From a virus: a stretch of 40,523 nucleotides of DNA. The stretch lies in the IMG/VR virus record IMGVR_UViG_3300017725_000018, positions 1-40,523 of that record, one strand, 5' to 3'. The translations under genes and the position numbers were made by a program. The notes under the pieces are model-generated. The model did no database searches, was not told the origin of the DNA, and worked only from the letters and a program-made list of their open reading frames with translations. Below are positions 1 through 40,523 of the stretch, one piece after another (within the stretch, counting starts at the first letter, position 1; every line of letters starts with the position of its first letter).

Positions 1-939
1 AGAATTATATTCATTTTTTACTTGCTTTTTTAACTTCTTATCATCATCTTTAAACTCCTTATGATATTCCCAAATTCTCATTGAGGAGCTACGAAGTTCC
101 TTCCAAATTTTATCCTTTTCTTCGCTTAACTTGGTGTCAAGATCTTTTACTTCGGTTCCAAACTGAACGCTATTTTCAAAATGCTTTACTTCGTTTTCTT
201 CAACTAATTTTTCAATGCCAAGTTGAATATTTTCTTTTAAAGTGCCAATACTATCGTTAACTTTAACAAAGTCCTCATCAATGACTTTGAAATTTTTACC
301 AATCCAGGAAAAGTCAGGAACTTCATCTACTTCACTAATCCACTTAGGAAATGTTGGGATTTCTAAACGAACTTGATCAATTGCTGAACAGATTTCTTCA
401 ATTTCTTTATCATAATACTTTACTTCTGGAAGATTGGTTACTTCTGTCTGGAGAGTATCAATTCTATCTTCAATTACATCGACTTGTTCATCATAATACT
501 TGACCTCTGGAAGATCTTTGATTTGCTCCCTAACAAGATCAATTTGTTCGCATATTGTTTCAACTTCTTTTTCGTAGTATCTTACTTCTGGAACTTCAGG
601 AATCTCATCTCTAACTCTAGAGATTTGCTCTGCAAGATCTTCAAGTTCTTTATCATAATATTTAATTTCTGGAATGTCAGGAATATCTGCCCTAACATCA
701 TTAACCATCTTAACCAGTTCTGGCCAAGGTGGAACAATATCTTTTATTTCTGTAAACGAATTTCCATCTGCATCCTCAATCGTTTGAGTTGCTTCAGTTA
801 ATATTTCTTCTTTCTTTTCGACATAATCTTCTACAGAAGGAAGTTCCTCTGCTTTCTCCTCTGTAATAAAATCTTTGATAGAAGGGAGGTTATCATCTCT
901 ATTAAAATCTTCTATTGACGGCAACTCATCCTTAGACAT
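1..939 (-). CDS. coiled-coil probable virion protein with 27-residue repeats, 3' end outside window
   Basis: The frame is open from an ATG to the first base of the window, giving 313 visible residues; the stop lies outside. The N-terminus is acidic with repeated LPSxxDF-type segments (ELPSIEDF, NLPSIKDF, ELPSVEDY). Residues about 90-197 form four tandem 27-residue repeats beginning PE(I/V)(K/R)YY(D/E)(K/E), each followed by a heptad-like helix. The remainder is charged and helical (for example KLKKQVKNEYN), so a long rod or coiled coil is expected. It follows gp16 in the late block and is preceded by an ATAAATA-type late promoter, which suggests a structural or assembly role. In T4-type cyanophages the large terminase gp17 usually follows near here, but this protein shows no terminase motif. 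Function is inferred from position only. Confidence 0.8.
   Translation of the reverse strand, partial: MSKDELPSIEDFNRDDNLPSIKDFITEEKAEELPSVEDYVEKKEEILTEATQTIEDADGNSFTEIKDIVPPWPELVKMVNDVRADIPDIPEIKYYDKELEDLAEQISRVRDEIPEVPEVRYYEKEVETICEQIDLVREQIKDLPEVKYYDEQVDVIEDRIDTLQTEVTNLPEVKYYDKEIEEICSAIDQVRLEIPTFPKWISEVDEVPDFSWIGKNFKVIDEDFVKVNDSIGTLKENIQLGIEKLVEENEVKHFENSVQFGTEVKDLDTKLSEEKDKIWKELRSSSMRIWEYHKEFKDDDKKLKKQVKNEYNS
349..672 (-). repeat. four tandem 81-bp coding repeats (PEVKYYD repeats)
   Basis: Four consecutive 27-codon units are read on the minus strand. They begin PEIKYYDKELEDLAEQIS, PEVRYYEKEVETICEQID, PEVKYYDEQVDVIEDRID and PEVKYYDKEIEEICSAID. The register is exact and has no insertions. 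The protein repeat is better conserved than the DNA, so the copies are old and under protein-level selection. Confidence 0.85.
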
Positions 940-980
940 TTTATTAGCAACAGGGGTACTTTGGAATTTTTCTTCCTGTC

Positions 981-990
981 TTATTTATTA
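981..990 (-). promoter_or_regulatory. putative T4-type late promoter (AATAAATAA)
   Basis: The minus strand reads TAATAAATAA about 40 nt before the ATG of the coiled-coil gene, in the short gap after the preceding stop. T4-type phages start late transcription at a TATAAATA-like -10 without a -35, read by the gp55 sigma factor. The match is close but in AT-rich DNA, so it is supported mainly by recurrence before other late genes. Confidence 0.5.
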
Positions 991-996
991 AAATTC

Positions 997-1332
997 TCAG
1001 GTTGTGATACCGGCAGTGACAAATGCCATTCCTTCTACAAGACGAGAAACTGTACCTATACCAGACACAATTTTTATATCGTAATAATATCTACCAGAGT
1101 TAAGGGCAACAGTTACTCCTGAGGTCATTGCAATAGAAACTTCTCCAGAGGTGCTTGTAATGCCAATGGTAAAATCACTAGAAGATGATGAACTCGGATG
1201 CTTTTTAATTTTAGCAGATCCAGAATAACCAGTTAAATTCCTTACAGATCCATCAGTCTCTTTTGCGGTAAAAACCTGACTGAAATCTGCACCTTGAGGT
1301 ATTGTTATATTTACTGCAGGAGTTGCTGCCAT
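997..1332 (-). CDS. small probable virion protein with beta-sandwich character, 111 aa
   Basis: The start is an ATG 13 nt downstream of the gp16 stop. The protein opens MAATPAVNITIPQGADFSQVF, continues with alternating hydrophobic and polar strands and a Ser run (six Ser near residue 50), and ends in a Tyr-rich strand (GRYYYDIKIV). Such PxGxxFxxxF openings are common in small phage baseplate, head-decoration or upper-tail proteins of Ig-like fold. There are no transmembrane or catalytic motifs. It lies between the small terminase gene and the coiled-coil protein, in the late block. A structural or decoration role is an inference; the exact function is unknown. Confidence 0.7.
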   Translation of the reverse strand: MAATPAVNITIPQGADFSQVFTAKETDGSVRNLTGYSGSAKIKKHPSSSSSSDFTIGITSTSGEVSIAMTSGVTVALNSGRYYYDIKIVSGIGTVSRLVEGMAFVTAGITT

Positions 1333-1345
1333 TTTACTTTTTTAT

Positions 1346-1354
1346 CTATTTATC
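1346..1354 (-). promoter_or_regulatory. possible late promoter (GATAAATAG)
   Basis: GATAAATAG overlaps the last codons and stop of gp16 on the minus strand. It sits only about 13 nt before the ATG of the 111-aa gene, which would leave a very short leader. The match may be partly forced by the coding sequence. Confidence 0.3.
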
Positions 1355-1780
1355 GTTTGTTTTTTGTTGCTTAAGCATTTTTGCTAAATCTGCAGTTGAA
1401 CCAACAAACAATGCATTGGTAACATTTTGAGGACCTTTAGATTTAGATTCTTCCTCTACATCCTTTAACTTTTTCTGCAAATCCATTAATTTATCTGTTG
1501 CATCAGAGACATTCTTAATAAGTTGACCAGCAACTTCATATGCTCTTGGCATCTCACTTTCTTGCGCTAACTCAAGAATACCATTGATTGCTTCTTGACC
1601 CTTTTCGATAATTGAATATAAATTTCCTCTTGTGTATTCATAATCCTTTCTAACATCATCTAAAACTGGTTTCTCATATTTTTCTTGTTTAGGAATAATT
1701 TCAGTTTTTTCTGTTGCTGTTGAAACTACATCTCCCGCAACATTGAAAGTGTCATTTAGATCGTCAAATTTATTTGCCAT
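1346..1780 (-). CDS. gp16: terminase small subunit gp16
   Basis: This is the DNA-recognition and regulatory subunit of the packaging motor, working with gp17 at the portal. The protein (144 aa; T4 gp16 is 164 aa) matches T4 gp16 in the core: DYEYTRGNLYSIIEKGQEA corresponds to T4 YDFSRENLYSLLETGKAA, PRAYEVAGQLIKNVSDATDK to PRAFEVLANLIKQTSEVTDK, and the C-terminal NALFVGSTADLAKML to NAIFVGSTTDLQKML. The central part is helical, as expected for a ring-forming small terminase. An upstream in-frame TTG would add three residues (MIS), but the ATG at 1780, 5 nt after the gp15 stop, is preferred. It is probably translated from the same message as gp15. Confidence 0.95.
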   Translation of the reverse strand: MANKFDDLNDTFNVAGDVVSTATEKTEIIPKQEKYEKPVLDDVRKDYEYTRGNLYSIIEKGQEAINGILELAQESEMPRAYEVAGQLIKNVSDATDKLMDLQKKLKDVEEESKSKGPQNVTNALFVGSTADLAKMLKQQKTNDK

Positions 1781-1785
1781 AGAAA

Positions 1786-2781
1786 TCAAATCTCATCAAA
1801 ACCGAAGTTGTCGCCAAATTGGATAAGGTCTGCATCTGCTGCAGTGATTAACTTAATATCTGCTCCCAATACGTGGTTAGTAGAAGTTGTAGAGTCATAT
1901 CCTCTTTCAACAGTAATCTTAGTTCCAGACTTAGATGCAACACGGAAGTTCTCATTATCAATAACAAGAACTCCACCAACTGCAATAGAGTTTGCATCAC
2001 TAACTTGAATGACAGTTGCGATGTCTGTAATATCAGCAGAAAGTGTTGCTACAACGTTGTTTGAATAACTTTCCGTTGCTCTTGGTTGAACACTGTATGT
2101 AACATCTCTGGTTGGTGTATCTGTTTTGTCTCCAGTGATATATCCAACAGAAACCTTCCTGATGATATCCTTGGAAGGATCGGAGATTGGACCAAATAGA
2201 TAAGACTTTGCAGTAAATCTTAAAGTATAGATAAGAGACCTTCTTGTCTGATAGTTTCCTTCATAGTCGTCAGACATTGTAATACCTTCAAATATCACAG
2301 GAATATCTCTTTTCTCTCCGATTTGATCTACAAGATCAACAGTCAAATTATATGAAGGTTGAAAATATGGTAAAATCTGCTCTATAATTTGAAGCATATC
2401 ATCATTTAATTTTGAATATATGCTTAACTCAAATGCCATGTTATATGGAACGGGCATAAAGGTCTTTCGTACCTTTTTCTTATCACTGCCAAGTGCAGAA
2501 ATAAATGTTTGAGTAGAGGATACTTTTCTGGAAGAATCATAATTCAAACCAATCATCTCAAAAGACATTCTTGGGAGAGAAAGTTGAGTTGATTTATTCA
2601 GGTCTGATACCTGCTCCAGTCTGGCAAGAAACTTTTGAGTAGGACCGTATGCAAGTGGAACCTTAAGTTCACTTACAGTATTATCAGAAGAATCCGTATG
2701 ACGGATATTGATATCATTAAAGAGTGATCCAAATCCAATGACGGTTCTTCTTAATATTTCGTGGTAAAAATACTCAAACAT
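1786..2781 (-). CDS. gp15: tail sheath stabiliser / tail completion protein gp15
   Basis: gp15 caps the tail tube and sheath and forms the tail-side face of the neck. The first 240 residues carry the family signature (opening MFEYFYHEILRRTVIGFGSLFNDI, later LPRMSFEMIG, VPYNMAFELSIYSKLNDDMLQIIEQILPYFQP and RRSLIYTLRFTAKSYLFGP; these are quoted in parts). It has 331 aa, against 272 in T4. The surplus is a C-terminal module at about residues 240-320 with IGxE/RGYxST character (VLVIDNENFRV, ITVERGYDSTTSTNHVLGAD) that also occurs inside gp7 and the DUF4815-type protein. It lies 24 nt downstream of gp14, with an ATAAATAG late promoter in the gap. Confidence 0.95.
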   Translation of the reverse strand: MFEYFYHEILRRTVIGFGSLFNDINIRHTDSSDNTVSELKVPLAYGPTQKFLARLEQVSDLNKSTQLSLPRMSFEMIGLNYDSSRKVSSTQTFISALGSDKKKVRKTFMPVPYNMAFELSIYSKLNDDMLQIIEQILPYFQPSYNLTVDLVDQIGEKRDIPVIFEGITMSDDYEGNYQTRRSLIYTLRFTAKSYLFGPISDPSKDIIRKVSVGYITGDKTDTPTRDVTYSVQPRATESYSNNVVATLSADITDIATVIQVSDANSIAVGGVLVIDNENFRVASKSGTKITVERGYDSTTSTNHVLGADIKLITAADADLIQFGDNFGFDEI

Positions 2782-2800
2782 CTTTCAACCAATACGATAT

Positions 2801-2810
2801 ACTATTTATG
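2801..2810 (-). promoter_or_regulatory. putative late promoter before gp15 (CATAAATAGT)
   Basis: CATAAATAGT lies on the minus strand in the gp14-gp15 gap, about 20 nt before the gp15 ATG. This is a normal distance for a T4-type late -10 and a short leader. Confidence 0.5.
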
Positions 2811-4212
2811 GATTACCAAAAGGATTGCGTTCGCTGAAGTCAAGAATACTAGATGCTTCACTCTCAAAGAGATCATTTTGAGCGTATGGATCTACAAGAT
2901 TATCTGTATTAACAACTCTAATCTTATAAATTGCTCCAGATTCTGCACCTTGAATAATATCACTTGATAAGAAGTCTCCAGTGAGATTTGCAACTTCTAA
3001 AGTATTTGTTGTTGCATCCCACTCTCTTACACGAGCGGTATTTCCACTTACACTTCCAGTGATAACTTCGTTATAAGTAAATGTACCAATTCCAACAGTT
3101 GTACCAAAACCAACTGGTGCAGAAATTTGAACAGTTGGAGTAACACTGTATCCAAGACCAGCATTTGTAATGTAGACTGCTGTTACAATACCCGCACCAC
3201 TTATGTATGCGTGGGCCCTTGCTGTAGCAGTCGCAACTCCAGAAAGGAATACTTCGTTTGTAAAGGAAACACCTGGTGCAGTGCTATATCCAGAACCACC
3301 GCTTGTGACAGTGACAATACCAATGACACCATCTCCGATTGTAGCGGTTGCTGCTACACCTGCTCCGCCGCCCCCAAAGAACGCTACAGAAGGTGCTACA
3401 GTGTACCCATAACCAGCATTTACTACTTCTACACCCTGAACCTTAGAATCTGATTTATCTCCAGTACAGTCAACTAATCCGCCAATCATAGTTGCAACAC
3501 CAACAGCAGTGAGTCCACCCGCTGGCGCAGAAGAAATAGCAACTCTTGGTGCTGAAGAGTATCCGTCACCTCTATTTGAAAGTGTGAAGAGTCTTACACC
3601 ACCATTAACAATATAAGTATTTGCTGTTGCTGTTGCCGCGCTAGAAACGAGAGTCAGAGTTTGAATATAACCTTCATCCTTAACATTATCATCAATCTGA
3701 TCAATTCCAGTATCAAGAACTTCATCTTCATATCTAAAGAGTTCGCAAGTCAGTTCATAAACATAGTTTTTTTGAAGTTGGTAGAATGGTTTTTCATGTT
3801 CTACAAACTTAATTTCAAAAAGTCTATCTCCTAATGGAAAATATATTAAATCACCTTCTTTTGGTCTAGTAGCAAGTTCAATATCTGCTAAGTTTTTTGT
3901 AAGAGGAGTGATATACTCTTCAAACCTTTCTTTTGAGATCGTAAGAGTTAAATCATCTAAAGGTTGAACACCAAACTTTGACAAAATAGTTCCTTGCCCA
4001 TCATATCCCTCATAAGTGTTTAAGTATGCCTCAAGAGGGTGTGCATCATCAAATTTAGATTCTATAACTTCTCTTATAATAGTATTTGTTGTAGCATATT
4101 TTCTTGGAATATAATAAACTTCTACTCCATACATACGGAGTTGTTCATTAATTAAGTCTTGTATTAAAGACTGTTCTGTTTTTGAACCTTGCTGGAAAAA
4201 TGGGTTAAGCAT
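2806..4212 (-). CDS. gp14: neck protein gp14 with inserted GxGY repeat region
   Basis: gp14 joins the head to the tail together with gp13. The N-terminal part has typical gp14 features (MLNPFFQQGSKTEQSLIQDL, then MYGVEVYYIPRKY, with a later beta-rich region ending EIKFVEHEKPFYQLQKNYVY). The protein has 468 aa, against 256 in T4. The excess is an insertion at about residues 186-380 made of four or five beta repeats, each with a (V/I)xxxGxGY core (LSNRGDGYSSAP, VVNAGYGYTVAP, VTSGGSGYSTAP, ITNAGLGYSVTP) separated by GGGGAG/ATA-rich turns. The C-terminus ILDFSERNPFGNP returns to a conserved gp14 end. The ATG at 4212, 1 nt after the gp13 stop, is preferred to a TTG three codons upstream. Confidence 0.93.
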   Translation of the reverse strand: MLNPFFQQGSKTEQSLIQDLINEQLRMYGVEVYYIPRKYATTNTIIREVIESKFDDAHPLEAYLNTYEGYDGQGTILSKFGVQPLDDLTLTISKERFEEYITPLTKNLADIELATRPKEGDLIYFPLGDRLFEIKFVEHEKPFYQLQKNYVYELTCELFRYEDEVLDTGIDQIDDNVKDEGYIQTLTLVSSAATATANTYIVNGGVRLFTLSNRGDGYSSAPRVAISSAPAGGLTAVGVATMIGGLVDCTGDKSDSKVQGVEVVNAGYGYTVAPSVAFFGGGGAGVAATATIGDGVIGIVTVTSGGSGYSTAPGVSFTNEVFLSGVATATARAHAYISGAGIVTAVYITNAGLGYSVTPTVQISAPVGFGTTVGIGTFTYNEVITGSVSGNTARVREWDATTNTLEVANLTGDFLSSDIIQGAESGAIYKIRVVNTDNLVDPYAQNDLFESEASSILDFSERNPFGNP

Positions 4213-4213
4213 A

Positions 4214-5047
4214 TCATCCAATCATATCTAAAGGTGGAAGTTCATATGTATTAGACATTTTCTCTAACAACTGGTCAAGTTCTCTCTGAGCATCATCATA
4301 TATCTGTCTTCCATTAAGTTCTATACCACCAGGTAATTTTACTCCTTGGAATTTAATTAAATTTTGACCCCATTGTCTTTTAATTAATGCTGTCAAATAT
4401 TTTTTTAAGAATGAGTCATTATAAACTCTTGTAAAATCATTGGGATCTAAAAGTCTCCAACAATCTAAAATAATATATTCATCTACTGAAATACTATCCC
4501 AATCTATATCCAGATATAATCTATCTTGTCTTTGATTAAATCTAATTTGACTTTCTGGATTCAATAAAAAATCAATATCAGCAAGAGTTGTCTTTGTCAT
4601 CGCATATGTCAACATCTCCATCGAACTGAAGAAGTATATATCATTCAAAAACAATTGATATTTTAGACTAAACATTCCACCTGATATTGTGCTACTGTCA
4701 AATCTAAAAATTTTATTAACACCAATTACTGAAGGAGGAACTTGGATATAGTTACTATTTTCAGTATAACTAAATGTTGTTGCTGTTCCAACAATAGTTG
4801 CATCTGCTGTTGTTGTTACAATACCTACTGAATTTGTCCCCTTCCCTCTGTCAATATCTTCTTGAGTTATCTTATATTTTAAATATGTCTGTACTACTCC
4901 ATCAAAATGCCTTTCATGAAAATATTGTAGCGCATCATCTACAAGATCGTCTACTTGCTCATCGGCAACATTAATTTCGAGGACTGGAGCTCCCAATTGC
5001 CTTTTACAATAATCTATTAATTCTTGTCTAGATGTTGGTTGCGCCAT
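4214..5047 (-). CDS. gp13: neck protein gp13
   Basis: gp13 forms the head-completion ring under the portal and is needed for tail attachment. The product (277 aa; T4 about 309 aa) has the family opening TSRQELIDYCKRQLGAPVLEI followed by DDALQYFHERHFDGV, the YxRVYxDSFLKKYLTALIKRQWG-type helix and the QRELDQLLEKM C-terminal helix. Its length and order with gp14 and gp15 agree with T4. An A/T-rich CTAAATATT element lies about 20 nt upstream of the ATG as a candidate late promoter. Confidence 0.95.
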   Translation of the reverse strand: MAQPTSRQELIDYCKRQLGAPVLEINVADEQVDDLVDDALQYFHERHFDGVVQTYLKYKITQEDIDRGKGTNSVGIVTTTADATIVGTATTFSYTENSNYIQVPPSVIGVNKIFRFDSSTISGGMFSLKYQLFLNDIYFFSSMEMLTYAMTKTTLADIDFLLNPESQIRFNQRQDRLYLDIDWDSISVDEYIILDCWRLLDPNDFTRVYNDSFLKKYLTALIKRQWGQNLIKFQGVKLPGGIELNGRQIYDDAQRELDQLLEKMSNTYELPPLDMIG

Positions 5048-5065
5048 TTGTACGACTTATCCTGT

Positions 5066-5074
5066 AATATTTAG
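5066..5074 (-). promoter_or_regulatory. possible late promoter before gp13 (CTAAATATT)
   Basis: The minus strand reads CTAAATATT in the 48-nt gap between the 72-aa gene and gp13, about 20 nt before the ATG. It is a weaker match to TATAAATA than the others. Confidence 0.35.
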
Positions 5075-5095
5075 GGGAACGACTTCGATTACAAA

Positions 5096-5314
5096 TCATT
5101 TGGATAGATTTTTAAGAAGATCTTTGATTTCGTCAAGGTTTGATTTAATCTCAGAAACTTCATTTTCGATGTTTTCTATTCTGTGATCTTCTTTTTGTTT
5201 TTCTTGTCTTTGGGCAATATACTTTTCATAATCATTCATGTTTACATTTAAAATTGCGTTTGTATCGGGGTCACGTACAAGACTTACATGACCCTCTACT
5301 TTTGTATAGTCCAT
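5096..5314 (-). CDS. small coiled-coil protein, 72 aa
   Basis: The ATG lies just after the stop of the 2,719-residue gene. Residues 1-32 form a mixed region (VEGHVSLVRDPDTNAILNVN). Residues about 33-72 are a clean heptad-like coiled coil (ENEVSEIKSNLDEIKDLLKNL). Small proteins of this kind accompany baseplate or fibre genes in T4-type cyanophages. It could act as a chaperone or as an oligomerisation partner of the large protein encoded upstream; this is an inference from position. No catalytic motif is present. Confidence 0.75.
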   Translation of the reverse strand: MDYTKVEGHVSLVRDPDTNAILNVNMNDYEKYIAQRQEKQKEDHRIENIENEVSEIKSNLDEIKDLLKNLSK

Positions 5315-5316
5315 AA

Positions 5317-8300
5317 TTATGCAAGGGCGATGGTTCTAAAGTCCCTAATTCTTGGTGGATATGCTTGGTTAGTTGAAGTACCAACAAGTTTTACACTGAA
5401 GTATTTAAAGGATGGCAGATTATCAATTGTAAATTCAAGGTCAGTATATCTTACTTGACTTTCAATCAGTGCGAGTGTATCCGACTTAGTAAAGAACTTA
5501 TCTGGAGAACCATCGTTTTGTGAACTATCAATGACCTGACCACTCTGGAGGAGGTTTGAATAACCTGGGAATGGTTGATAGATTAATTGGTCAGTTTCTT
5601 CATTTGCAATTGCATAGAATGCTCTGACATCACTAAATCTATTGATATTCGCAGCCATGAAGATCTTAATTGCAGTTGCAGGTGCTTCCAGGGAAATTGG
5701 AGTGGATGCATAAACAAATGAGTTCGGATCATTAAGGAGGTTTGAAGTTCTATTATCAGTTACATAATTTGTGATTGGTCTGTTGACTCTATTTGAGGTA
5801 AGAATCATTGCGACACGATTCAAGTCAATAACAGGAGAAAGGGCGGCGTTCGCAGACGTTAATGTTAATGCAAGAGTCAATGATTTATTTCCTTGCAGAG
5901 TAGGAAGCAAGTTAGTTTCATTGATTCTAGATGCAATAAGTCTTGAAGAATCCAGATAGTTCTCTCCATTCAGTGTAATTGGTTCAAATCCCTTATCAAT
6001 GTAAGAAATTTCAGTTCCATCAATACTAGTGCCACTAATCGTTCTAACCTGTGCTTCAATATTGGTTCCTTGAGGAGTAATATTTTCAACAATTGGTGTA
6101 ATGATTTCATACTGAATGTTTTCAGTAGTCTTAATCTTATTTCCACCTGCGGACTTGGTGCTATTGAGATAAAGTTTTGGGAAACTTGTTCCAACACTTC
6201 TGTCTACACCATCTTCTGACATATCAAGTTTAATATTATAGAAGTCTAATCCAATAGAATCTGTTAGTGTAGAGTCTGCCAAGTTATGAATCTTATTGAT
6301 TCTACGAAGAGAAGCAGATCCCAATTCATACTTCTGAATGAAGTCTCCAGTGTCATATCCAAACGCAAGAGTGTTATCAACAGAACGAGTAATTCCAGTC
6401 AGATTATTGCCAGATACTCCGCTATAAGAAATAATCTCTTCACCAATCTTGGCATATCCAAGATTTGTAGTTCCAACTCCCACGTTCTCAAATGTTCCAA
6501 AGTTGCTTGCATCTGCAACAGTAATGTCAGCAGTAGAAGATGTTGGATAGTTTGCAGTCAATTTGGTTGACGGAACGTCTCCAGCAACATCAGCAATCTG
6601 AACTCTATTGATAGTAGAATGCATACCATGGTTCTTTTGATTAACCTTGATGTGTAAACCATCGGTTACATTAATTGGTGCTGCGGGTATGGTAACATTT
6701 GCACCACTACTTGAGTTGATATCTGTAGTTATACCAGAGTTATTGGTGTACCTCATTGTTCCAACAGATCCAACCAGGAAGTCTCCTTGAACATTATCAA
6801 TAATCAGTTCATTGATCCCTGTAATATCACCAACCGAGAGTCTAATGTTTCGTCCAAGAGAATTTAAACCAACATTAGTTACCGTCAATACATCACCTAC
6901 AGAATATCCAGTTCCACCATTGGAGATGGTTGCTGCAAGAGCAACTCCATTTTCAATAGCAAGGTTTACGGTTGCATCTCTTCCAGTTCCAGTGACATTA
7001 CTAGCAGTAACATTTGAATATACAAAATAACCAGAAGAAGGAGTATAACCAATACCAGAGTTAGTAATAGTTAATGAACCAGTTGCTGTTCCTGCAGAAC
7101 CAACATAATTACCAGTTGCATTAGAACCGTGCTGACTGATAGTGTTTCCAAAAGTCAAATTGGGTTCTTGTAGAGTAGAACCGAGACCAACTCTAATTCT
7201 ATTGGAAGAAATTTCTATAGCGTCCTTAATTACAAATTTTGAATTATCTGTATCAATATTTGTAATTGGATTATAGAAATTGACTGTTCCTTGAGGAGCA
7301 AATATTGCTCTATTTAAGATAAACTTAAGATCCTCATATTGACTTGGATTCCAAGTTTCTCCGTTTTGTGACTTATATAGAGAACCAAGAAGTGGTTGTG
7401 CAGTAACAACAACTTGTCTAGATTCATCTTCATTTGCAGAGGTTACATCAATTTCACCAAGTCTAGAAATCCAAACAGTATATTCATTACTATCAGAAAG
7501 CAGTACTATAGAATGATATTCACCACCAGTTAAATAAACTGGAGACTTGAATGTAATTTTGGTAGAAAGAGATGCATCATCAGAAACTACAACATCATCA
7601 GGATCGATAACAACTTCACTGAATGGATATATTTCGCTAGTTGGAATTCCAAGTTTTGTTGGACGAAGTTGTGCTGTAACTGGTAAAGTTGCATCTTTTG
7701 TTCTGAAGTAAACATCTACAGAAGTTACAAAGATGCCACTATCTTCATTAATAAAGAAGGATTGTCCAAGAGGATCTCTACCATTTGAACATCTCTGCGT
7801 AAGTGATGACGGATGGTTTTCAATTCCAGATAAAATATCATTAAGATTACCACCGTTTGCAGCAACGTGCGCTTGCCAACCGTCAATCTCTGATTGTACT
7901 GGCGTCCTACCCAAATTTTGTCGATAAGATGCTATGATAAGGTTTTCTTCAAGGTTTTCCTGTGTATTTGCTGCCCGCGTCGGGGTCACGGTGCGGGCAT
8001 CGACTGAATTACTAGTAAATGTTGCACCAGGAGATGCTGTAGATTGTGTAATTTGATATTGTGTCTGCTGCCGAGCAATTTCTCCTTTATCTAAGTATGT
8101 TGCTTCTGGACCACTTGCAATATCTTTTCTAATTTGAGCAATTGCTTGGGATTGAGATAACCCCTGATTTATTAGTTCTGGATATCTTGTGTCAGTCCAA
8201 TATGCTTCGCCACCCGTTTCAGGTCTTCTGCCCAATATGTCAACGTAAGCCGCCTGTACACCATTAAGAACTACTCTATCAACGTTTGTCGCCTCAATAT

Positions 8301-11300
8301 TAATCGTGTCTGCAGTAGACGATACTACAGGAATAAAAGTTTCTGTTCCTGGTCCGCTTGGTGTCGGATCCGCAGGTTCGATCGGATTCTCAGGTCCGAC
8401 CACAACACCAGGGCTCTGCGGTCCTGATGGTTGGTATGTTCCAACAACCGTTGTTCCTACTGTAGTTGTATTCTCCTCAGTAACTGAATCAGACTCTTGT
8501 TGTGTTTGAGTTTCTACTCTAACATTTCTTACTGATAAAATATTCTCTTGAGTTTTATTTAAAGTACCTCTAGACTCAAATCTTTCTTCAGCACTAGTAG
8601 TAACAAATCCAGGAATTTGTGAATTGTCTTTATCACTAGTAAGTCTAAAGACTTTTGTTCCCGATTCAAAACGGGGATTAGTTGCTACATTTGGATCTGG
8701 AACAAAAACTGTACCAAGTATAGTTCCATTAATATCCGAGAATAATCTTACATTAGCAATTTTTGCTTCTGCTTTACTTGTTTTACCAACAAGTTTCATG
8801 CCAATTTGAACATATCCAAAGAAATCATTGGTATTCTTTTCAGATAAACTGAATGTATCAATATTCAGAATAGTAGAAGTTGATGAATACGATTTAGGAA
8901 TAATCTGATCTTTGTTATAAGGATTATTGACAAATACTGTCGTGGCATCATTATATGGACCATACTTGTGGTTAGATTGTGCAACTCTAAATGTAATTTG
9001 AGGAGCACTTTTATCTGGTGATACTAAAACTGGTTCATCATCTTCAGAGTCGAGTCCAGATCTGCCAATAGGCATATTTGATGAACCGGAAAGAGAATCA
9101 GCCTGATTTTGAAGTGCAGTCTGTGATGAACTGAGATTAGAATCCGTGAAAATAATTCTTCCCTCTACAGTTTCTCCTGGTTCAAAAACACCAGAAGTCA
9201 TTTCAATTTCTAATAATTTTGATACGATGTATTGATTTACATCTTGACCATCAAGGAAACCATATAATCTAGTAAATGGTTTCATTCTCTTTGAGGTAAA
9301 CTCAATATTTCTTGATCTTAAGTATGGTACAATTTGAGTGCTAAGTGTATTATTTCCTAGCGATATATCATTAAATATTTCTTTAGTAAGTTTTCTTGTT
9401 CCGTTTCTAGTTTTCGTTCCAGTTTTTGTTACTGTTTGGAAATCTGTTCTAATAAATTGATTTCCCTGCCAAGCACTATCACTATGTTTCTTGGTATCTT
9501 CACCAGTCCAAGTAGTCTTCCAAGAACCCCAAACAACAGGACCATATCCAGATTTTGGATCGTATCCCCCTGCTTCCAATTGTGACATCGTTTCAACATA
9601 ATTGCCTGCAACCTCAATAGTCTTTGCAGCAAGTTTAGTGGTATCACACCAAGTATCCGAAGCTGGATTGAGTTCAATAGTTCCTGCATAATAATTAACC
9701 AAGAATGGAGTTACATTTTCGGTCCTAGATGCAAAATTCTGAGTAATATATGAAACTTCTCCATAATCTAATGTAAGAACTCTACCTGTCTTTGTGATGT
9801 TTGCTGTAGACAAATCTGTAGCAAACGCTTGATCGACAGTTGGGTTAGAAGCTGTTCCAATTCCAATAAGTGTATTGGAACCAAGAACTAAATCAATTTC
9901 ATCAGTATAGTGAGACGGTCTCAATACTGAATTTTTAATATCAATACTATTCTTGACAATTGTTTTCTTAATTTGAGTTCTTGTTGTTGAGAAATCATCA
10001 ACATAGAATCCAGACTTAAATCTATTAAGTCCATTTACATCTCTGATAAAGAGGTTTGAAGTGTCTGATTCTATCATCGAAAGTGATGTGTAGAATTCAA
10101 GATTTTTAATTCTTGTATCAAGTTTCTTAATATCAGACATCGTATATCTTGGATGTCTATTCAAAGAAACGTCAACTGCTTCTACCTTACAAAGATATGC
10201 AGGAAGAGTTAATGTTGCAACTTCTAAAGAGTTTTCAATATTATTTGGTGGAAGTGGAGTTTCAGCAGCAATTCCCTTAATTAATTGATAAGTCCCATCC
10301 TTGCTTAAGTAAATTTTATCAATTCTAGGTAAGTAGAATGAATAGTCTAGAAGAATAGATTCATCTGAAGCTAGAATATTAGCAGCAGAGTTTCCATCAG
10401 CAGTAAACTCTCTAGCATTAAATTCAAATGGGGATAAAGTTGTTGAGGTAAATTCAGAAACTCTAGGTCTAATGTCAATTATGTCAGAAACACTAACTCC
10501 ATTTATCTTGGGAAGACGACAGTATCCAAAAGCATCATAACTATTAACTGTAGTAATATCTCCAGTATCAGATGACGAGAAATCTGCATACTCATAGACA
10601 ATTTTCAGTCTCTTTTCTGGTTCCTTAACGTTTGACTTTCTAATAATTCTAGAATAATCATAAATTGTATCTCTTTGCCCATTATCAAAGGTAAAATTAG
10701 CACTGATATTATTATCTCCGTTATCAATTACTGATATAAGTGCAGTGATTCCAGATTCTTTAAAGGTGATTGTCTCGCCTACAACCAAATTATTACCATT
10801 TTGGGCAACAAAATTAATATTTAAGTCATCAACAGAGTTCAGGTAAATTCCAACAAAATTACTATCACTACTTGTAAACTCTTCTCCATCTAAAAGATCG
10901 CCAGTCTTATTAGTGGGTCCAGAAAGTGAAGTAAGAGTCAATTTTGGAAGATCTGCATCAGATGTTGTTGAAGATTCAAAAACTCCATGAACTTTAAATA
11001 CATCTGGAAGAAGTAAGCAAACTTCTTGGTCTTGAACTCTAGTACCATAACCAGTACCATATGTAAGACCATCATTTGAAGTGGTTGCTCCAATACCCGA
11101 TTGCTGATATTTTGATTTTGAAATAGTAATTGTCTTTACTTTATTTCTATTCTTAATTTTAGACTTTACATTTGTCTTTCTTAGAGTAGCAATCAACTTA
11201 GCAGGACTATTGGTTCCTAGTCCATTAATTGTTATAGTTGCTCCACCAGAACCAAATGTAAACTTATCTGCACTTAATGCTTCAGTGACGCCATCGGTTC

Positions 11301-13476
11301 TAATAAGAACATATCTTTCCTCATCAAAAGGTAAGAAAGTTTCGAGGGCAGAACCAGAAGAAACAGAACCAGTAGAGTTAGCAGTAATATTAACGTCAAA
11401 CTGCTTTCTAATAGTTAAATTAGAATCAGTTAGATCAACAGAAGCAATTTTTTGCTTTGGAAGAATTGTATAAAGAGTTTTATCTAAACCTTCTTGGAAA
11501 CTAGAAGAAAGAATTGTAAAATCACTTGGGTTGATATTAGAACTTGGAAGACTTCCATCACAAACATCAGTTACACTTGTAATTCCTGATAAAGTAAGCG
11601 TATGTTGAGAAACAGACTCAATCTTAGAGAAAGTCGGAACAGTAAGTCCCGGAACAGAATAAGATACTAAATCTCCAACAGTAGTAATTCCGACAAAGAA
11701 TTTGGATAAATCTGTGTTGGTTACTGTACTAATACCACCACTATTTCCAGTAATATTAACTTGACCAAGATCTGTTAAAGGAGTTTGAATAACATCAGCA
11801 TTAAATGTAGATGCACTACCAACGATCCCAAAGATTGACTGAACGTCTTTTGTAGTATATGCAGTTACTGCGGTTGATACTCTAGTATTTTCTACACTAT
11901 CAAATTCAAATTCTTCTCCTTGAGCAAATCTACCATGCGTGTTATATGCAGTGATAATACCTGCATTTGTTATGCCGTATCTAAGGAATCCAGTAGCACC
12001 GCTTGCTTTTCCTCTAATATACGTTGGAGTTGACAACGTAATATTTTGATTTAATGTAATTGTAGTATATGGTTGAATATCAAACAGAGAAGCATCCCAT
12101 ACGTTTGCATCTGCATTAGTTGTACTATAAGAACCAGACTCTAATGCAAAGTCATAAACTCTTGCTACCCCAATTTCTTTACCTGCAGCAGCAGTTTTAG
12201 TAGCACCAATTCTATTATCTCTTAAACTTACAGTATAAGATGTAGACAATCCAATAATTGGAGAACCACTTACTCTGTTAAGACCATATGTTGATCCAGT
12301 TGTATAATTAATGCTTTGATTTGATAAAAGTTTTGTAGTTCTTGGTTTTTCAAAGTCCAAATATGTTGGACTGACAGTTTCTACCTCATATCCTCTTACA
12401 TATGCTTTAGTTGGACTAATTGCATATGTGCCCAGACTTTCCGATGGTACATTTCCATTATAAGTTGATTGAGTGTCAAGAAAAACTCCTCTATTTCCTT
12501 TTAAGTTGTTTAAAGTTTCCTTAACTTCAAGAGTTGGTTCTTTTACATAATAATCGCCAGACTCATCGTAAGTTCTCCTTGCAAATTCCTTTCCAATCTC
12601 ATTATACTCTGTATCTTTTCTAATGGCAGTAATTTCTCCACCATTAACCACCATCAATTCAATAAAATTTTCATACTTTTTCTGATCAAGTAGTTTTTTC
12701 GTTAAATATGCTCTAATTTTTAATCTGTCTGCACCTGCAGCAGTATAATTTGAAAATCCTTGAGCATTATCATTGAGATCTGAATCAATATCAGAATTAA
12801 CTAACTCCTCAACAACCTCTAAACCAATTCTATATGTTGGAAAATTGTTATATGGTTCTAAAATAATCGTTTGTTTGGGAGTCTCTACAAAATATCCTCT
12901 AATAAAATAGATTCCCTCATCTAAAACTGCTGCAGATCCAATTGAAGTAGCATTTTGTGCGATTGCAGTAGCAACTGCTTCTCCATCTTGAAAAGTTACA
13001 AAATTATTTGAAAAACCAGTATCAACAAGTAATGATTCTCCATCAAGAAATACATCAGTACTCCCATCTACCGAAGAACTAATATAGTTAATGTATAAAG
13101 TATATGGTTGACCAGGAAAAGCACTTACATTCAGATGTGCTTTTACTTTCGCTCTAACCCCAGAAACAGAACCTGTTAATACTTTGTCATTTAAATCATT
13201 AACATAATTAGTGACACTAATTCCTGAGAAGTTTGTATTAATAATAACACAATTAAGATTATTATTGTAACGAACACCTCCACCTGTTACAGAATCTCCT
13301 TCTTTGAAGATATGAGTACCAAACTTTTCAATCTGATCTTGTAAAGTTGATTGAAGAGTTGTTAATTCTCTAGCCTGAACAGGATATCCTGGTTTAAATA
13401 AAACCTTAAAATAGTTATTTTGAGGATCAAAATCATCAAAATATGGTGCAGTATTGAGATTAGTTTCCTGGGGCAT
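5317..13476 (-). CDS. giant baseplate/tail-fibre protein, DUF4815-type, 2719 aa
   Basis: The N-terminus is that of the large cyanophage structural proteins annotated DUF4815 (TAPYFDDFDPQNNYFKVLF, then GYPVQARELTTLQSTLQDQI). The middle has the recurring DPLGQSFFINEDSGIFVTSV region at about residue 1900. Residues about 1733-1893 carry two DUF4214-like segments behind a Pro/Gly-rich linker (PSGPQSPGVVVGPENP). GxGY and IGxE/RS(V)D modules follow at about residues 2130-2410. The C-terminus is a beta domain ending PPRIRDFRTIALA. It occupies the gp9-gp12 position between gp8 and gp13, so a role at the baseplate rim or as a fibre or adhesin is likely. It is 6 nt downstream of gp8 and probably cotranscribed. 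Not assigned to any single T4 gene. Confidence 0.85.
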   Translation of the reverse strand: MPQETNLNTAPYFDDFDPQNNYFKVLFKPGYPVQARELTTLQSTLQDQIEKFGTHIFKEGDSVTGGGVRYNNNLNCVIINTNFSGISVTNYVNDLNDKVLTGSVSGVRAKVKAHLNVSAFPGQPYTLYINYISSSVDGSTDVFLDGESLLVDTGFSNNFVTFQDGEAVATAIAQNATSIGSAAVLDEGIYFIRGYFVETPKQTIILEPYNNFPTYRIGLEVVEELVNSDIDSDLNDNAQGFSNYTAAGADRLKIRAYLTKKLLDQKKYENFIELMVVNGGEITAIRKDTEYNEIGKEFARRTYDESGDYYVKEPTLEVKETLNNLKGNRGVFLDTQSTYNGNVPSESLGTYAISPTKAYVRGYEVETVSPTYLDFEKPRTTKLLSNQSINYTTGSTYGLNRVSGSPIIGLSTSYTVSLRDNRIGATKTAAAGKEIGVARVYDFALESGSYSTTNADANVWDASLFDIQPYTTITLNQNITLSTPTYIRGKASGATGFLRYGITNAGIITAYNTHGRFAQGEEFEFDSVENTRVSTAVTAYTTKDVQSIFGIVGSASTFNADVIQTPLTDLGQVNITGNSGGISTVTNTDLSKFFVGITTVGDLVSYSVPGLTVPTFSKIESVSQHTLTLSGITSVTDVCDGSLPSSNINPSDFTILSSSFQEGLDKTLYTILPKQKIASVDLTDSNLTIRKQFDVNITANSTGSVSSGSALETFLPFDEERYVLIRTDGVTEALSADKFTFGSGGATITINGLGTNSPAKLIATLRKTNVKSKIKNRNKVKTITISKSKYQQSGIGATTSNDGLTYGTGYGTRVQDQEVCLLLPDVFKVHGVFESSTTSDADLPKLTLTSLSGPTNKTGDLLDGEEFTSSDSNFVGIYLNSVDDLNINFVAQNGNNLVVGETITFKESGITALISVIDNGDNNISANFTFDNGQRDTIYDYSRIIRKSNVKEPEKRLKIVYEYADFSSSDTGDITTVNSYDAFGYCRLPKINGVSVSDIIDIRPRVSEFTSTTLSPFEFNAREFTADGNSAANILASDESILLDYSFYLPRIDKIYLSKDGTYQLIKGIAAETPLPPNNIENSLEVATLTLPAYLCKVEAVDVSLNRHPRYTMSDIKKLDTRIKNLEFYTSLSMIESDTSNLFIRDVNGLNRFKSGFYVDDFSTTRTQIKKTIVKNSIDIKNSVLRPSHYTDEIDLVLGSNTLIGIGTASNPTVDQAFATDLSTANITKTGRVLTLDYGEVSYITQNFASRTENVTPFLVNYYAGTIELNPASDTWCDTTKLAAKTIEVAGNYVETMSQLEAGGYDPKSGYGPVVWGSWKTTWTGEDTKKHSDSAWQGNQFIRTDFQTVTKTGTKTRNGTRKLTKEIFNDISLGNNTLSTQIVPYLRSRNIEFTSKRMKPFTRLYGFLDGQDVNQYIVSKLLEIEMTSGVFEPGETVEGRIIFTDSNLSSSQTALQNQADSLSGSSNMPIGRSGLDSEDDEPVLVSPDKSAPQITFRVAQSNHKYGPYNDATTVFVNNPYNKDQIIPKSYSSTSTILNIDTFSLSEKNTNDFFGYVQIGMKLVGKTSKAEAKIANVRLFSDINGTILGTVFVPDPNVATNPRFESGTKVFRLTSDKDNSQIPGFVTTSAEERFESRGTLNKTQENILSVRNVRVETQTQQESDSVTEENTTTVGTTVVGTYQPSGPQSPGVVVGPENPIEPADPTPSGPGTETFIPVVSSTADTINIEATNVDRVVLNGVQAAYVDILGRRPETGGEAYWTDTRYPELINQGLSQSQAIAQIRKDIASGPEATYLDKGEIARQQTQYQITQSTASPGATFTSNSVDARTVTPTRAANTQENLEENLIIASYRQNLGRTPVQSEIDGWQAHVAANGGNLNDILSGIENHPSSLTQRCSNGRDPLGQSFFINEDSGIFVTSVDVYFRTKDATLPVTAQLRPTKLGIPTSEIYPFSEVVIDPDDVVVSDDASLSTKITFKSPVYLTGGEYHSIVLLSDSNEYTVWISRLGEIDVTSANEDESRQVVVTAQPLLGSLYKSQNGETWNPSQYEDLKFILNRAIFAPQGTVNFYNPITNIDTDNSKFVIKDAIEISSNRIRVGLGSTLQEPNLTFGNTISQHGSNATGNYVGSAGTATGSLTITNSGIGYTPSSGYFVYSNVTASNVTGTGRDATVNLAIENGVALAATISNGGTGYSVGDVLTVTNVGLNSLGRNIRLSVGDITGINELIIDNVQGDFLVGSVGTMRYTNNSGITTDINSSSGANVTIPAAPINVTDGLHIKVNQKNHGMHSTINRVQIADVAGDVPSTKLTANYPTSSTADITVADASNFGTFENVGVGTTNLGYAKIGEEIISYSGVSGNNLTGITRSVDNTLAFGYDTGDFIQKYELGSASLRRINKIHNLADSTLTDSIGLDFYNIKLDMSEDGVDRSVGTSFPKLYLNSTKSAGGNKIKTTENIQYEIITPIVENITPQGTNIEAQVRTISGTSIDGTEISYIDKGFEPITLNGENYLDSSRLIASRINETNLLPTLQGNKSLTLALTLTSANAALSPVIDLNRVAMILTSNRVNRPITNYVTDNRTSNLLNDPNSFVYASTPISLEAPATAIKIFMAANINRFSDVRAFYAIANEETDQLIYQPFPGYSNLLQSGQVIDSSQNDGSPDKFFTKSDTLALIESQVRYTDLEFTIDNLPSFKYFSVKLVGTSTNQAYPPRIRDFRTIALA
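7795..8285 (-). repeat. two DUF4214-like segments within the giant DUF4815-type protein
   Basis: Segment 1 (nucleotides about 8285-8095) contains VQAAYVDILGRRPETGGEAYW and a QAIAQIRKDIASGPEA helix. Segment 2 (about 7950-7795) contains IIASYRQNLGRTPVQSEIDGW and DILSGIENHPSS. Both follow the Y-x-x-x-LGR-x-P-x-x-x-x-x-x-x-W pattern of DUF4214, a domain found in surface and adhesion proteins. They are divergent, and local base composition is more GC-rich than the flanking sequence. The assignment is from motif recognition only. Confidence 0.6.
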
Positions 13477-13482
13477 GATTCC

Positions 13483-15042
13483 TTAGAATTGCAAAATGAC
13501 TTTAATATCTTCTTTTTGATTAGTTGACCTTGTGATAGAAGGTCTGTTATCTACATAAATTATATTTCCAGAATATTTTTTAACTTCTGGATTGGCAACA
13601 CCATTGGTAAAAGAGTTTCCAAGGTAATATGTCCTATTATTTATTGAGGTAGAAACACCCGTAAAATTAGTATCAATACCTAAAGTGGCGCTACCGCCGA
13701 TAATATTTACAGTGCCACTATTCCCATAATCAGGGTCTGAAGTAAATCTGTTCAGGTTGAATCCATATTTCGGATTTGTTTTTAATGAACCATCACTATT
13801 AAATCCAACAATGCTCTTATCTTGCCAGTACTTCAGCACTCCAGTGTTCTGATCATAGGAAATTACTCTACCAGCAGCAGTGGAACCCAGACCAACAGTT
13901 TGAATAATCTCTGCATCTGGAGTAAATGTCGTAGTGCTATATCCAGTGCCAACTAATTTCAATGCATAAGATGCACTTGCCTTATCAGCAGTCAGTGTAG
14001 TAGAAGAGTTGAATGCTTCTGGATTTTCAATAAGTCCAACTCTAGCAATTTGATTGCCAGTGATGAAGTCTGGATTCTCAGTATCATTTTCAATTCTAGA
14101 ATAAACCAGAACGTTATATGCTCCAAGTTCTCTGTAAACATCTGCACCATGTCCTCCTTGTGGAGGAATAATTACATTGAAAACAGGAACTGTTGTTCCA
14201 GTAGGAACATTTCCTGCCACTAAATCAACAGTTCCATAAGTATAATTTGATCCACCCTTGGAAACTGTTACAGACTCTAATTTGGAGTCATTATTGATAA
14301 CGATAGTTGCTTCTGCACCAGAACCGTCTCCTTTAATAGGAACTCCAGTATAAGTTCTGTTTGCAGTGCCGATGCCTGCACCCCTATTAGTAATTGTGAC
14401 AACCTTTAATTGTCCACTTGTATTTGCATTATTTCTAACTGGCGCATCAGTTGTATTTGAATCCCAATCTCTTGGCACTGGCATAAAGTTTGTAGAATCA
14501 AACTTTACAATATCGCTTGGTTTAATTGTATAAAGATATTTCCAAATATATCCATCACCACTGTCTCCAGCAGTTCTCGGTTCCAGGTCAGTAAATGTTG
14601 GTTGATCTAAAGATGGTTTGCCAGTTGTATTTTCTGGATCTGTTCCGTTATCAAGACAAATATAAACCTGAAAATCCTCATTTACAACATAATAATTTGC
14701 GGAATATAAACTTGTTGAACCTGAAGGTTTTGATGTATTGGTTCTACTTATATCATGACGATACATATCATAAGTAGTTCCCGATTTCCAGGTAATTTTT
14801 TTAATTACTTGGCGGACATCACTCCCTCCAATTTTCTTCACAGCAATCATTGTATCCCAATAATCATTTTCCTGCTCAAAGGAATCCTTAGGAGCAGGAG
14901 GATCATTATCCCAAGTTGAAGAATAATTAGTAGCGTTCGGCAAACCCACAAATGAATAGTATGCATTTGTAGATGAAGTCGCTGCTGCTACAAAATTCTT
15001 TGCATTTAAAATCCTTAATTGGTCAGTTATAATTGCAGACAT
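13483..15042 (-). CDS. gp8: baseplate wedge protein gp8
   Basis: gp8 is a dimeric wedge component that binds gp6, gp7 and gp10 in T4. The product has 519 aa (T4: 334). Matches to T4 gp8 are GDGYIWKYLYTIKPSD at residues 162-177 (T4 GDGYVWEYLFEIPPD) and the C-terminal YVDNRPSITRSTNQKEDI (T4 YMENRPPIIMAMDQTEEI) ending in a strand and a terminal Phe. The extra length lies mostly in the centre, at about residues 210-290, where GxG-type modules (VTITNRGAGIGTANRT, VTVSKGGSNYTYGTVDL) are inserted. An AATAAATAAATA late-promoter candidate lies directly upstream. Confidence 0.93.
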   Translation of the reverse strand: MSAIITDQLRILNAKNFVAAATSSTNAYYSFVGLPNATNYSSTWDNDPPAPKDSFEQENDYWDTMIAVKKIGGSDVRQVIKKITWKSGTTYDMYRHDISRTNTSKPSGSTSLYSANYYVVNEDFQVYICLDNGTDPENTTGKPSLDQPTFTDLEPRTAGDSGDGYIWKYLYTIKPSDIVKFDSTNFMPVPRDWDSNTTDAPVRNNANTSGQLKVVTITNRGAGIGTANRTYTGVPIKGDGSGAEATIVINNDSKLESVTVSKGGSNYTYGTVDLVAGNVPTGTTVPVFNVIIPPQGGHGADVYRELGAYNVLVYSRIENDTENPDFITGNQIARVGLIENPEAFNSSTTLTADKASASYALKLVGTGYSTTTFTPDAEIIQTVGLGSTAAGRVISYDQNTGVLKYWQDKSIVGFNSDGSLKTNPKYGFNLNRFTSDPDYGNSGTVNIIGGSATLGIDTNFTGVSTSINNRTYYLGNSFTNGVANPEVKKYSGNIIYVDNRPSITRSTNQKEDIKVILQF

Positions 15043-15050
15043 TTTTGCGA

Positions 15051-15068
15051 GTTTTTATTTATTTATTA
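15051..15068 (-). promoter_or_regulatory. putative late promoter before gp8 (overlapping AATAAATA repeats)
   Basis: The gap between the gp7 stop and the gp8 ATG reads TAATAAATAAATAAAAAC on the minus strand, two overlapping ATAAATA units about 10-20 nt before the ATG. Confidence 0.5.
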
Positions 15069-18000
15069 GTTATAGTTTAAATACTTGAGCGGGTCAAATC
15101 TCTCAACGATTGGAGATGTAGAAACTCCAACTAACCCATTATTATATGATGTAAATACATTTGCATCAGTTCTAGTTGGAATTGCAATTCTGCCCCAACT
15201 ATACTCACCGAAGAAGTTGCTATATCCTGTTCCAACAAGACCATTAAAGTCTTCAACACTAACTGTGACTTGGGCAACATATGTAATGCCAATACCTTGA
15301 ACCGCAGTTTGTGCTATAGAAACAGCAGCGACTTCATAGATGTTGTCGAGGAAAGTTGAACCAACACCAACAACACTATTATCTTGTTTCAAGGATGTTA
15401 CTCCAAGACCAAGATTTGTTTTCAATGTTACAAAGTAGTATCCAGTCTGAATTCCACTTACTGTAATTGCAGTTCCAACAATATTAGAATCCCTGAATGG
15501 AGAATCGCTTGGAATAACAAGGTCAAATACGATACCAGTAGAAGCAACACCAACAGAAGTTGTAGAAACTCCCGAGATAATTCCAAAGTCGCCTGTATAG
15601 GATACAGTCTTGATTTCTTCAACGGGAGTTCTTGATTTTTCGATCAAAACTACTGGTGGATTTGTGGAAGTGTATCCAGTTCCTGGCGAAGAAACAGTTA
15701 TTGCAGAAACTGTACCAACTCCAGAAATAGTTACATCTGCCGATGCTCTTTGTGTTGTTCCCAATCCGACTGGATTTGCGATAGTTATGGAAGGGGTGAA
15801 AGTATATCCAATACCACTTCCGGTAATAGAAATAGAACTGATAGTTCCTAATCCAGATACGACTGCAGTTGCGGAAGCACCAACAATAACGTCTTGAGAT
15901 GTTATTCTAATATGCTTGTTGTCAGTCGTATTCTCTTTTGCATTATCGAAGAATGTTCTTACATTTTCAACAAAGATAAATGTAGATCCAACACCAACAG
16001 ACTGAATGATTCTTGTATTTGGATGAATTAGTGGTTCGTAGATAATTCTATCTTTTGCGACAAACTCACCGTTTACAAATTTATCTTCAGTTTGTCTACA
16101 CCACTTAACGGGTCTATTATAAGATTCGTCTGTGGTTATTCCTGGACCAGCGTATAGATTTGTATCAATTGTGTCGGCGGAATTTACATTATAAACTGCT
16201 CTGGTTTTTTGTTGGAAAGTGAAATCGTCATCATCTAATCTAACAGTGTCGCCTTTCTTAATAGTCTCTAATATATCAACATCAAGAACATCTACAGAAG
16301 AAGAACCTTGATAAAATAGAATCTTTGTTGTATCTCCTACTTTTGGTGCTTCTGTAAAGTTAATAAAACTACCACCATCAAATGTATATCCTTGTCCAGG
16401 AACCTGGAGAATATCATTTACAAATATAAGTAGTGTTGCCTCAACATCAATCAAAGAACCTGTAGAGGATCTAATGGTTTTTTGATTCAATCCAACTTTA
16501 ATTGGGAATGACTTTCTTGAACCATCAAATAAGTTATCAATATTATCAATAACTAAAAGATTTCCAATAGACCAACCAGAGAAGCTGTCAGAATAAGTTG
16601 TCTCGATTGTGAGTTGGAATTCCTCATATGAAAGTGTTGGATTTGTTGGAATTCCTGTGAGTCCACCAATAGATGCTGTTAAGATTTCGCCCTGGCCATA
16701 TCCATAACCACTATTTTCAATAGAGAATTCAATAATGCTAGAACCTTGACCAACTACAATATTAGCAGTTGCTTGACTTCCTAAACCAGAAGTGGAAGAA
16801 GAACTATAAACAAGAGGAATATTTGAATAAGATAATGGATCGTCAAAGATAATGAGTGGCGGATTTGTGGAAGTGTATCCAGTTCCTGGGTTAGTAATAG
16901 CAACACTTACAATATGTCCACCACTGATAGCAGCAGTACCGATAAATTCAATGTTAGGAGTTCCAGTACTGAACGTCGCAACTCCGACATTTACAACAGT
17001 TTGGATTCCTGCTCTATATCCAGAACCACTATTTCCAATACTAATAGAAGAAATAGTTCCAAGACCAGATACAGTAGCAGTGCCTCCAGCAGCAACCAGT
17101 GGTTGATATCCAAATCCTTCAGTAGAACCAACAGAAACGATAACTCCTCCAAGAGGAACATTTGCGGAATTGATGTCAGATGTTATTGAAGAAATTGTTC
17201 CAGTGAAGTTTACGCTAGTAATACCAGCATTTTCTCTAAGAGTATAATCTCCTTTCTTTTGAATTGCTTGTGGTCCTTGGAATATCTGATTGACCAAAAT
17301 AATTGCATTATCTGTAGAGAATCCAGTCACATCCAAACCACTTGACTTCAAATTGAATGAAGTAGCAAAACCAGTAAATTGTGATGATACATCATCAAAA
17401 ATGTAATTTTGTGCATAAGGTTCAGTGGTGGTATCGGGTATACCAGATCTCATAAATGATCTTCCACTAAATGTGGAATGAGTAGCGATACCAACATAAT
17501 CCACATCATTTGGACTTCCCGTAGTTGTTCCAATTGGAGTTAATCCTTTTGGAGGAGATATGAAACTAATTTTGTTATCTACGATGTTATAGTCACCATC
17601 AACTTTTGTCACTAACTCACCACTTGAATGGGTTGAAATTCCAGTTCCCATCCATTTTCTTCTAACTCTCAATATGTTAGTGCTTCCAACACCAACTGCT
17701 TCAACTCTTACAACCTCATTACCAATTTCAAGTAGATTGCCACTAAAGATTGATGTAATACCACTCAATGTCAATATATTTTCAGTTACTTTAAACTCTT
17801 GTGACAAGGTTGCTGTAACTGCACTAGAGACAATTGGAGATTGAATTACATTATCAATAGAAAGAACGATTCTGGAGTTTTGCTGCTTAGCAGTAAGTGA
17901 GTGAGAAGTTCCAATACCAACAGAAGTAATATCTAAAGATGTTGGAACAGTTTTGAGTGCATTCTCAGCACTACCTGCAAGTTTAATTGAAATGTCATCA

Positions 18001-21000
18001 ACCTTAATAGCATACACGGTAGTAGGAAGTTTGTCTGTTACACCAACTCCAGGAATATTTGTAGAACTAATCCCAATTGCCTGAGTTGTTCCTGCACCAG
18101 CGTGTTCATAAACTAATTCTTCTCCAGTGACAAAGAAGTGGTTTGGAACCTGAATCGTATCTTTAGCAACACTAACGACAGTGGATGCGCTACCAACAAA
18201 GTATCTTTCAAAAATTGGAAGTTGCTTATGAGTTAATTGGAACTCTCTCCTAACATCACTATCTGCTCCAGTGTAATCTCCATTTCCAGTTAAGATTGAT
18301 GAATTAGTAAGGTTAATTCTGGTATTAGTATTGTTAGTATCTATTAAACGAAGTGCGTTTTGAAAAACACGAACTTCAACATCTGCAGATGCAATTGGAG
18401 TAAATGTAAGTTCAGTATTGCTACCAGATAGTTGAGCATCAAAAGAACCAATACTAGATCCGGTTTCCAAATTACCAAACTCAGAAATATATGCATCTCT
18501 AGAATCGCTGACAAGAGTAATTTCAGAGATTTGATATTGAGAATTTGTCTTATCTTCAATAGTTGCGATATAGTATGCACAATCAAAGTCACCTGATGGA
18601 TATTGGGCAACTGATGTTGCTACTGGAGAAGATGTAGACGCAATAGATGTTATTCTGGAGTCTAATCGTGCAGTATCCATAGTATAAGTTCCGACACCAA
18701 CTGAAGCAGTATCTGCAATAGAAACCCTTATGGTATTGATATGGTGAGTAACACCAAGTGCAACGTTCGGAGTAAAATCAATATTAACATTAGAACCAGA
18801 TAAGTACGCACTATAAGTACCAATTCCTGCAGAAAGTGTTCCAGTATCTGATACTAATTGTCCATATTCAATAAGGTTTACTTCACTTCCATCGTGAATT
18901 ACTGTCAGTTCGTCAAACTCAAAGTAAGAACTATCATCTGCTGCATATTGGACCAACAATTTAGATGCTCTATATGTTGAAGCAATTCCAACAATTGTAG
19001 TTGCAGCACTGATTCCTGTAGTAACAGATGTTGTGCTACTAGCAACTTTAACAACATCTCCAAAATCAGTGCTACCAATACCCGCAAAAGTATCTTCAAG
19101 AGTATATGCAAGTGTACTTACATTATAATCATTTAATGAATACTTAGTTGGATAAAATAATAATTGACCTTCAGTTCCAATAATATTAAATTCAAAAGAA
19201 CCAAGGTTATCAAAGGTAGGAATATCTCCATATTCATTTGCATATGCAATTCCATTATCATCATGAATCAGAGTAACAATACTAAGTTGTTTTTCATCTG
19301 AAAATCTTACATCATCAATAAGTACAAAATACTTTTTAGATCTTGCAAGAGAAATGTCAAACAAATTGACGGTACTAAATCTTTCTGCTCTTGGAAGATC
19401 ATTAAACTGTGGACTTAAATCATCAATAGTAAGAACTCTGTTCCCAACAGATTCAATGTAATCTTGAAGTGTGCGACTGTTGAATACAATTTCATTTGAT
19501 GCAATAGTAGAATCAACATTTAAAGTCAATTCTGTTGCTAAGTCAAAATCGTTTACGCAGTTTAAATCAACTTCTGATATGAAATCTGCAATTCCAATGA
19601 AAGTCCCTTCATTTTGATTGGTGCTAATGCCAACATCATCAGGATCTTTAGATTCTACAATCAAGTCAGAGAACTTCTTAAATCCTGCAGTATGATTAAG
19701 AGAACTTACTGCATTATCCCACTTCGCATATTCAACTTTAGATTTCAATGCATATGAGAAGTACTGATAATAATCGTTATCATGCAATCGTTGAATGTTG
19801 TTATTGAGGAATCCAACTTCATTCAACCACCCTTTCTTGACCACAGAAGAATCGTCAACGTTATATAAGGAATTATACAGATTGACTGTCGCAATATTTG
19901 CTACAGATTTTGAAGAAGAACCAACAACATTCTCTCCAATCTTGAAGGCATTAATTGCAGACACCTTAAGGTGTCCAAGTCTTGGATTCCAAGAATTAAC
20001 AATACCAGAAGAAGATGGAGAAGTTATAGGTTCTCCTTTAAAGAACTCATTTGCACCTAAAGTAATGTCAAATATTGGGAAGTGTTTTGATGGAATTACC
20101 CTACCAACAGAATTTAATACATCATATGTGCCTGGAATTTCTCCACTAGCAAGGTACTCTGAAAGATTATATGTAATTGATCCATCTGCGCCACCAATGT
20201 TTGGATCCATTTGAGTAACATTGAATCGACTGTAGTTATATCGAGATGAATTATATCCTTTTACAGTATTTCCAACTCCAACACTAACGTTTTCAATTAA
20301 AACAGTTTCGCCAACAGCGAAGGGGAAGTCTGATAAACTACTATAACTAGAACCCAAAGAAACAGTAACATCTTTAGTTGCCGTATCAAATGTAATATTT
20401 TTAATTGAAACTCCGTTTGTATTATTAATTGGAATAATAGTTGGAGTAGTATCACTTAAAGAGAATGTGTTTCTAGAAATTGTAACAGTATCGTCTCCAA
20501 GTTCATAATTCAAATCAACATCAGAAACAACTTGATTTGTTGTACCATCAAGAACAACCAAGTCTGGAGCAAAGATATAGTTTTGACCAACAGAAGATAT
20601 ACCAATAGAAGCAAATCTATTATAAGGATCTATTATTAAAATCTGCGGAAGTTGTGCTTCAGGTCTTAACGTTTTATCTGCAGAGTATTCAAAACCAATG
20701 TCTTGAATATCAACTTTAGTGACCTTACCAATATCAAAACCTGCAGGGACAAGAATAGCATCTGTTCCTAATCCACTATTAATTTTTGAGATGTTTGGTA
20801 AAGAATGATAGTTTCTACCTCCAGAAACCATAGAAACTTCTGCAATTGAACCATAAGCAGTTGTAGAGTTTGTGCTATAAAATAATTCACCATCAGTAGG
20901 AAGATATTGATCTTCTGAAGGAGCACTGTAAATACTAAATGAGAACGTAGTAGATCCAATTCCACTTATATAATTTTGCTGCGTAAGGACATTGTTTACT

Positions 21001-24000
21001 ACAACTAATTCATTGTAGTTTTTGATATTATCTGAATCAGAAGTAATTTCTTTCTTAACTGCAGTGTTAAGAGTCAGATTGATTGGAACTGCTCCATAAT
21101 ATAAAACCTGCGGGAGATTTTCTGTAACCTTAATAGTTAGTTTTGCAAGGGTACTTAATCCAACAGAACCACTCTTAGTTACTTCAAAGTTTTCGGTAGC
21201 AGAAGAAGAATAGAATTGATTTTTAAGTTCTCTGTCCGAGAAAATTCCAAAGTCAAATGCTGAGTAAGATATTGAATTATTTGTAAATGAAAGAGAAGAA
21301 TCAGAAAGGTCAAACTCTAAAGTTTTATTTCTTTCTAAAATCAATGGTGGATTTATTTTTGAAATCGTTCCAGAAGAAGTTCCTGTAATATTGACAAAAA
21401 TTGGAGATATCTTCAGTACATCTGTTATACTTTTACATAACTTAATTTTGTCATTGCTTACAACAAAAACATAGTAGATTTCATTGTCTACAAGACCTGT
21501 AGCAGGAGTTGTAGAAGTATGAATTACTTTCTGCCCTCTAGACAAATTGTGATTCGCAATTGTTATAATATCAGTTGCAGTATCAACATCAGAAGCAGTA
21601 AAACTTCTAGGATCAATTACGAGTCTTCTGTGATAATCATTATATGCTACAGAAATAGTAGTTGTAATACCTGGAAGGACATTTAAAGACACATAATCAT
21701 TAAATTGAAGACCGTGAGTTGAACCGGTGGTTACGGTTGCACTGATCTTATTAACAGTAGCAGTTAAGATATTCTCTGGATTTGTTTTTAAACTATGCTT
21801 CTCTCCAGTTCCAATACCGGTGAAGAATAATGTATTAACATAAACTGAACTGTTGATACCAACAAAAGAACCAGTTGTACCAATACCAATTTTCGCAGTT
21901 GCAATTCCAATCAGATCATTAGATATTTTTCCTGCATATACTGTCTGACCATTTGTAAGACTGAAGATATCAATACCATCAGTGGATACACCGATAGAGT
22001 TTCCACTATTATTAAAATATGTTAAAGTATCTCCAGTTGTTAATTTGTGGTCTGGAAGATAAAATGCTTTAGTTGGAATGTTAATATTTGAGATTCCAGC
22101 GCCAGGATTAGCAAAAACTAAAGTTGAACCAATTCCAACTCCAGCAACCGTTCCTAAGCCAACGGTTTCTTGTGGATCGAAATATAATTCTCTGCTATAA
22201 TCAAACTTTGATTTATTGTCAACTAAGTAAATACCAGTTATTAACTTTCTTGGTTTTTCTTCTAGTAATGAAGAAGCAGTATGTGCGGAACCAACAGTTC
22301 CATCATATGCTCTTTCAACACGTATTCTAGATGATAACTTATCTACATTTAAGATTCTAACTTTTTCTGTACCAATTCCCAGAACATCATTTTCTCTAAA
22401 TCTTGGGAATGAAAGATCACCAGTTACATCAAAGTATGTCACTATTCCTGTAGAAGAAGTAGATTCAACATCTAGAGCAAGATTTAATGACTCTGTATGA
22501 ATTCCTACCAGGAAAAATCTATCTTCAATATTAGTTGATGATGTAGATACACCAGACAAAGATATTTTATCAAAGTTGGATAACCCATGAGGTGCAGTTG
22601 CAAAACCAATAAAACCGATTTGATTGGTCGATGGGAAAAACTCTACATTTGATACAGTAGACTTTGCAATACTTATATTATTGATTCTCTGTCCAGCTAT
22701 TTGAGATACCACTGCATTTGCGTCATATCCACCGGTATCTTGATTGTCAAATATAACTTTATCATTTACTTGGTAATTCTGACCACCACTGTTGATGCCA
22801 ACAAATAAAACCTTACCCTTTGTAGTGTTTTCTACAATAGTGTTCTGCTTTTGAATTTTATTGGAATCAACAACAAAATCATACTCAGTATTTGGATTCA
22901 ATACACCATATGGAGTAGTATTTCTGGACAGATTGGTTTCATTTAAATTAATATCATCTTGGTTTGACTTGTTATCATAGTTGTATGGGATAGGAGATGA
23001 TTTATATTTGTCTCCAATAAAATATGGGAACTCTGGTTTTCTATAATTCTTAAACTGTCCACTAGACTCTATAGCATTTATATTGATTGTAGTAAAATAC
23101 GCATAAACACCGTTAGGAAATTCTGGAGTCTTGCAAAATCTTCCATTATATTCATCAAGGTCCCCAGAACCATCATAAACATAATCATTAGTAAAGAATC
23201 CGTCGATATAGGTTACATTACCATTGGAGTCTAATGGATTTGGTCTATCAGTAGATGGCGATAATGTATATCCAGATTTTAGTAGTCTTGGAGTTCCTCC
23301 AGTTATCGTGCTATATCCATAAGGTCCATAGATTGGATTGCCATCATATGCATATCCAATAATTGGAGAGTGACTGTCTGATAATACTTCTTTTCCATTC
23401 TGAAGTCTAAGGTCGGTGATAAACGTTTCTTGACCGTTTACAATTTTGGTTCCTAAAATAGACCTTCTCAGTTTTCTTGGTGAATATATGTGAGTATATT
23501 GAAGTCCATAAGAAGAATTTGCTCCCTCAAAGATTACACCATCATCTTCAGATAGTTTATTATTGGAAATAAGTCTATCAAAAATATTAATATTCCATAC
23601 TTTTGGATTAAATCCAAACTGTGCATTCTTTCCAGCACTAATTACTTTAATTGTAGTATCTTTTTCTAAGTATGATCTGCCACCAGCAATTACTTTAACT
23701 TCCGTTATAACTCCACCGGAAATTACAGGAGTAAGAATTGCACCATTTCCAGTTCCACTTACTTCTAAAATTGGAGGAGCATTGTATGAACTACCAGAAT
23801 TAAAGATTAATACTTGAGTAATCTTTCCATCGTTGACAATTGCTTTTAGTTGAGCACCAGAACCACTATCCAAACTGAACGTTGGTTGTTTATTGTAATT
23901 TAAGATTTCAGAGGAACCATAACCAACACCACCATCTTCAACAAATACAGACTTAACTTCTCCTCTAAAGATAGGTTGAATCTCAGCGTTAAAGTTTTGT

Positions 24001-27000
24001 CCAGTGAGAGTAGATACTCCAATCTCACCTTTTACTTCTACTGTAATTGAAGGGTAGTTGAAAGATTGTGTTCCAGAACCAGAAGAAGTAAAGTTAATGT
24101 ACTCTGCATTTGCATAGTAAAATTCTGGTGCAGTTGAACCAACACCAACTTGAGAAAGTCTTACACTATTATTATCAATATTAGTTACATAATAAGACCC
24201 ATCAGTAAGTCCACCAATTGCAGTAGTTCCTGAAGTATACCTGATTAACTCACCACTCCTATAACCATGAGATTTTAATGTGATTATATTAGATGAAGTA
24301 TCAACACCAACAGATGTTACTGTGGTTTTTCTATTCTTATATCCACTACCTGGATTAACTACTGAAATAGAAGAAATAATACTCTTCTGATTTGCACATC
24401 TGAAAGAATGATTTCCTGCGCCATACCCAGTAAGATCAATTACGTTCGACACAGAAATTGCATCATCATAATTCTTATGAAGATTCACGGTATATGCGTC
24501 CTGAACAGATGCATAGTATTGTGCATCTGTAGACAATCCACCAACTGCAGTCTGTCCATCAGTTTTGTAGATTACTAACTCACCATCTCTAAATTTGTGA
24601 AATGATGAGAATTTAATAGTGTTGTTTGTTAAATTAACTAATCCAGCATCTTGAATAGAGTTAAAACTAACTGAATGTGAAATAGACTTAAGAATTGGTT
24701 TTGCAACCGCACCTTTACCACTTCCGCCACTAATTGTAACTATAGGATTTGAAACATAATCAAAACCAGGGTCTATAATGTTAATTCCATCCAAAGAACC
24801 TTCTATGCCACAGAAAGCAGAAAGACCTGCTCCTACGTCTCCTGTGGTCTGTAGAATGGGTGGATTGACTATATCATAATCCTCACCGTTTGAAAGGATA
24901 TCGACAGTCTGAATTGCACCGTAGAAAATAGAGTCTCTAGACTTATAGTTTAAAATCTCTACACCATTAACAAGAATACCCGTAGTTCCTGGAAGTGTTG
25001 TATGCTCTACACTATCAGTTACTGGATCTTGAATTTTTCTAATAAGTTTTTGAGTTTCTAACTCTTGATAAGCAAAATCAGTGTATCTTAAGATACTATT
25101 GGTCACCGTTCCAATAAGAGTTATATAAATGCCACTACTAATATTTGCTCTACTATTAGACAATCTAATAGTACTATTATCAATTCTTTTGACGAAATAT
25201 ACTCCTTCATCTATATTAAGAGTATTAGTAGAACTTTCTGGAATATAGGTTACTGAATCGCCAGTTTGAAATCCGTGGTTTGCAAATGTAATATCTAAAC
25301 CATTAAATGTTCCAGAGAACTTTACAGATCTATCAGTGATATCAAGGGGTTCATTCAGATAACTTGGGATAGATGAAGATGTAATATATAAGGATTCCTT
25401 ATCAGAGTAAACATTCTGAACGTTTGTGGAGTAGATGTCAGAAGTTGGATATACACTAGAGTCAGCCTTTGATATTAGTTTCTGAATATTTTGTACTGTT
25501 TGTGGTTGAATTTGTCCTTGGCCACCAACAATAATACTATTTTTGTTTAAAATGGAAATGACATTTGTTTCCTTTGTAGTTCCATCATTAAAAATTACAT
25601 TTGCAGAATTGCCAATAGAAAACCCATGCTCATCAATTGTGTTGATTCTGTATTTGAAGTTTACATTATCTACAACTGATACCGAATCTACAGTATACTT
25701 TGTTGCAATATTAAAGAACCAATCATTTCCGAAAGAAGAACTTAAAGTAATACCTAAATTCTTATTTTGTATTACGTCTCCTGGTTGGTAATAATAAGGA
25801 TTCGCGTAAAAATCTAAGTCAGAGATAACTCCAGTAACTCTAACTTTAACTTTTGAATCTTTATCATTCGGATCTGTCAATACATATGCAAATGCATCAA
25901 CTCTCACATTCTGCTTTGGTTCAATATCACGAGATATTCCACTACACTCATAAAATTGAGTTAGTGATTTTGACTTATATTCAATCTCAATAACATCGGT
26001 ATCAGAGTAATTAACAATTAAAGTTCCCGATGAAGGAAATCCAACAGTAGAATCTACATCAATAGTAGTGTCTCCTACCAATGTCTTCGTAATTACTTTA
26101 GTGTTTGCATGAATAGAGAACTTACCAAAGATAGAACCTTCAACATCAATGTCTTTGTCATAATCATAATCTAAACTTATGACATAATATGTTTTGCCGT
26201 CTCTTACAATTTCCTCAACTTTATTAATAGAACCACTTGCAGCAGGATATTCACTAGTTTCATCCTGGAAAAGAGTTCTATTTTCTAAATCATCTACACT
26301 ACCTTCTAATAATTCTACAACAAGGTCTCTAGAAACTCTATATTCTGCAGCCGAAGGAATAAAAAGATAGTCTCTCGGTTTGATGACTTCTACGTCTTCG
26401 CCATAAAGTGCTCTGAATAAAATTTCAAAAGATTGGTCTGCACCCTTTGAAGTATAAAAGTCGTTAGATTGCTTGAGAAAGATTCTTTCATTGAGACCAG
26501 TATATAACTCTCTATTTTCAAATCCTGGAGTTATTTGCTTTTTAACTTTAGTGAAGAACTGCTTTAAGAAAAGTACACTTAAATTAGTTACAGTGCTTCC
26601 AGATATGTGTTGATCAATATCGGTATCTTCAAATACTAACTCGTCAGGAGTGTTCGATCCTTGGTATGAAGTGACACCACTAAATCCACGAATACATCCA
26701 GTAAATGTGGTGGAAGTGATTCCAGTATATGTAATAATTTCAGAACCAATCTTAATCAATCCATAGGACTTTGGAAATCCATAAGTTGATTTAACGGTAA
26801 TTGTGTCATCAATAAAAGATACATCAGCACCCAAGGTCGTTGAATCAACAATGTTTGTTAAATTATCTACCTTTACATACTGATCGATATTCTGTAGAAT
26901 ATCTAAAGTTGAACCTTGACCCTCTAAAGAAAGGTAATATTGTGATAAAAACTCACTTACAAGAGGAAATTCTTCTCTTACAAACTCAGGAAGTTGATTT

Positions 27001-27038
27001 GCAACGATTGCACTAATCTTGATTCTAGTTTCTATCAT
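15066..27038 (-). CDS. gp7: giant baseplate wedge protein, gp7 homologue with YHYH-type domain, 3990 aa
   Basis: At nearly 12 kb this is the largest gene here. Residues 193-220 (DFYTSKGADQSFEILFRALY, then GEDVEVIK) align with the T4 gp7 segment DFYSTKGIEASYKFLFKVLY followed by NEEVEIEI. The preceding LPEFVREEFPLVSEFLSQYY resembles the T4 gp7 DSNFEAFCEAYIQYL region. T4 gp7 (1,032 aa) carries this core near its C-terminus; here it is N-terminal and followed by about 3,700 extra residues. The extension holds many GxGY repeats, IGxExxxYxG/RGxxGT modules, and a YHYH-type motif near residue 1225 (SPIIGYAYDGNPIYGPYGYS). No frameshift or stop was seen. It lies 3 nt downstream of gp6 and before gp8, the T4 order. 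gp7 forms the wedge core that recruits gp10 and gp8. Confidence 0.88.
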   Translation of the reverse strand: MIETRIKISAIVANQLPEFVREEFPLVSEFLSQYYLSLEGQGSTLDILQNIDQYVKVDNLTNIVDSTTLGADVSFIDDTITVKSTYGFPKSYGLIKIGSEIITYTGITSTTFTGCIRGFSGVTSYQGSNTPDELVFEDTDIDQHISGSTVTNLSVLFLKQFFTKVKKQITPGFENRELYTGLNERIFLKQSNDFYTSKGADQSFEILFRALYGEDVEVIKPRDYLFIPSAAEYRVSRDLVVELLEGSVDDLENRTLFQDETSEYPAASGSINKVEEIVRDGKTYYVISLDYDYDKDIDVEGSIFGKFSIHANTKVITKTLVGDTTIDVDSTVGFPSSGTLIVNYSDTDVIEIEYKSKSLTQFYECSGISRDIEPKQNVRVDAFAYVLTDPNDKDSKVKVRVTGVISDLDFYANPYYYQPGDVIQNKNLGITLSSSFGNDWFFNIATKYTVDSVSVVDNVNFKYRINTIDEHGFSIGNSANVIFNDGTTKETNVISILNKNSIIVGGQGQIQPQTVQNIQKLISKADSSVYPTSDIYSTNVQNVYSDKESLYITSSSIPSYLNEPLDITDRSVKFSGTFNGLDITFANHGFQTGDSVTYIPESSTNTLNIDEGVYFVKRIDNSTIRLSNSRANISSGIYITLIGTVTNSILRYTDFAYQELETQKLIRKIQDPVTDSVEHTTLPGTTGILVNGVEILNYKSRDSIFYGAIQTVDILSNGEDYDIVNPPILQTTGDVGAGLSAFCGIEGSLDGINIIDPGFDYVSNPIVTISGGSGKGAVAKPILKSISHSVSFNSIQDAGLVNLTNNTIKFSSFHKFRDGELVIYKTDGQTAVGGLSTDAQYYASVQDAYTVNLHKNYDDAISVSNVIDLTGYGAGNHSFRCANQKSIISSISVVNPGSGYKNRKTTVTSVGVDTSSNIITLKSHGYRSGELIRYTSGTTAIGGLTDGSYYVTNIDNNSVRLSQVGVGSTAPEFYYANAEYINFTSSGSGTQSFNYPSITVEVKGEIGVSTLTGQNFNAEIQPIFRGEVKSVFVEDGGVGYGSSEILNYNKQPTFSLDSGSGAQLKAIVNDGKITQVLIFNSGSSYNAPPILEVSGTGNGAILTPVISGGVITEVKVIAGGRSYLEKDTTIKVISAGKNAQFGFNPKVWNINIFDRLISNNKLSEDDGVIFEGANSSYGLQYTHIYSPRKLRRSILGTKIVNGQETFITDLRLQNGKEVLSDSHSPIIGYAYDGNPIYGPYGYSTITGGTPRLLKSGYTLSPSTDRPNPLDSNGNVTYIDGFFTNDYVYDGSGDLDEYNGRFCKTPEFPNGVYAYFTTININAIESSGQFKNYRKPEFPYFIGDKYKSSPIPYNYDNKSNQDDINLNETNLSRNTTPYGVLNPNTEYDFVVDSNKIQKQNTIVENTTKGKVLFVGINSGGQNYQVNDKVIFDNQDTGGYDANAVVSQIAGQRINNISIAKSTVSNVEFFPSTNQIGFIGFATAPHGLSNFDKISLSGVSTSSTNIEDRFFLVGIHTESLNLALDVESTSSTGIVTYFDVTGDLSFPRFRENDVLGIGTEKVRILNVDKLSSRIRVERAYDGTVGSAHTASSLLEEKPRKLITGIYLVDNKSKFDYSRELYFDPQETVGLGTVAGVGIGSTLVFANPGAGISNINIPTKAFYLPDHKLTTGDTLTYFNNSGNSIGVSTDGIDIFSLTNGQTVYAGKISNDLIGIATAKIGIGTTGSFVGINSSVYVNTLFFTGIGTGEKHSLKTNPENILTATVNKISATVTTGSTHGLQFNDYVSLNVLPGITTTISVAYNDYHRRLVIDPRSFTASDVDTATDIITIANHNLSRGQKVIHTSTTPATGLVDNEIYYVFVVSNDKIKLCKSITDVLKISPIFVNITGTSSGTISKINPPLILERNKTLEFDLSDSSLSFTNNSISYSAFDFGIFSDRELKNQFYSSSATENFEVTKSGSVGLSTLAKLTIKVTENLPQVLYYGAVPINLTLNTAVKKEITSDSDNIKNYNELVVVNNVLTQQNYISGIGSTTFSFSIYSAPSEDQYLPTDGELFYSTNSTTAYGSIAEVSMVSGGRNYHSLPNISKINSGLGTDAILVPAGFDIGKVTKVDIQDIGFEYSADKTLRPEAQLPQILIIDPYNRFASIGISSVGQNYIFAPDLVVLDGTTNQVVSDVDLNYELGDDTVTISRNTFSLSDTTPTIIPINNTNGVSIKNITFDTATKDVTVSLGSSYSSLSDFPFAVGETVLIENVSVGVGNTVKGYNSSRYNYSRFNVTQMDPNIGGADGSITYNLSEYLASGEIPGTYDVLNSVGRVIPSKHFPIFDITLGANEFFKGEPITSPSSSGIVNSWNPRLGHLKVSAINAFKIGENVVGSSSKSVANIATVNLYNSLYNVDDSSVVKKGWLNEVGFLNNNIQRLHDNDYYQYFSYALKSKVEYAKWDNAVSSLNHTAGFKKFSDLIVESKDPDDVGISTNQNEGTFIGIADFISEVDLNCVNDFDLATELTLNVDSTIASNEIVFNSRTLQDYIESVGNRVLTIDDLSPQFNDLPRAERFSTVNLFDISLARSKKYFVLIDDVRFSDEKQLSIVTLIHDDNGIAYANEYGDIPTFDNLGSFEFNIIGTEGQLLFYPTKYSLNDYNVSTLAYTLEDTFAGIGSTDFGDVVKVASSTTSVTTGISAATTIVGIASTYRASKLLVQYAADDSSYFEFDELTVIHDGSEVNLIEYGQLVSDTGTLSAGIGTYSAYLSGSNVNIDFTPNVALGVTHHINTIRVSIADTASVGVGTYTMDTARLDSRITSIASTSSPVATSVAQYPSGDFDCAYYIATIEDKTNSQYQISEITLVSDSRDAYISEFGNLETGSSIGSFDAQLSGSNTELTFTPIASADVEVRVFQNALRLIDTNNTNTRINLTNSSILTGNGDYTGADSDVRREFQLTHKQLPIFERYFVGSASTVVSVAKDTIQVPNHFFVTGEELVYEHAGAGTTQAIGISSTNIPGVGVTDKLPTTVYAIKVDDISIKLAGSAENALKTVPTSLDITSVGIGTSHSLTAKQQNSRIVLSIDNVIQSPIVSSAVTATLSQEFKVTENILTLSGITSIFSGNLLEIGNEVVRVEAVGVGSTNILRVRRKWMGTGISTHSSGELVTKVDGDYNIVDNKISFISPPKGLTPIGTTTGSPNDVDYVGIATHSTFSGRSFMRSGIPDTTTEPYAQNYIFDDVSSQFTGFATSFNLKSSGLDVTGFSTDNAIILVNQIFQGPQAIQKKGDYTLRENAGITSVNFTGTISSITSDINSANVPLGGVIVSVGSTEGFGYQPLVAAGGTATVSGLGTISSISIGNSGSGYRAGIQTVVNVGVATFSTGTPNIEFIGTAAISGGHIVSVAITNPGTGYTSTNPPLIIFDDPLSYSNIPLVYSSSSTSGLGSQATANIVVGQGSSIIEFSIENSGYGYGQGEILTASIGGLTGIPTNPTLSYEEFQLTIETTYSDSFSGWSIGNLLVIDNIDNLFDGSRKSFPIKVGLNQKTIRSSTGSLIDVEATLLIFVNDILQVPGQGYTFDGGSFINFTEAPKVGDTTKILFYQGSSSVDVLDVDILETIKKGDTVRLDDDDFTFQQKTRAVYNVNSADTIDTNLYAGPGITTDESYNRPVKWCRQTEDKFVNGEFVAKDRIIYEPLIHPNTRIIQSVGVGSTFIFVENVRTFFDNAKENTTDNKHIRITSQDVIVGASATAVVSGLGTISSISITGSGIGYTFTPSITIANPVGLGTTQRASADVTISGVGTVSAITVSSPGTGYTSTNPPVVLIEKSRTPVEEIKTVSYTGDFGIISGVSTTSVGVASTGIVFDLVIPSDSPFRDSNIVGTAITVSGIQTGYYFVTLKTNLGLGVTSLKQDNSVVGVGSTFLDNIYEVAAVSIAQTAVQGIGITYVAQVTVSVEDFNGLVGTGYSNFFGEYSWGRIAIPTRTDANVFTSYNNGLVGVSTSPIVERFDPLKYLNYN

Positions 27039-27041
27039 TTC

Positions 27042-28955
27042 TTATGAACGTACTAAATTTCCGTTTGTGTAGCTTGAGGTCGTTATATACGTAGTTCCTG
27101 ATGGATCTGCGCCAGAAGAAACTTCATCGCTTAACATATTTAACACACTATTGCTAGTGTCTAACTGAAGATATAGATCTTGCAACCCAATCACATCATT
27201 AGACCTTGGACAAGCAGAGATTTCAATAACTGGTTGTCTCTGCGTCGTTTTAGAAGTTGAAACAATATTAATATTATCTAATAGTATTTCTCCCTTTTCA
27301 TAATCAATCGTTCCTACAGATCTTCTCACAACCGCTGGTTGAGTTGGAGATTCAAGTTTGAATAAAAACACTTCTCCAGTGGATTGATTATCATTCGGAG
27401 TGTCACCAAGATATACAACATCATCAATTCCAAACACTCTAAATCCAGAGGTTTTAATATTATATCCGTCAAGTCTCTTTATATAGAACTCATTTCCAAA
27501 ACAAATTTCGTAGTTTGCTATACGATTTAATTTTGCTCTTAAGTCTCTTCTGATTTGTACTTTAGTAATGTTTGATGTAATAGATTCATGACTATTATCA
27601 ATAATGTTCTGGAATCTACTATACTTAAACCTTGCACCGTACTTATTCAGTTCAATTGAGTTGGAGTAATTACCAACATTAGTAGAAACAATAGACTTAA
27701 CAAAGTCTGGTCCTGGTGCTAGATTCTGGTTGTAGTAGATAGAAGAATCAACTTCAACATACAAATACTTAAGGTCTAGTATTTCTGGAACAATACCAGC
27801 GACACTATATCTTCTTAAAATATTTTTTAAATTATCTTTAATCGAGTTAGGTAAGAATGGACCAAAGTATGGTTTGATTGTAATGAAAACCTTTCCATAT
27901 TGTGGAGGTGTTAAGTCTTCTCCGCCAAATACAGAAACAGATTGTGTCTCTGGATAAATTTTTGGAATTAATGCTTCATAATCTGCAGCAGTGACTGCTC
28001 TGTTTTGTGATGCATAAATTCTAGTTGCATAATTTTTAACAGAATCAACAGACTCAATTTCTTTTCCACTTTCAGATGCACTAATAGTAGTAATTAATGA
28101 AATGCCATCCGCAACAGAGACACCGTTATTATCTGCAAGTATTCCAGTAAAACTAAAGTTTGATAAACCGTTCGCTGCTTCACCTGATGTTCTAATATAT
28201 GAAACTTCAATATAATTCAACTCTTCAAGTTTCTCACCAAAAATACCATCACCAAAAATTAATTCATATCTTTGATCTTCAATCTCTTGAATAAAGTAAA
28301 CTCTTGAATCTGCAGTAATATCAAAAAGACTGTCTGATAATAAAAACTTTCTACTAGTTGTACTTGACTCTGTACTTCTAACTAAAACACTTAAAGTAGA
28401 AGTATCAATATTAGAATTGTTTAAAATATATTTCTGTGGTGGTGCAGGATTTTCTGGTTCTACAGTAAAGTTATCAACTAAAAATTCTCCTTCAAATATT
28501 TGAATACTATCGAAAGTTGCTGTCTTATTGACCACAGGAACAGTGATATCTTCTGGTATGGCAAATGTATAACTATCTCCTCCAAACGCGCTTGTAGAAG
28601 CAACTATACCCTTCTTAAGGGTGATTGCGGTTGGATTGGTAGCAAAGTCTGTAGTATCAACAGAAAAGGTAACTAAAGATCTTGATGCTGTTCTTGATCT
28701 TGGTACATATCCAATATTACGTGCTAATGAAACAACATTCTCTCTTAATGTTGCACTATCAATAAAAACCTCATTGCTAACCATGTTAGCATTATATGAG
28801 GAAATATATGTATTATAGGCTAATACATCAACTATCGTTGAAAGGTTAGAACCTTCAAAATCATAGTCAGTAAAGTTTGAGTTTGATCGAAGATAACTCT
28901 TAATAGATGTTTTTATCTGATCAAAGTCTAGATTTGTGAAATTAACTAATGGCAT
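27042..28955 (-). CDS. gp6: baseplate wedge protein gp6
   Basis: gp6 forms the inner iris-like ring that ties the wedges together. The product (637 aa; T4 660) has the conserved N-terminus NFTNLDFDQIKTSIKSYLRS with FEGSNLSTIVDVLAYNTYI, and the family stretch NEVFIDSATLRENVVSLARN with IGYVPRSRTASRS; these place it in the gp6/baseplate J-like family. The central AADYEALIPKIYPETQSVSV and PYFGPFLPNSIKDNLKNIL regions agree with that family. The ATG overlaps the gp25 stop (TAATG), so the two are translationally coupled, as in T4. Confidence 0.96.
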   Translation of the reverse strand: MPLVNFTNLDFDQIKTSIKSYLRSNSNFTDYDFEGSNLSTIVDVLAYNTYISSYNANMVSNEVFIDSATLRENVVSLARNIGYVPRSRTASRSLVTFSVDTTDFATNPTAITLKKGIVASTSAFGGDSYTFAIPEDITVPVVNKTATFDSIQIFEGEFLVDNFTVEPENPAPPQKYILNNSNIDTSTLSVLVRSTESSTTSRKFLLSDSLFDITADSRVYFIQEIEDQRYELIFGDGIFGEKLEELNYIEVSYIRTSGEAANGLSNFSFTGILADNNGVSVADGISLITTISASESGKEIESVDSVKNYATRIYASQNRAVTAADYEALIPKIYPETQSVSVFGGEDLTPPQYGKVFITIKPYFGPFLPNSIKDNLKNILRRYSVAGIVPEILDLKYLYVEVDSSIYYNQNLAPGPDFVKSIVSTNVGNYSNSIELNKYGARFKYSRFQNIIDNSHESITSNITKVQIRRDLRAKLNRIANYEICFGNEFYIKRLDGYNIKTSGFRVFGIDDVVYLGDTPNDNQSTGEVFLFKLESPTQPAVVRRSVGTIDYEKGEILLDNINIVSTSKTTQRQPVIEISACPRSNDVIGLQDLYLQLDTSNSVLNMLSDEVSSGADPSGTTYITTSSYTNGNLVRS

Positions 28956-29356
28956 TATCGTGTCTGCTGTAATGCGAATGATAACTGTTGCTGTAAGGCA
29001 TCAACCCCTACAATATTATAACTAATCGTCACATTAAATTCATTGTTGTCATAGTTTGGTGCCACGACTACATTAATCAATTCAACCCTTGGTTCAAAAT
29101 TATTAATAGTATTTCTAATTTCATCCTCGATTAGAGATGCAGAAATACTATCAATGTTTTCAAATAGCGATCTTGATACTCTAGAACCAAGGTCTTCATT
29201 AAAAAATCTTTCTCCTGGAAGGGTAAATACCAGATTTCTTACTGATCTTGCGATTGCAGTCTCATTTTTGATTGCAAGAAGATCATTAGACAGTGGATTT
29301 GCTTGAAAAGCACTCCCAATATCCTTAAAACCTTTACTTACCCGCTGGACAGGCAT
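28955..29356 (-). CDS. gp25: baseplate wedge protein gp25
   Basis: gp25 contacts the sheath and gp6 and is thought to trigger sheath contraction. The product (133 aa; T4 132) has the GPW/gp25 family pattern: AIKNETAIARSVRNLVFTLP, GERFFNEDLGSRVSRSLFEN, and the conserved EPR at residues 88-90 in NNFEPRVELINVVV. An ATAAATAAA late promoter lies about 20 nt upstream, so this gene appears to head a gp25-gp6-gp7 unit. Confidence 0.97.
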   Translation of the reverse strand: MPVQRVSKGFKDIGSAFQANPLSNDLLAIKNETAIARSVRNLVFTLPGERFFNEDLGSRVSRSLFENIDSISASLIEDEIRNTINNFEPRVELINVVVAPNYDNNEFNVTISYNIVGVDALQQQLSFALQQTR

Positions 29357-29375
29357 AATACAAGTATAAACGTAT

Positions 29376-29386
29376 CTTTATTTATC
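29376..29386 (-). promoter_or_regulatory. putative late promoter before gp25 (GATAAATAAAG)
   Basis: GATAAATAAAG on the minus strand overlaps the stop of the 57-aa gene, about 20 nt before the gp25 ATG. It is among the best TATAAATA matches here. Confidence 0.55.
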
Positions 29387-29558
29387 AGTCTTGTAGGAAA
29401 GTTTTGTCATCAATTTCTTCATAATCTACCTCTCTTAGATCTTTTTCTTTCTTCACCGTCCATCGATCATAGGTATTTCCATAATCGGTGATTAATGATT
29501 CAGTTCCATACTCATTTTTCATGAAATCTTGATCTCTATCAACTCTAGAATTACCCAT
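29385..29558 (-). CDS. small acidic conserved phage protein, 57 aa
   Basis: The start was chosen at the second in-frame ATG (MGNSRVDRD). AGGAG lies about 5 nt upstream of it, whereas the ATG four codons earlier has no good ribosome site. The start overlaps the end of the 228-aa gene by 8 nt, so the two are coupled. The protein is hydrophilic with many Asp, Glu and Lys residues (TVKKEKDLREVDYEEIDD) and no membrane segment. It always precedes gp25 in this arrangement as far as I recognise it; the function is unknown. Confidence 0.75.
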   Translation of the reverse strand: MGNSRVDRDQDFMKNEYGTESLITDYGNTYDRWTVKKEKDLREVDYEEIDDKTFLQD

Positions 29559-30237
29559 TTTGCTCCTCATCAGTGTTTTTTTCTAAATTTTGACGTTCTT
29601 TTGAAGTTTTCCAAAAATATTCGTCCTCCCGACCCATTCCAAGACGGTCAAAACCATTCTCAACCTGATAATATTGGGTAGAAACCTTAAAATCAGGCAT
29701 TTTTGGTTCAACAGGGGTCAGACTGTTATCATAGATACGCATTCTATTGTTTGGATAGAGTGCATATTGTCCATTTTCAAGTTCAATTAGGTTATGAGAC
29801 TTATGTTCGGCAGGATTTTCGCTTGTAGCATAGTCAACATAATCTGGATCGTGATGATAATTATCAATAGTACATACATAAGTGCCTTTTACATTACCAT
29901 AGTCCCTGGTATAAACCTCAAAGTCCATACTACCGATGAACTTCTTATCAATATTAACTACACCATAGTCCATACAATTCCAGAATTGTAGGTTGGGTAG
30001 ATTCATATCAGGTGAAGGTGTCTCAGGATCGGTTACAAAGGCACTAATAGGTAGCTTATCATACATTGCAGCATACTCTGGTAAATATGTTTCAAAATAA
30101 AAAGCACGTCCAGGAATCGATTTACACGATACCCAAACGCCCTTTACAAATTCACCATGACCACTTTGATGGTCAGTAAGATATTCTTTTCTTACCCATA
30201 CTTCAACAGATGGTAAGTTAGTGATTAAACAAGACAT
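29551..30237 (-). CDS. conserved hypothetical protein upstream of gp25, 228 aa
   Basis: The opening MSCLITNLPSVEVWVRKEYL leads into a beta-rich, aromatic-rich protein (GRAFYFETYLPEYAAMYDKL, NLQFWNCMDYGVVNIDKKF, TYVCTIDNYHHDPDYVDY, YALYPNNRMRIYDNSLTP). The C-terminal 30 residues are charged and probably flexible. I recognise it as a protein of T4-type cyanophages but cannot assign a T4 counterpart or an enzyme motif. A TAAATAAG late-promoter candidate precedes it, and it is coupled to the 57-aa gene that leads into the baseplate operon. A virion or assembly role is an inference. Confidence 0.8.
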   Translation of the reverse strand: MSCLITNLPSVEVWVRKEYLTDHQSGHGEFVKGVWVSCKSIPGRAFYFETYLPEYAAMYDKLPISAFVTDPETPSPDMNLPNLQFWNCMDYGVVNIDKKFIGSMDFEVYTRDYGNVKGTYVCTIDNYHHDPDYVDYATSENPAEHKSHNLIELENGQYALYPNNRMRIYDNSLTPVEPKMPDFKVSTQYYQVENGFDRLGMGREDEYFWKTSKERQNLEKNTDEEQNG

Positions 30238-30257
30238 TCATAACTGCTTTCGCTATT

Positions 30258-30267
30258 CTTATTTACC
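30258..30267 (-). promoter_or_regulatory. possible late promoter (GGTAAATAAG)
   Basis: GGTAAATAAG overlaps the stop of the 44-aa gene on the minus strand, 21 nt before the next ATG. It is a partial match to TATAAATA and is the first late-type element met when reading from the accessory region. Confidence 0.35.
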
Positions 30268-30393
30268 TTGCCCACGATAACGCTTCTTTGCTTTATTACG
30301 AGAGGACGCAGAAAGTAATGTATTTTGTGAATTACCTTGACGAGTTTTTTTGGGTTTTCCGGGAATATAATTACCGTTTTTTATCATTGCCAT
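30259..30393 (-). CDS. small basic protein, 44 aa
   Basis: The product begins MAMIKNGNYIPGKPKKTRQG and ends SSRNKAKKRYRGQGK. It is strongly basic (about a third Lys/Arg), with no predicted membrane segment. GAGGT lies about 9 nt before the first ATG, and the start overlaps the end of the 53-aa gene, so translation is coupled. The composition suggests nucleic-acid or ribosome binding; this is an inference. I recognise similar tiny basic proteins in T4-type cyanophages. Confidence 0.75.
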   Translation of the reverse strand: MAMIKNGNYIPGKPKKTRQGNSQNTLLSASSRNKAKKRYRGQGK

Positions 30394-30545
30394 AAGTCAA
30401 TTACCTCAATTTCAAATTGGTTTGGGTTGTTGTTTTCGTCAGTAGTATTATAATACTTCTGAGCATATTCGTCGAGAATCTCAGCACATTTTTCAGCACT
30501 CAGATTCTGATGTATCTTACGTCCATTACATAAGATATTATACAT
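30384..30545 (-). CDS. small conserved protein, 53 aa
   Basis: The ATG is 2 nt after the glycosyltransferase stop. The protein starts MYNILCNGRKIHQNLSAEKC and has a helix (CAEILDEYAQKYY), an Asn-rich loop (DENNNPNQ) and a final strand FEIEVIDLW. This pattern of strand, helix and strand suggests a small compact domain. No motif for catalysis. It probably shares the message of the glycosyltransferase. Confidence 0.75.
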   Translation of the reverse strand: MYNILCNGRKIHQNLSAEKCAEILDEYAQKYYNTTDENNNPNQFEIEVIDLWQ

Positions 30546-30547
30546 GA

Positions 30548-31315
30548 TTAGATAACACGAGTTTTTTCGTGACCAACGCGAATCCGAGGATCGCACCAAA
30601 TATCAAATCCCTTTTCAATTGCATCAAGACAGAATGAGACATCTTCTCCACACATGTCTTGTACTGCACCAGACTCAAAGACTTGCATCTTCGGTGCAAA
30701 CCAAGGATACTCAAGATTCTCAAAGACTCCCTTCTTAATGAGCACCCACCCAAAACCTGTGTAATCTACAGTGAATGGCTTACGCCGCTTCTGAATTGAG
30801 TCCACAGTCTCGTGGTTCATAACTCCACCATTCTTACGGAAATCATCTTCTTCTAACCAATGTGCAACAGATGTCGTATGTCCATCCTCTGTTGCATACC
30901 ATCCACCAACAATTTCTTTCTCCTCACCTTCAGCATTTAATGCTAAATCACACAACTGCCAAAACTTATTAGTGTCAAATACAATATCACTATCAATCCA
31001 TAACTGATAATCATATGTTAGTTTTCCATCCCATGGAATTTGATTCGGACCACGTAGTACATTTGCTCCAAGTACCTTACAACGTGCAAAGTTAACCATT
31101 GATGAATAATCTTGACTAATCTGAATACCCATACCATTCTGTACCATATCAAAGCACAGTTGTACAAAGTTCTTCAGAAATACAAACGAACACCCACGTC
31201 CAGGTAAACAAAATACAATCTGTTTACCTCGCATCCTTTCCTTAATAGCAGCAATATCCCACTCTTCTTCTTTCTTCTTCGGTGCTGCTGCTTTTACTGT
31301 AAATCCTTTTGCCAT
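30548..31315 (-). CDS. GT-A type glycosyltransferase, 255 aa
   Basis: The fold signature is that of metal-dependent GT-A glycosyltransferases: a first strand KQIVFCLPGRGCSFVFL at about residues 31-47, the acidic metal-binding triad in LWIDSDIVF (DSD at 108-110), an acceptor-side acidic motif CGEDVSFCLDAIEKGF (ED at 224-225) and a late His (RVGHEK) that could complete the metal site. It would transfer a nucleotide sugar to an unknown acceptor (a virion protein, DNA or cell surface). The start is the ATG at 31315; an upstream TTG would add six residues. There is no signal peptide or membrane segment, so it is cytosolic. It is followed by two coupled small genes. Confidence 0.85.
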   Translation of the reverse strand: MAKGFTVKAAAPKKKEEEWDIAAIKERMRGKQIVFCLPGRGCSFVFLKNFVQLCFDMVQNGMGIQISQDYSSMVNFARCKVLGANVLRGPNQIPWDGKLTYDYQLWIDSDIVFDTNKFWQLCDLALNAEGEEKEIVGGWYATEDGHTTSVAHWLEEDDFRKNGGVMNHETVDSIQKRRKPFTVDYTGFGWVLIKKGVFENLEYPWFAPKMQVFESGAVQDMCGEDVSFCLDAIEKGFDIWCDPRIRVGHEKTRVI

Positions 31316-31362
31316 AAGTCTTAAAAAACTCAATTCAATTATACTGTGTTATCTATCCGTTG

Positions 31363-31560
31363 TCAATGACTAGTGTCTACTGTTGATGTTCGGTTAACTT
31401 CACATACTTCATAACTAATATCCTCTTCTGTATAGTCAGTCTTCATAAGACCTACCATACCCTTTAATGCTATCCATATATCCTTAAACTCATTCTCTGT
31501 AAGATTATTGTATATACATTCTTCCTTTGCGTAGATGTGATATATTTTTTCCTTTTTCAT
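31363..31560 (-). CDS. small conserved protein, 65 aa
   Basis: The protein starts MKKEKIYHIYAKEECIYNNL and continues with a helix NEFKDIWIALKGMVGLMKTD and a final strand ISYEVCEV. It looks like a compact alpha/beta domain. I recognise this type (YHIYAKxxCIY...LKGMVGLMKTDY) as widespread in T4-type cyanophages, function unknown. It is the first gene after the strong sigma70-type promoter at 31771-31800 and has a leader of about 200 nt. Confidence 0.8.
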   Translation of the reverse strand: MKKEKIYHIYAKEECIYNNLTENEFKDIWIALKGMVGLMKTDYTEEDISYEVCEVNRTSTVDTSH

Positions 31561-31698
31561 AGATTTTTTATGGGGAAAATTTTTTTTTATATAGCGAACC
31601 TTTGCAGCGTTTTTATATTCGCCGGAATTTTTTTTTTGAATGTGATATAGAGAGGTCGATTTGTCACCTCTGTAGGTTAGGGACTTATGCGATTTTTA

Positions 31699-31730
31699 TA
31701 ACGCCCCCCCGTTACGCGCCCCGCACGTTA
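31699..31730 (-). other. GC-rich leader segment with C7/G7 run and TAACG repeats
   Basis: On the plus strand, TAACG and CGTTA flank a run of C (5-bp stem, 6-nt loop), followed by CGCGCCCCGCA and a second CGTTA. It is a sharp GC island inside otherwise very AT-rich DNA. If the upstream promoter is used, it lies in the untranslated leader and could fold or bind a protein. No function is known. Confidence 0.4.
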
Positions 31731-31770
31731 ACACATAAGGGCACAATAACTGCCGAATACGCATACTGCC

Positions 31771-31800
31771 ATTATAGCAAATAAGGGGACAATGTGTCAA
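31771..31800 (-). promoter_or_regulatory. near-perfect sigma70-type promoter
   Basis: The minus strand reads TTGACA, an 18-nt spacer, then TATAAT. Both hexamers are exact consensus. Transcription would start near 31764 and run into the 65-aa gene and the glycosyltransferase. This would be read by host RNA polymerase, fitting immediate-early expression. The -35 sits in the loop of a terminator-like hairpin. Confidence 0.75.
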
Positions 31801-31811
31801 CAACTGTCCCC
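31785..31811 (-). terminator. probable terminator hairpin overlapping a promoter
   Basis: GGGGACA and TGTCCCC form a 7-bp GC-rich stem with a 13-nt loop, followed on the minus strand by TTATTT. It is 28 nt after the stop of the 87-aa gene. The T tract is interrupted, so termination may be partial. The hairpin occupies the -35 and spacer of the promoter at 31771-31800. Confidence 0.5.
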
Positions 31812-31838
31812 CCACTAAGTATCACTTAACTCACACTA

Positions 31839-32102
31839 TTAGACACCGAAGTAGCAATCAGAATTAATCTCGACGATGTTTACTTTAGGGTCTCTGTAGT
31901 TAACACCATCGGGCGTCGATACGTCATTGAAGGAACAACCCTCGAGAGCATCTACGAAATTCTCATAACTACCTGCCGAACGTGCCAGGTCATAAAGACC
32001 CTCATCGTTCCCGATCCAGAGGGCAACGTTCCAGGTCTCATAGTTCGTCCAACCGTTGTAGGTGGTATCGGTGAGGTCTGTCTGAAAAGCGGAGACTGTC
32101 AT
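31839..32102 (-). CDS. YNGWTNYETW-type small protein, 87 aa
   Basis: The signature YNGWTNYETWNVALWIGNDE at residues 15-34 is typical of a family of small phage proteins of unknown function (I recall DUF7249; not verified). The rest is acidic with a YENFVDALEGC helix. It has its own copy of the nine-member intergenic element immediately upstream, with a leader of about 20 nt. A terminator-like hairpin follows. Small proteins of this kind are usually made early and may act on the host; that is an inference. Confidence 0.8.
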   Translation of the reverse strand: MTVSAFQTDLTDTTYNGWTNYETWNVALWIGNDEGLYDLARSAGSYENFVDALEGCSFNDVSTPDGVNYRDPKVNIVEINSDCYFGV

Positions 32103-32118
32103 GAGTGAATTGAGTGAT

Positions 32119-32155
32119 TACGCTATTAGGACACTTTAAAGGTGAGTAACTTAAA
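32119..32155 (-). promoter_or_regulatory. intergenic promoter-like element, copy A
   Basis: The minus strand has GTTACTCACCTTTAAAG, TGTCC, then TAATAGCGTAATC before the 87-aa gene. It is one of nine copies (A-I) with the consensus GTTACTCACCTYTAAA, STGT, about 4 nt, then TATAGTGTAAG. GTTACT and TATAGT are 17 nt apart, as in a sigma70-type promoter. Confidence 0.65.
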
Positions 32156-32181
32156 AGGAGAATAAGTACCCCCCTTAAGTA

Positions 32182-32514
32182 TCAACGACGATCTAATGCA
32201 GCTGCCTTACGGTCTGCTTTAATCTGTGCAGCGTAACGACGCTTAACCTTTGAAAGATTTGATACCATCTCTTTACCAATACCGCAGACTGGGGTCATTG
32301 TTTGTTCACGTCCCCCGCCTGTTGTTGTTGCTTTGGTGGTAGAATCTCCCGTCTTAACTGTACCCAATGCGCGACCTGAAACCATCCCCATCGGCAACTT
32401 AGACCAGGTTTCTCCCTTACGGGGTCCACGAGTCTTAAGTTTCTTGATAGTAACTGTTTTGCCACTATCTTGCAGACTGTCAATGATGTGAGTCAATTGA
32501 GTGACTGAATTCAT
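32182..32514 (-). CDS. basic protein of unknown function, 110 aa
   Basis: The N-terminal helix MNSVTQLTHIIDSLQDSGKT is followed by a Gly/Thr/Lys-rich middle (TIKKLKTRGPRKGETWSKLP, TTKATTTGGGREQTMTPVCG) and a very basic C-terminal helix (NLSKVKRRYAAQIKADRKAAALDRR, quoted to show its charge in two parts: NLSKVKRRYAAQ and IKADRKAAALDRR). The composition suggests nucleic-acid binding, but no motif proves it. It has element copy B upstream and copy A downstream, so it probably forms its own transcription unit. Confidence 0.75.
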   Translation of the reverse strand: MNSVTQLTHIIDSLQDSGKTVTIKKLKTRGPRKGETWSKLPMGMVSGRALGTVKTGDSTTKATTTGGGREQTMTPVCGIGKEMVSNLSKVKRRYAAQIKADRKAAALDRR

Positions 32515-32530
32515 TGGGGCGGTTTGCTGC

Positions 32531-32568
32531 TTACACTATAAGGACACTTTAAAGGTGAGTAACTTTAA
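32531..32568 (-). promoter_or_regulatory. intergenic promoter-like element, copy B
   Basis: A near-consensus copy: TTAAAGTTACTCACCTTTAA, AGTGTCC, TTATAGTGTAAGC. It lies between the 57-aa and 110-aa genes and leaves a leader of about 20 nt. Confidence 0.7.
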
Positions 32569-32579
32569 TTCCTATACAA

Positions 32580-32753
32580 TCACCATTTGTCTGGAGTACT
32601 TAAACTTTCCACATAAGCATCACACCTCTCAGAACCTTCAAGTTCGAACAACCTTTCCCAGTTGATATTGTTGGGATCAAAATCTCCCAGTGCCTCAATA
32701 TTCAAGGTGATTCGATAACGTTGCTTCTGTGCTTGTTGATAGATAGCAGGCAT
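32580..32753 (-). CDS. small conserved protein, 57 aa
   Basis: It begins MPAIYQQAQKQRYRITLNIE, continues with DFDPNNINWERLFELEGSE and ends VESLSTPDKW. CGGAGA lies about 4 nt before the ATG, a good ribosome site. The promoter at 32783-32811 gives a leader of about 25 nt. The strand-rich start (RYRITLNIE) and short helix suggest a small alpha/beta fold. I recognise it as a cyanophage-type small protein with no known function. Confidence 0.75.
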   Translation of the reverse strand: MPAIYQQAQKQRYRITLNIEALGDFDPNNINWERLFELEGSERCDAYVESLSTPDKW

Positions 32754-32782
32754 GTTTCTCCGAGTGGTGTGAAGACTTAATC

Positions 32783-32811
32783 AGTGTAGAATGAGCGTGG
32801 CTATATGTCAA
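32783..32811 (-). promoter_or_regulatory. sigma70-type promoter for the 57-aa gene
   Basis: TTGACA (exact), a 17-nt spacer and TACACT lie on the minus strand, with the -10 about 30 nt before the ATG at 32753. No copy of the nine-member element is present at this gene; this promoter takes its place. Confidence 0.6.
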
Positions 32812-32834
32812 CCTCATAACCGTTATTTATGAGG
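32812..32834. other. 8-bp stem inverted repeat containing ATAAATAA
   Basis: CCTCATAA and TTATGAGG form an 8-bp perfect inverted repeat with a 7-nt loop, directly upstream of the promoter at 32783-32811. The minus strand also reads CATAAATAA, a late-promoter-like sequence. It could be an operator or a late start; there is no T tract, so it is not a classical terminator. Confidence 0.4.
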
Positions 32835-32991
32835 GATGCTTATGTTTTTTGAGTGTCAAGTCCCCAAAAAACTTATGTGCGGGTGCTTGACATTTCTGCG
32901 CGGTTGTGATAGAGTGCTTGCTTAGATCACAAGGACTGGGGACATTTAATTAATCATAAGTACAAGGACTATGAGACATTAAAACACACAC

Positions 32992-33125
32992 TTTTCCACA
33001 GAAATACACCTTAATACACACATTATATAATACTTTTCCACAAGGGTGTGGAGAACTCATATACATTTAAAATAACATTTAATTATATAAAAAAGACTAA
33101 TCTTTATGTATAATAGCATAAAAGG
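32992..33125. other. candidate origin: DnaA-box cluster next to AT-rich tract
   Basis: Exact TTTTCCACA, the cyanobacterial DnaA-box form, occurs at 32992-33000 and 33034-33042 in the same orientation, 42 bp apart (about four helical turns). An inverted TGTGGAGAA at 33047-33055 (complement TTCTCCACA, one mismatch) forms an inverted repeat with the second box. The following 60 nt are almost pure A/T (ATTTAAAATAACATTTAATT, then TATATAAAAAAG). Boxes beside an unwinding-type tract in the longest gene-free stretch suggest a replication origin or a DnaA-titrating site. This is inference; T4-type phages are not known to need DnaA. Confidence 0.45.
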
Positions 33126-33143
33126 GGTGATTTTACCCCCTTT
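33117..33143 (-). terminator. rho-independent terminator after the 30-aa gene
   Basis: On the minus strand AAAGGGG and CCCCTTT form a 7-bp stem around a loop of about 9 nt, followed by TTTTATG. It is about 30 nt after the stop of the 30-aa gene. The plus strand also has a short T run, so it may work both ways. It separates this unit from the origin-like region. Confidence 0.6.
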
Positions 33144-33173
33144 ATGTGTTATTCAGTTATATGAACTAAGTGA

Positions 33174-33266
33174 TCAATAGAGTGATTCAATTGCCTCCAG
33201 AATGAGAAGAATATCATTACCATTCTCAGCAGATTCAAGAGCAAGGAAGAGATCAGACTTAGACAT
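33174..33266 (-). CDS. tiny protein, 30 aa
   Basis: The frame reads MSKSDLFLALESAENGND then ILLILEAIESLY and stop. It is a single amphipathic helix-rich peptide. Support comes from its position between the 113-aa gene and a terminator, and from resemblance to short S(E/D)LFxAL...GxDIL peptides I recognise from cyanophages. No strong ribosome site is seen. Function unknown. Confidence 0.6.
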   Translation of the reverse strand: MSKSDLFLALESAENGNDILLILEAIESLY

Positions 33267-33376
33267 GAAAAAGTGTTAGTTAGAGTTTGTAATTAGTGAG
33301 TTTTAAGTCATCACCAGGACTCGGTTAATACTAGGTCTTACGCTGAATACTGTGCTGCCTAGTTGTTAGTTAATGA

Positions 33377-33718
33377 TCATGCAAAGATGAAACCATTTGT
33401 GAAATCATATGTATTGAAGACTTTACTTTGTCCTGCCATTCCTACAAACTTATCAACATACCACTGAAAGTTCTTTTGATAAACACACTCTCCATCAACA
33501 CAGAAGTAGTTACATAGTGCATTCAATCTAGACTTAGTTGTAGTTGATTGATAACCTCCATCAAAGATAGTCATCGAATCATCATCAATAGTTGCAATTT
33601 GATTGCCATGAAGATAAACGAAACTTACACCCTCAATTGTAATGACTTGAGTGTTACCAGATTTCCAATCAAGATTAGACTGGATTGCTTGGCACATTTC
33701 GGTTTCAATTTTACGCAT
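33377..33718 (-). CDS. conserved cyanophage-type protein, 113 aa
   Basis: It starts MRKIETEMCQAIQSNLDWKS and continues with GNTQV, VSFVYLHGNQIATIDDDSMT, FDGGYQSTTTKSRLNALCNY and KNFQWYVDK. The YLHGNxIA...FDGGxxSxTTKSRLNAL pattern is one I recognise as a recurring small protein of T4-type cyanophages, function unknown. Copy C of the repeated element lies upstream, but with an unusually long leader of about 95 nt that contains no obvious reading frame. It is probably cotranscribed with the 30-aa gene. Confidence 0.8.
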   Translation of the reverse strand: MRKIETEMCQAIQSNLDWKSGNTQVITIEGVSFVYLHGNQIATIDDDSMTIFDGGYQSTTTKSRLNALCNYFCVDGECVYQKNFQWYVDKFVGMAGQSKVFNTYDFTNGFIFA

Positions 33719-33818
33719 GATTTGAGAGTTTTAGAAGAAGATTGGTGTGAGTTTATCACCAGCAGTAGAGTTGCCAACTGACTCACTTAGGAGTGGTGAT
33801 TGGGTGTCCTGTGCCCCT

Positions 33819-33857
33819 CACACTATTGAAACACTTTAAAGGTGAGTAACTTTTAAT
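33819..33857 (-). promoter_or_regulatory. intergenic promoter-like element, copy C
   Basis: TTAAAAGTTACTCACCTTTA, AAGTGTTT, CAATAGTGTGAGG on the minus strand, upstream of the 113-aa gene and directly after the 79-aa gene. Confidence 0.65.
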
Positions 33858-33867
33858 CTAACCTAAA

Positions 33868-34107
33868 TCACATGCCATTCATGAACTCGTGTAACTCTTC
33901 TAAGTATTGCTCTTCAGTCTCAAATGAACGTCCATAAATCACACACGGAAATGTATGCTTTTGAAACATAGTTGAAGTAACTTCACAGTCTTGTTTGTCA
34001 TAACCCATTTCAATAAGAGTGTTTACATAAGGATTGGAAGTAGTCATAGGTTTGTAGATAGAAAGATTAGAAAGTTGTGTGAGAGAGTCGTTAAACAGAT
34101 CAAGCAT
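33868..34107 (-). CDS. hypothetical protein, 79 aa
   Basis: The start was taken at the ATG that overlaps the previous stop by 8 nt (ATGCTTGA), with GAAG about 7 nt upstream. The longer frame would need a TTG, and two other ATGs lie 21 and 24 nt upstream. The product (MLDLFNDSLTQLSNLSIYKP, then NTLIEMGYDKQDCEVTSTMF, ending EEQYLEELHEFMNGM) is mixed alpha/beta with an acidic C-terminal helix. Function unknown; coupled to the 75-aa gene. Confidence 0.65.
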   Translation of the reverse strand: MLDLFNDSLTQLSNLSIYKPMTTSNPYVNTLIEMGYDKQDCEVTSTMFQKHTFPCVIYGRSFETEEQYLEELHEFMNGM

Positions 34108-34327
34108 TTGTTGCTTCAGAATATACATCATAAAACATATCAAATGCCATCAAATCATGCACAAATGAATTCATGTTTGATTGATCAGCAACCCAATCAT
34201 ATGCCATATCTAAATCAGCACCGGTTTCTAATACAAACGATTGTAAACCTTCGAGTGCAGATAGAAACGCAGGATCATAGGCGATCTGTCCGCTGATTGG
34301 TTTGGTCTGTTGATTAGTGTTCTTCAT
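34100..34327 (-). CDS. acidic hypothetical protein, 75 aa
   Basis: It starts MKNTNQQTKPISGQIAYDPA and is helical and acidic (FLSALEGLQSFVLETGADLD, MAYDWVADQSNMNSFVHDLM). The ATG lies inside the 3' end of element copy D, so a transcript starting 6-9 nt after the TAGTAG -10 would begin within the gene. Function unknown. Confidence 0.7.
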   Translation of the reverse strand: MKNTNQQTKPISGQIAYDPAFLSALEGLQSFVLETGADLDMAYDWVADQSNMNSFVHDLMAFDMFYDVYSEATNA

Positions 34328-34362
34328 ACTACTAAGACACTTTCGAGGTGAGTAACTTTTAA
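34327..34362 (-). promoter_or_regulatory. intergenic promoter-like element, copy D
   Basis: TTAAAAGTTACTCACCTCGA, AAGTGTCT, TAGTAGTATGAAG; the last ATG is the start codon of the 75-aa gene. The upstream edge abuts the stop of the 93-aa gene. Confidence 0.6.
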
Positions 34363-34364
34363 TC

Positions 34365-34646
34365 CTATACTAATTCTTGCTGATACGACATTAGATTCTC
34401 TTCTGTAATCTCATCCACACTCTCTTGAATCACCTGATAGATGTAATCATTGTTTCCTACATCATCAAAGATACGTGCAACAAGTGCAGGATCATTTACC
34501 TCACTATCATAATCAATCTCACCATTTTTATCCTTCAAATGACAATCATTCTTGGTATAGATCCATGCGGCACATTCTGCATCCTCTCCCTGTTCTTTGA
34601 TCATAGATGATACTCTGTCTTGAAGTTGCTTGAGAGTGTAGTTCAT
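34365..34646 (-). CDS. hypothetical protein, 93 aa
   Basis: It starts MNYTLKQLQDRVSSMIKEQG and is acidic, with an ECAAWIYTKNDCHL strand, a DPALVARIFDDVG helix and a long acidic C-terminal helix (VIQESVDEITEENLMSYQQE). No catalytic or membrane feature. It lies 48 nt downstream of the 90-aa gene with no element in the gap, so the two probably share the message that starts at copy E. Confidence 0.75.
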   Translation of the reverse strand: MNYTLKQLQDRVSSMIKEQGEDAECAAWIYTKNDCHLKDKNGEIDYDSEVNDPALVARIFDDVGNNDYIYQVIQESVDEITEENLMSYQQELV

Positions 34647-34694
34647 GATTTGAGTGAGTGAGTGTTAGTTAGTCTCTTCAGTAAATGAAACTAA

Positions 34695-34967
34695 TCAACC
34701 ACAACATGCCATCGGAGAATATTCTTCGCGAGGCATCTTATCAGTATTGTAACCAGTCACCTCAGAACCATTAGCAATACGAGAATGCCAATCATACTTT
34801 GCTTCGATAGCAAGAATTGTGCTGTATGATTTCATACCATTAACACGGAAAGTAACGCGACGAATGAAACGACGAACAGTGACTTTCATGCCTTTCTTTT
34901 CACAAGACTCAGCAATGAATGCCTCAGGGAAGTAATCAACGATCGTGGTGCTGTTGGTGACTTGCAT
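34695..34967 (-). CDS. hypothetical protein, 90 aa
   Basis: It starts MQVTNSTTIVDYFPEAFIAE and has a basic central strand region (VTVRRFIRRVTFRVNGMKSY) and a C-terminus MACCG with adjacent cysteines. It is mostly beta with a positive patch. No family recognised with confidence. Copy E of the repeated element lies upstream, leaving a leader of about 20 nt. Confidence 0.75.
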   Translation of the reverse strand: MQVTNSTTIVDYFPEAFIAESCEKKGMKVTVRRFIRRVTFRVNGMKSYSTILAIEAKYDWHSRIANGSEVTGYNTDKMPREEYSPMACCG

Positions 34968-34983
34968 AACGTTGAACGGACGA

Positions 34984-35021
34984 CTACACTATAAGAACAG
35001 TTTAGAGGTGAGTAACTTTTA
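34984..35021 (-). promoter_or_regulatory. intergenic promoter-like element, copy E
   Basis: TTAAAAGTTACTCACCTCTA, AACTGTTC, TTATAGTGTAGTC. The first bases are the stop codon of the upstream gene (TTTTAAAAG), so the element begins without any spacer. Confidence 0.7.
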
Positions 35022-35300
35022 AAATGCCAAACATGCCCAACGATCTAATTTTGTGCCATAATACTTGTTGATAGTTTGAGTTACAACTTCATTGCACTCA
35101 CTATCACAAAAACCCCATTCTTGATGTGCTTGTAGATAACGATACATTACACTTTGAGCATTGATTGCATCATCATTATCAGCAAGAAGTAAAGTGAAAA
35201 AACTATTCACCTTATCAATTACATCATCAGGAGTATCAATGTAACATTCCCATTCGCTACGCTTCAGTGTGATTGTTTTCATTGAATTAGAAATAGTCAT
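35019..35300 (-). CDS. hypothetical protein, 93 aa
   Basis: The body reads MKTITLKRSEWECYIDTPDD, then VNSFFTLLLADNDDAINAQS, YLQAHQEWGFCDSECNEVV and a C-terminal CLAF. The listed start is the first ATG (MTISNSMKT); an ATG six codons later gives MKTITLKRSEW and may be the real start. Neither has a good ribosome site. It has a mainly helical composition with clustered Cys (CDSEC). It follows the 60-aa gene by 30 nt, so the two are likely cotranscribed from copy F. Confidence 0.75.
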   Translation of the reverse strand: MTISNSMKTITLKRSEWECYIDTPDDVIDKVNSFFTLLLADNDDAINAQSVMYRYLQAHQEWGFCDSECNEVVTQTINKYYGTKLDRWACLAF

Positions 35301-35330
35301 GAAGAATAAACTTAGAATCTTATATGTTAA

Positions 35331-35513
35331 TCAACCTCCAAACATTTCATCAAACAATGGTGTCTCACGATTCTCACGATCATACATTTCATTAACCAAC
35401 CAAATGTTTTGTTTGATCCATGCAATTTCGTTTTCTTTCTTGGTAAGCATCTCACGAAGATCGTAGAGTTGCTTATTACGTTCGGTGATTGTCATTGCTT
35501 TAGTTGTGCTCAT
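35331..35513 (-). CDS. small coiled-coil protein, 60 aa
   Basis: Residues about 8-47 form a continuous amphipathic helix (ERNKQLYDLREMLTKKENEI, AWIKQNIWLVNEMYDREN). The C-terminus is LFDEMFGG. The ATG at 35513 lies within the 3' end of element copy F; a second ATG (MTITERNK) six codons later would fit a transcript starting just after the element. Likely oligomeric; function unknown. Confidence 0.7.
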   Translation of the reverse strand: MSTTKAMTITERNKQLYDLREMLTKKENEIAWIKQNIWLVNEMYDRENRETPLFDEMFGG

Positions 35514-35548
35514 ACAACTATGACAGTTTAGAGGTGAGTAACTTTTAA
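35511..35548 (-). promoter_or_regulatory. intergenic promoter-like element, copy F
   Basis: TTAAAAGTTACTCACCTCTA, AACTGTCA, TAGTTGTATGAGC. It overlaps the start codon of the 60-aa gene on one side and the stop of the membrane-protein gene on the other. Confidence 0.6.
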
Positions 35549-35868
35549 TCCTTAAACTTTTCCATTATCATAGCAATAACTACGAAAACAGAGATAGGTA
35601 TAGCAACATACCAATACTCAATAAGTAACCAAAGCATGAAAATAAACCCTATCACTATAATCAAACCTATGGCATTTCCTGCATCACTAATAGCAGAACT
35701 TCCACGCGGTTCATTATAAGATCTTTCGCATTGTACTATACAACCAGGGTTTCTACGTTGCACCATACAAATTGCATCATGTGCCGTCAATGCTTCTACT
35801 GTTTCAACATATTGCTGAAACATATCAGTTTGACCAACTTTAGGATATACTCTAATGTCGTAAATCAT
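35545..35868 (-). CDS. small membrane protein with two C-terminal helices, 107 aa
   Basis: Residues 1-60 form a soluble domain (MIYDIRVYPKVGQTDMFQQY, then ALTAHDAICMVQRRNPGCI). Two hydrophobic segments follow, about residues 66-83 (AIGLIIVIGFIFMLWLL) and 86-101 (WYVAIPISVFVVIAMI), with a short turn and a basic tail, so both ends would lie on the same side of the membrane. GAGGA before the ATG is a good ribosome site. It could alter the host envelope, but no holin or superinfection-exclusion family is recognised. Confidence 0.75.
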   Translation of the reverse strand: MIYDIRVYPKVGQTDMFQQYVETVEALTAHDAICMVQRRNPGCIVQCERSYNEPRGSSAISDAGNAIGLIIVIGFIFMLWLLIEYWYVAIPISVFVVIAMIMEKFKD

Positions 35869-35889
35869 AACTAATCCTCATAGTGTTTT

Positions 35890-36048
35890 TCATGCTGGTG
35901 TTACACTCCATTCATCTGTAGGAACCATCGTTTTGATGACATGTTCAACATTTTCGATTCCATAAACTACAACTTTCTGAGTTGAAATGTAACCACTTTT
36001 CTTCTCACGTTTCCATGAAACAACCCATCGATCACAAGATACTTTCAT
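35890..36048 (-). CDS. small hypothetical protein, 52 aa
   Basis: The frame reads MKVSCDRWVVSWKREKKSGY, then ISTQKVVVYGIENVEHVIKT and MVPTDEWSVTPA. Its ATG overlaps the stop of the preceding gene (ATGA), which supports coupled translation. Two strands and a helix suggest a compact domain. Function unknown. Confidence 0.65.
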   Translation of the reverse strand: MKVSCDRWVVSWKREKKSGYISTQKVVVYGIENVEHVIKTMVPTDEWSVTPA

Positions 36049-36245
36049 ACCCAATTCTCCATAAATTCGTCAAGTGTGTAACCTTCGCCAGTTGATGTTT
36101 CTTCAATCAATTGTTCGATTGTAAGTTCTTCCATCTTCAAACGATACTCCTCTGGTGTGTCATCATTAGGATCATAATCATCATGACAAAGATACTCCCA
36201 TTCACGAACAAGTGCATCAATTAGTTGCTCTTTAGTATAATCCAT
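36045..36245 (-). CDS. acidic conserved protein, 66 aa
   Basis: The ATG is 2 nt after the previous stop; the longer frame extends into that gene and is rejected. The product is MDYTKEQLIDALVREWEYLC, then HDDYDPNDDTPEEYR and TGEGYTLDEFMENWV, strongly acidic and helical. I recognise MDYTKEQLIDAL...YLCHDD as a recurring cyanophage-type small protein with no known role. Confidence 0.75.
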   Translation of the reverse strand: MDYTKEQLIDALVREWEYLCHDDYDPNDDTPEEYRLKMEELTIEQLIEETSTGEGYTLDEFMENWV

Positions 36246-36247
36246 AA

Positions 36248-36634
36248 TCAGGCACCCTGATAGTATGAATTGCGATAAAGATAACCACCCGCCCAATCAC
36301 AATTCTCCAACATAAACTCACGTTCTTGAATGATTAGCAGATTGAAGCGTACTCCTTTAGCAGGTGCTTTGTATGATGCTGCTTTGTAAACTTCACCAGT
36401 CTTCTTATCAATGAAGGCATGAACTGATTCAGTCTCACCATTGACACATTGCATCACTTTGTGATACTTACGACCAGAGATGAGTACATAAGAATAGTTC
36501 TTACCATTAGGATGTGAACGCTGATGACTTTGCTGAAGAGCATCACACAGCATCAGAGCATACTTAGTGACATTCAATTGAATGGTGTTCTGAGCATCTT
36601 TTTGGGCAACGTAGTCTGTGAATGTGGTGGTCAT
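36248..36634 (-). CDS. conserved cyanophage-type protein, 128 aa
   Basis: The core SGRKYHKVMQCVNGETESVH, FIDKKTGEVYKAASYKAPAK and GVRFNLL is a pattern I recognise in many T4-type cyanophages; the function is unknown. The N-terminus is helical (QLNVTKYALMLCDALQQSH) and the C-terminus aromatic (CDWAGGYLYRNSYYQ). The DKKTGEVYK turn resembles a small nucleic-acid-binding beta domain, but that is a guess. It heads an operon of at least three coupled genes under element copy G. Confidence 0.8.
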   Translation of the reverse strand: MTTTFTDYVAQKDAQNTIQLNVTKYALMLCDALQQSHQRSHPNGKNYSYVLISGRKYHKVMQCVNGETESVHAFIDKKTGEVYKAASYKAPAKGVRFNLLIIQEREFMLENCDWAGGYLYRNSYYQGA

Positions 36635-36648
36635 AATGTTTGGATGCT

Positions 36649-36686
36649 TATACTATAAGGACAGTTTAAAGGTGAGTAACTTTAAT
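36649..36686 (-). promoter_or_regulatory. intergenic promoter-like element, copy G
   Basis: TTAAAGTTACTCACCTTTAA, ACTGTCC, TTATAGTATAAGC. It begins directly at the stop of the nucleotidyltransferase-like gene and leaves a leader of about 15-20 nt with no ribosome-site-like sequence. Confidence 0.7.
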
Positions 36687-37589
36687 TTACCACGTTTTTG
36701 CCATCAAAAAATTCGCACGACTGAACTCTTTACGGTCAACAACCTTGAAGATGCCATATTGATTGCTGATAACATAACCTTCATGCAGACTATAAGTATC
36801 ACCAATCATACAGGTAATGTCATCGGTTTCATTGGTGAACCAGAACAAATCGTCCTTGATAGTTGCAACCAACTTCCACAATCGCATCACATTGATATCA
36901 ATATCAAATTTTTCTGCAATTTCATTTTCGTCAATATCATTCTCAGCACGGATACAATCATTGATATGTTTTTTGACCTTTGCAGCAGTTTTATCATTCA
37001 AAAAAGAACCATGACACAAAGTTGCCATTTGTTTGGCAAAATTGCAAACGTCCTTCAAATCTTCACGATAAGGGTTCAATGAAACTTCTGGTTTTACAAA
37101 GAAACATTTATAGGTACTTTTGGGACAAAGTATCATAGGTGATGAAACTGCATTACGAAGGTCATCATCTGCCACATAGATTGTATGAGGTGCAATGATA
37201 ATATCTTCTGCAATTATTTCAGGAAAGATGTAAGTGATCGTGTTGGGACGATAAGTAAGGCTACCACCATAACCAATGAAATCACCTTGAAAGATAGAAT
37301 CTGTGCGAGGCAAACAATCAAAGCAAGCATGAAGAATACGCGCAACTTTACCCTGATGGTTTTTGTCAATTTCTTCATGAGAATGATTGATTTTGATTTT
37401 TACTTTGTTGAAAACAGATTTAGTGCCAACAAAAAATGTATTGGTTGCAGGATCTGTACCCCAAACAATAGCAGGAGCACCATCCATTTTAGTGCTGATG
37501 AAACTATCAGGTTCAGAAAACCAATCAAGAACCGAAAGATCTCCAGTCAGGATAGAATCTTCAGGATGTTGTAGGTGGGTGTTCTTCAT
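36687..37589 (-). CDS. probable covalent nucleotidyltransferase (ligase-like), 300 aa
   Basis: Residues 33-39 read TKMDGAP, the KxDG motif I of DNA/RNA ligases and capping enzymes (candidate nucleophile Lys34). Further family-like motifs follow in order: a motif III-like IFQGDFIGYG at 99-108, motif IV HEGYVIS at 269-275 and motif V FKVVDR at 281-286 (Lys282). It would bind ATP, form a Lys-AMP and act on an unknown nucleic acid or nucleotide end. The strongly conserved-looking N-terminus MKNTHLQHPEDSILTGDL supports the first ATG, which overlaps element copy H. I recognise similar proteins in T4-type phages but no proven activity. The length fits an RNA ligase catalytic domain with a helical insert. 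Confidence 0.6.
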   Translation of the reverse strand: MKNTHLQHPEDSILTGDLSVLDWFSEPDSFISTKMDGAPAIVWGTDPATNTFFVGTKSVFNKVKIKINHSHEEIDKNHQGKVARILHACFDCLPRTDSIFQGDFIGYGGSLTYRPNTITYIFPEIIAEDIIIAPHTIYVADDDLRNAVSSPMILCPKSTYKCFFVKPEVSLNPYREDLKDVCNFAKQMATLCHGSFLNDKTAAKVKKHINDCIRAENDIDENEIAEKFDIDINVMRLWKLVATIKDDLFWFTNETDDITCMIGDTYSLHEGYVISNQYGIFKVVDRKEFSRANFLMAKTW

Positions 37590-37622
37590 ACTACTGAAAC
37601 AGTTTAGAGGTGAGTAATTTTT
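37587..37622 (-). promoter_or_regulatory. intergenic promoter-like element, copy H
   Basis: AAATTACTCACCTCTAAAC, TGTTT, CAGTAGTATGAAG; the first core base deviates (ATTACT for GTTACT). It sits 10 nt behind a rho-independent terminator, which is strong support for promoter function. The start codon of the nucleotidyltransferase-like gene is within its 3' edge. Confidence 0.7.
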
Positions 37623-37631
37623 ACATGAGCA

Positions 37632-37659
37632 TAAAAAAGGAGGGTGATAATACCCTCCT
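37632..37659 (-). terminator. rho-independent terminator
   Basis: On the minus strand AGGAGGGT and ACCCTCCT form a perfect 8-bp stem around ATTATC, followed by TTTTTT. It starts a few nt after the stop of the 60-aa gene and ends just before element copy H. Confidence 0.9.
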
Positions 37660-37666
37660 CATAATA

Positions 37667-37849
37667 TCACCGATCAATAGCAGAATAATATGCTTTGTCG
37701 GTGATAACATTAAACAGAAAAGAAAGATCCTCTCCTAGTTTTTTAATTTCGTAATTATGAATACGGAGACGTGCTTTTAAATCTAAGAACAAAAGATCAA
37801 AGGTAGCATCATAGTCCTCACGTTCCATAATTACGGTGGGACGAGTCAT
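37667..37849 (-). CDS. small hypothetical protein, 60 aa
   Basis: It reads MTRPTVIMEREDYDATFDLL, then FLDLKARLRIHNYEIKKLGE and DLSFLFNVITDKAYYSAIDR. It is helix-rich and amphipathic, with alternating acidic and basic faces. It forms a single-gene unit between element copy I and a strong terminator. Function unknown. Confidence 0.75.
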   Translation of the reverse strand: MTRPTVIMEREDYDATFDLLFLDLKARLRIHNYEIKKLGEDLSFLFNVITDKAYYSAIDR

Positions 37850-37863
37850 AAAAGAATCGTGTG

Positions 37864-37902
37864 TTTACACTACAGATACACTTTGATGGTGAGTAACTTT
37901 AA
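37864..37902 (-). promoter_or_regulatory. intergenic promoter-like element, copy I
   Basis: TTAAAGTTACTCACC, ATCAAAGTGTATC, TGTAGTGTAAAC. It is the most divergent in the middle. It overlaps the stop of the motif-I methyltransferase gene and leaves a leader of about 20 nt to the 60-aa gene. Confidence 0.6.
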
Positions 37903-38324
37903 CTGAAGAAAGATTCCACTCCTACAGGTTCACCAAATCCATAATCATATTCTAGTGCATTAGTACAAACGTAGTGAGGGTGATCAACTGGAACACCAAT
38001 TCTTTTACACAACTCAGCGTGATTATCTTCCATAAGTTCTACTGCAAACAGCATATTATCATTGATATGTGTTAAGTCATGATACTTCAATAATTCTGTT
38101 TGCAGTGCCAATAGGAAGTTCCCTGACCCCGCAGAATTATCAAGAAAAGTAGACTTAGGATCTTTTAGCGTAGATTTAGAGATCTCTGATACCATTTCAA
38201 CACAAAGTTCAGCAGGAGTGAATACTTCACCTGTCTCATCAATTCTATCATCGGTCCTTTCAATGTCCGACCCTGTAGTAGAGTTGTGCTGATTCTTTTT
38301 AGAAGTATCGTCTTTTCTAAACAT
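37899..38324 (-). CDS. methyltransferase motif X-I-II-III fragment or subunit, 141 aa
   Basis: The start is the ATG that overlaps the previous stop by 8 nt. Motif X (TGEVFTPAELCVEMV, 31-45), SAM-binding motif I (FLDNSAGSGNFLL, 60-72; usual form DPAAGSGNFL), motif II acidic residue (LFAVELMEDN, Glu96) and motif III (NALEYDY, 122-128) are all present in normal order. The protein stops just where catalytic motif IV (NPPY) should follow. Motif IV is found instead in the gene just upstream. It may be a SAM-binding subunit of a split N6-adenine methyltransferase, or a truncated enzyme. There is no stop or frameshift within the visible domain. Confidence 0.8.
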   Translation of the reverse strand: MFRKDDTSKKNQHNSTTGSDIERTDDRIDETGEVFTPAELCVEMVSEISKSTLKDPKSTFLDNSAGSGNFLLALQTELLKYHDLTHINDNMLFAVELMEDNHAELCKRIGVPVDHPHYVCTNALEYDYGFGEPVGVESFFS

Positions 38325-39324
38325 AAAAATTTGGAATAAAGTTGTTGATATATTCTCTGTCTTCTTGTGAAATGTTGTAATAGTCAAATACAGAATCGTC
38401 GTCCCATTGTTGATTCAATGGCGGCATAGGTACACAGTCAAGGTATCTTTTAATATACAAATGTTGGGAAACTTTGTTGATAGACAAAGCAAACCTTGCA
38501 AACTTAGTCTTTAGATAAGAGACCATATTTGCTCTCTCTTCAGAACTATTCAGAAGAAAACAACGTGCTCCTTTCTTGTAACCATAAAGATCACTTCTCT
38601 CATAAAAGAATGTCCAGAAGTCATCTTTACAAGTCTTAGTCTTATCTTTTGCTCTACCATCTCCACAAATTTCAGGTGCCTTCAGTGTGCAATCTGTTGC
38701 ACGATCTTCCAACTTAGCAACATGCTGATAAACATTACTAGAAACAGCAAGTTCTTTGATATTGTTGACAATATCCCAATGCTTTTCTGTTGGTTCCCAA
38801 TATCCAGTGGGAAGGTCATCTAGACTATCAATATAATACTTATTGCCAGTGAAATCATACTCAACTTCAATAGGCCCAACGTGGTTTTTTGCAGCATAAG
38901 TGATAACCAACGGTGCTGCAAATTGTGCAGGAGCAAAGACATGATTGCCATTGAAGAACTTCAACTTCTTGACCCTACCTTTTAGAGCATTCTTTACCTG
39001 TTTCTCAATATCTTTTGTGGTACGATACAACCAACCAGCAGGATGAATTAAACTCACATTGTCCGAATTATTAAGTGCCATGAGTAAGAACTCAAGGTGG
39101 ATGTTTTTTAGATAAGGTGGATTACCAATGGTATGAGTAAAGTGCATATTGGTAAGAGATTCGCGGTCAGTAGTTACATTTATTCTATCATCAATCTGAT
39201 TAATTGCATAGATGTGTCTGGAATCATTCTCCCAGATGGTAATATCTTCAGGAGCATATCCTTGGCGCTTGATTGCACACAAAGAGTGCAAACCTGAAGG
39301 GTCTCCAATGATAGAAAGTTTCAT
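38317..39324 (-). CDS. N6-adenine methyltransferase-like protein with NPPY motif, 335 aa
   Basis: Catalytic motif IV NPPY is at residues 68-71 (THTIGNPPYLKN). A VSLIHPAGWLY segment (90-100) and FNGNHVFAPAQFAAPLVITY (124-143) follow, as in Eco57I-like and type I/IIG adenine methyltransferases. Upstream there is a Rossmann-like half (ITIWENDSRHIYAINQI) but no clear glycine-rich motif I; MKLSIIGDPSGLHSL is the only candidate. Residues about 160-300 could be a target-recognition region, with a basic, Cys-containing stretch. The ATG overlaps the helicase stop (TGATG), so translation is coupled. It probably needs the 141-aa protein for SAM binding; that is an inference. Confidence 0.8.
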   Translation of the reverse strand: MKLSIIGDPSGLHSLCAIKRQGYAPEDITIWENDSRHIYAINQIDDRINVTTDRESLTNMHFTHTIGNPPYLKNIHLEFLLMALNNSDNVSLIHPAGWLYRTTKDIEKQVKNALKGRVKKLKFFNGNHVFAPAQFAAPLVITYAAKNHVGPIEVEYDFTGNKYYIDSLDDLPTGYWEPTEKHWDIVNNIKELAVSSNVYQHVAKLEDRATDCTLKAPEICGDGRAKDKTKTCKDDFWTFFYERSDLYGYKKGARCFLLNSSEERANMVSYLKTKFARFALSINKVSQHLYIKRYLDCVPMPPLNQQWDDDSVFDYYNISQEDREYINNFIPNFYV

Positions 39325-40523
39325 CAGATGAATAGTTCGTCAAACAATTCTACACTAAGTTGCTGCTGAGTCTTACCTGAGCATGACAGTTTATGAAGTG
39401 TCTTACACTCATCTTCGCTCATAGAGTGTCGAATATCGTCCGCTGCTTGAGTAATAGTGTGACTCAATGTTTTTGGATTGATAACATCCTCGTTGATTAA
39501 TTGACGAAGAATCTCCTCACAATCCATAGTATCATGAATGTAATTCTCAGACTCAATTACGGTATAGATTGAGTTGACTTGCTCTCCACACTTAAGACAG
39601 TGGTAGATAACCAAGGGCACACGTTCTAGGATTGCCTTGATAGTCTCTTGCTTGGAATAAAGCATAGACTTCTCAGACTTCTCCGATTGATTCTCCTTCT
39701 TCTTGTTAGTTTTGCCATTAGCGTTGTTATCATTCAGAAGGACGGACTTAGCAACATTGCCATAACTTGCTTCAAGATTTACATCAAACTCAATGTTCTC
39801 CAAGTTCTTGAAATTCAGGCGATCTGCAATACCAGAGACCAAATTGATTGTGTTACCTACATCAGCAGCGAGAACTGCAACAACCTGATCCTGATTAAGA
39901 GTGGCAAACTCTTCATTCCACTCAAAAATAGCAGCGAAGTCAGTGTAAGTGTACTGAGTAAGTTCTGGATTAGATTCACATGCAGCAGCATAAGTTTGCC
40001 GAAGAGATTCAAGACAACGTTGCGGGCAAAAATCAATCACCTGCCAATCATGTGTGCCAGATCCTCCCCTGAACGCAAATTGTGTCCAGAATTCAATACT
40101 CTTACCCTCTTTACAATTGATAATGGTATCAATCTTCTTCGCAGTTACTCCGCGAACGTTAGCACTTTGAGTAATAATGCAGGAAGCAACATTCTCATTG
40201 ATATGCTTGTTGATCATATCGGAATCAACTTTAGCACTGCCATGTGCAACTAGAGGAGCAAATCGTGTGCCCTTCATATACTCTGCAAATGCATCACATG
40301 CTTTTACAGATGACAGAGTAATATAAAGATGGGTTGCATCTTTTAGAAGACGATTGTTGCGATGAACATGGCGTTCCCCAACAAACATTCTACTTACAAA
40401 CTCCTGGACAAGTGCAGGTTCCATGAAGTTACCTTCCTCATCAACATTGAAGAGATTCTTCATAGCATCGGGGTCATCTCCATAGACTGCCTGATACTGA
40501 GCAGATTCATACTTGGCAAGGAT
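39324..40523 (-). CDS. SF2-type helicase, C-terminal part, 5' end outside window
   Basis: The frame is open to the last base of the window (400 visible residues), so the ATG at 40463 is not the real start. The visible part resembles the second RecA-like domain of SF2 helicases: THLYITLSSVKACDAFAEYM (motif IV-like), SCIITQSANVRGVTAKKID (motif V-like) and FWTQFAFRGGSGTHDWQVID (motif VI-like, but with one Arg where QxxGRxxR is usual). A helical region follows, then a Lys/Asn-rich linker (NGKTNKKKENQSEKSEKS) and a possible zinc knuckle (CLKC, then IHDTMDC). Helicase motifs I-III must lie outside. It is joined to two methyltransferase-type genes, which suggests a DNA-modifying or restriction-like complex. 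Confidence 0.65.
   Translation of the reverse strand: MLAKYESAQYQAVYGDDPDAMKNLFNVDEEGNFMEPALVQEFVSRMFVGERHVHRNNRLLKDATHLYITLSSVKACDAFAEYMKGTRFAPLVAHGSAKVDSDMINKHINENVASCIITQSANVRGVTAKKIDTIINCKEGKSIEFWTQFAFRGGSGTHDWQVIDFCPQRCLESLRQTYAAACESNPELTQYTYTDFAAIFEWNEEFATLNQDQVVAVLAADVGNTINLVSGIADRLNFKNLENIEFDVNLEASYGNVAKSVLLNDNNANGKTNKKKENQSEKSEKSMLYSKQETIKAILERVPLVIYHCLKCGEQVNSIYTVIESENYIHDTMDCEEILRQLINEDVINPKTLSHTITQAADDIRHSMSEDECKTLHKLSCSGKTQQQLSVELFDELFI

Follow-up and report, generated by a model that had tools for sequence, protein, structure and literature searches.

Our analyses have identified a family of repeated elements in T4-like cyanophages that are probably phage-specific promoters of a region of small genes, in which the left part of each element (the left box) would be read by a phage-encoded factor of about 200 amino acids (aa). 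The identity of the box follows the C-terminal helix of this protein independently of the protein's N-terminus and of the neighbouring genes. Because changes of the box are matched by changes in a few residues of a small protein encoded nearby, this protein is its likely reader; the binding of the factor to DNA, the transcription start, activation and timing are put forward here as predictions from sequence comparison.

The window, i.e., the whole stretch of 40,523 nucleotides that was analysed, comes from part of a T4-like cyanophage genome and encodes baseplate, head-closure and head-tail connector proteins; its nearest isolates are S-SM2, Bellamy and SynMITS9220M01 (core DNA about 73% identical). 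A sequence-only reading had placed nine minus-strand copies of an intergenic element in this window, and all nine were located at those positions and in that orientation (Table 1). Each element is about 34 nt long and is found directly 5' of an ORF in a region of small genes whose functions are unknown. In a weight matrix of the nine, the copies score 47.9–56.8 bits, compared to 2.0 for the next best site in the window and 12.1 for the best site in 60 simulated windows, the gap between these scores being the only informative part since the matrix was trained on the same nine copies. A simple pattern of the element, allowing up to 3 mismatches, is found 10 times in the window versus 1.1 expected, and the number of nine copies is far above chance. 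Their shared minus orientation alone proves little, because nearly every gene in this region is encoded on that strand. The virion genes of the window are without the element and one copy does follow directly behind a strong terminator, both as previously described. The described spacing of 17 nt between GTTACT and TATAGT is present in 9/9 copies, but only three of them have a perfect TATAGT (the others have AATAGC, AATAGT, AGTAGT, AGTTGT or TGTAGT), and the shared upstream edge is better given as (A)TTAAA.

Table 1. Coordinates of the elements, the terminator and the candidate factor genes. The higher coordinate of each minus-strand element is its 5' end, and offsets are counted from the first base of the left box.
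Feature	Position	Strand	Associated gene or remark
Element 1, GTTACTCACCTTTAAAGTGTCCTAATAGCGTAAT	32117..32150	-	ORF 31839-32102, start codon at offset 48
Element 2	32530..32563	-	ORF 32182-32514, start codon at offset 49
Element 3	33817..33850	-	ORF 33377-33718, start at offset 132; long leader
Element 4	34323..34356	-	ORF 34100-34327, ATG at offset 29, abuts AGTAGT
Element 5	34983..35016	-	ORF 34695-34967, start codon at offset 49
Element 6	35509..35542	-	ORF 35331-35513, ATG at offset 29; second in-frame ATG at offset 47
Element 7	36647..36680	-	ORF 36248-36634, start codon at offset 46
Element 8	37585..37618	-	ORF 36687-37589, ATG at offset 29; no nearby second start
Element 9, CACCATCAAA, most divergent	37864..37897	-	ORF 37667-37849, start codon at offset 48
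Intrinsic terminator	37637..37660	-	18 nt upstream of element 8
Candidate factor gene, SynMITS9220M01	40815-41420		
Candidate factor gene, L037	7396-8055		About 1 kb past the window's right end

The anatomy of the element was derived from 150 non-redundant copies having the left box GTTACTCACC. Its modules are, in order, an AT-rich edge, the left box, the core CTnAAAStGTnCY and, at a constant distance, a TATAGT box, after which the gene follows. In these copies the edge is AT-only with T at -5 and A at -3 and -2; GTTACTCACC occupies offsets 0–9 and T-Y-N-AAA-S-T-G-T offsets 10–19, followed by N-C-Y, by TATAGT at offsets 23–28 and by purine-T-R-A. The -10-like TATARTRT is held at this fixed spacing (T25 in 147/150, A26 in 135/150 and T28 in 143/150 copies), and a pyrimidine at offset 28 is followed by a purine at offset 29 in 150/150. 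A TATAAT-like hexamer with a last T is thus found 16–18 nt from the box, as in a sigma70-type promoter.

The first codon of the gene is located precisely at offset 29, within TAGTATGA, in one group of copies and from about offset 43 onward, with a peak at 46–48, in the others, and in about one third of the exact-box copies an ATG at offset 29 abuts TATAGT. Several characteristics indicate that these ATGs are real starts: their frame is open for at least 40 codons in 52/52 copies versus 38/98 in the same frame of other copies (282/304 versus 112/262 in a wider set), a second start within 14 codons is absent in 22/52 of them, and the protein starting at 37589 has an N-terminus, M[KQ]N[TK]H[LI][QE]HP, which is also present in Bellamy and S-SKS1, whose leaders differ. 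Furthermore, a terminator is located no more than 85 nt 5' of 19 offset-29 copies, which represent various box types. With real starts at this position and terminators upstream of such copies, offset 29 should be transcribed, which does not fit TATAGT as an ordinary -10, where the transcript would start about 7 nt past the hexamer. An ATG abutting TATAGT would imply a leaderless mRNA or an unusual start, and a leaderless transcript from offset 28/29 is the simplest reading of these ATGs. An enrichment of terminators 5' of the elements in general was rejected, as a terminator within 85 nt upstream is found for 23/727 copies, which is no higher than for control starts (69/2007).

The left box is a swappable module. 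In S-SM2, twelve copies are present at the corresponding place with GGGGGGTCG instead of GTTACTCACC and the same right half, and the same genes that are preceded by GGGGGGTCG in S-SM2 are preceded by GTTACTCACC in the window and in SynMITS9220M01. A search of IMG/VR with the right half alone identified at least 566 distinct copies with at least nine left-box types (viz. TTACTCACC, GGGGGG[AT]CG, nnTGGGGCC, nCTGGGCCC, TTAnGATCG, CTTGGATCC, TTAGTTACC, ACTGA[AG]GC, TAGCTCACC, and some that are less common). Because the 566 copies were retrieved by the core pattern, their constant core is partly due to selection, by which the diversity of the boxes is not affected. Among the matches listed, 892/1042 (86%) of the within-locus pairs of copies are of one box type, compared to 14% expected, which suggests that each phage uses essentially one type. 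The sequence-only reading is to be amended in this respect: GTTACTCACC belongs to a set of at least nine left boxes that are interchangeable and specific to lineages, and it is the core that they have in common. A palindromic operator or an RNA hairpin common to all types was rejected, as box position 6 and core position 20 do not covary, the latter remaining C or A regardless of the former. The GGGGGGACG copies alone are able to pair.

In whole records, the elements are gathered in a single cluster of about 10–20 kb per genome. The proposal of a phage-specific promoter is supported in part by this single cluster, by the gene-proximal placement in a single orientation (rather than in both orientations without relation to starts) and by the location outside virion genes, but the offset-29 starts misfit an ordinary -10/+1 geometry. 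A search of 84,980 species genomes of bacteria and archaea gave no exact match to the element. The element is also absent from Syn9, S-PM2, P-SSM2, S-CAM7, Bellamy, S-SKS1, S-SCSM1, S-CAM9 and Sf-FS3; single matches among these nine genomes have 2–3 mismatches and are at chance level, and in Syn9 there is no match at up to 3 mismatches. Diverged cousins of the element are found in S-B05, RB11-B, S-B43 and P-TIM68. Searches for long k-mer repeats in Syn9 and S-PM2 were dominated by coding repeats, and a literature search on the letters of the motif found nothing relevant.

A search for a phage-encoded activator of GTTACTCACC, which the sequence-only reading had recommended, has led to a candidate. 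Comparison of four genomes with the compact element and four without it gave a short list that included a 201 aa protein encoded in the element cluster of SynMITS9220M01. Its counterpart in L037, a sequence of the same phage with a 99.94% match to the window along 5,150 bp, is encoded just beyond the window (Table 1). By tblastn the candidate factor is found in 10 of 50,697 phage records, which are nearly those holding elements; it is present in 6 of 7 isolates with elements (in RN05-S via tblastn) and in 0 of 9 without. The exception is S-B43, which has at least 8 elements and in which the factor was not detected, possibly due to the record, which looks rearranged there. The protein has no Pfam match, at most a marginal PHROG match and no sequence similarity to any solved DNA-binding protein. 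AlphaFold models of the factor are mostly of low confidence (pTM 0.28 and 0.35), with a C-terminal helix at pLDDT of about 90 and low values for most of the remainder, which supports a C-terminal helix on a protein that is otherwise largely disordered and whose N-terminal segment is conserved. Homology of this helix to sigma70 region 4 was not supported, hhalign finding no similarity between them. The N-terminus, MKTF.QF..EA, is reminiscent of T4 capsid-targeting sequences, and the factor might enter with the virion or else be synthesised first; a reading of the factor as an injected internal head protein was set aside as only a lead, similar N-termini being present on a cytidylyltransferase-like protein.

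A role of this protein is supported by its covariation with the box. Among about 40 protein families encoded near the elements (in most loci, only genes within about 10 kb of them were tested as readers), the candidate factor is the best predictor of the box, with a nearest-neighbour accuracy of 0.70 versus 0.15 by chance, compared to 0.14 for the helicase, 0.28 for GC71 and 0.51 for gp25. Eight residues of its C-terminal helix predict the box at 0.81, the helix window having been chosen on the very loci used for scoring, and at 0.79 (attainable 0.85, chance 0.12) when the box is typed solely from copies at a distance of more than 1 kb from the gene. The partial Mantel correlation of the box with the C-terminus given the N-terminus is 0.55 (0/2000 permutations) and that with the N-terminus given the C-terminus is 0.06; the loci are related and unevenly sampled, and such significance values treat them as more independent than they are. 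Clear domain swaps are seen, e.g., between L142 and L020, in which the N-termini are 92% identical, the C-termini 12% identical, and the boxes differ.

The first residues of the helix map to the box close to one-to-one. In rules drawn up post hoc over 110 loci, ERD is found with CTCACC (27/28), ERM with GTTACC (10/10), ERN with GATCG (7/7), EKK with boxes ending in CCC (GGGCCC, GTCCCC; 19/19) and ERR with GTAGCC (10/11). Loci that were found via the protein, and not via the element, agree with these rules, and in four apparent exceptions among them ERM is present within a longer protein. In S-B05, ERD occurs together with TTACTCACC; the factor of SynMITS9220M01 is likewise of the ERD type and that of S-SM2 is of the ERK type. 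ERA pairs with CTCAGC/CTTAGC, and of three ERA loci one gave no repeat and the others have boxes ending in AGC. A strict held-out nearest-neighbour test on the protein-first loci gave 14/29 for the helix versus 12/29 for the N-terminus, failing to separate the two because its box types are nearly absent from the training set; in the pooled leave-one-out analysis the values are 0.81 and 0.51, respectively, with 0.11 by chance.

We tentatively propose, with slightly more doubt than conviction, that these elements represent a reprogrammable system, in which the first residues of a short C-terminal helix of an accessory factor specify the box, T4-like cyanophages have repeatedly switched the helix together with about a dozen boxes, and many of the genes are leaderless. 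If this system is real, the switching of addresses perhaps guards the promoters against use or blockage by co-infecting phages or defences. In the reading that we consider probable, namely that of phage-specific promoters of the small-gene (hyperplastic) region, the right half, AAAStGTnCYTATAGTRTRA, would be the common core with a -10-like TATAGT that is recognised by the host RNA polymerase, and the left box at offsets 0–9, in the -35 position, would serve as a lineage-specific address that is read by the helix. The factor bound there would supply the missing -35 contact and bring or hold the RNA polymerase, as does MotA at T4 middle promoters, and its conserved N-terminal segment could, as a guess, touch the polymerase. 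A change in the helix would be accompanied by a change of box in all copies of the set.

Other explanations for these observations were also considered. The offset-29 ATG must be in the mRNA, as the open frames described above indicate, and the factor is a basic protein whose TR.ER-type helix we take to resemble arginine-rich motifs; the elements could on these grounds be RNA-level sites, transcribed from upstream and bound by the factor's arginine-rich C-terminus in the manner of lambda N, which control antitermination, translation or decay. We regard this as unlikely, as compensatory pairing between box and core is absent across the box types, an intrinsic terminator can finish immediately in front of a copy with its ATG at offset 29, both the AT-rich edge and TATARTRTRA resemble features of promoters, and on inspection of S-SM2 and SynMITS9220M01 the elements are the sole recurrent promoter-like feature 5' of these genes.

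The 17-nt spacing and the -10-like box are also consistent with plain host sigma70 early promoters, in which TATAGT is the -10 and GTTACT a weak -35, and the presence of repeats in a recombination-prone region, one of them behind a terminator, with a homogenisation of copies by recombination as proposed for the PeSL cassettes (see below). This is improbable in view of the left boxes (GTTACTCACC, GGGGGGTCG, TCTGGGGCC, ACTGGGCCC and GGGGGGACG), none of which is TTGACA-like, and of a consensus scan, which does not pick out the elements; moreover, only the box is replaced and the flanking core stays, and homogenisation leaves unexplained why the box tracks 8 residues of a protein whose gene has a place of its own in the cluster. 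The covariation could finally be indirect, with an unseen factor from outside the sampled regions reading the box and the helix tracking that factor, e.g., by interaction, for which the roughly 10 kb range of the genes tested in most loci leaves room. We give this little credence, as a rule-like link of a single basic helix to a DNA box is what direct reading predicts, and swaps of the C-terminus on a near-constant N-terminus accompany swaps of the box. Phage-specific promoters read by the candidate factor are the explanation that we prefer.

T4-like cyanophages are among the most abundant viruses of the ocean, and the factor-box pair would answer part of the question of their early and middle control. 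A readable factor-box code would provide natural orthogonal promoter/activator pairs for cyanobacteria, and it would be a case in which a regulator and its binding sites, about a dozen in each genome, have many times switched specificity together.

In being a phage-specific regulatory element of T4-like cyanophages, the present element is similar to a novel early-gene regulatory element that Doron et al. in 2016 reportedly found in Syn9 and P-TIM40 and that is said to be widespread; we know of no cognate factor or box switching from that work. However, Syn9 has neither the present element nor the candidate factor, and its small-gene region contains an AAGTGKCMCA box followed after about 30 nt by TATNNTRTAAG. 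Given this different architecture, the present element can be no more than a relative of the earlier one. The T4 late promoter, TATAAATA (NATAAATA), belongs to late/virion genes, whereas the elements have TATAGTRTRA and are absent from virion genes.

With T4 middle promoters (MotA box and TATAAT, MotA/AsiA) the elements share a -10-like hexamer, a box for a phage protein (here the candidate factor) that replaces the -35, and repetition before many genes. In contrast to these promoters, the present boxes are unrelated to the MotA box and diversify between lineages, and the candidate factor is a different, mostly disordered protein. An identity with T4 middle promoters was rejected on account of the box and of the absence of motA and asiA from cyanomyoviruses, which also lack alt, modA and modB and in which early and middle control is unclear (review PMC2984593). 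The promoter-early stem-loop (PeSL) cassettes of T4-type phages, (Arbiol 2010 and Comeau 2014, cited in PMC4503421), are likewise repeated promoter cassettes in a hyperplastic region that are sometimes found behind a stem-loop terminator; for the present elements, however, a stem-loop is present at few copies, and the left box does not resemble a host-sigma element but covaries with a phage protein. The promoters of the single-subunit RNA polymerases of the T7 group (T7, T3, SP6, K11) are comparable in their lineage-specific recognition that co-evolves with a phage protein, which is a polymerase in that group and would be a small accessory protein here; a search for RNA_pol (PF00940) gave no match in six related-phage records, nor in the control genomes. 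Phage-specific promoters are already known as a kind, and we rate the factor-box code as the new part.

The gene for the factor, a protein of ~200 aa that is the candidate reader of the left box of the element, was not detectable in S-B43 (L344 and L346) despite the presence of at least 8 elements; the S-B43 record also contains an abrupt switch of strand and gene order. The N-terminal motif MKSF.QF..EA is common to the factor and to a cytidylyltransferase-like protein of S-SM2, which occurs in several cyanophages.

Within the window, a perfect sigma70 consensus promoter is located upstream of the genes after the element region, and host-like promoters such as this one may serve other gene classes. 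Two adjacent and overlapping ORFs, both weakly similar to DNA methyltransferase families, possibly represent one split gene. Repeats are also present in the cyanophages P-TIM68, S-SKS1 and S-CAM7.

Coordinates of the features discussed in the text
Feature	Location	Strand
Sigma70 promoter (TTGACA, 18 nt, TATAAT)	window 31771-31800	-
Methyltransferase-like ORFs (335 and 162 aa)	window 37899-39324	-
S-SM2 cytidylyltransferase-like protein (408 aa), at 130761	L065:10761-11984	
S-B43 switch	~209-211 kb	
P-TIM68 GTTAGTTACCTCTAAATTGAnnTATTAATGTAATCAAGG, at least 13 copies, 5' of genes, unannotated	L083 43.6-58 kb	
S-SKS1 repeated leaders AGTAACACTTACTCATTCACT...CTAACTAACACTTTTTTTCAAAATG, preceding several small genes	L080 11.6-14.6 kb	
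S-SKS1 22-nt tandem repeat	L080 ~10.6 kb	
S-CAM7 intergenic repeat TGACCACTGAACCCCCACAGGGCAC, n=5, terminator-like	L058 0-10 kb	

A different recurrent leader is found in Syn9 (L105), Bellamy (L079) and S-SKS1 (L080), in the same region that carries the elements elsewhere, and its rough layout is GACAGTTGAC-n-AAGTGKCMCA, ~30 nt and CRTGTATTNTATAAGAGTCAAAGG, followed by ATG. This leader and the present element have in common the pieces AAGTGTCC and TATNNTRTAAG, and the published early element of Syn9 (Doron et al., 2016) may be this AAGTGKCMCA-type leader.

Follow-up and report, generated by a model that had tools for sequence, protein, structure and literature searches.

We find that three overlapping genes at the end of a 40,523-nt stretch of viral DNA (the window; IMG/VR record IMGVR_UViG_3300017725_000018) probably form a phage-borne, ATP- and helicase-dependent restriction-modification cassette with a two-subunit adenine-N6 methyltransferase, an assignment that draws on sequence comparison and structure models. 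The usual view is that a lytic T4-type phage carries solitary methylases rather than helicase-dependent restriction systems. The window comes from a marine T4-type cyanophage, and among its other genes, those for terminase small subunit, neck and baseplate wedge have matches in T4-type cyanophages. In the mechanism that we propose, the three products would act as a physical complex. The NPPY protein, P0002, would recognize a DNA site and hold the catalytic NPPY motif, and the SAM protein, P0001, would supply the SAM-binding half, such that the two together would make up one adenine-N6 methyltransferase. The helicase, HelA, which joins a GIY-YIG-like domain to an SF2 motor, would move along DNA using ATP and cut DNA with unmethylated sites, namely that of the host or of a rival phage. 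New phage DNA would be marked by methylation.

The three genes lie on the minus strand and together span 37899-40523. HelA is represented by its C-terminal part (39324-40523, minus strand, 399 aa, open at the window edge), which matches phrog_22930 (1.9e-128, profile positions 295-689 of 691) and contains the helicase motif VI region EFWTQFAFRGGS at about 40060-40094 on the same strand. The gene for P0002, the putative catalytic and target-recognition subunit, follows at 38317-39324 (minus strand, 335 aa), with its NPPY motif at 39112-39123. P0001, the putative SAM-binding subunit (37899-38324, minus strand, 141 aa), is a strong match to phrog_4376 (4.8e-72) and carries motif X (FTP) at 38214-38222 and motif I (DNSAGSGNF) at 38115-38141; all of these motifs were read from the sequence of the minus strand. 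The helicase stop and NPPY start share the junction TGATG, while the NPPY stop and the ATG of the SAM gene share ATGTTTAG. The reading frames, junctions and motifs named in a preliminary description of this DNA were all present. Single-sequence Pfam scores were below threshold throughout (N6_Mtase, 5e-4; Eco57I for P0002, 1e-4; Helicase_C, 0.11).

The trio is one conserved unit and not a chance grouping. In 79 of 80 related viral loci, an NPPY gene immediately precedes the SAM gene, a count that takes in the type B loci described below, where a small nuclease gene sits between the two; the remaining locus was at a contig edge. Overlap of the SAM gene with the gene preceding it was seen in 132 of 138 cases. 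The preliminary description had held that the idea of one system would fall if NPPY and SAM proteins were never adjacent elsewhere, or if the helicase stood alone in its relatives; adjacency proved to be the rule, and the helicase family keeps its linked methyltransferase genes. Phages often have small overlapping genes, and three unrelated genes might in principle be neighbors by chance, but the near-complete adjacency, the natural fusions of both pairs and the presence of the trio on actinobacterial chromosomes as well leave that reading with next to no probability. The earlier suggestion that a helicase is coupled here to adenine-methyltransferase parts, as in type I, type III and type ISP systems, held up.

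The related loci differ in how these parts are arranged. Type A, that of the window, has a GIY-YIG-like helicase, an NPPY gene and a SAM gene, and includes helicase-NPPY fusions, which occur in more than 10 loci. Three loci (L080, L083 and L100; type A+C) combine the helicase with two NPPY genes and one SAM gene. In type B, a different helicase (helicase B) and an NPPY gene are accompanied by an E...D...QxK protein of the PD-(D/E)XK type and the SAM gene, and type C consists of an NPPY gene and a SAM gene with no helicase (e.g., P-SSM2 036/037). Type D, exemplified by L087 with its matches to T5orf172, ResIII and Eco57I, has a single chain of about 1100 residues beside a separate SAM gene.

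The motifs expected of an adenine methyltransferase are divided between P0001 and P0002. Besides motifs X and I, P0001 has motif II (ELMEDN), and its chain ends ahead of the expected position of motif IV. The same division runs through the family: motifs X and I were present in 106 of 106 distinct SAM subunits and NPP[YFW] in 0 of 106, while about 103 NPPY partners of SAM subunits included 85 with NPPY and 15 with NPPF, and a loose SAM-loop pattern occurred in 4. Over motifs X-I, the profile of P0001 can be aligned with CamA, and we infer that P0001 supplies motifs X and I-III as the SAM-binding half. In P0002, beta4 and NPPY (residues 68-71) are followed by a C-terminal recognition region and preceded by an atypical Rossmann half (residues 1-59; GDPSGLH, WENDSRH) without motif X and with an altered motif I. 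P0002 thus has motif IV within a methyltransferase fold, and motifs X and I, which would be expected ahead of it in the same chain, are on P0001. Because the motifs are divided over two chains, membership among the adenine methyltransferases (gamma-type, Eco57I/N6_Mtase clan) belongs to the pair and to neither chain alone.

This division is not a clean cut. The AlphaFold2 model of P0002 alone is a complete methyltransferase fold with an atypical SAM half, and its Foldseek matches include CamA (E 2e-8) and M.TaqI (E 4e-7). The "split" methyltransferase of the preliminary description accordingly stands for the complementary motifs on two proteins, but not as a simple cut, since P0002 folds alone as a whole methyltransferase; the notion that P0002 is merely the missing half of P0001 was dropped on the same grounds. 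In the window genotype, the model would have the SAM subunit duplicate, and not fill, a structural half, and supply of SAM by P0001 in this genotype is suggested by other members of the family. P0002 might bind SAM itself, given its complete-looking fold and the conservation, in most type A partners, of GDPxGxH and an acidic motif II. These features favor a reading in which P0002 is self-sufficient, with P0001 as a truncated copy whose only role is to regulate or stabilize it. We consider this rather improbable in view of the rest of the family. The N-terminal half of the partners grades from GDPxGxH (type A, as in the window) through loop-less forms (type B, in which the SAM loop has been lost, e.g., FDTFLTLTL) to absence (P-SSM2 036, S-CAM7 q1). 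In the last two and in the Aeromonas fusions, the NPPY chain begins at or near beta4 and would therefore be unable to bind SAM alone. Moreover, P0001 is the most conserved subunit, with 54-82% identity to its relatives. When P0002 is compared with the type B partner of S-CAM7 SB42, the sequences are similar from residue 59, where beta4 begins, and 51% identical beyond it; as short and fused forms start at this point too, residue 59 marks a modular joint.

Fused relatives are consistent with the two-subunit methyltransferase that we favor. In Aeromonas phages, an NPPY half followed by a SAM half forms one protein, and one such phage (the IMG/VR record of L154 and L157) carries both the fused version (L154) and a split paralogue (L157). 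The AlphaFold2 model of the fusion (pTM 0.73, both cores above pLDDT 90) packs as one adenine-methyltransferase domain. Foldseek matched it to CamA and M.TaqI over part of the length of these enzymes, with probability up to 1.00 and E of only 2e-3, a partial match that is expected under the permuted order, in which the NPPY half leads. Passages of PMC7824862 report circularly permuted EcoKI-like adenine methylases from jumbo phages, for example APU01582.1; the Aeromonas fusion resembles these in the order of its halves, NPPY before SAM. Identity of the published APU01582.1 with our gene was not confirmed, the homologue in Aeromonas phage 65.2 being APU01675.1. Those passages of PMC7824862 describe neither the split pair nor the helicase cassette. 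A search confined to a library of open-access papers turned up no account of the split cassette.

The N-terminal part of HelA (about 300 aa, with the GIY-YIG-like domain and helicase motifs I-III) lies beyond the window edge and was recovered from contig L017, which shares 99.94% identity with the window over 5150 bp and runs past its end. Reading beyond position 40523 in this way showed that the earlier statement of no visible nuclease motif arose because the window edge truncates the helicase gene; the nuclease-like domain sits upstream of that edge. The full L017 helicase has about 700 residues, with an N-terminal domain of about 100 residues and SF2 motifs AKCRAGKS, DEAD, TGTAY and QFAFRGG. 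The Walker A, DEAD/H, motif III and motif VI features of an SF2 (ResIII-type) helicase are all present, and R134/G136/K137, D228, E229 and A230, T256, and Q441/R445 are invariant in the helicase alignment (A1). Full-length helicases gave ResIII matches, several of them under the curated cut-off.

We tentatively assign the N-terminal domain to the GIY-YIG type, largely through homologues. The N-terminal domains of L053, L055 and L107 match T5orf172, a GIY-YIG family, at 8e-7 to 8e-5, above the curated cut-off; that of L019 has a weak GIY-YIG score (0.035), and that of L017, the window type, has no Pfam match. An alignment of 28 such domains (A6) has G17, T19, D31, D59 and E77 invariant and Y4 in all but one. 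Because the divergent domains reached only a low probability against the T5orf172-matching ones in a profile-profile comparison, the assignment leans on these homologues and the common invariants. The domain is also exchangeable, as judged from L017, L018 and L019, which are 90-97% identical on both sides of it and in which the domain alone is replaced.

Whether the domain cuts bears on the function of the whole cassette. Across the family, residue 61 is E, D, Q, K, M, I, V or W, and residues 61/63 are E/H in L019 versus M/K in the window genotype (L017). The window-type domain could be inactive, since it lacks E61 and H63, the E and H of L019 at these positions, and has no Pfam match. This absence of candidate catalytic residues, together with helicase-free NPPY and SAM pairs such as P-SSM2 036/037, would fit a cassette for modification only, in which the two-subunit methyltransferase shields phage DNA from host restriction and the helicase serves to load the enzyme or move it on DNA but, with its GIY-YIG-like domain inactive, does no cutting. 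Near-identical relatives, however, carry another N-terminal domain in which E61 and H63 are kept, and two unrelated nuclease folds recur with the methyltransferase pair. We therefore regard modification alone as unlikely, though it is the likeliest of the alternatives. Modification or anti-restriction as the sole role, one reading in the preliminary description, is less likely than restriction combined with modification, because of the two recurring nuclease folds.

Comparison of sister phages indicated that whole cassettes, GIY-YIG-helicase versus PD-(D/E)XK with another helicase, are exchanged beside an unchanged SAM gene. Between S-CAM7 CC49 (type A) and SB42 (type B), the flanks are 99.5% identical and the replaced block stops at the SAM start codon; between ACG-2014f C24 (type A) and C80 (type B), the flanks are 95-97% identical and the SAM gene is common to both. 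The cassette is the sole difference at the locus in either comparison, and these phages constitute ready pairs for comparison. The B block was present at at least 99% in 14 ACG-2014f records, and the A block in two. Other ACG-2014f genomes have the SAM gene without a block (KJ019152), the SAM gene with an unrelated nuclease-like gene (KJ019103), or neither SAM gene nor block (KJ019148). ACG-2014f genomes in which the SAM gene has no NPPY gene nearby count against the reading that we favor; a search of them for a partner elsewhere returned only short, weak matches near 137 kb.

Exchange of the cassette as a whole block also bears on a further reading, that HelA is a DNA-repair or recombination helicase-nuclease of the Holliday-junction type and the adjoining methyltransferase pair functionally separate. 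Passages of PMC7824862 propose a role in recombination for T5orf172-family endonucleases of jumbo phages, which would suit such a reading; the block exchange, the helicase-NPPY fusions and the single-chain GIY-YIG-helicase-methyltransferase proteins all speak against it, and we think it very unlikely.

Homologous parts occur beyond cyanophages. In Klebsiella phage KpV477, a LEM-3 GIY-YIG domain (2e-15) is fused to NPPY and accompanied by a SAM half, and in Lak megaphage B2 a ResIII helicase occurs together with an E...D...QxK protein and an NPPY protein, the SAM half lying just downstream. An NPPF and SAM pair was found on a Curtobacterium chromosome, and a SAM match in 6 of 297 sampled genomes of the class of Curtobacterium. 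At two of the six loci, both in actinobacteria, the SAM gene, a T5orf172-like-ResIII helicase and an NPPY half form an operon. These bacterial counterparts were found with the SAM alignment; a search of genome contigs with the helicase alignment, whose patterns reach close relatives only, returned no relative. The actinobacterial helicase aligns to the window family over the N-terminal domain and motor (E 5e-8), and the actinobacterial helicase and NPPY proteins match the PADLOC type IIG model PDLC03626 (2e-21 and 2e-20). This operon, made up of the same parts as the phage trio, provides our strongest argument that the trio is a restriction-modification system.

Known systems offer partial parallels. 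As in type ISP enzymes (LlaGI, LlaBIII), a nuclease, an SF2 helicase, a gamma-type adenine methyltransferase and a recognition region appear to go together as one unit, and LlaGI and LlaBIII were among the fold and profile matches. The known nuclease of type ISP enzymes differs from the GIY-YIG-like domain present here, and unlike those single polypeptides, the phage-borne window system has three chains with a separate gene for the SAM half. Type D relatives (L087) come closer, as a single chain unites their nuclease-like, helicase and NPPY parts, but their SAM gene is still separate. The trio would thus work like a type ISP or IIG system without being a single chain. The same holds for PADLOC REase_MTase_IIG (PDLC03626, 1359 positions): it models a single chain and is matched by the helicase-NPPY protein of phage MA01 (3e-6), whereas the trio keeps its parts separate, with the SAM half as a subunit of its own; none of the window proteins matched this model. 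P0002 and the natural fusion both model onto the gamma-class enzymes M.TaqI and CamA and have NPPY, but here motif IV sits on one protein and motifs X-I-III on the other, and fused relatives are permuted. With type I and type III systems the trio shares an ATP-dependent SF2 (ResIII-type) motor, an adenine methyltransferase and exchangeable specificity parts. It differs from type I in having no separate HsdS gene, the recognition region lying within P0002, and from type III in that no single Mod protein, beside Res, holds both SAM-binding and catalytic motifs; the GIY-YIG or PD-(D/E)XK parts are also arranged otherwise. The likeness to BREX or DISARM raised earlier was rejected, as PADLOC scans gave no helicase match and only generic type I/II methyltransferase matches.

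More tentatively, the locus may serve as a platform, in which one SAM subunit is common to interchangeable methyltransferase specificities, nuclease-motor cassettes (GIY-YIG, PD-(D/E)XK or none) are swapped between sister lytic phages, and the cassette that each phage carries governs its restriction of co-infecting phages and of the host chromosome. A conserved SAM subunit stands beside interchangeable recognition and cutting modules in cyanophages and, judging by homologous parts, in Aeromonas, Klebsiella and Lak phages. If the system works as proposed, it would offer a concrete, testable mechanism for phage-phage competition and host DNA degradation in the ocean, as well as a naturally occurring enzyme whose active site is divided between two genes.

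Finally, the 3' border of the SAM gene coincides with one copy of a repeated intergenic element of 53-58 bp (37845-37907, minus strand). Similar copies, which fall into families D1 and D2, lie between minus-strand genes at 32.1-37.9 kb.

The boundary between the helicase and the NPPY subunit, the partner that carries methyltransferase motif IV, is not fixed among related loci. In four of them (L121, L123, L124 and L125) a helicase of ~590 aa is followed by a protein in which the C-terminal part of the helicase is fused to NPPY, so that the break point between the two differs. The NPPY subunits of five further loci (L027, L028, L031, L037 and L081) begin with an N-terminal half (MKTLYLAKEPG...) that does not resemble a methyltransferase half, which suggests that this N-terminal half is replaceable. 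In S-SKS1, the corresponding subunit (L010:4677-6056) has NYPY in place of NPPY and may be inactive or altered in specificity. Its N-terminal stretch appears GIY-YIG-like by eye but had no Pfam match.

Two actinobacterial loci (L179 and L180) carry an operon of a SAM-binding half, a GIY-YIG-like SF2 helicase and an NPPY half that starts at beta4. By eye, from the alignment outputs, the C-terminus of this helicase holds an FTP-like degenerate methyltransferase N-half. A set resembling type B, the arrangement with a separate PD-(D/E)XK-type protein, is present in the gut megaphage Lak-B2 (L162, MK250021, about 42.9-47.6 kb) and comprises a ResIII helicase, a QVK-type nuclease, an NPPY protein and a SAM half.

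At the hotspot where ACG-2014f isolates differ by cassette, another isolate, KJ019103, encodes a 178-aa protein beside an orphan SAM gene (L159:1419-1955). This protein has a PD-(D/E)XK-like pattern (GERFVSKF...GHDRLIDG...TEIKFG), and a Pfam search with it returned no match. Repeated intergenic pieces of ~85-90 bp are also present in the ACG-2014f cassettes.

Within the window, a 53-58 bp intergenic element with a conserved core, GGTGAGTAA, occurs in 8-9 copies between minus-strand genes (32098-37907); the SAM gene has such a copy at its 3' border. The element may act as a shared promoter or take part in recombination. Adjoining the trio is a DUF6267 gene (36687-37589; match 8e-82), which also lies near the SAM gene in many relatives.
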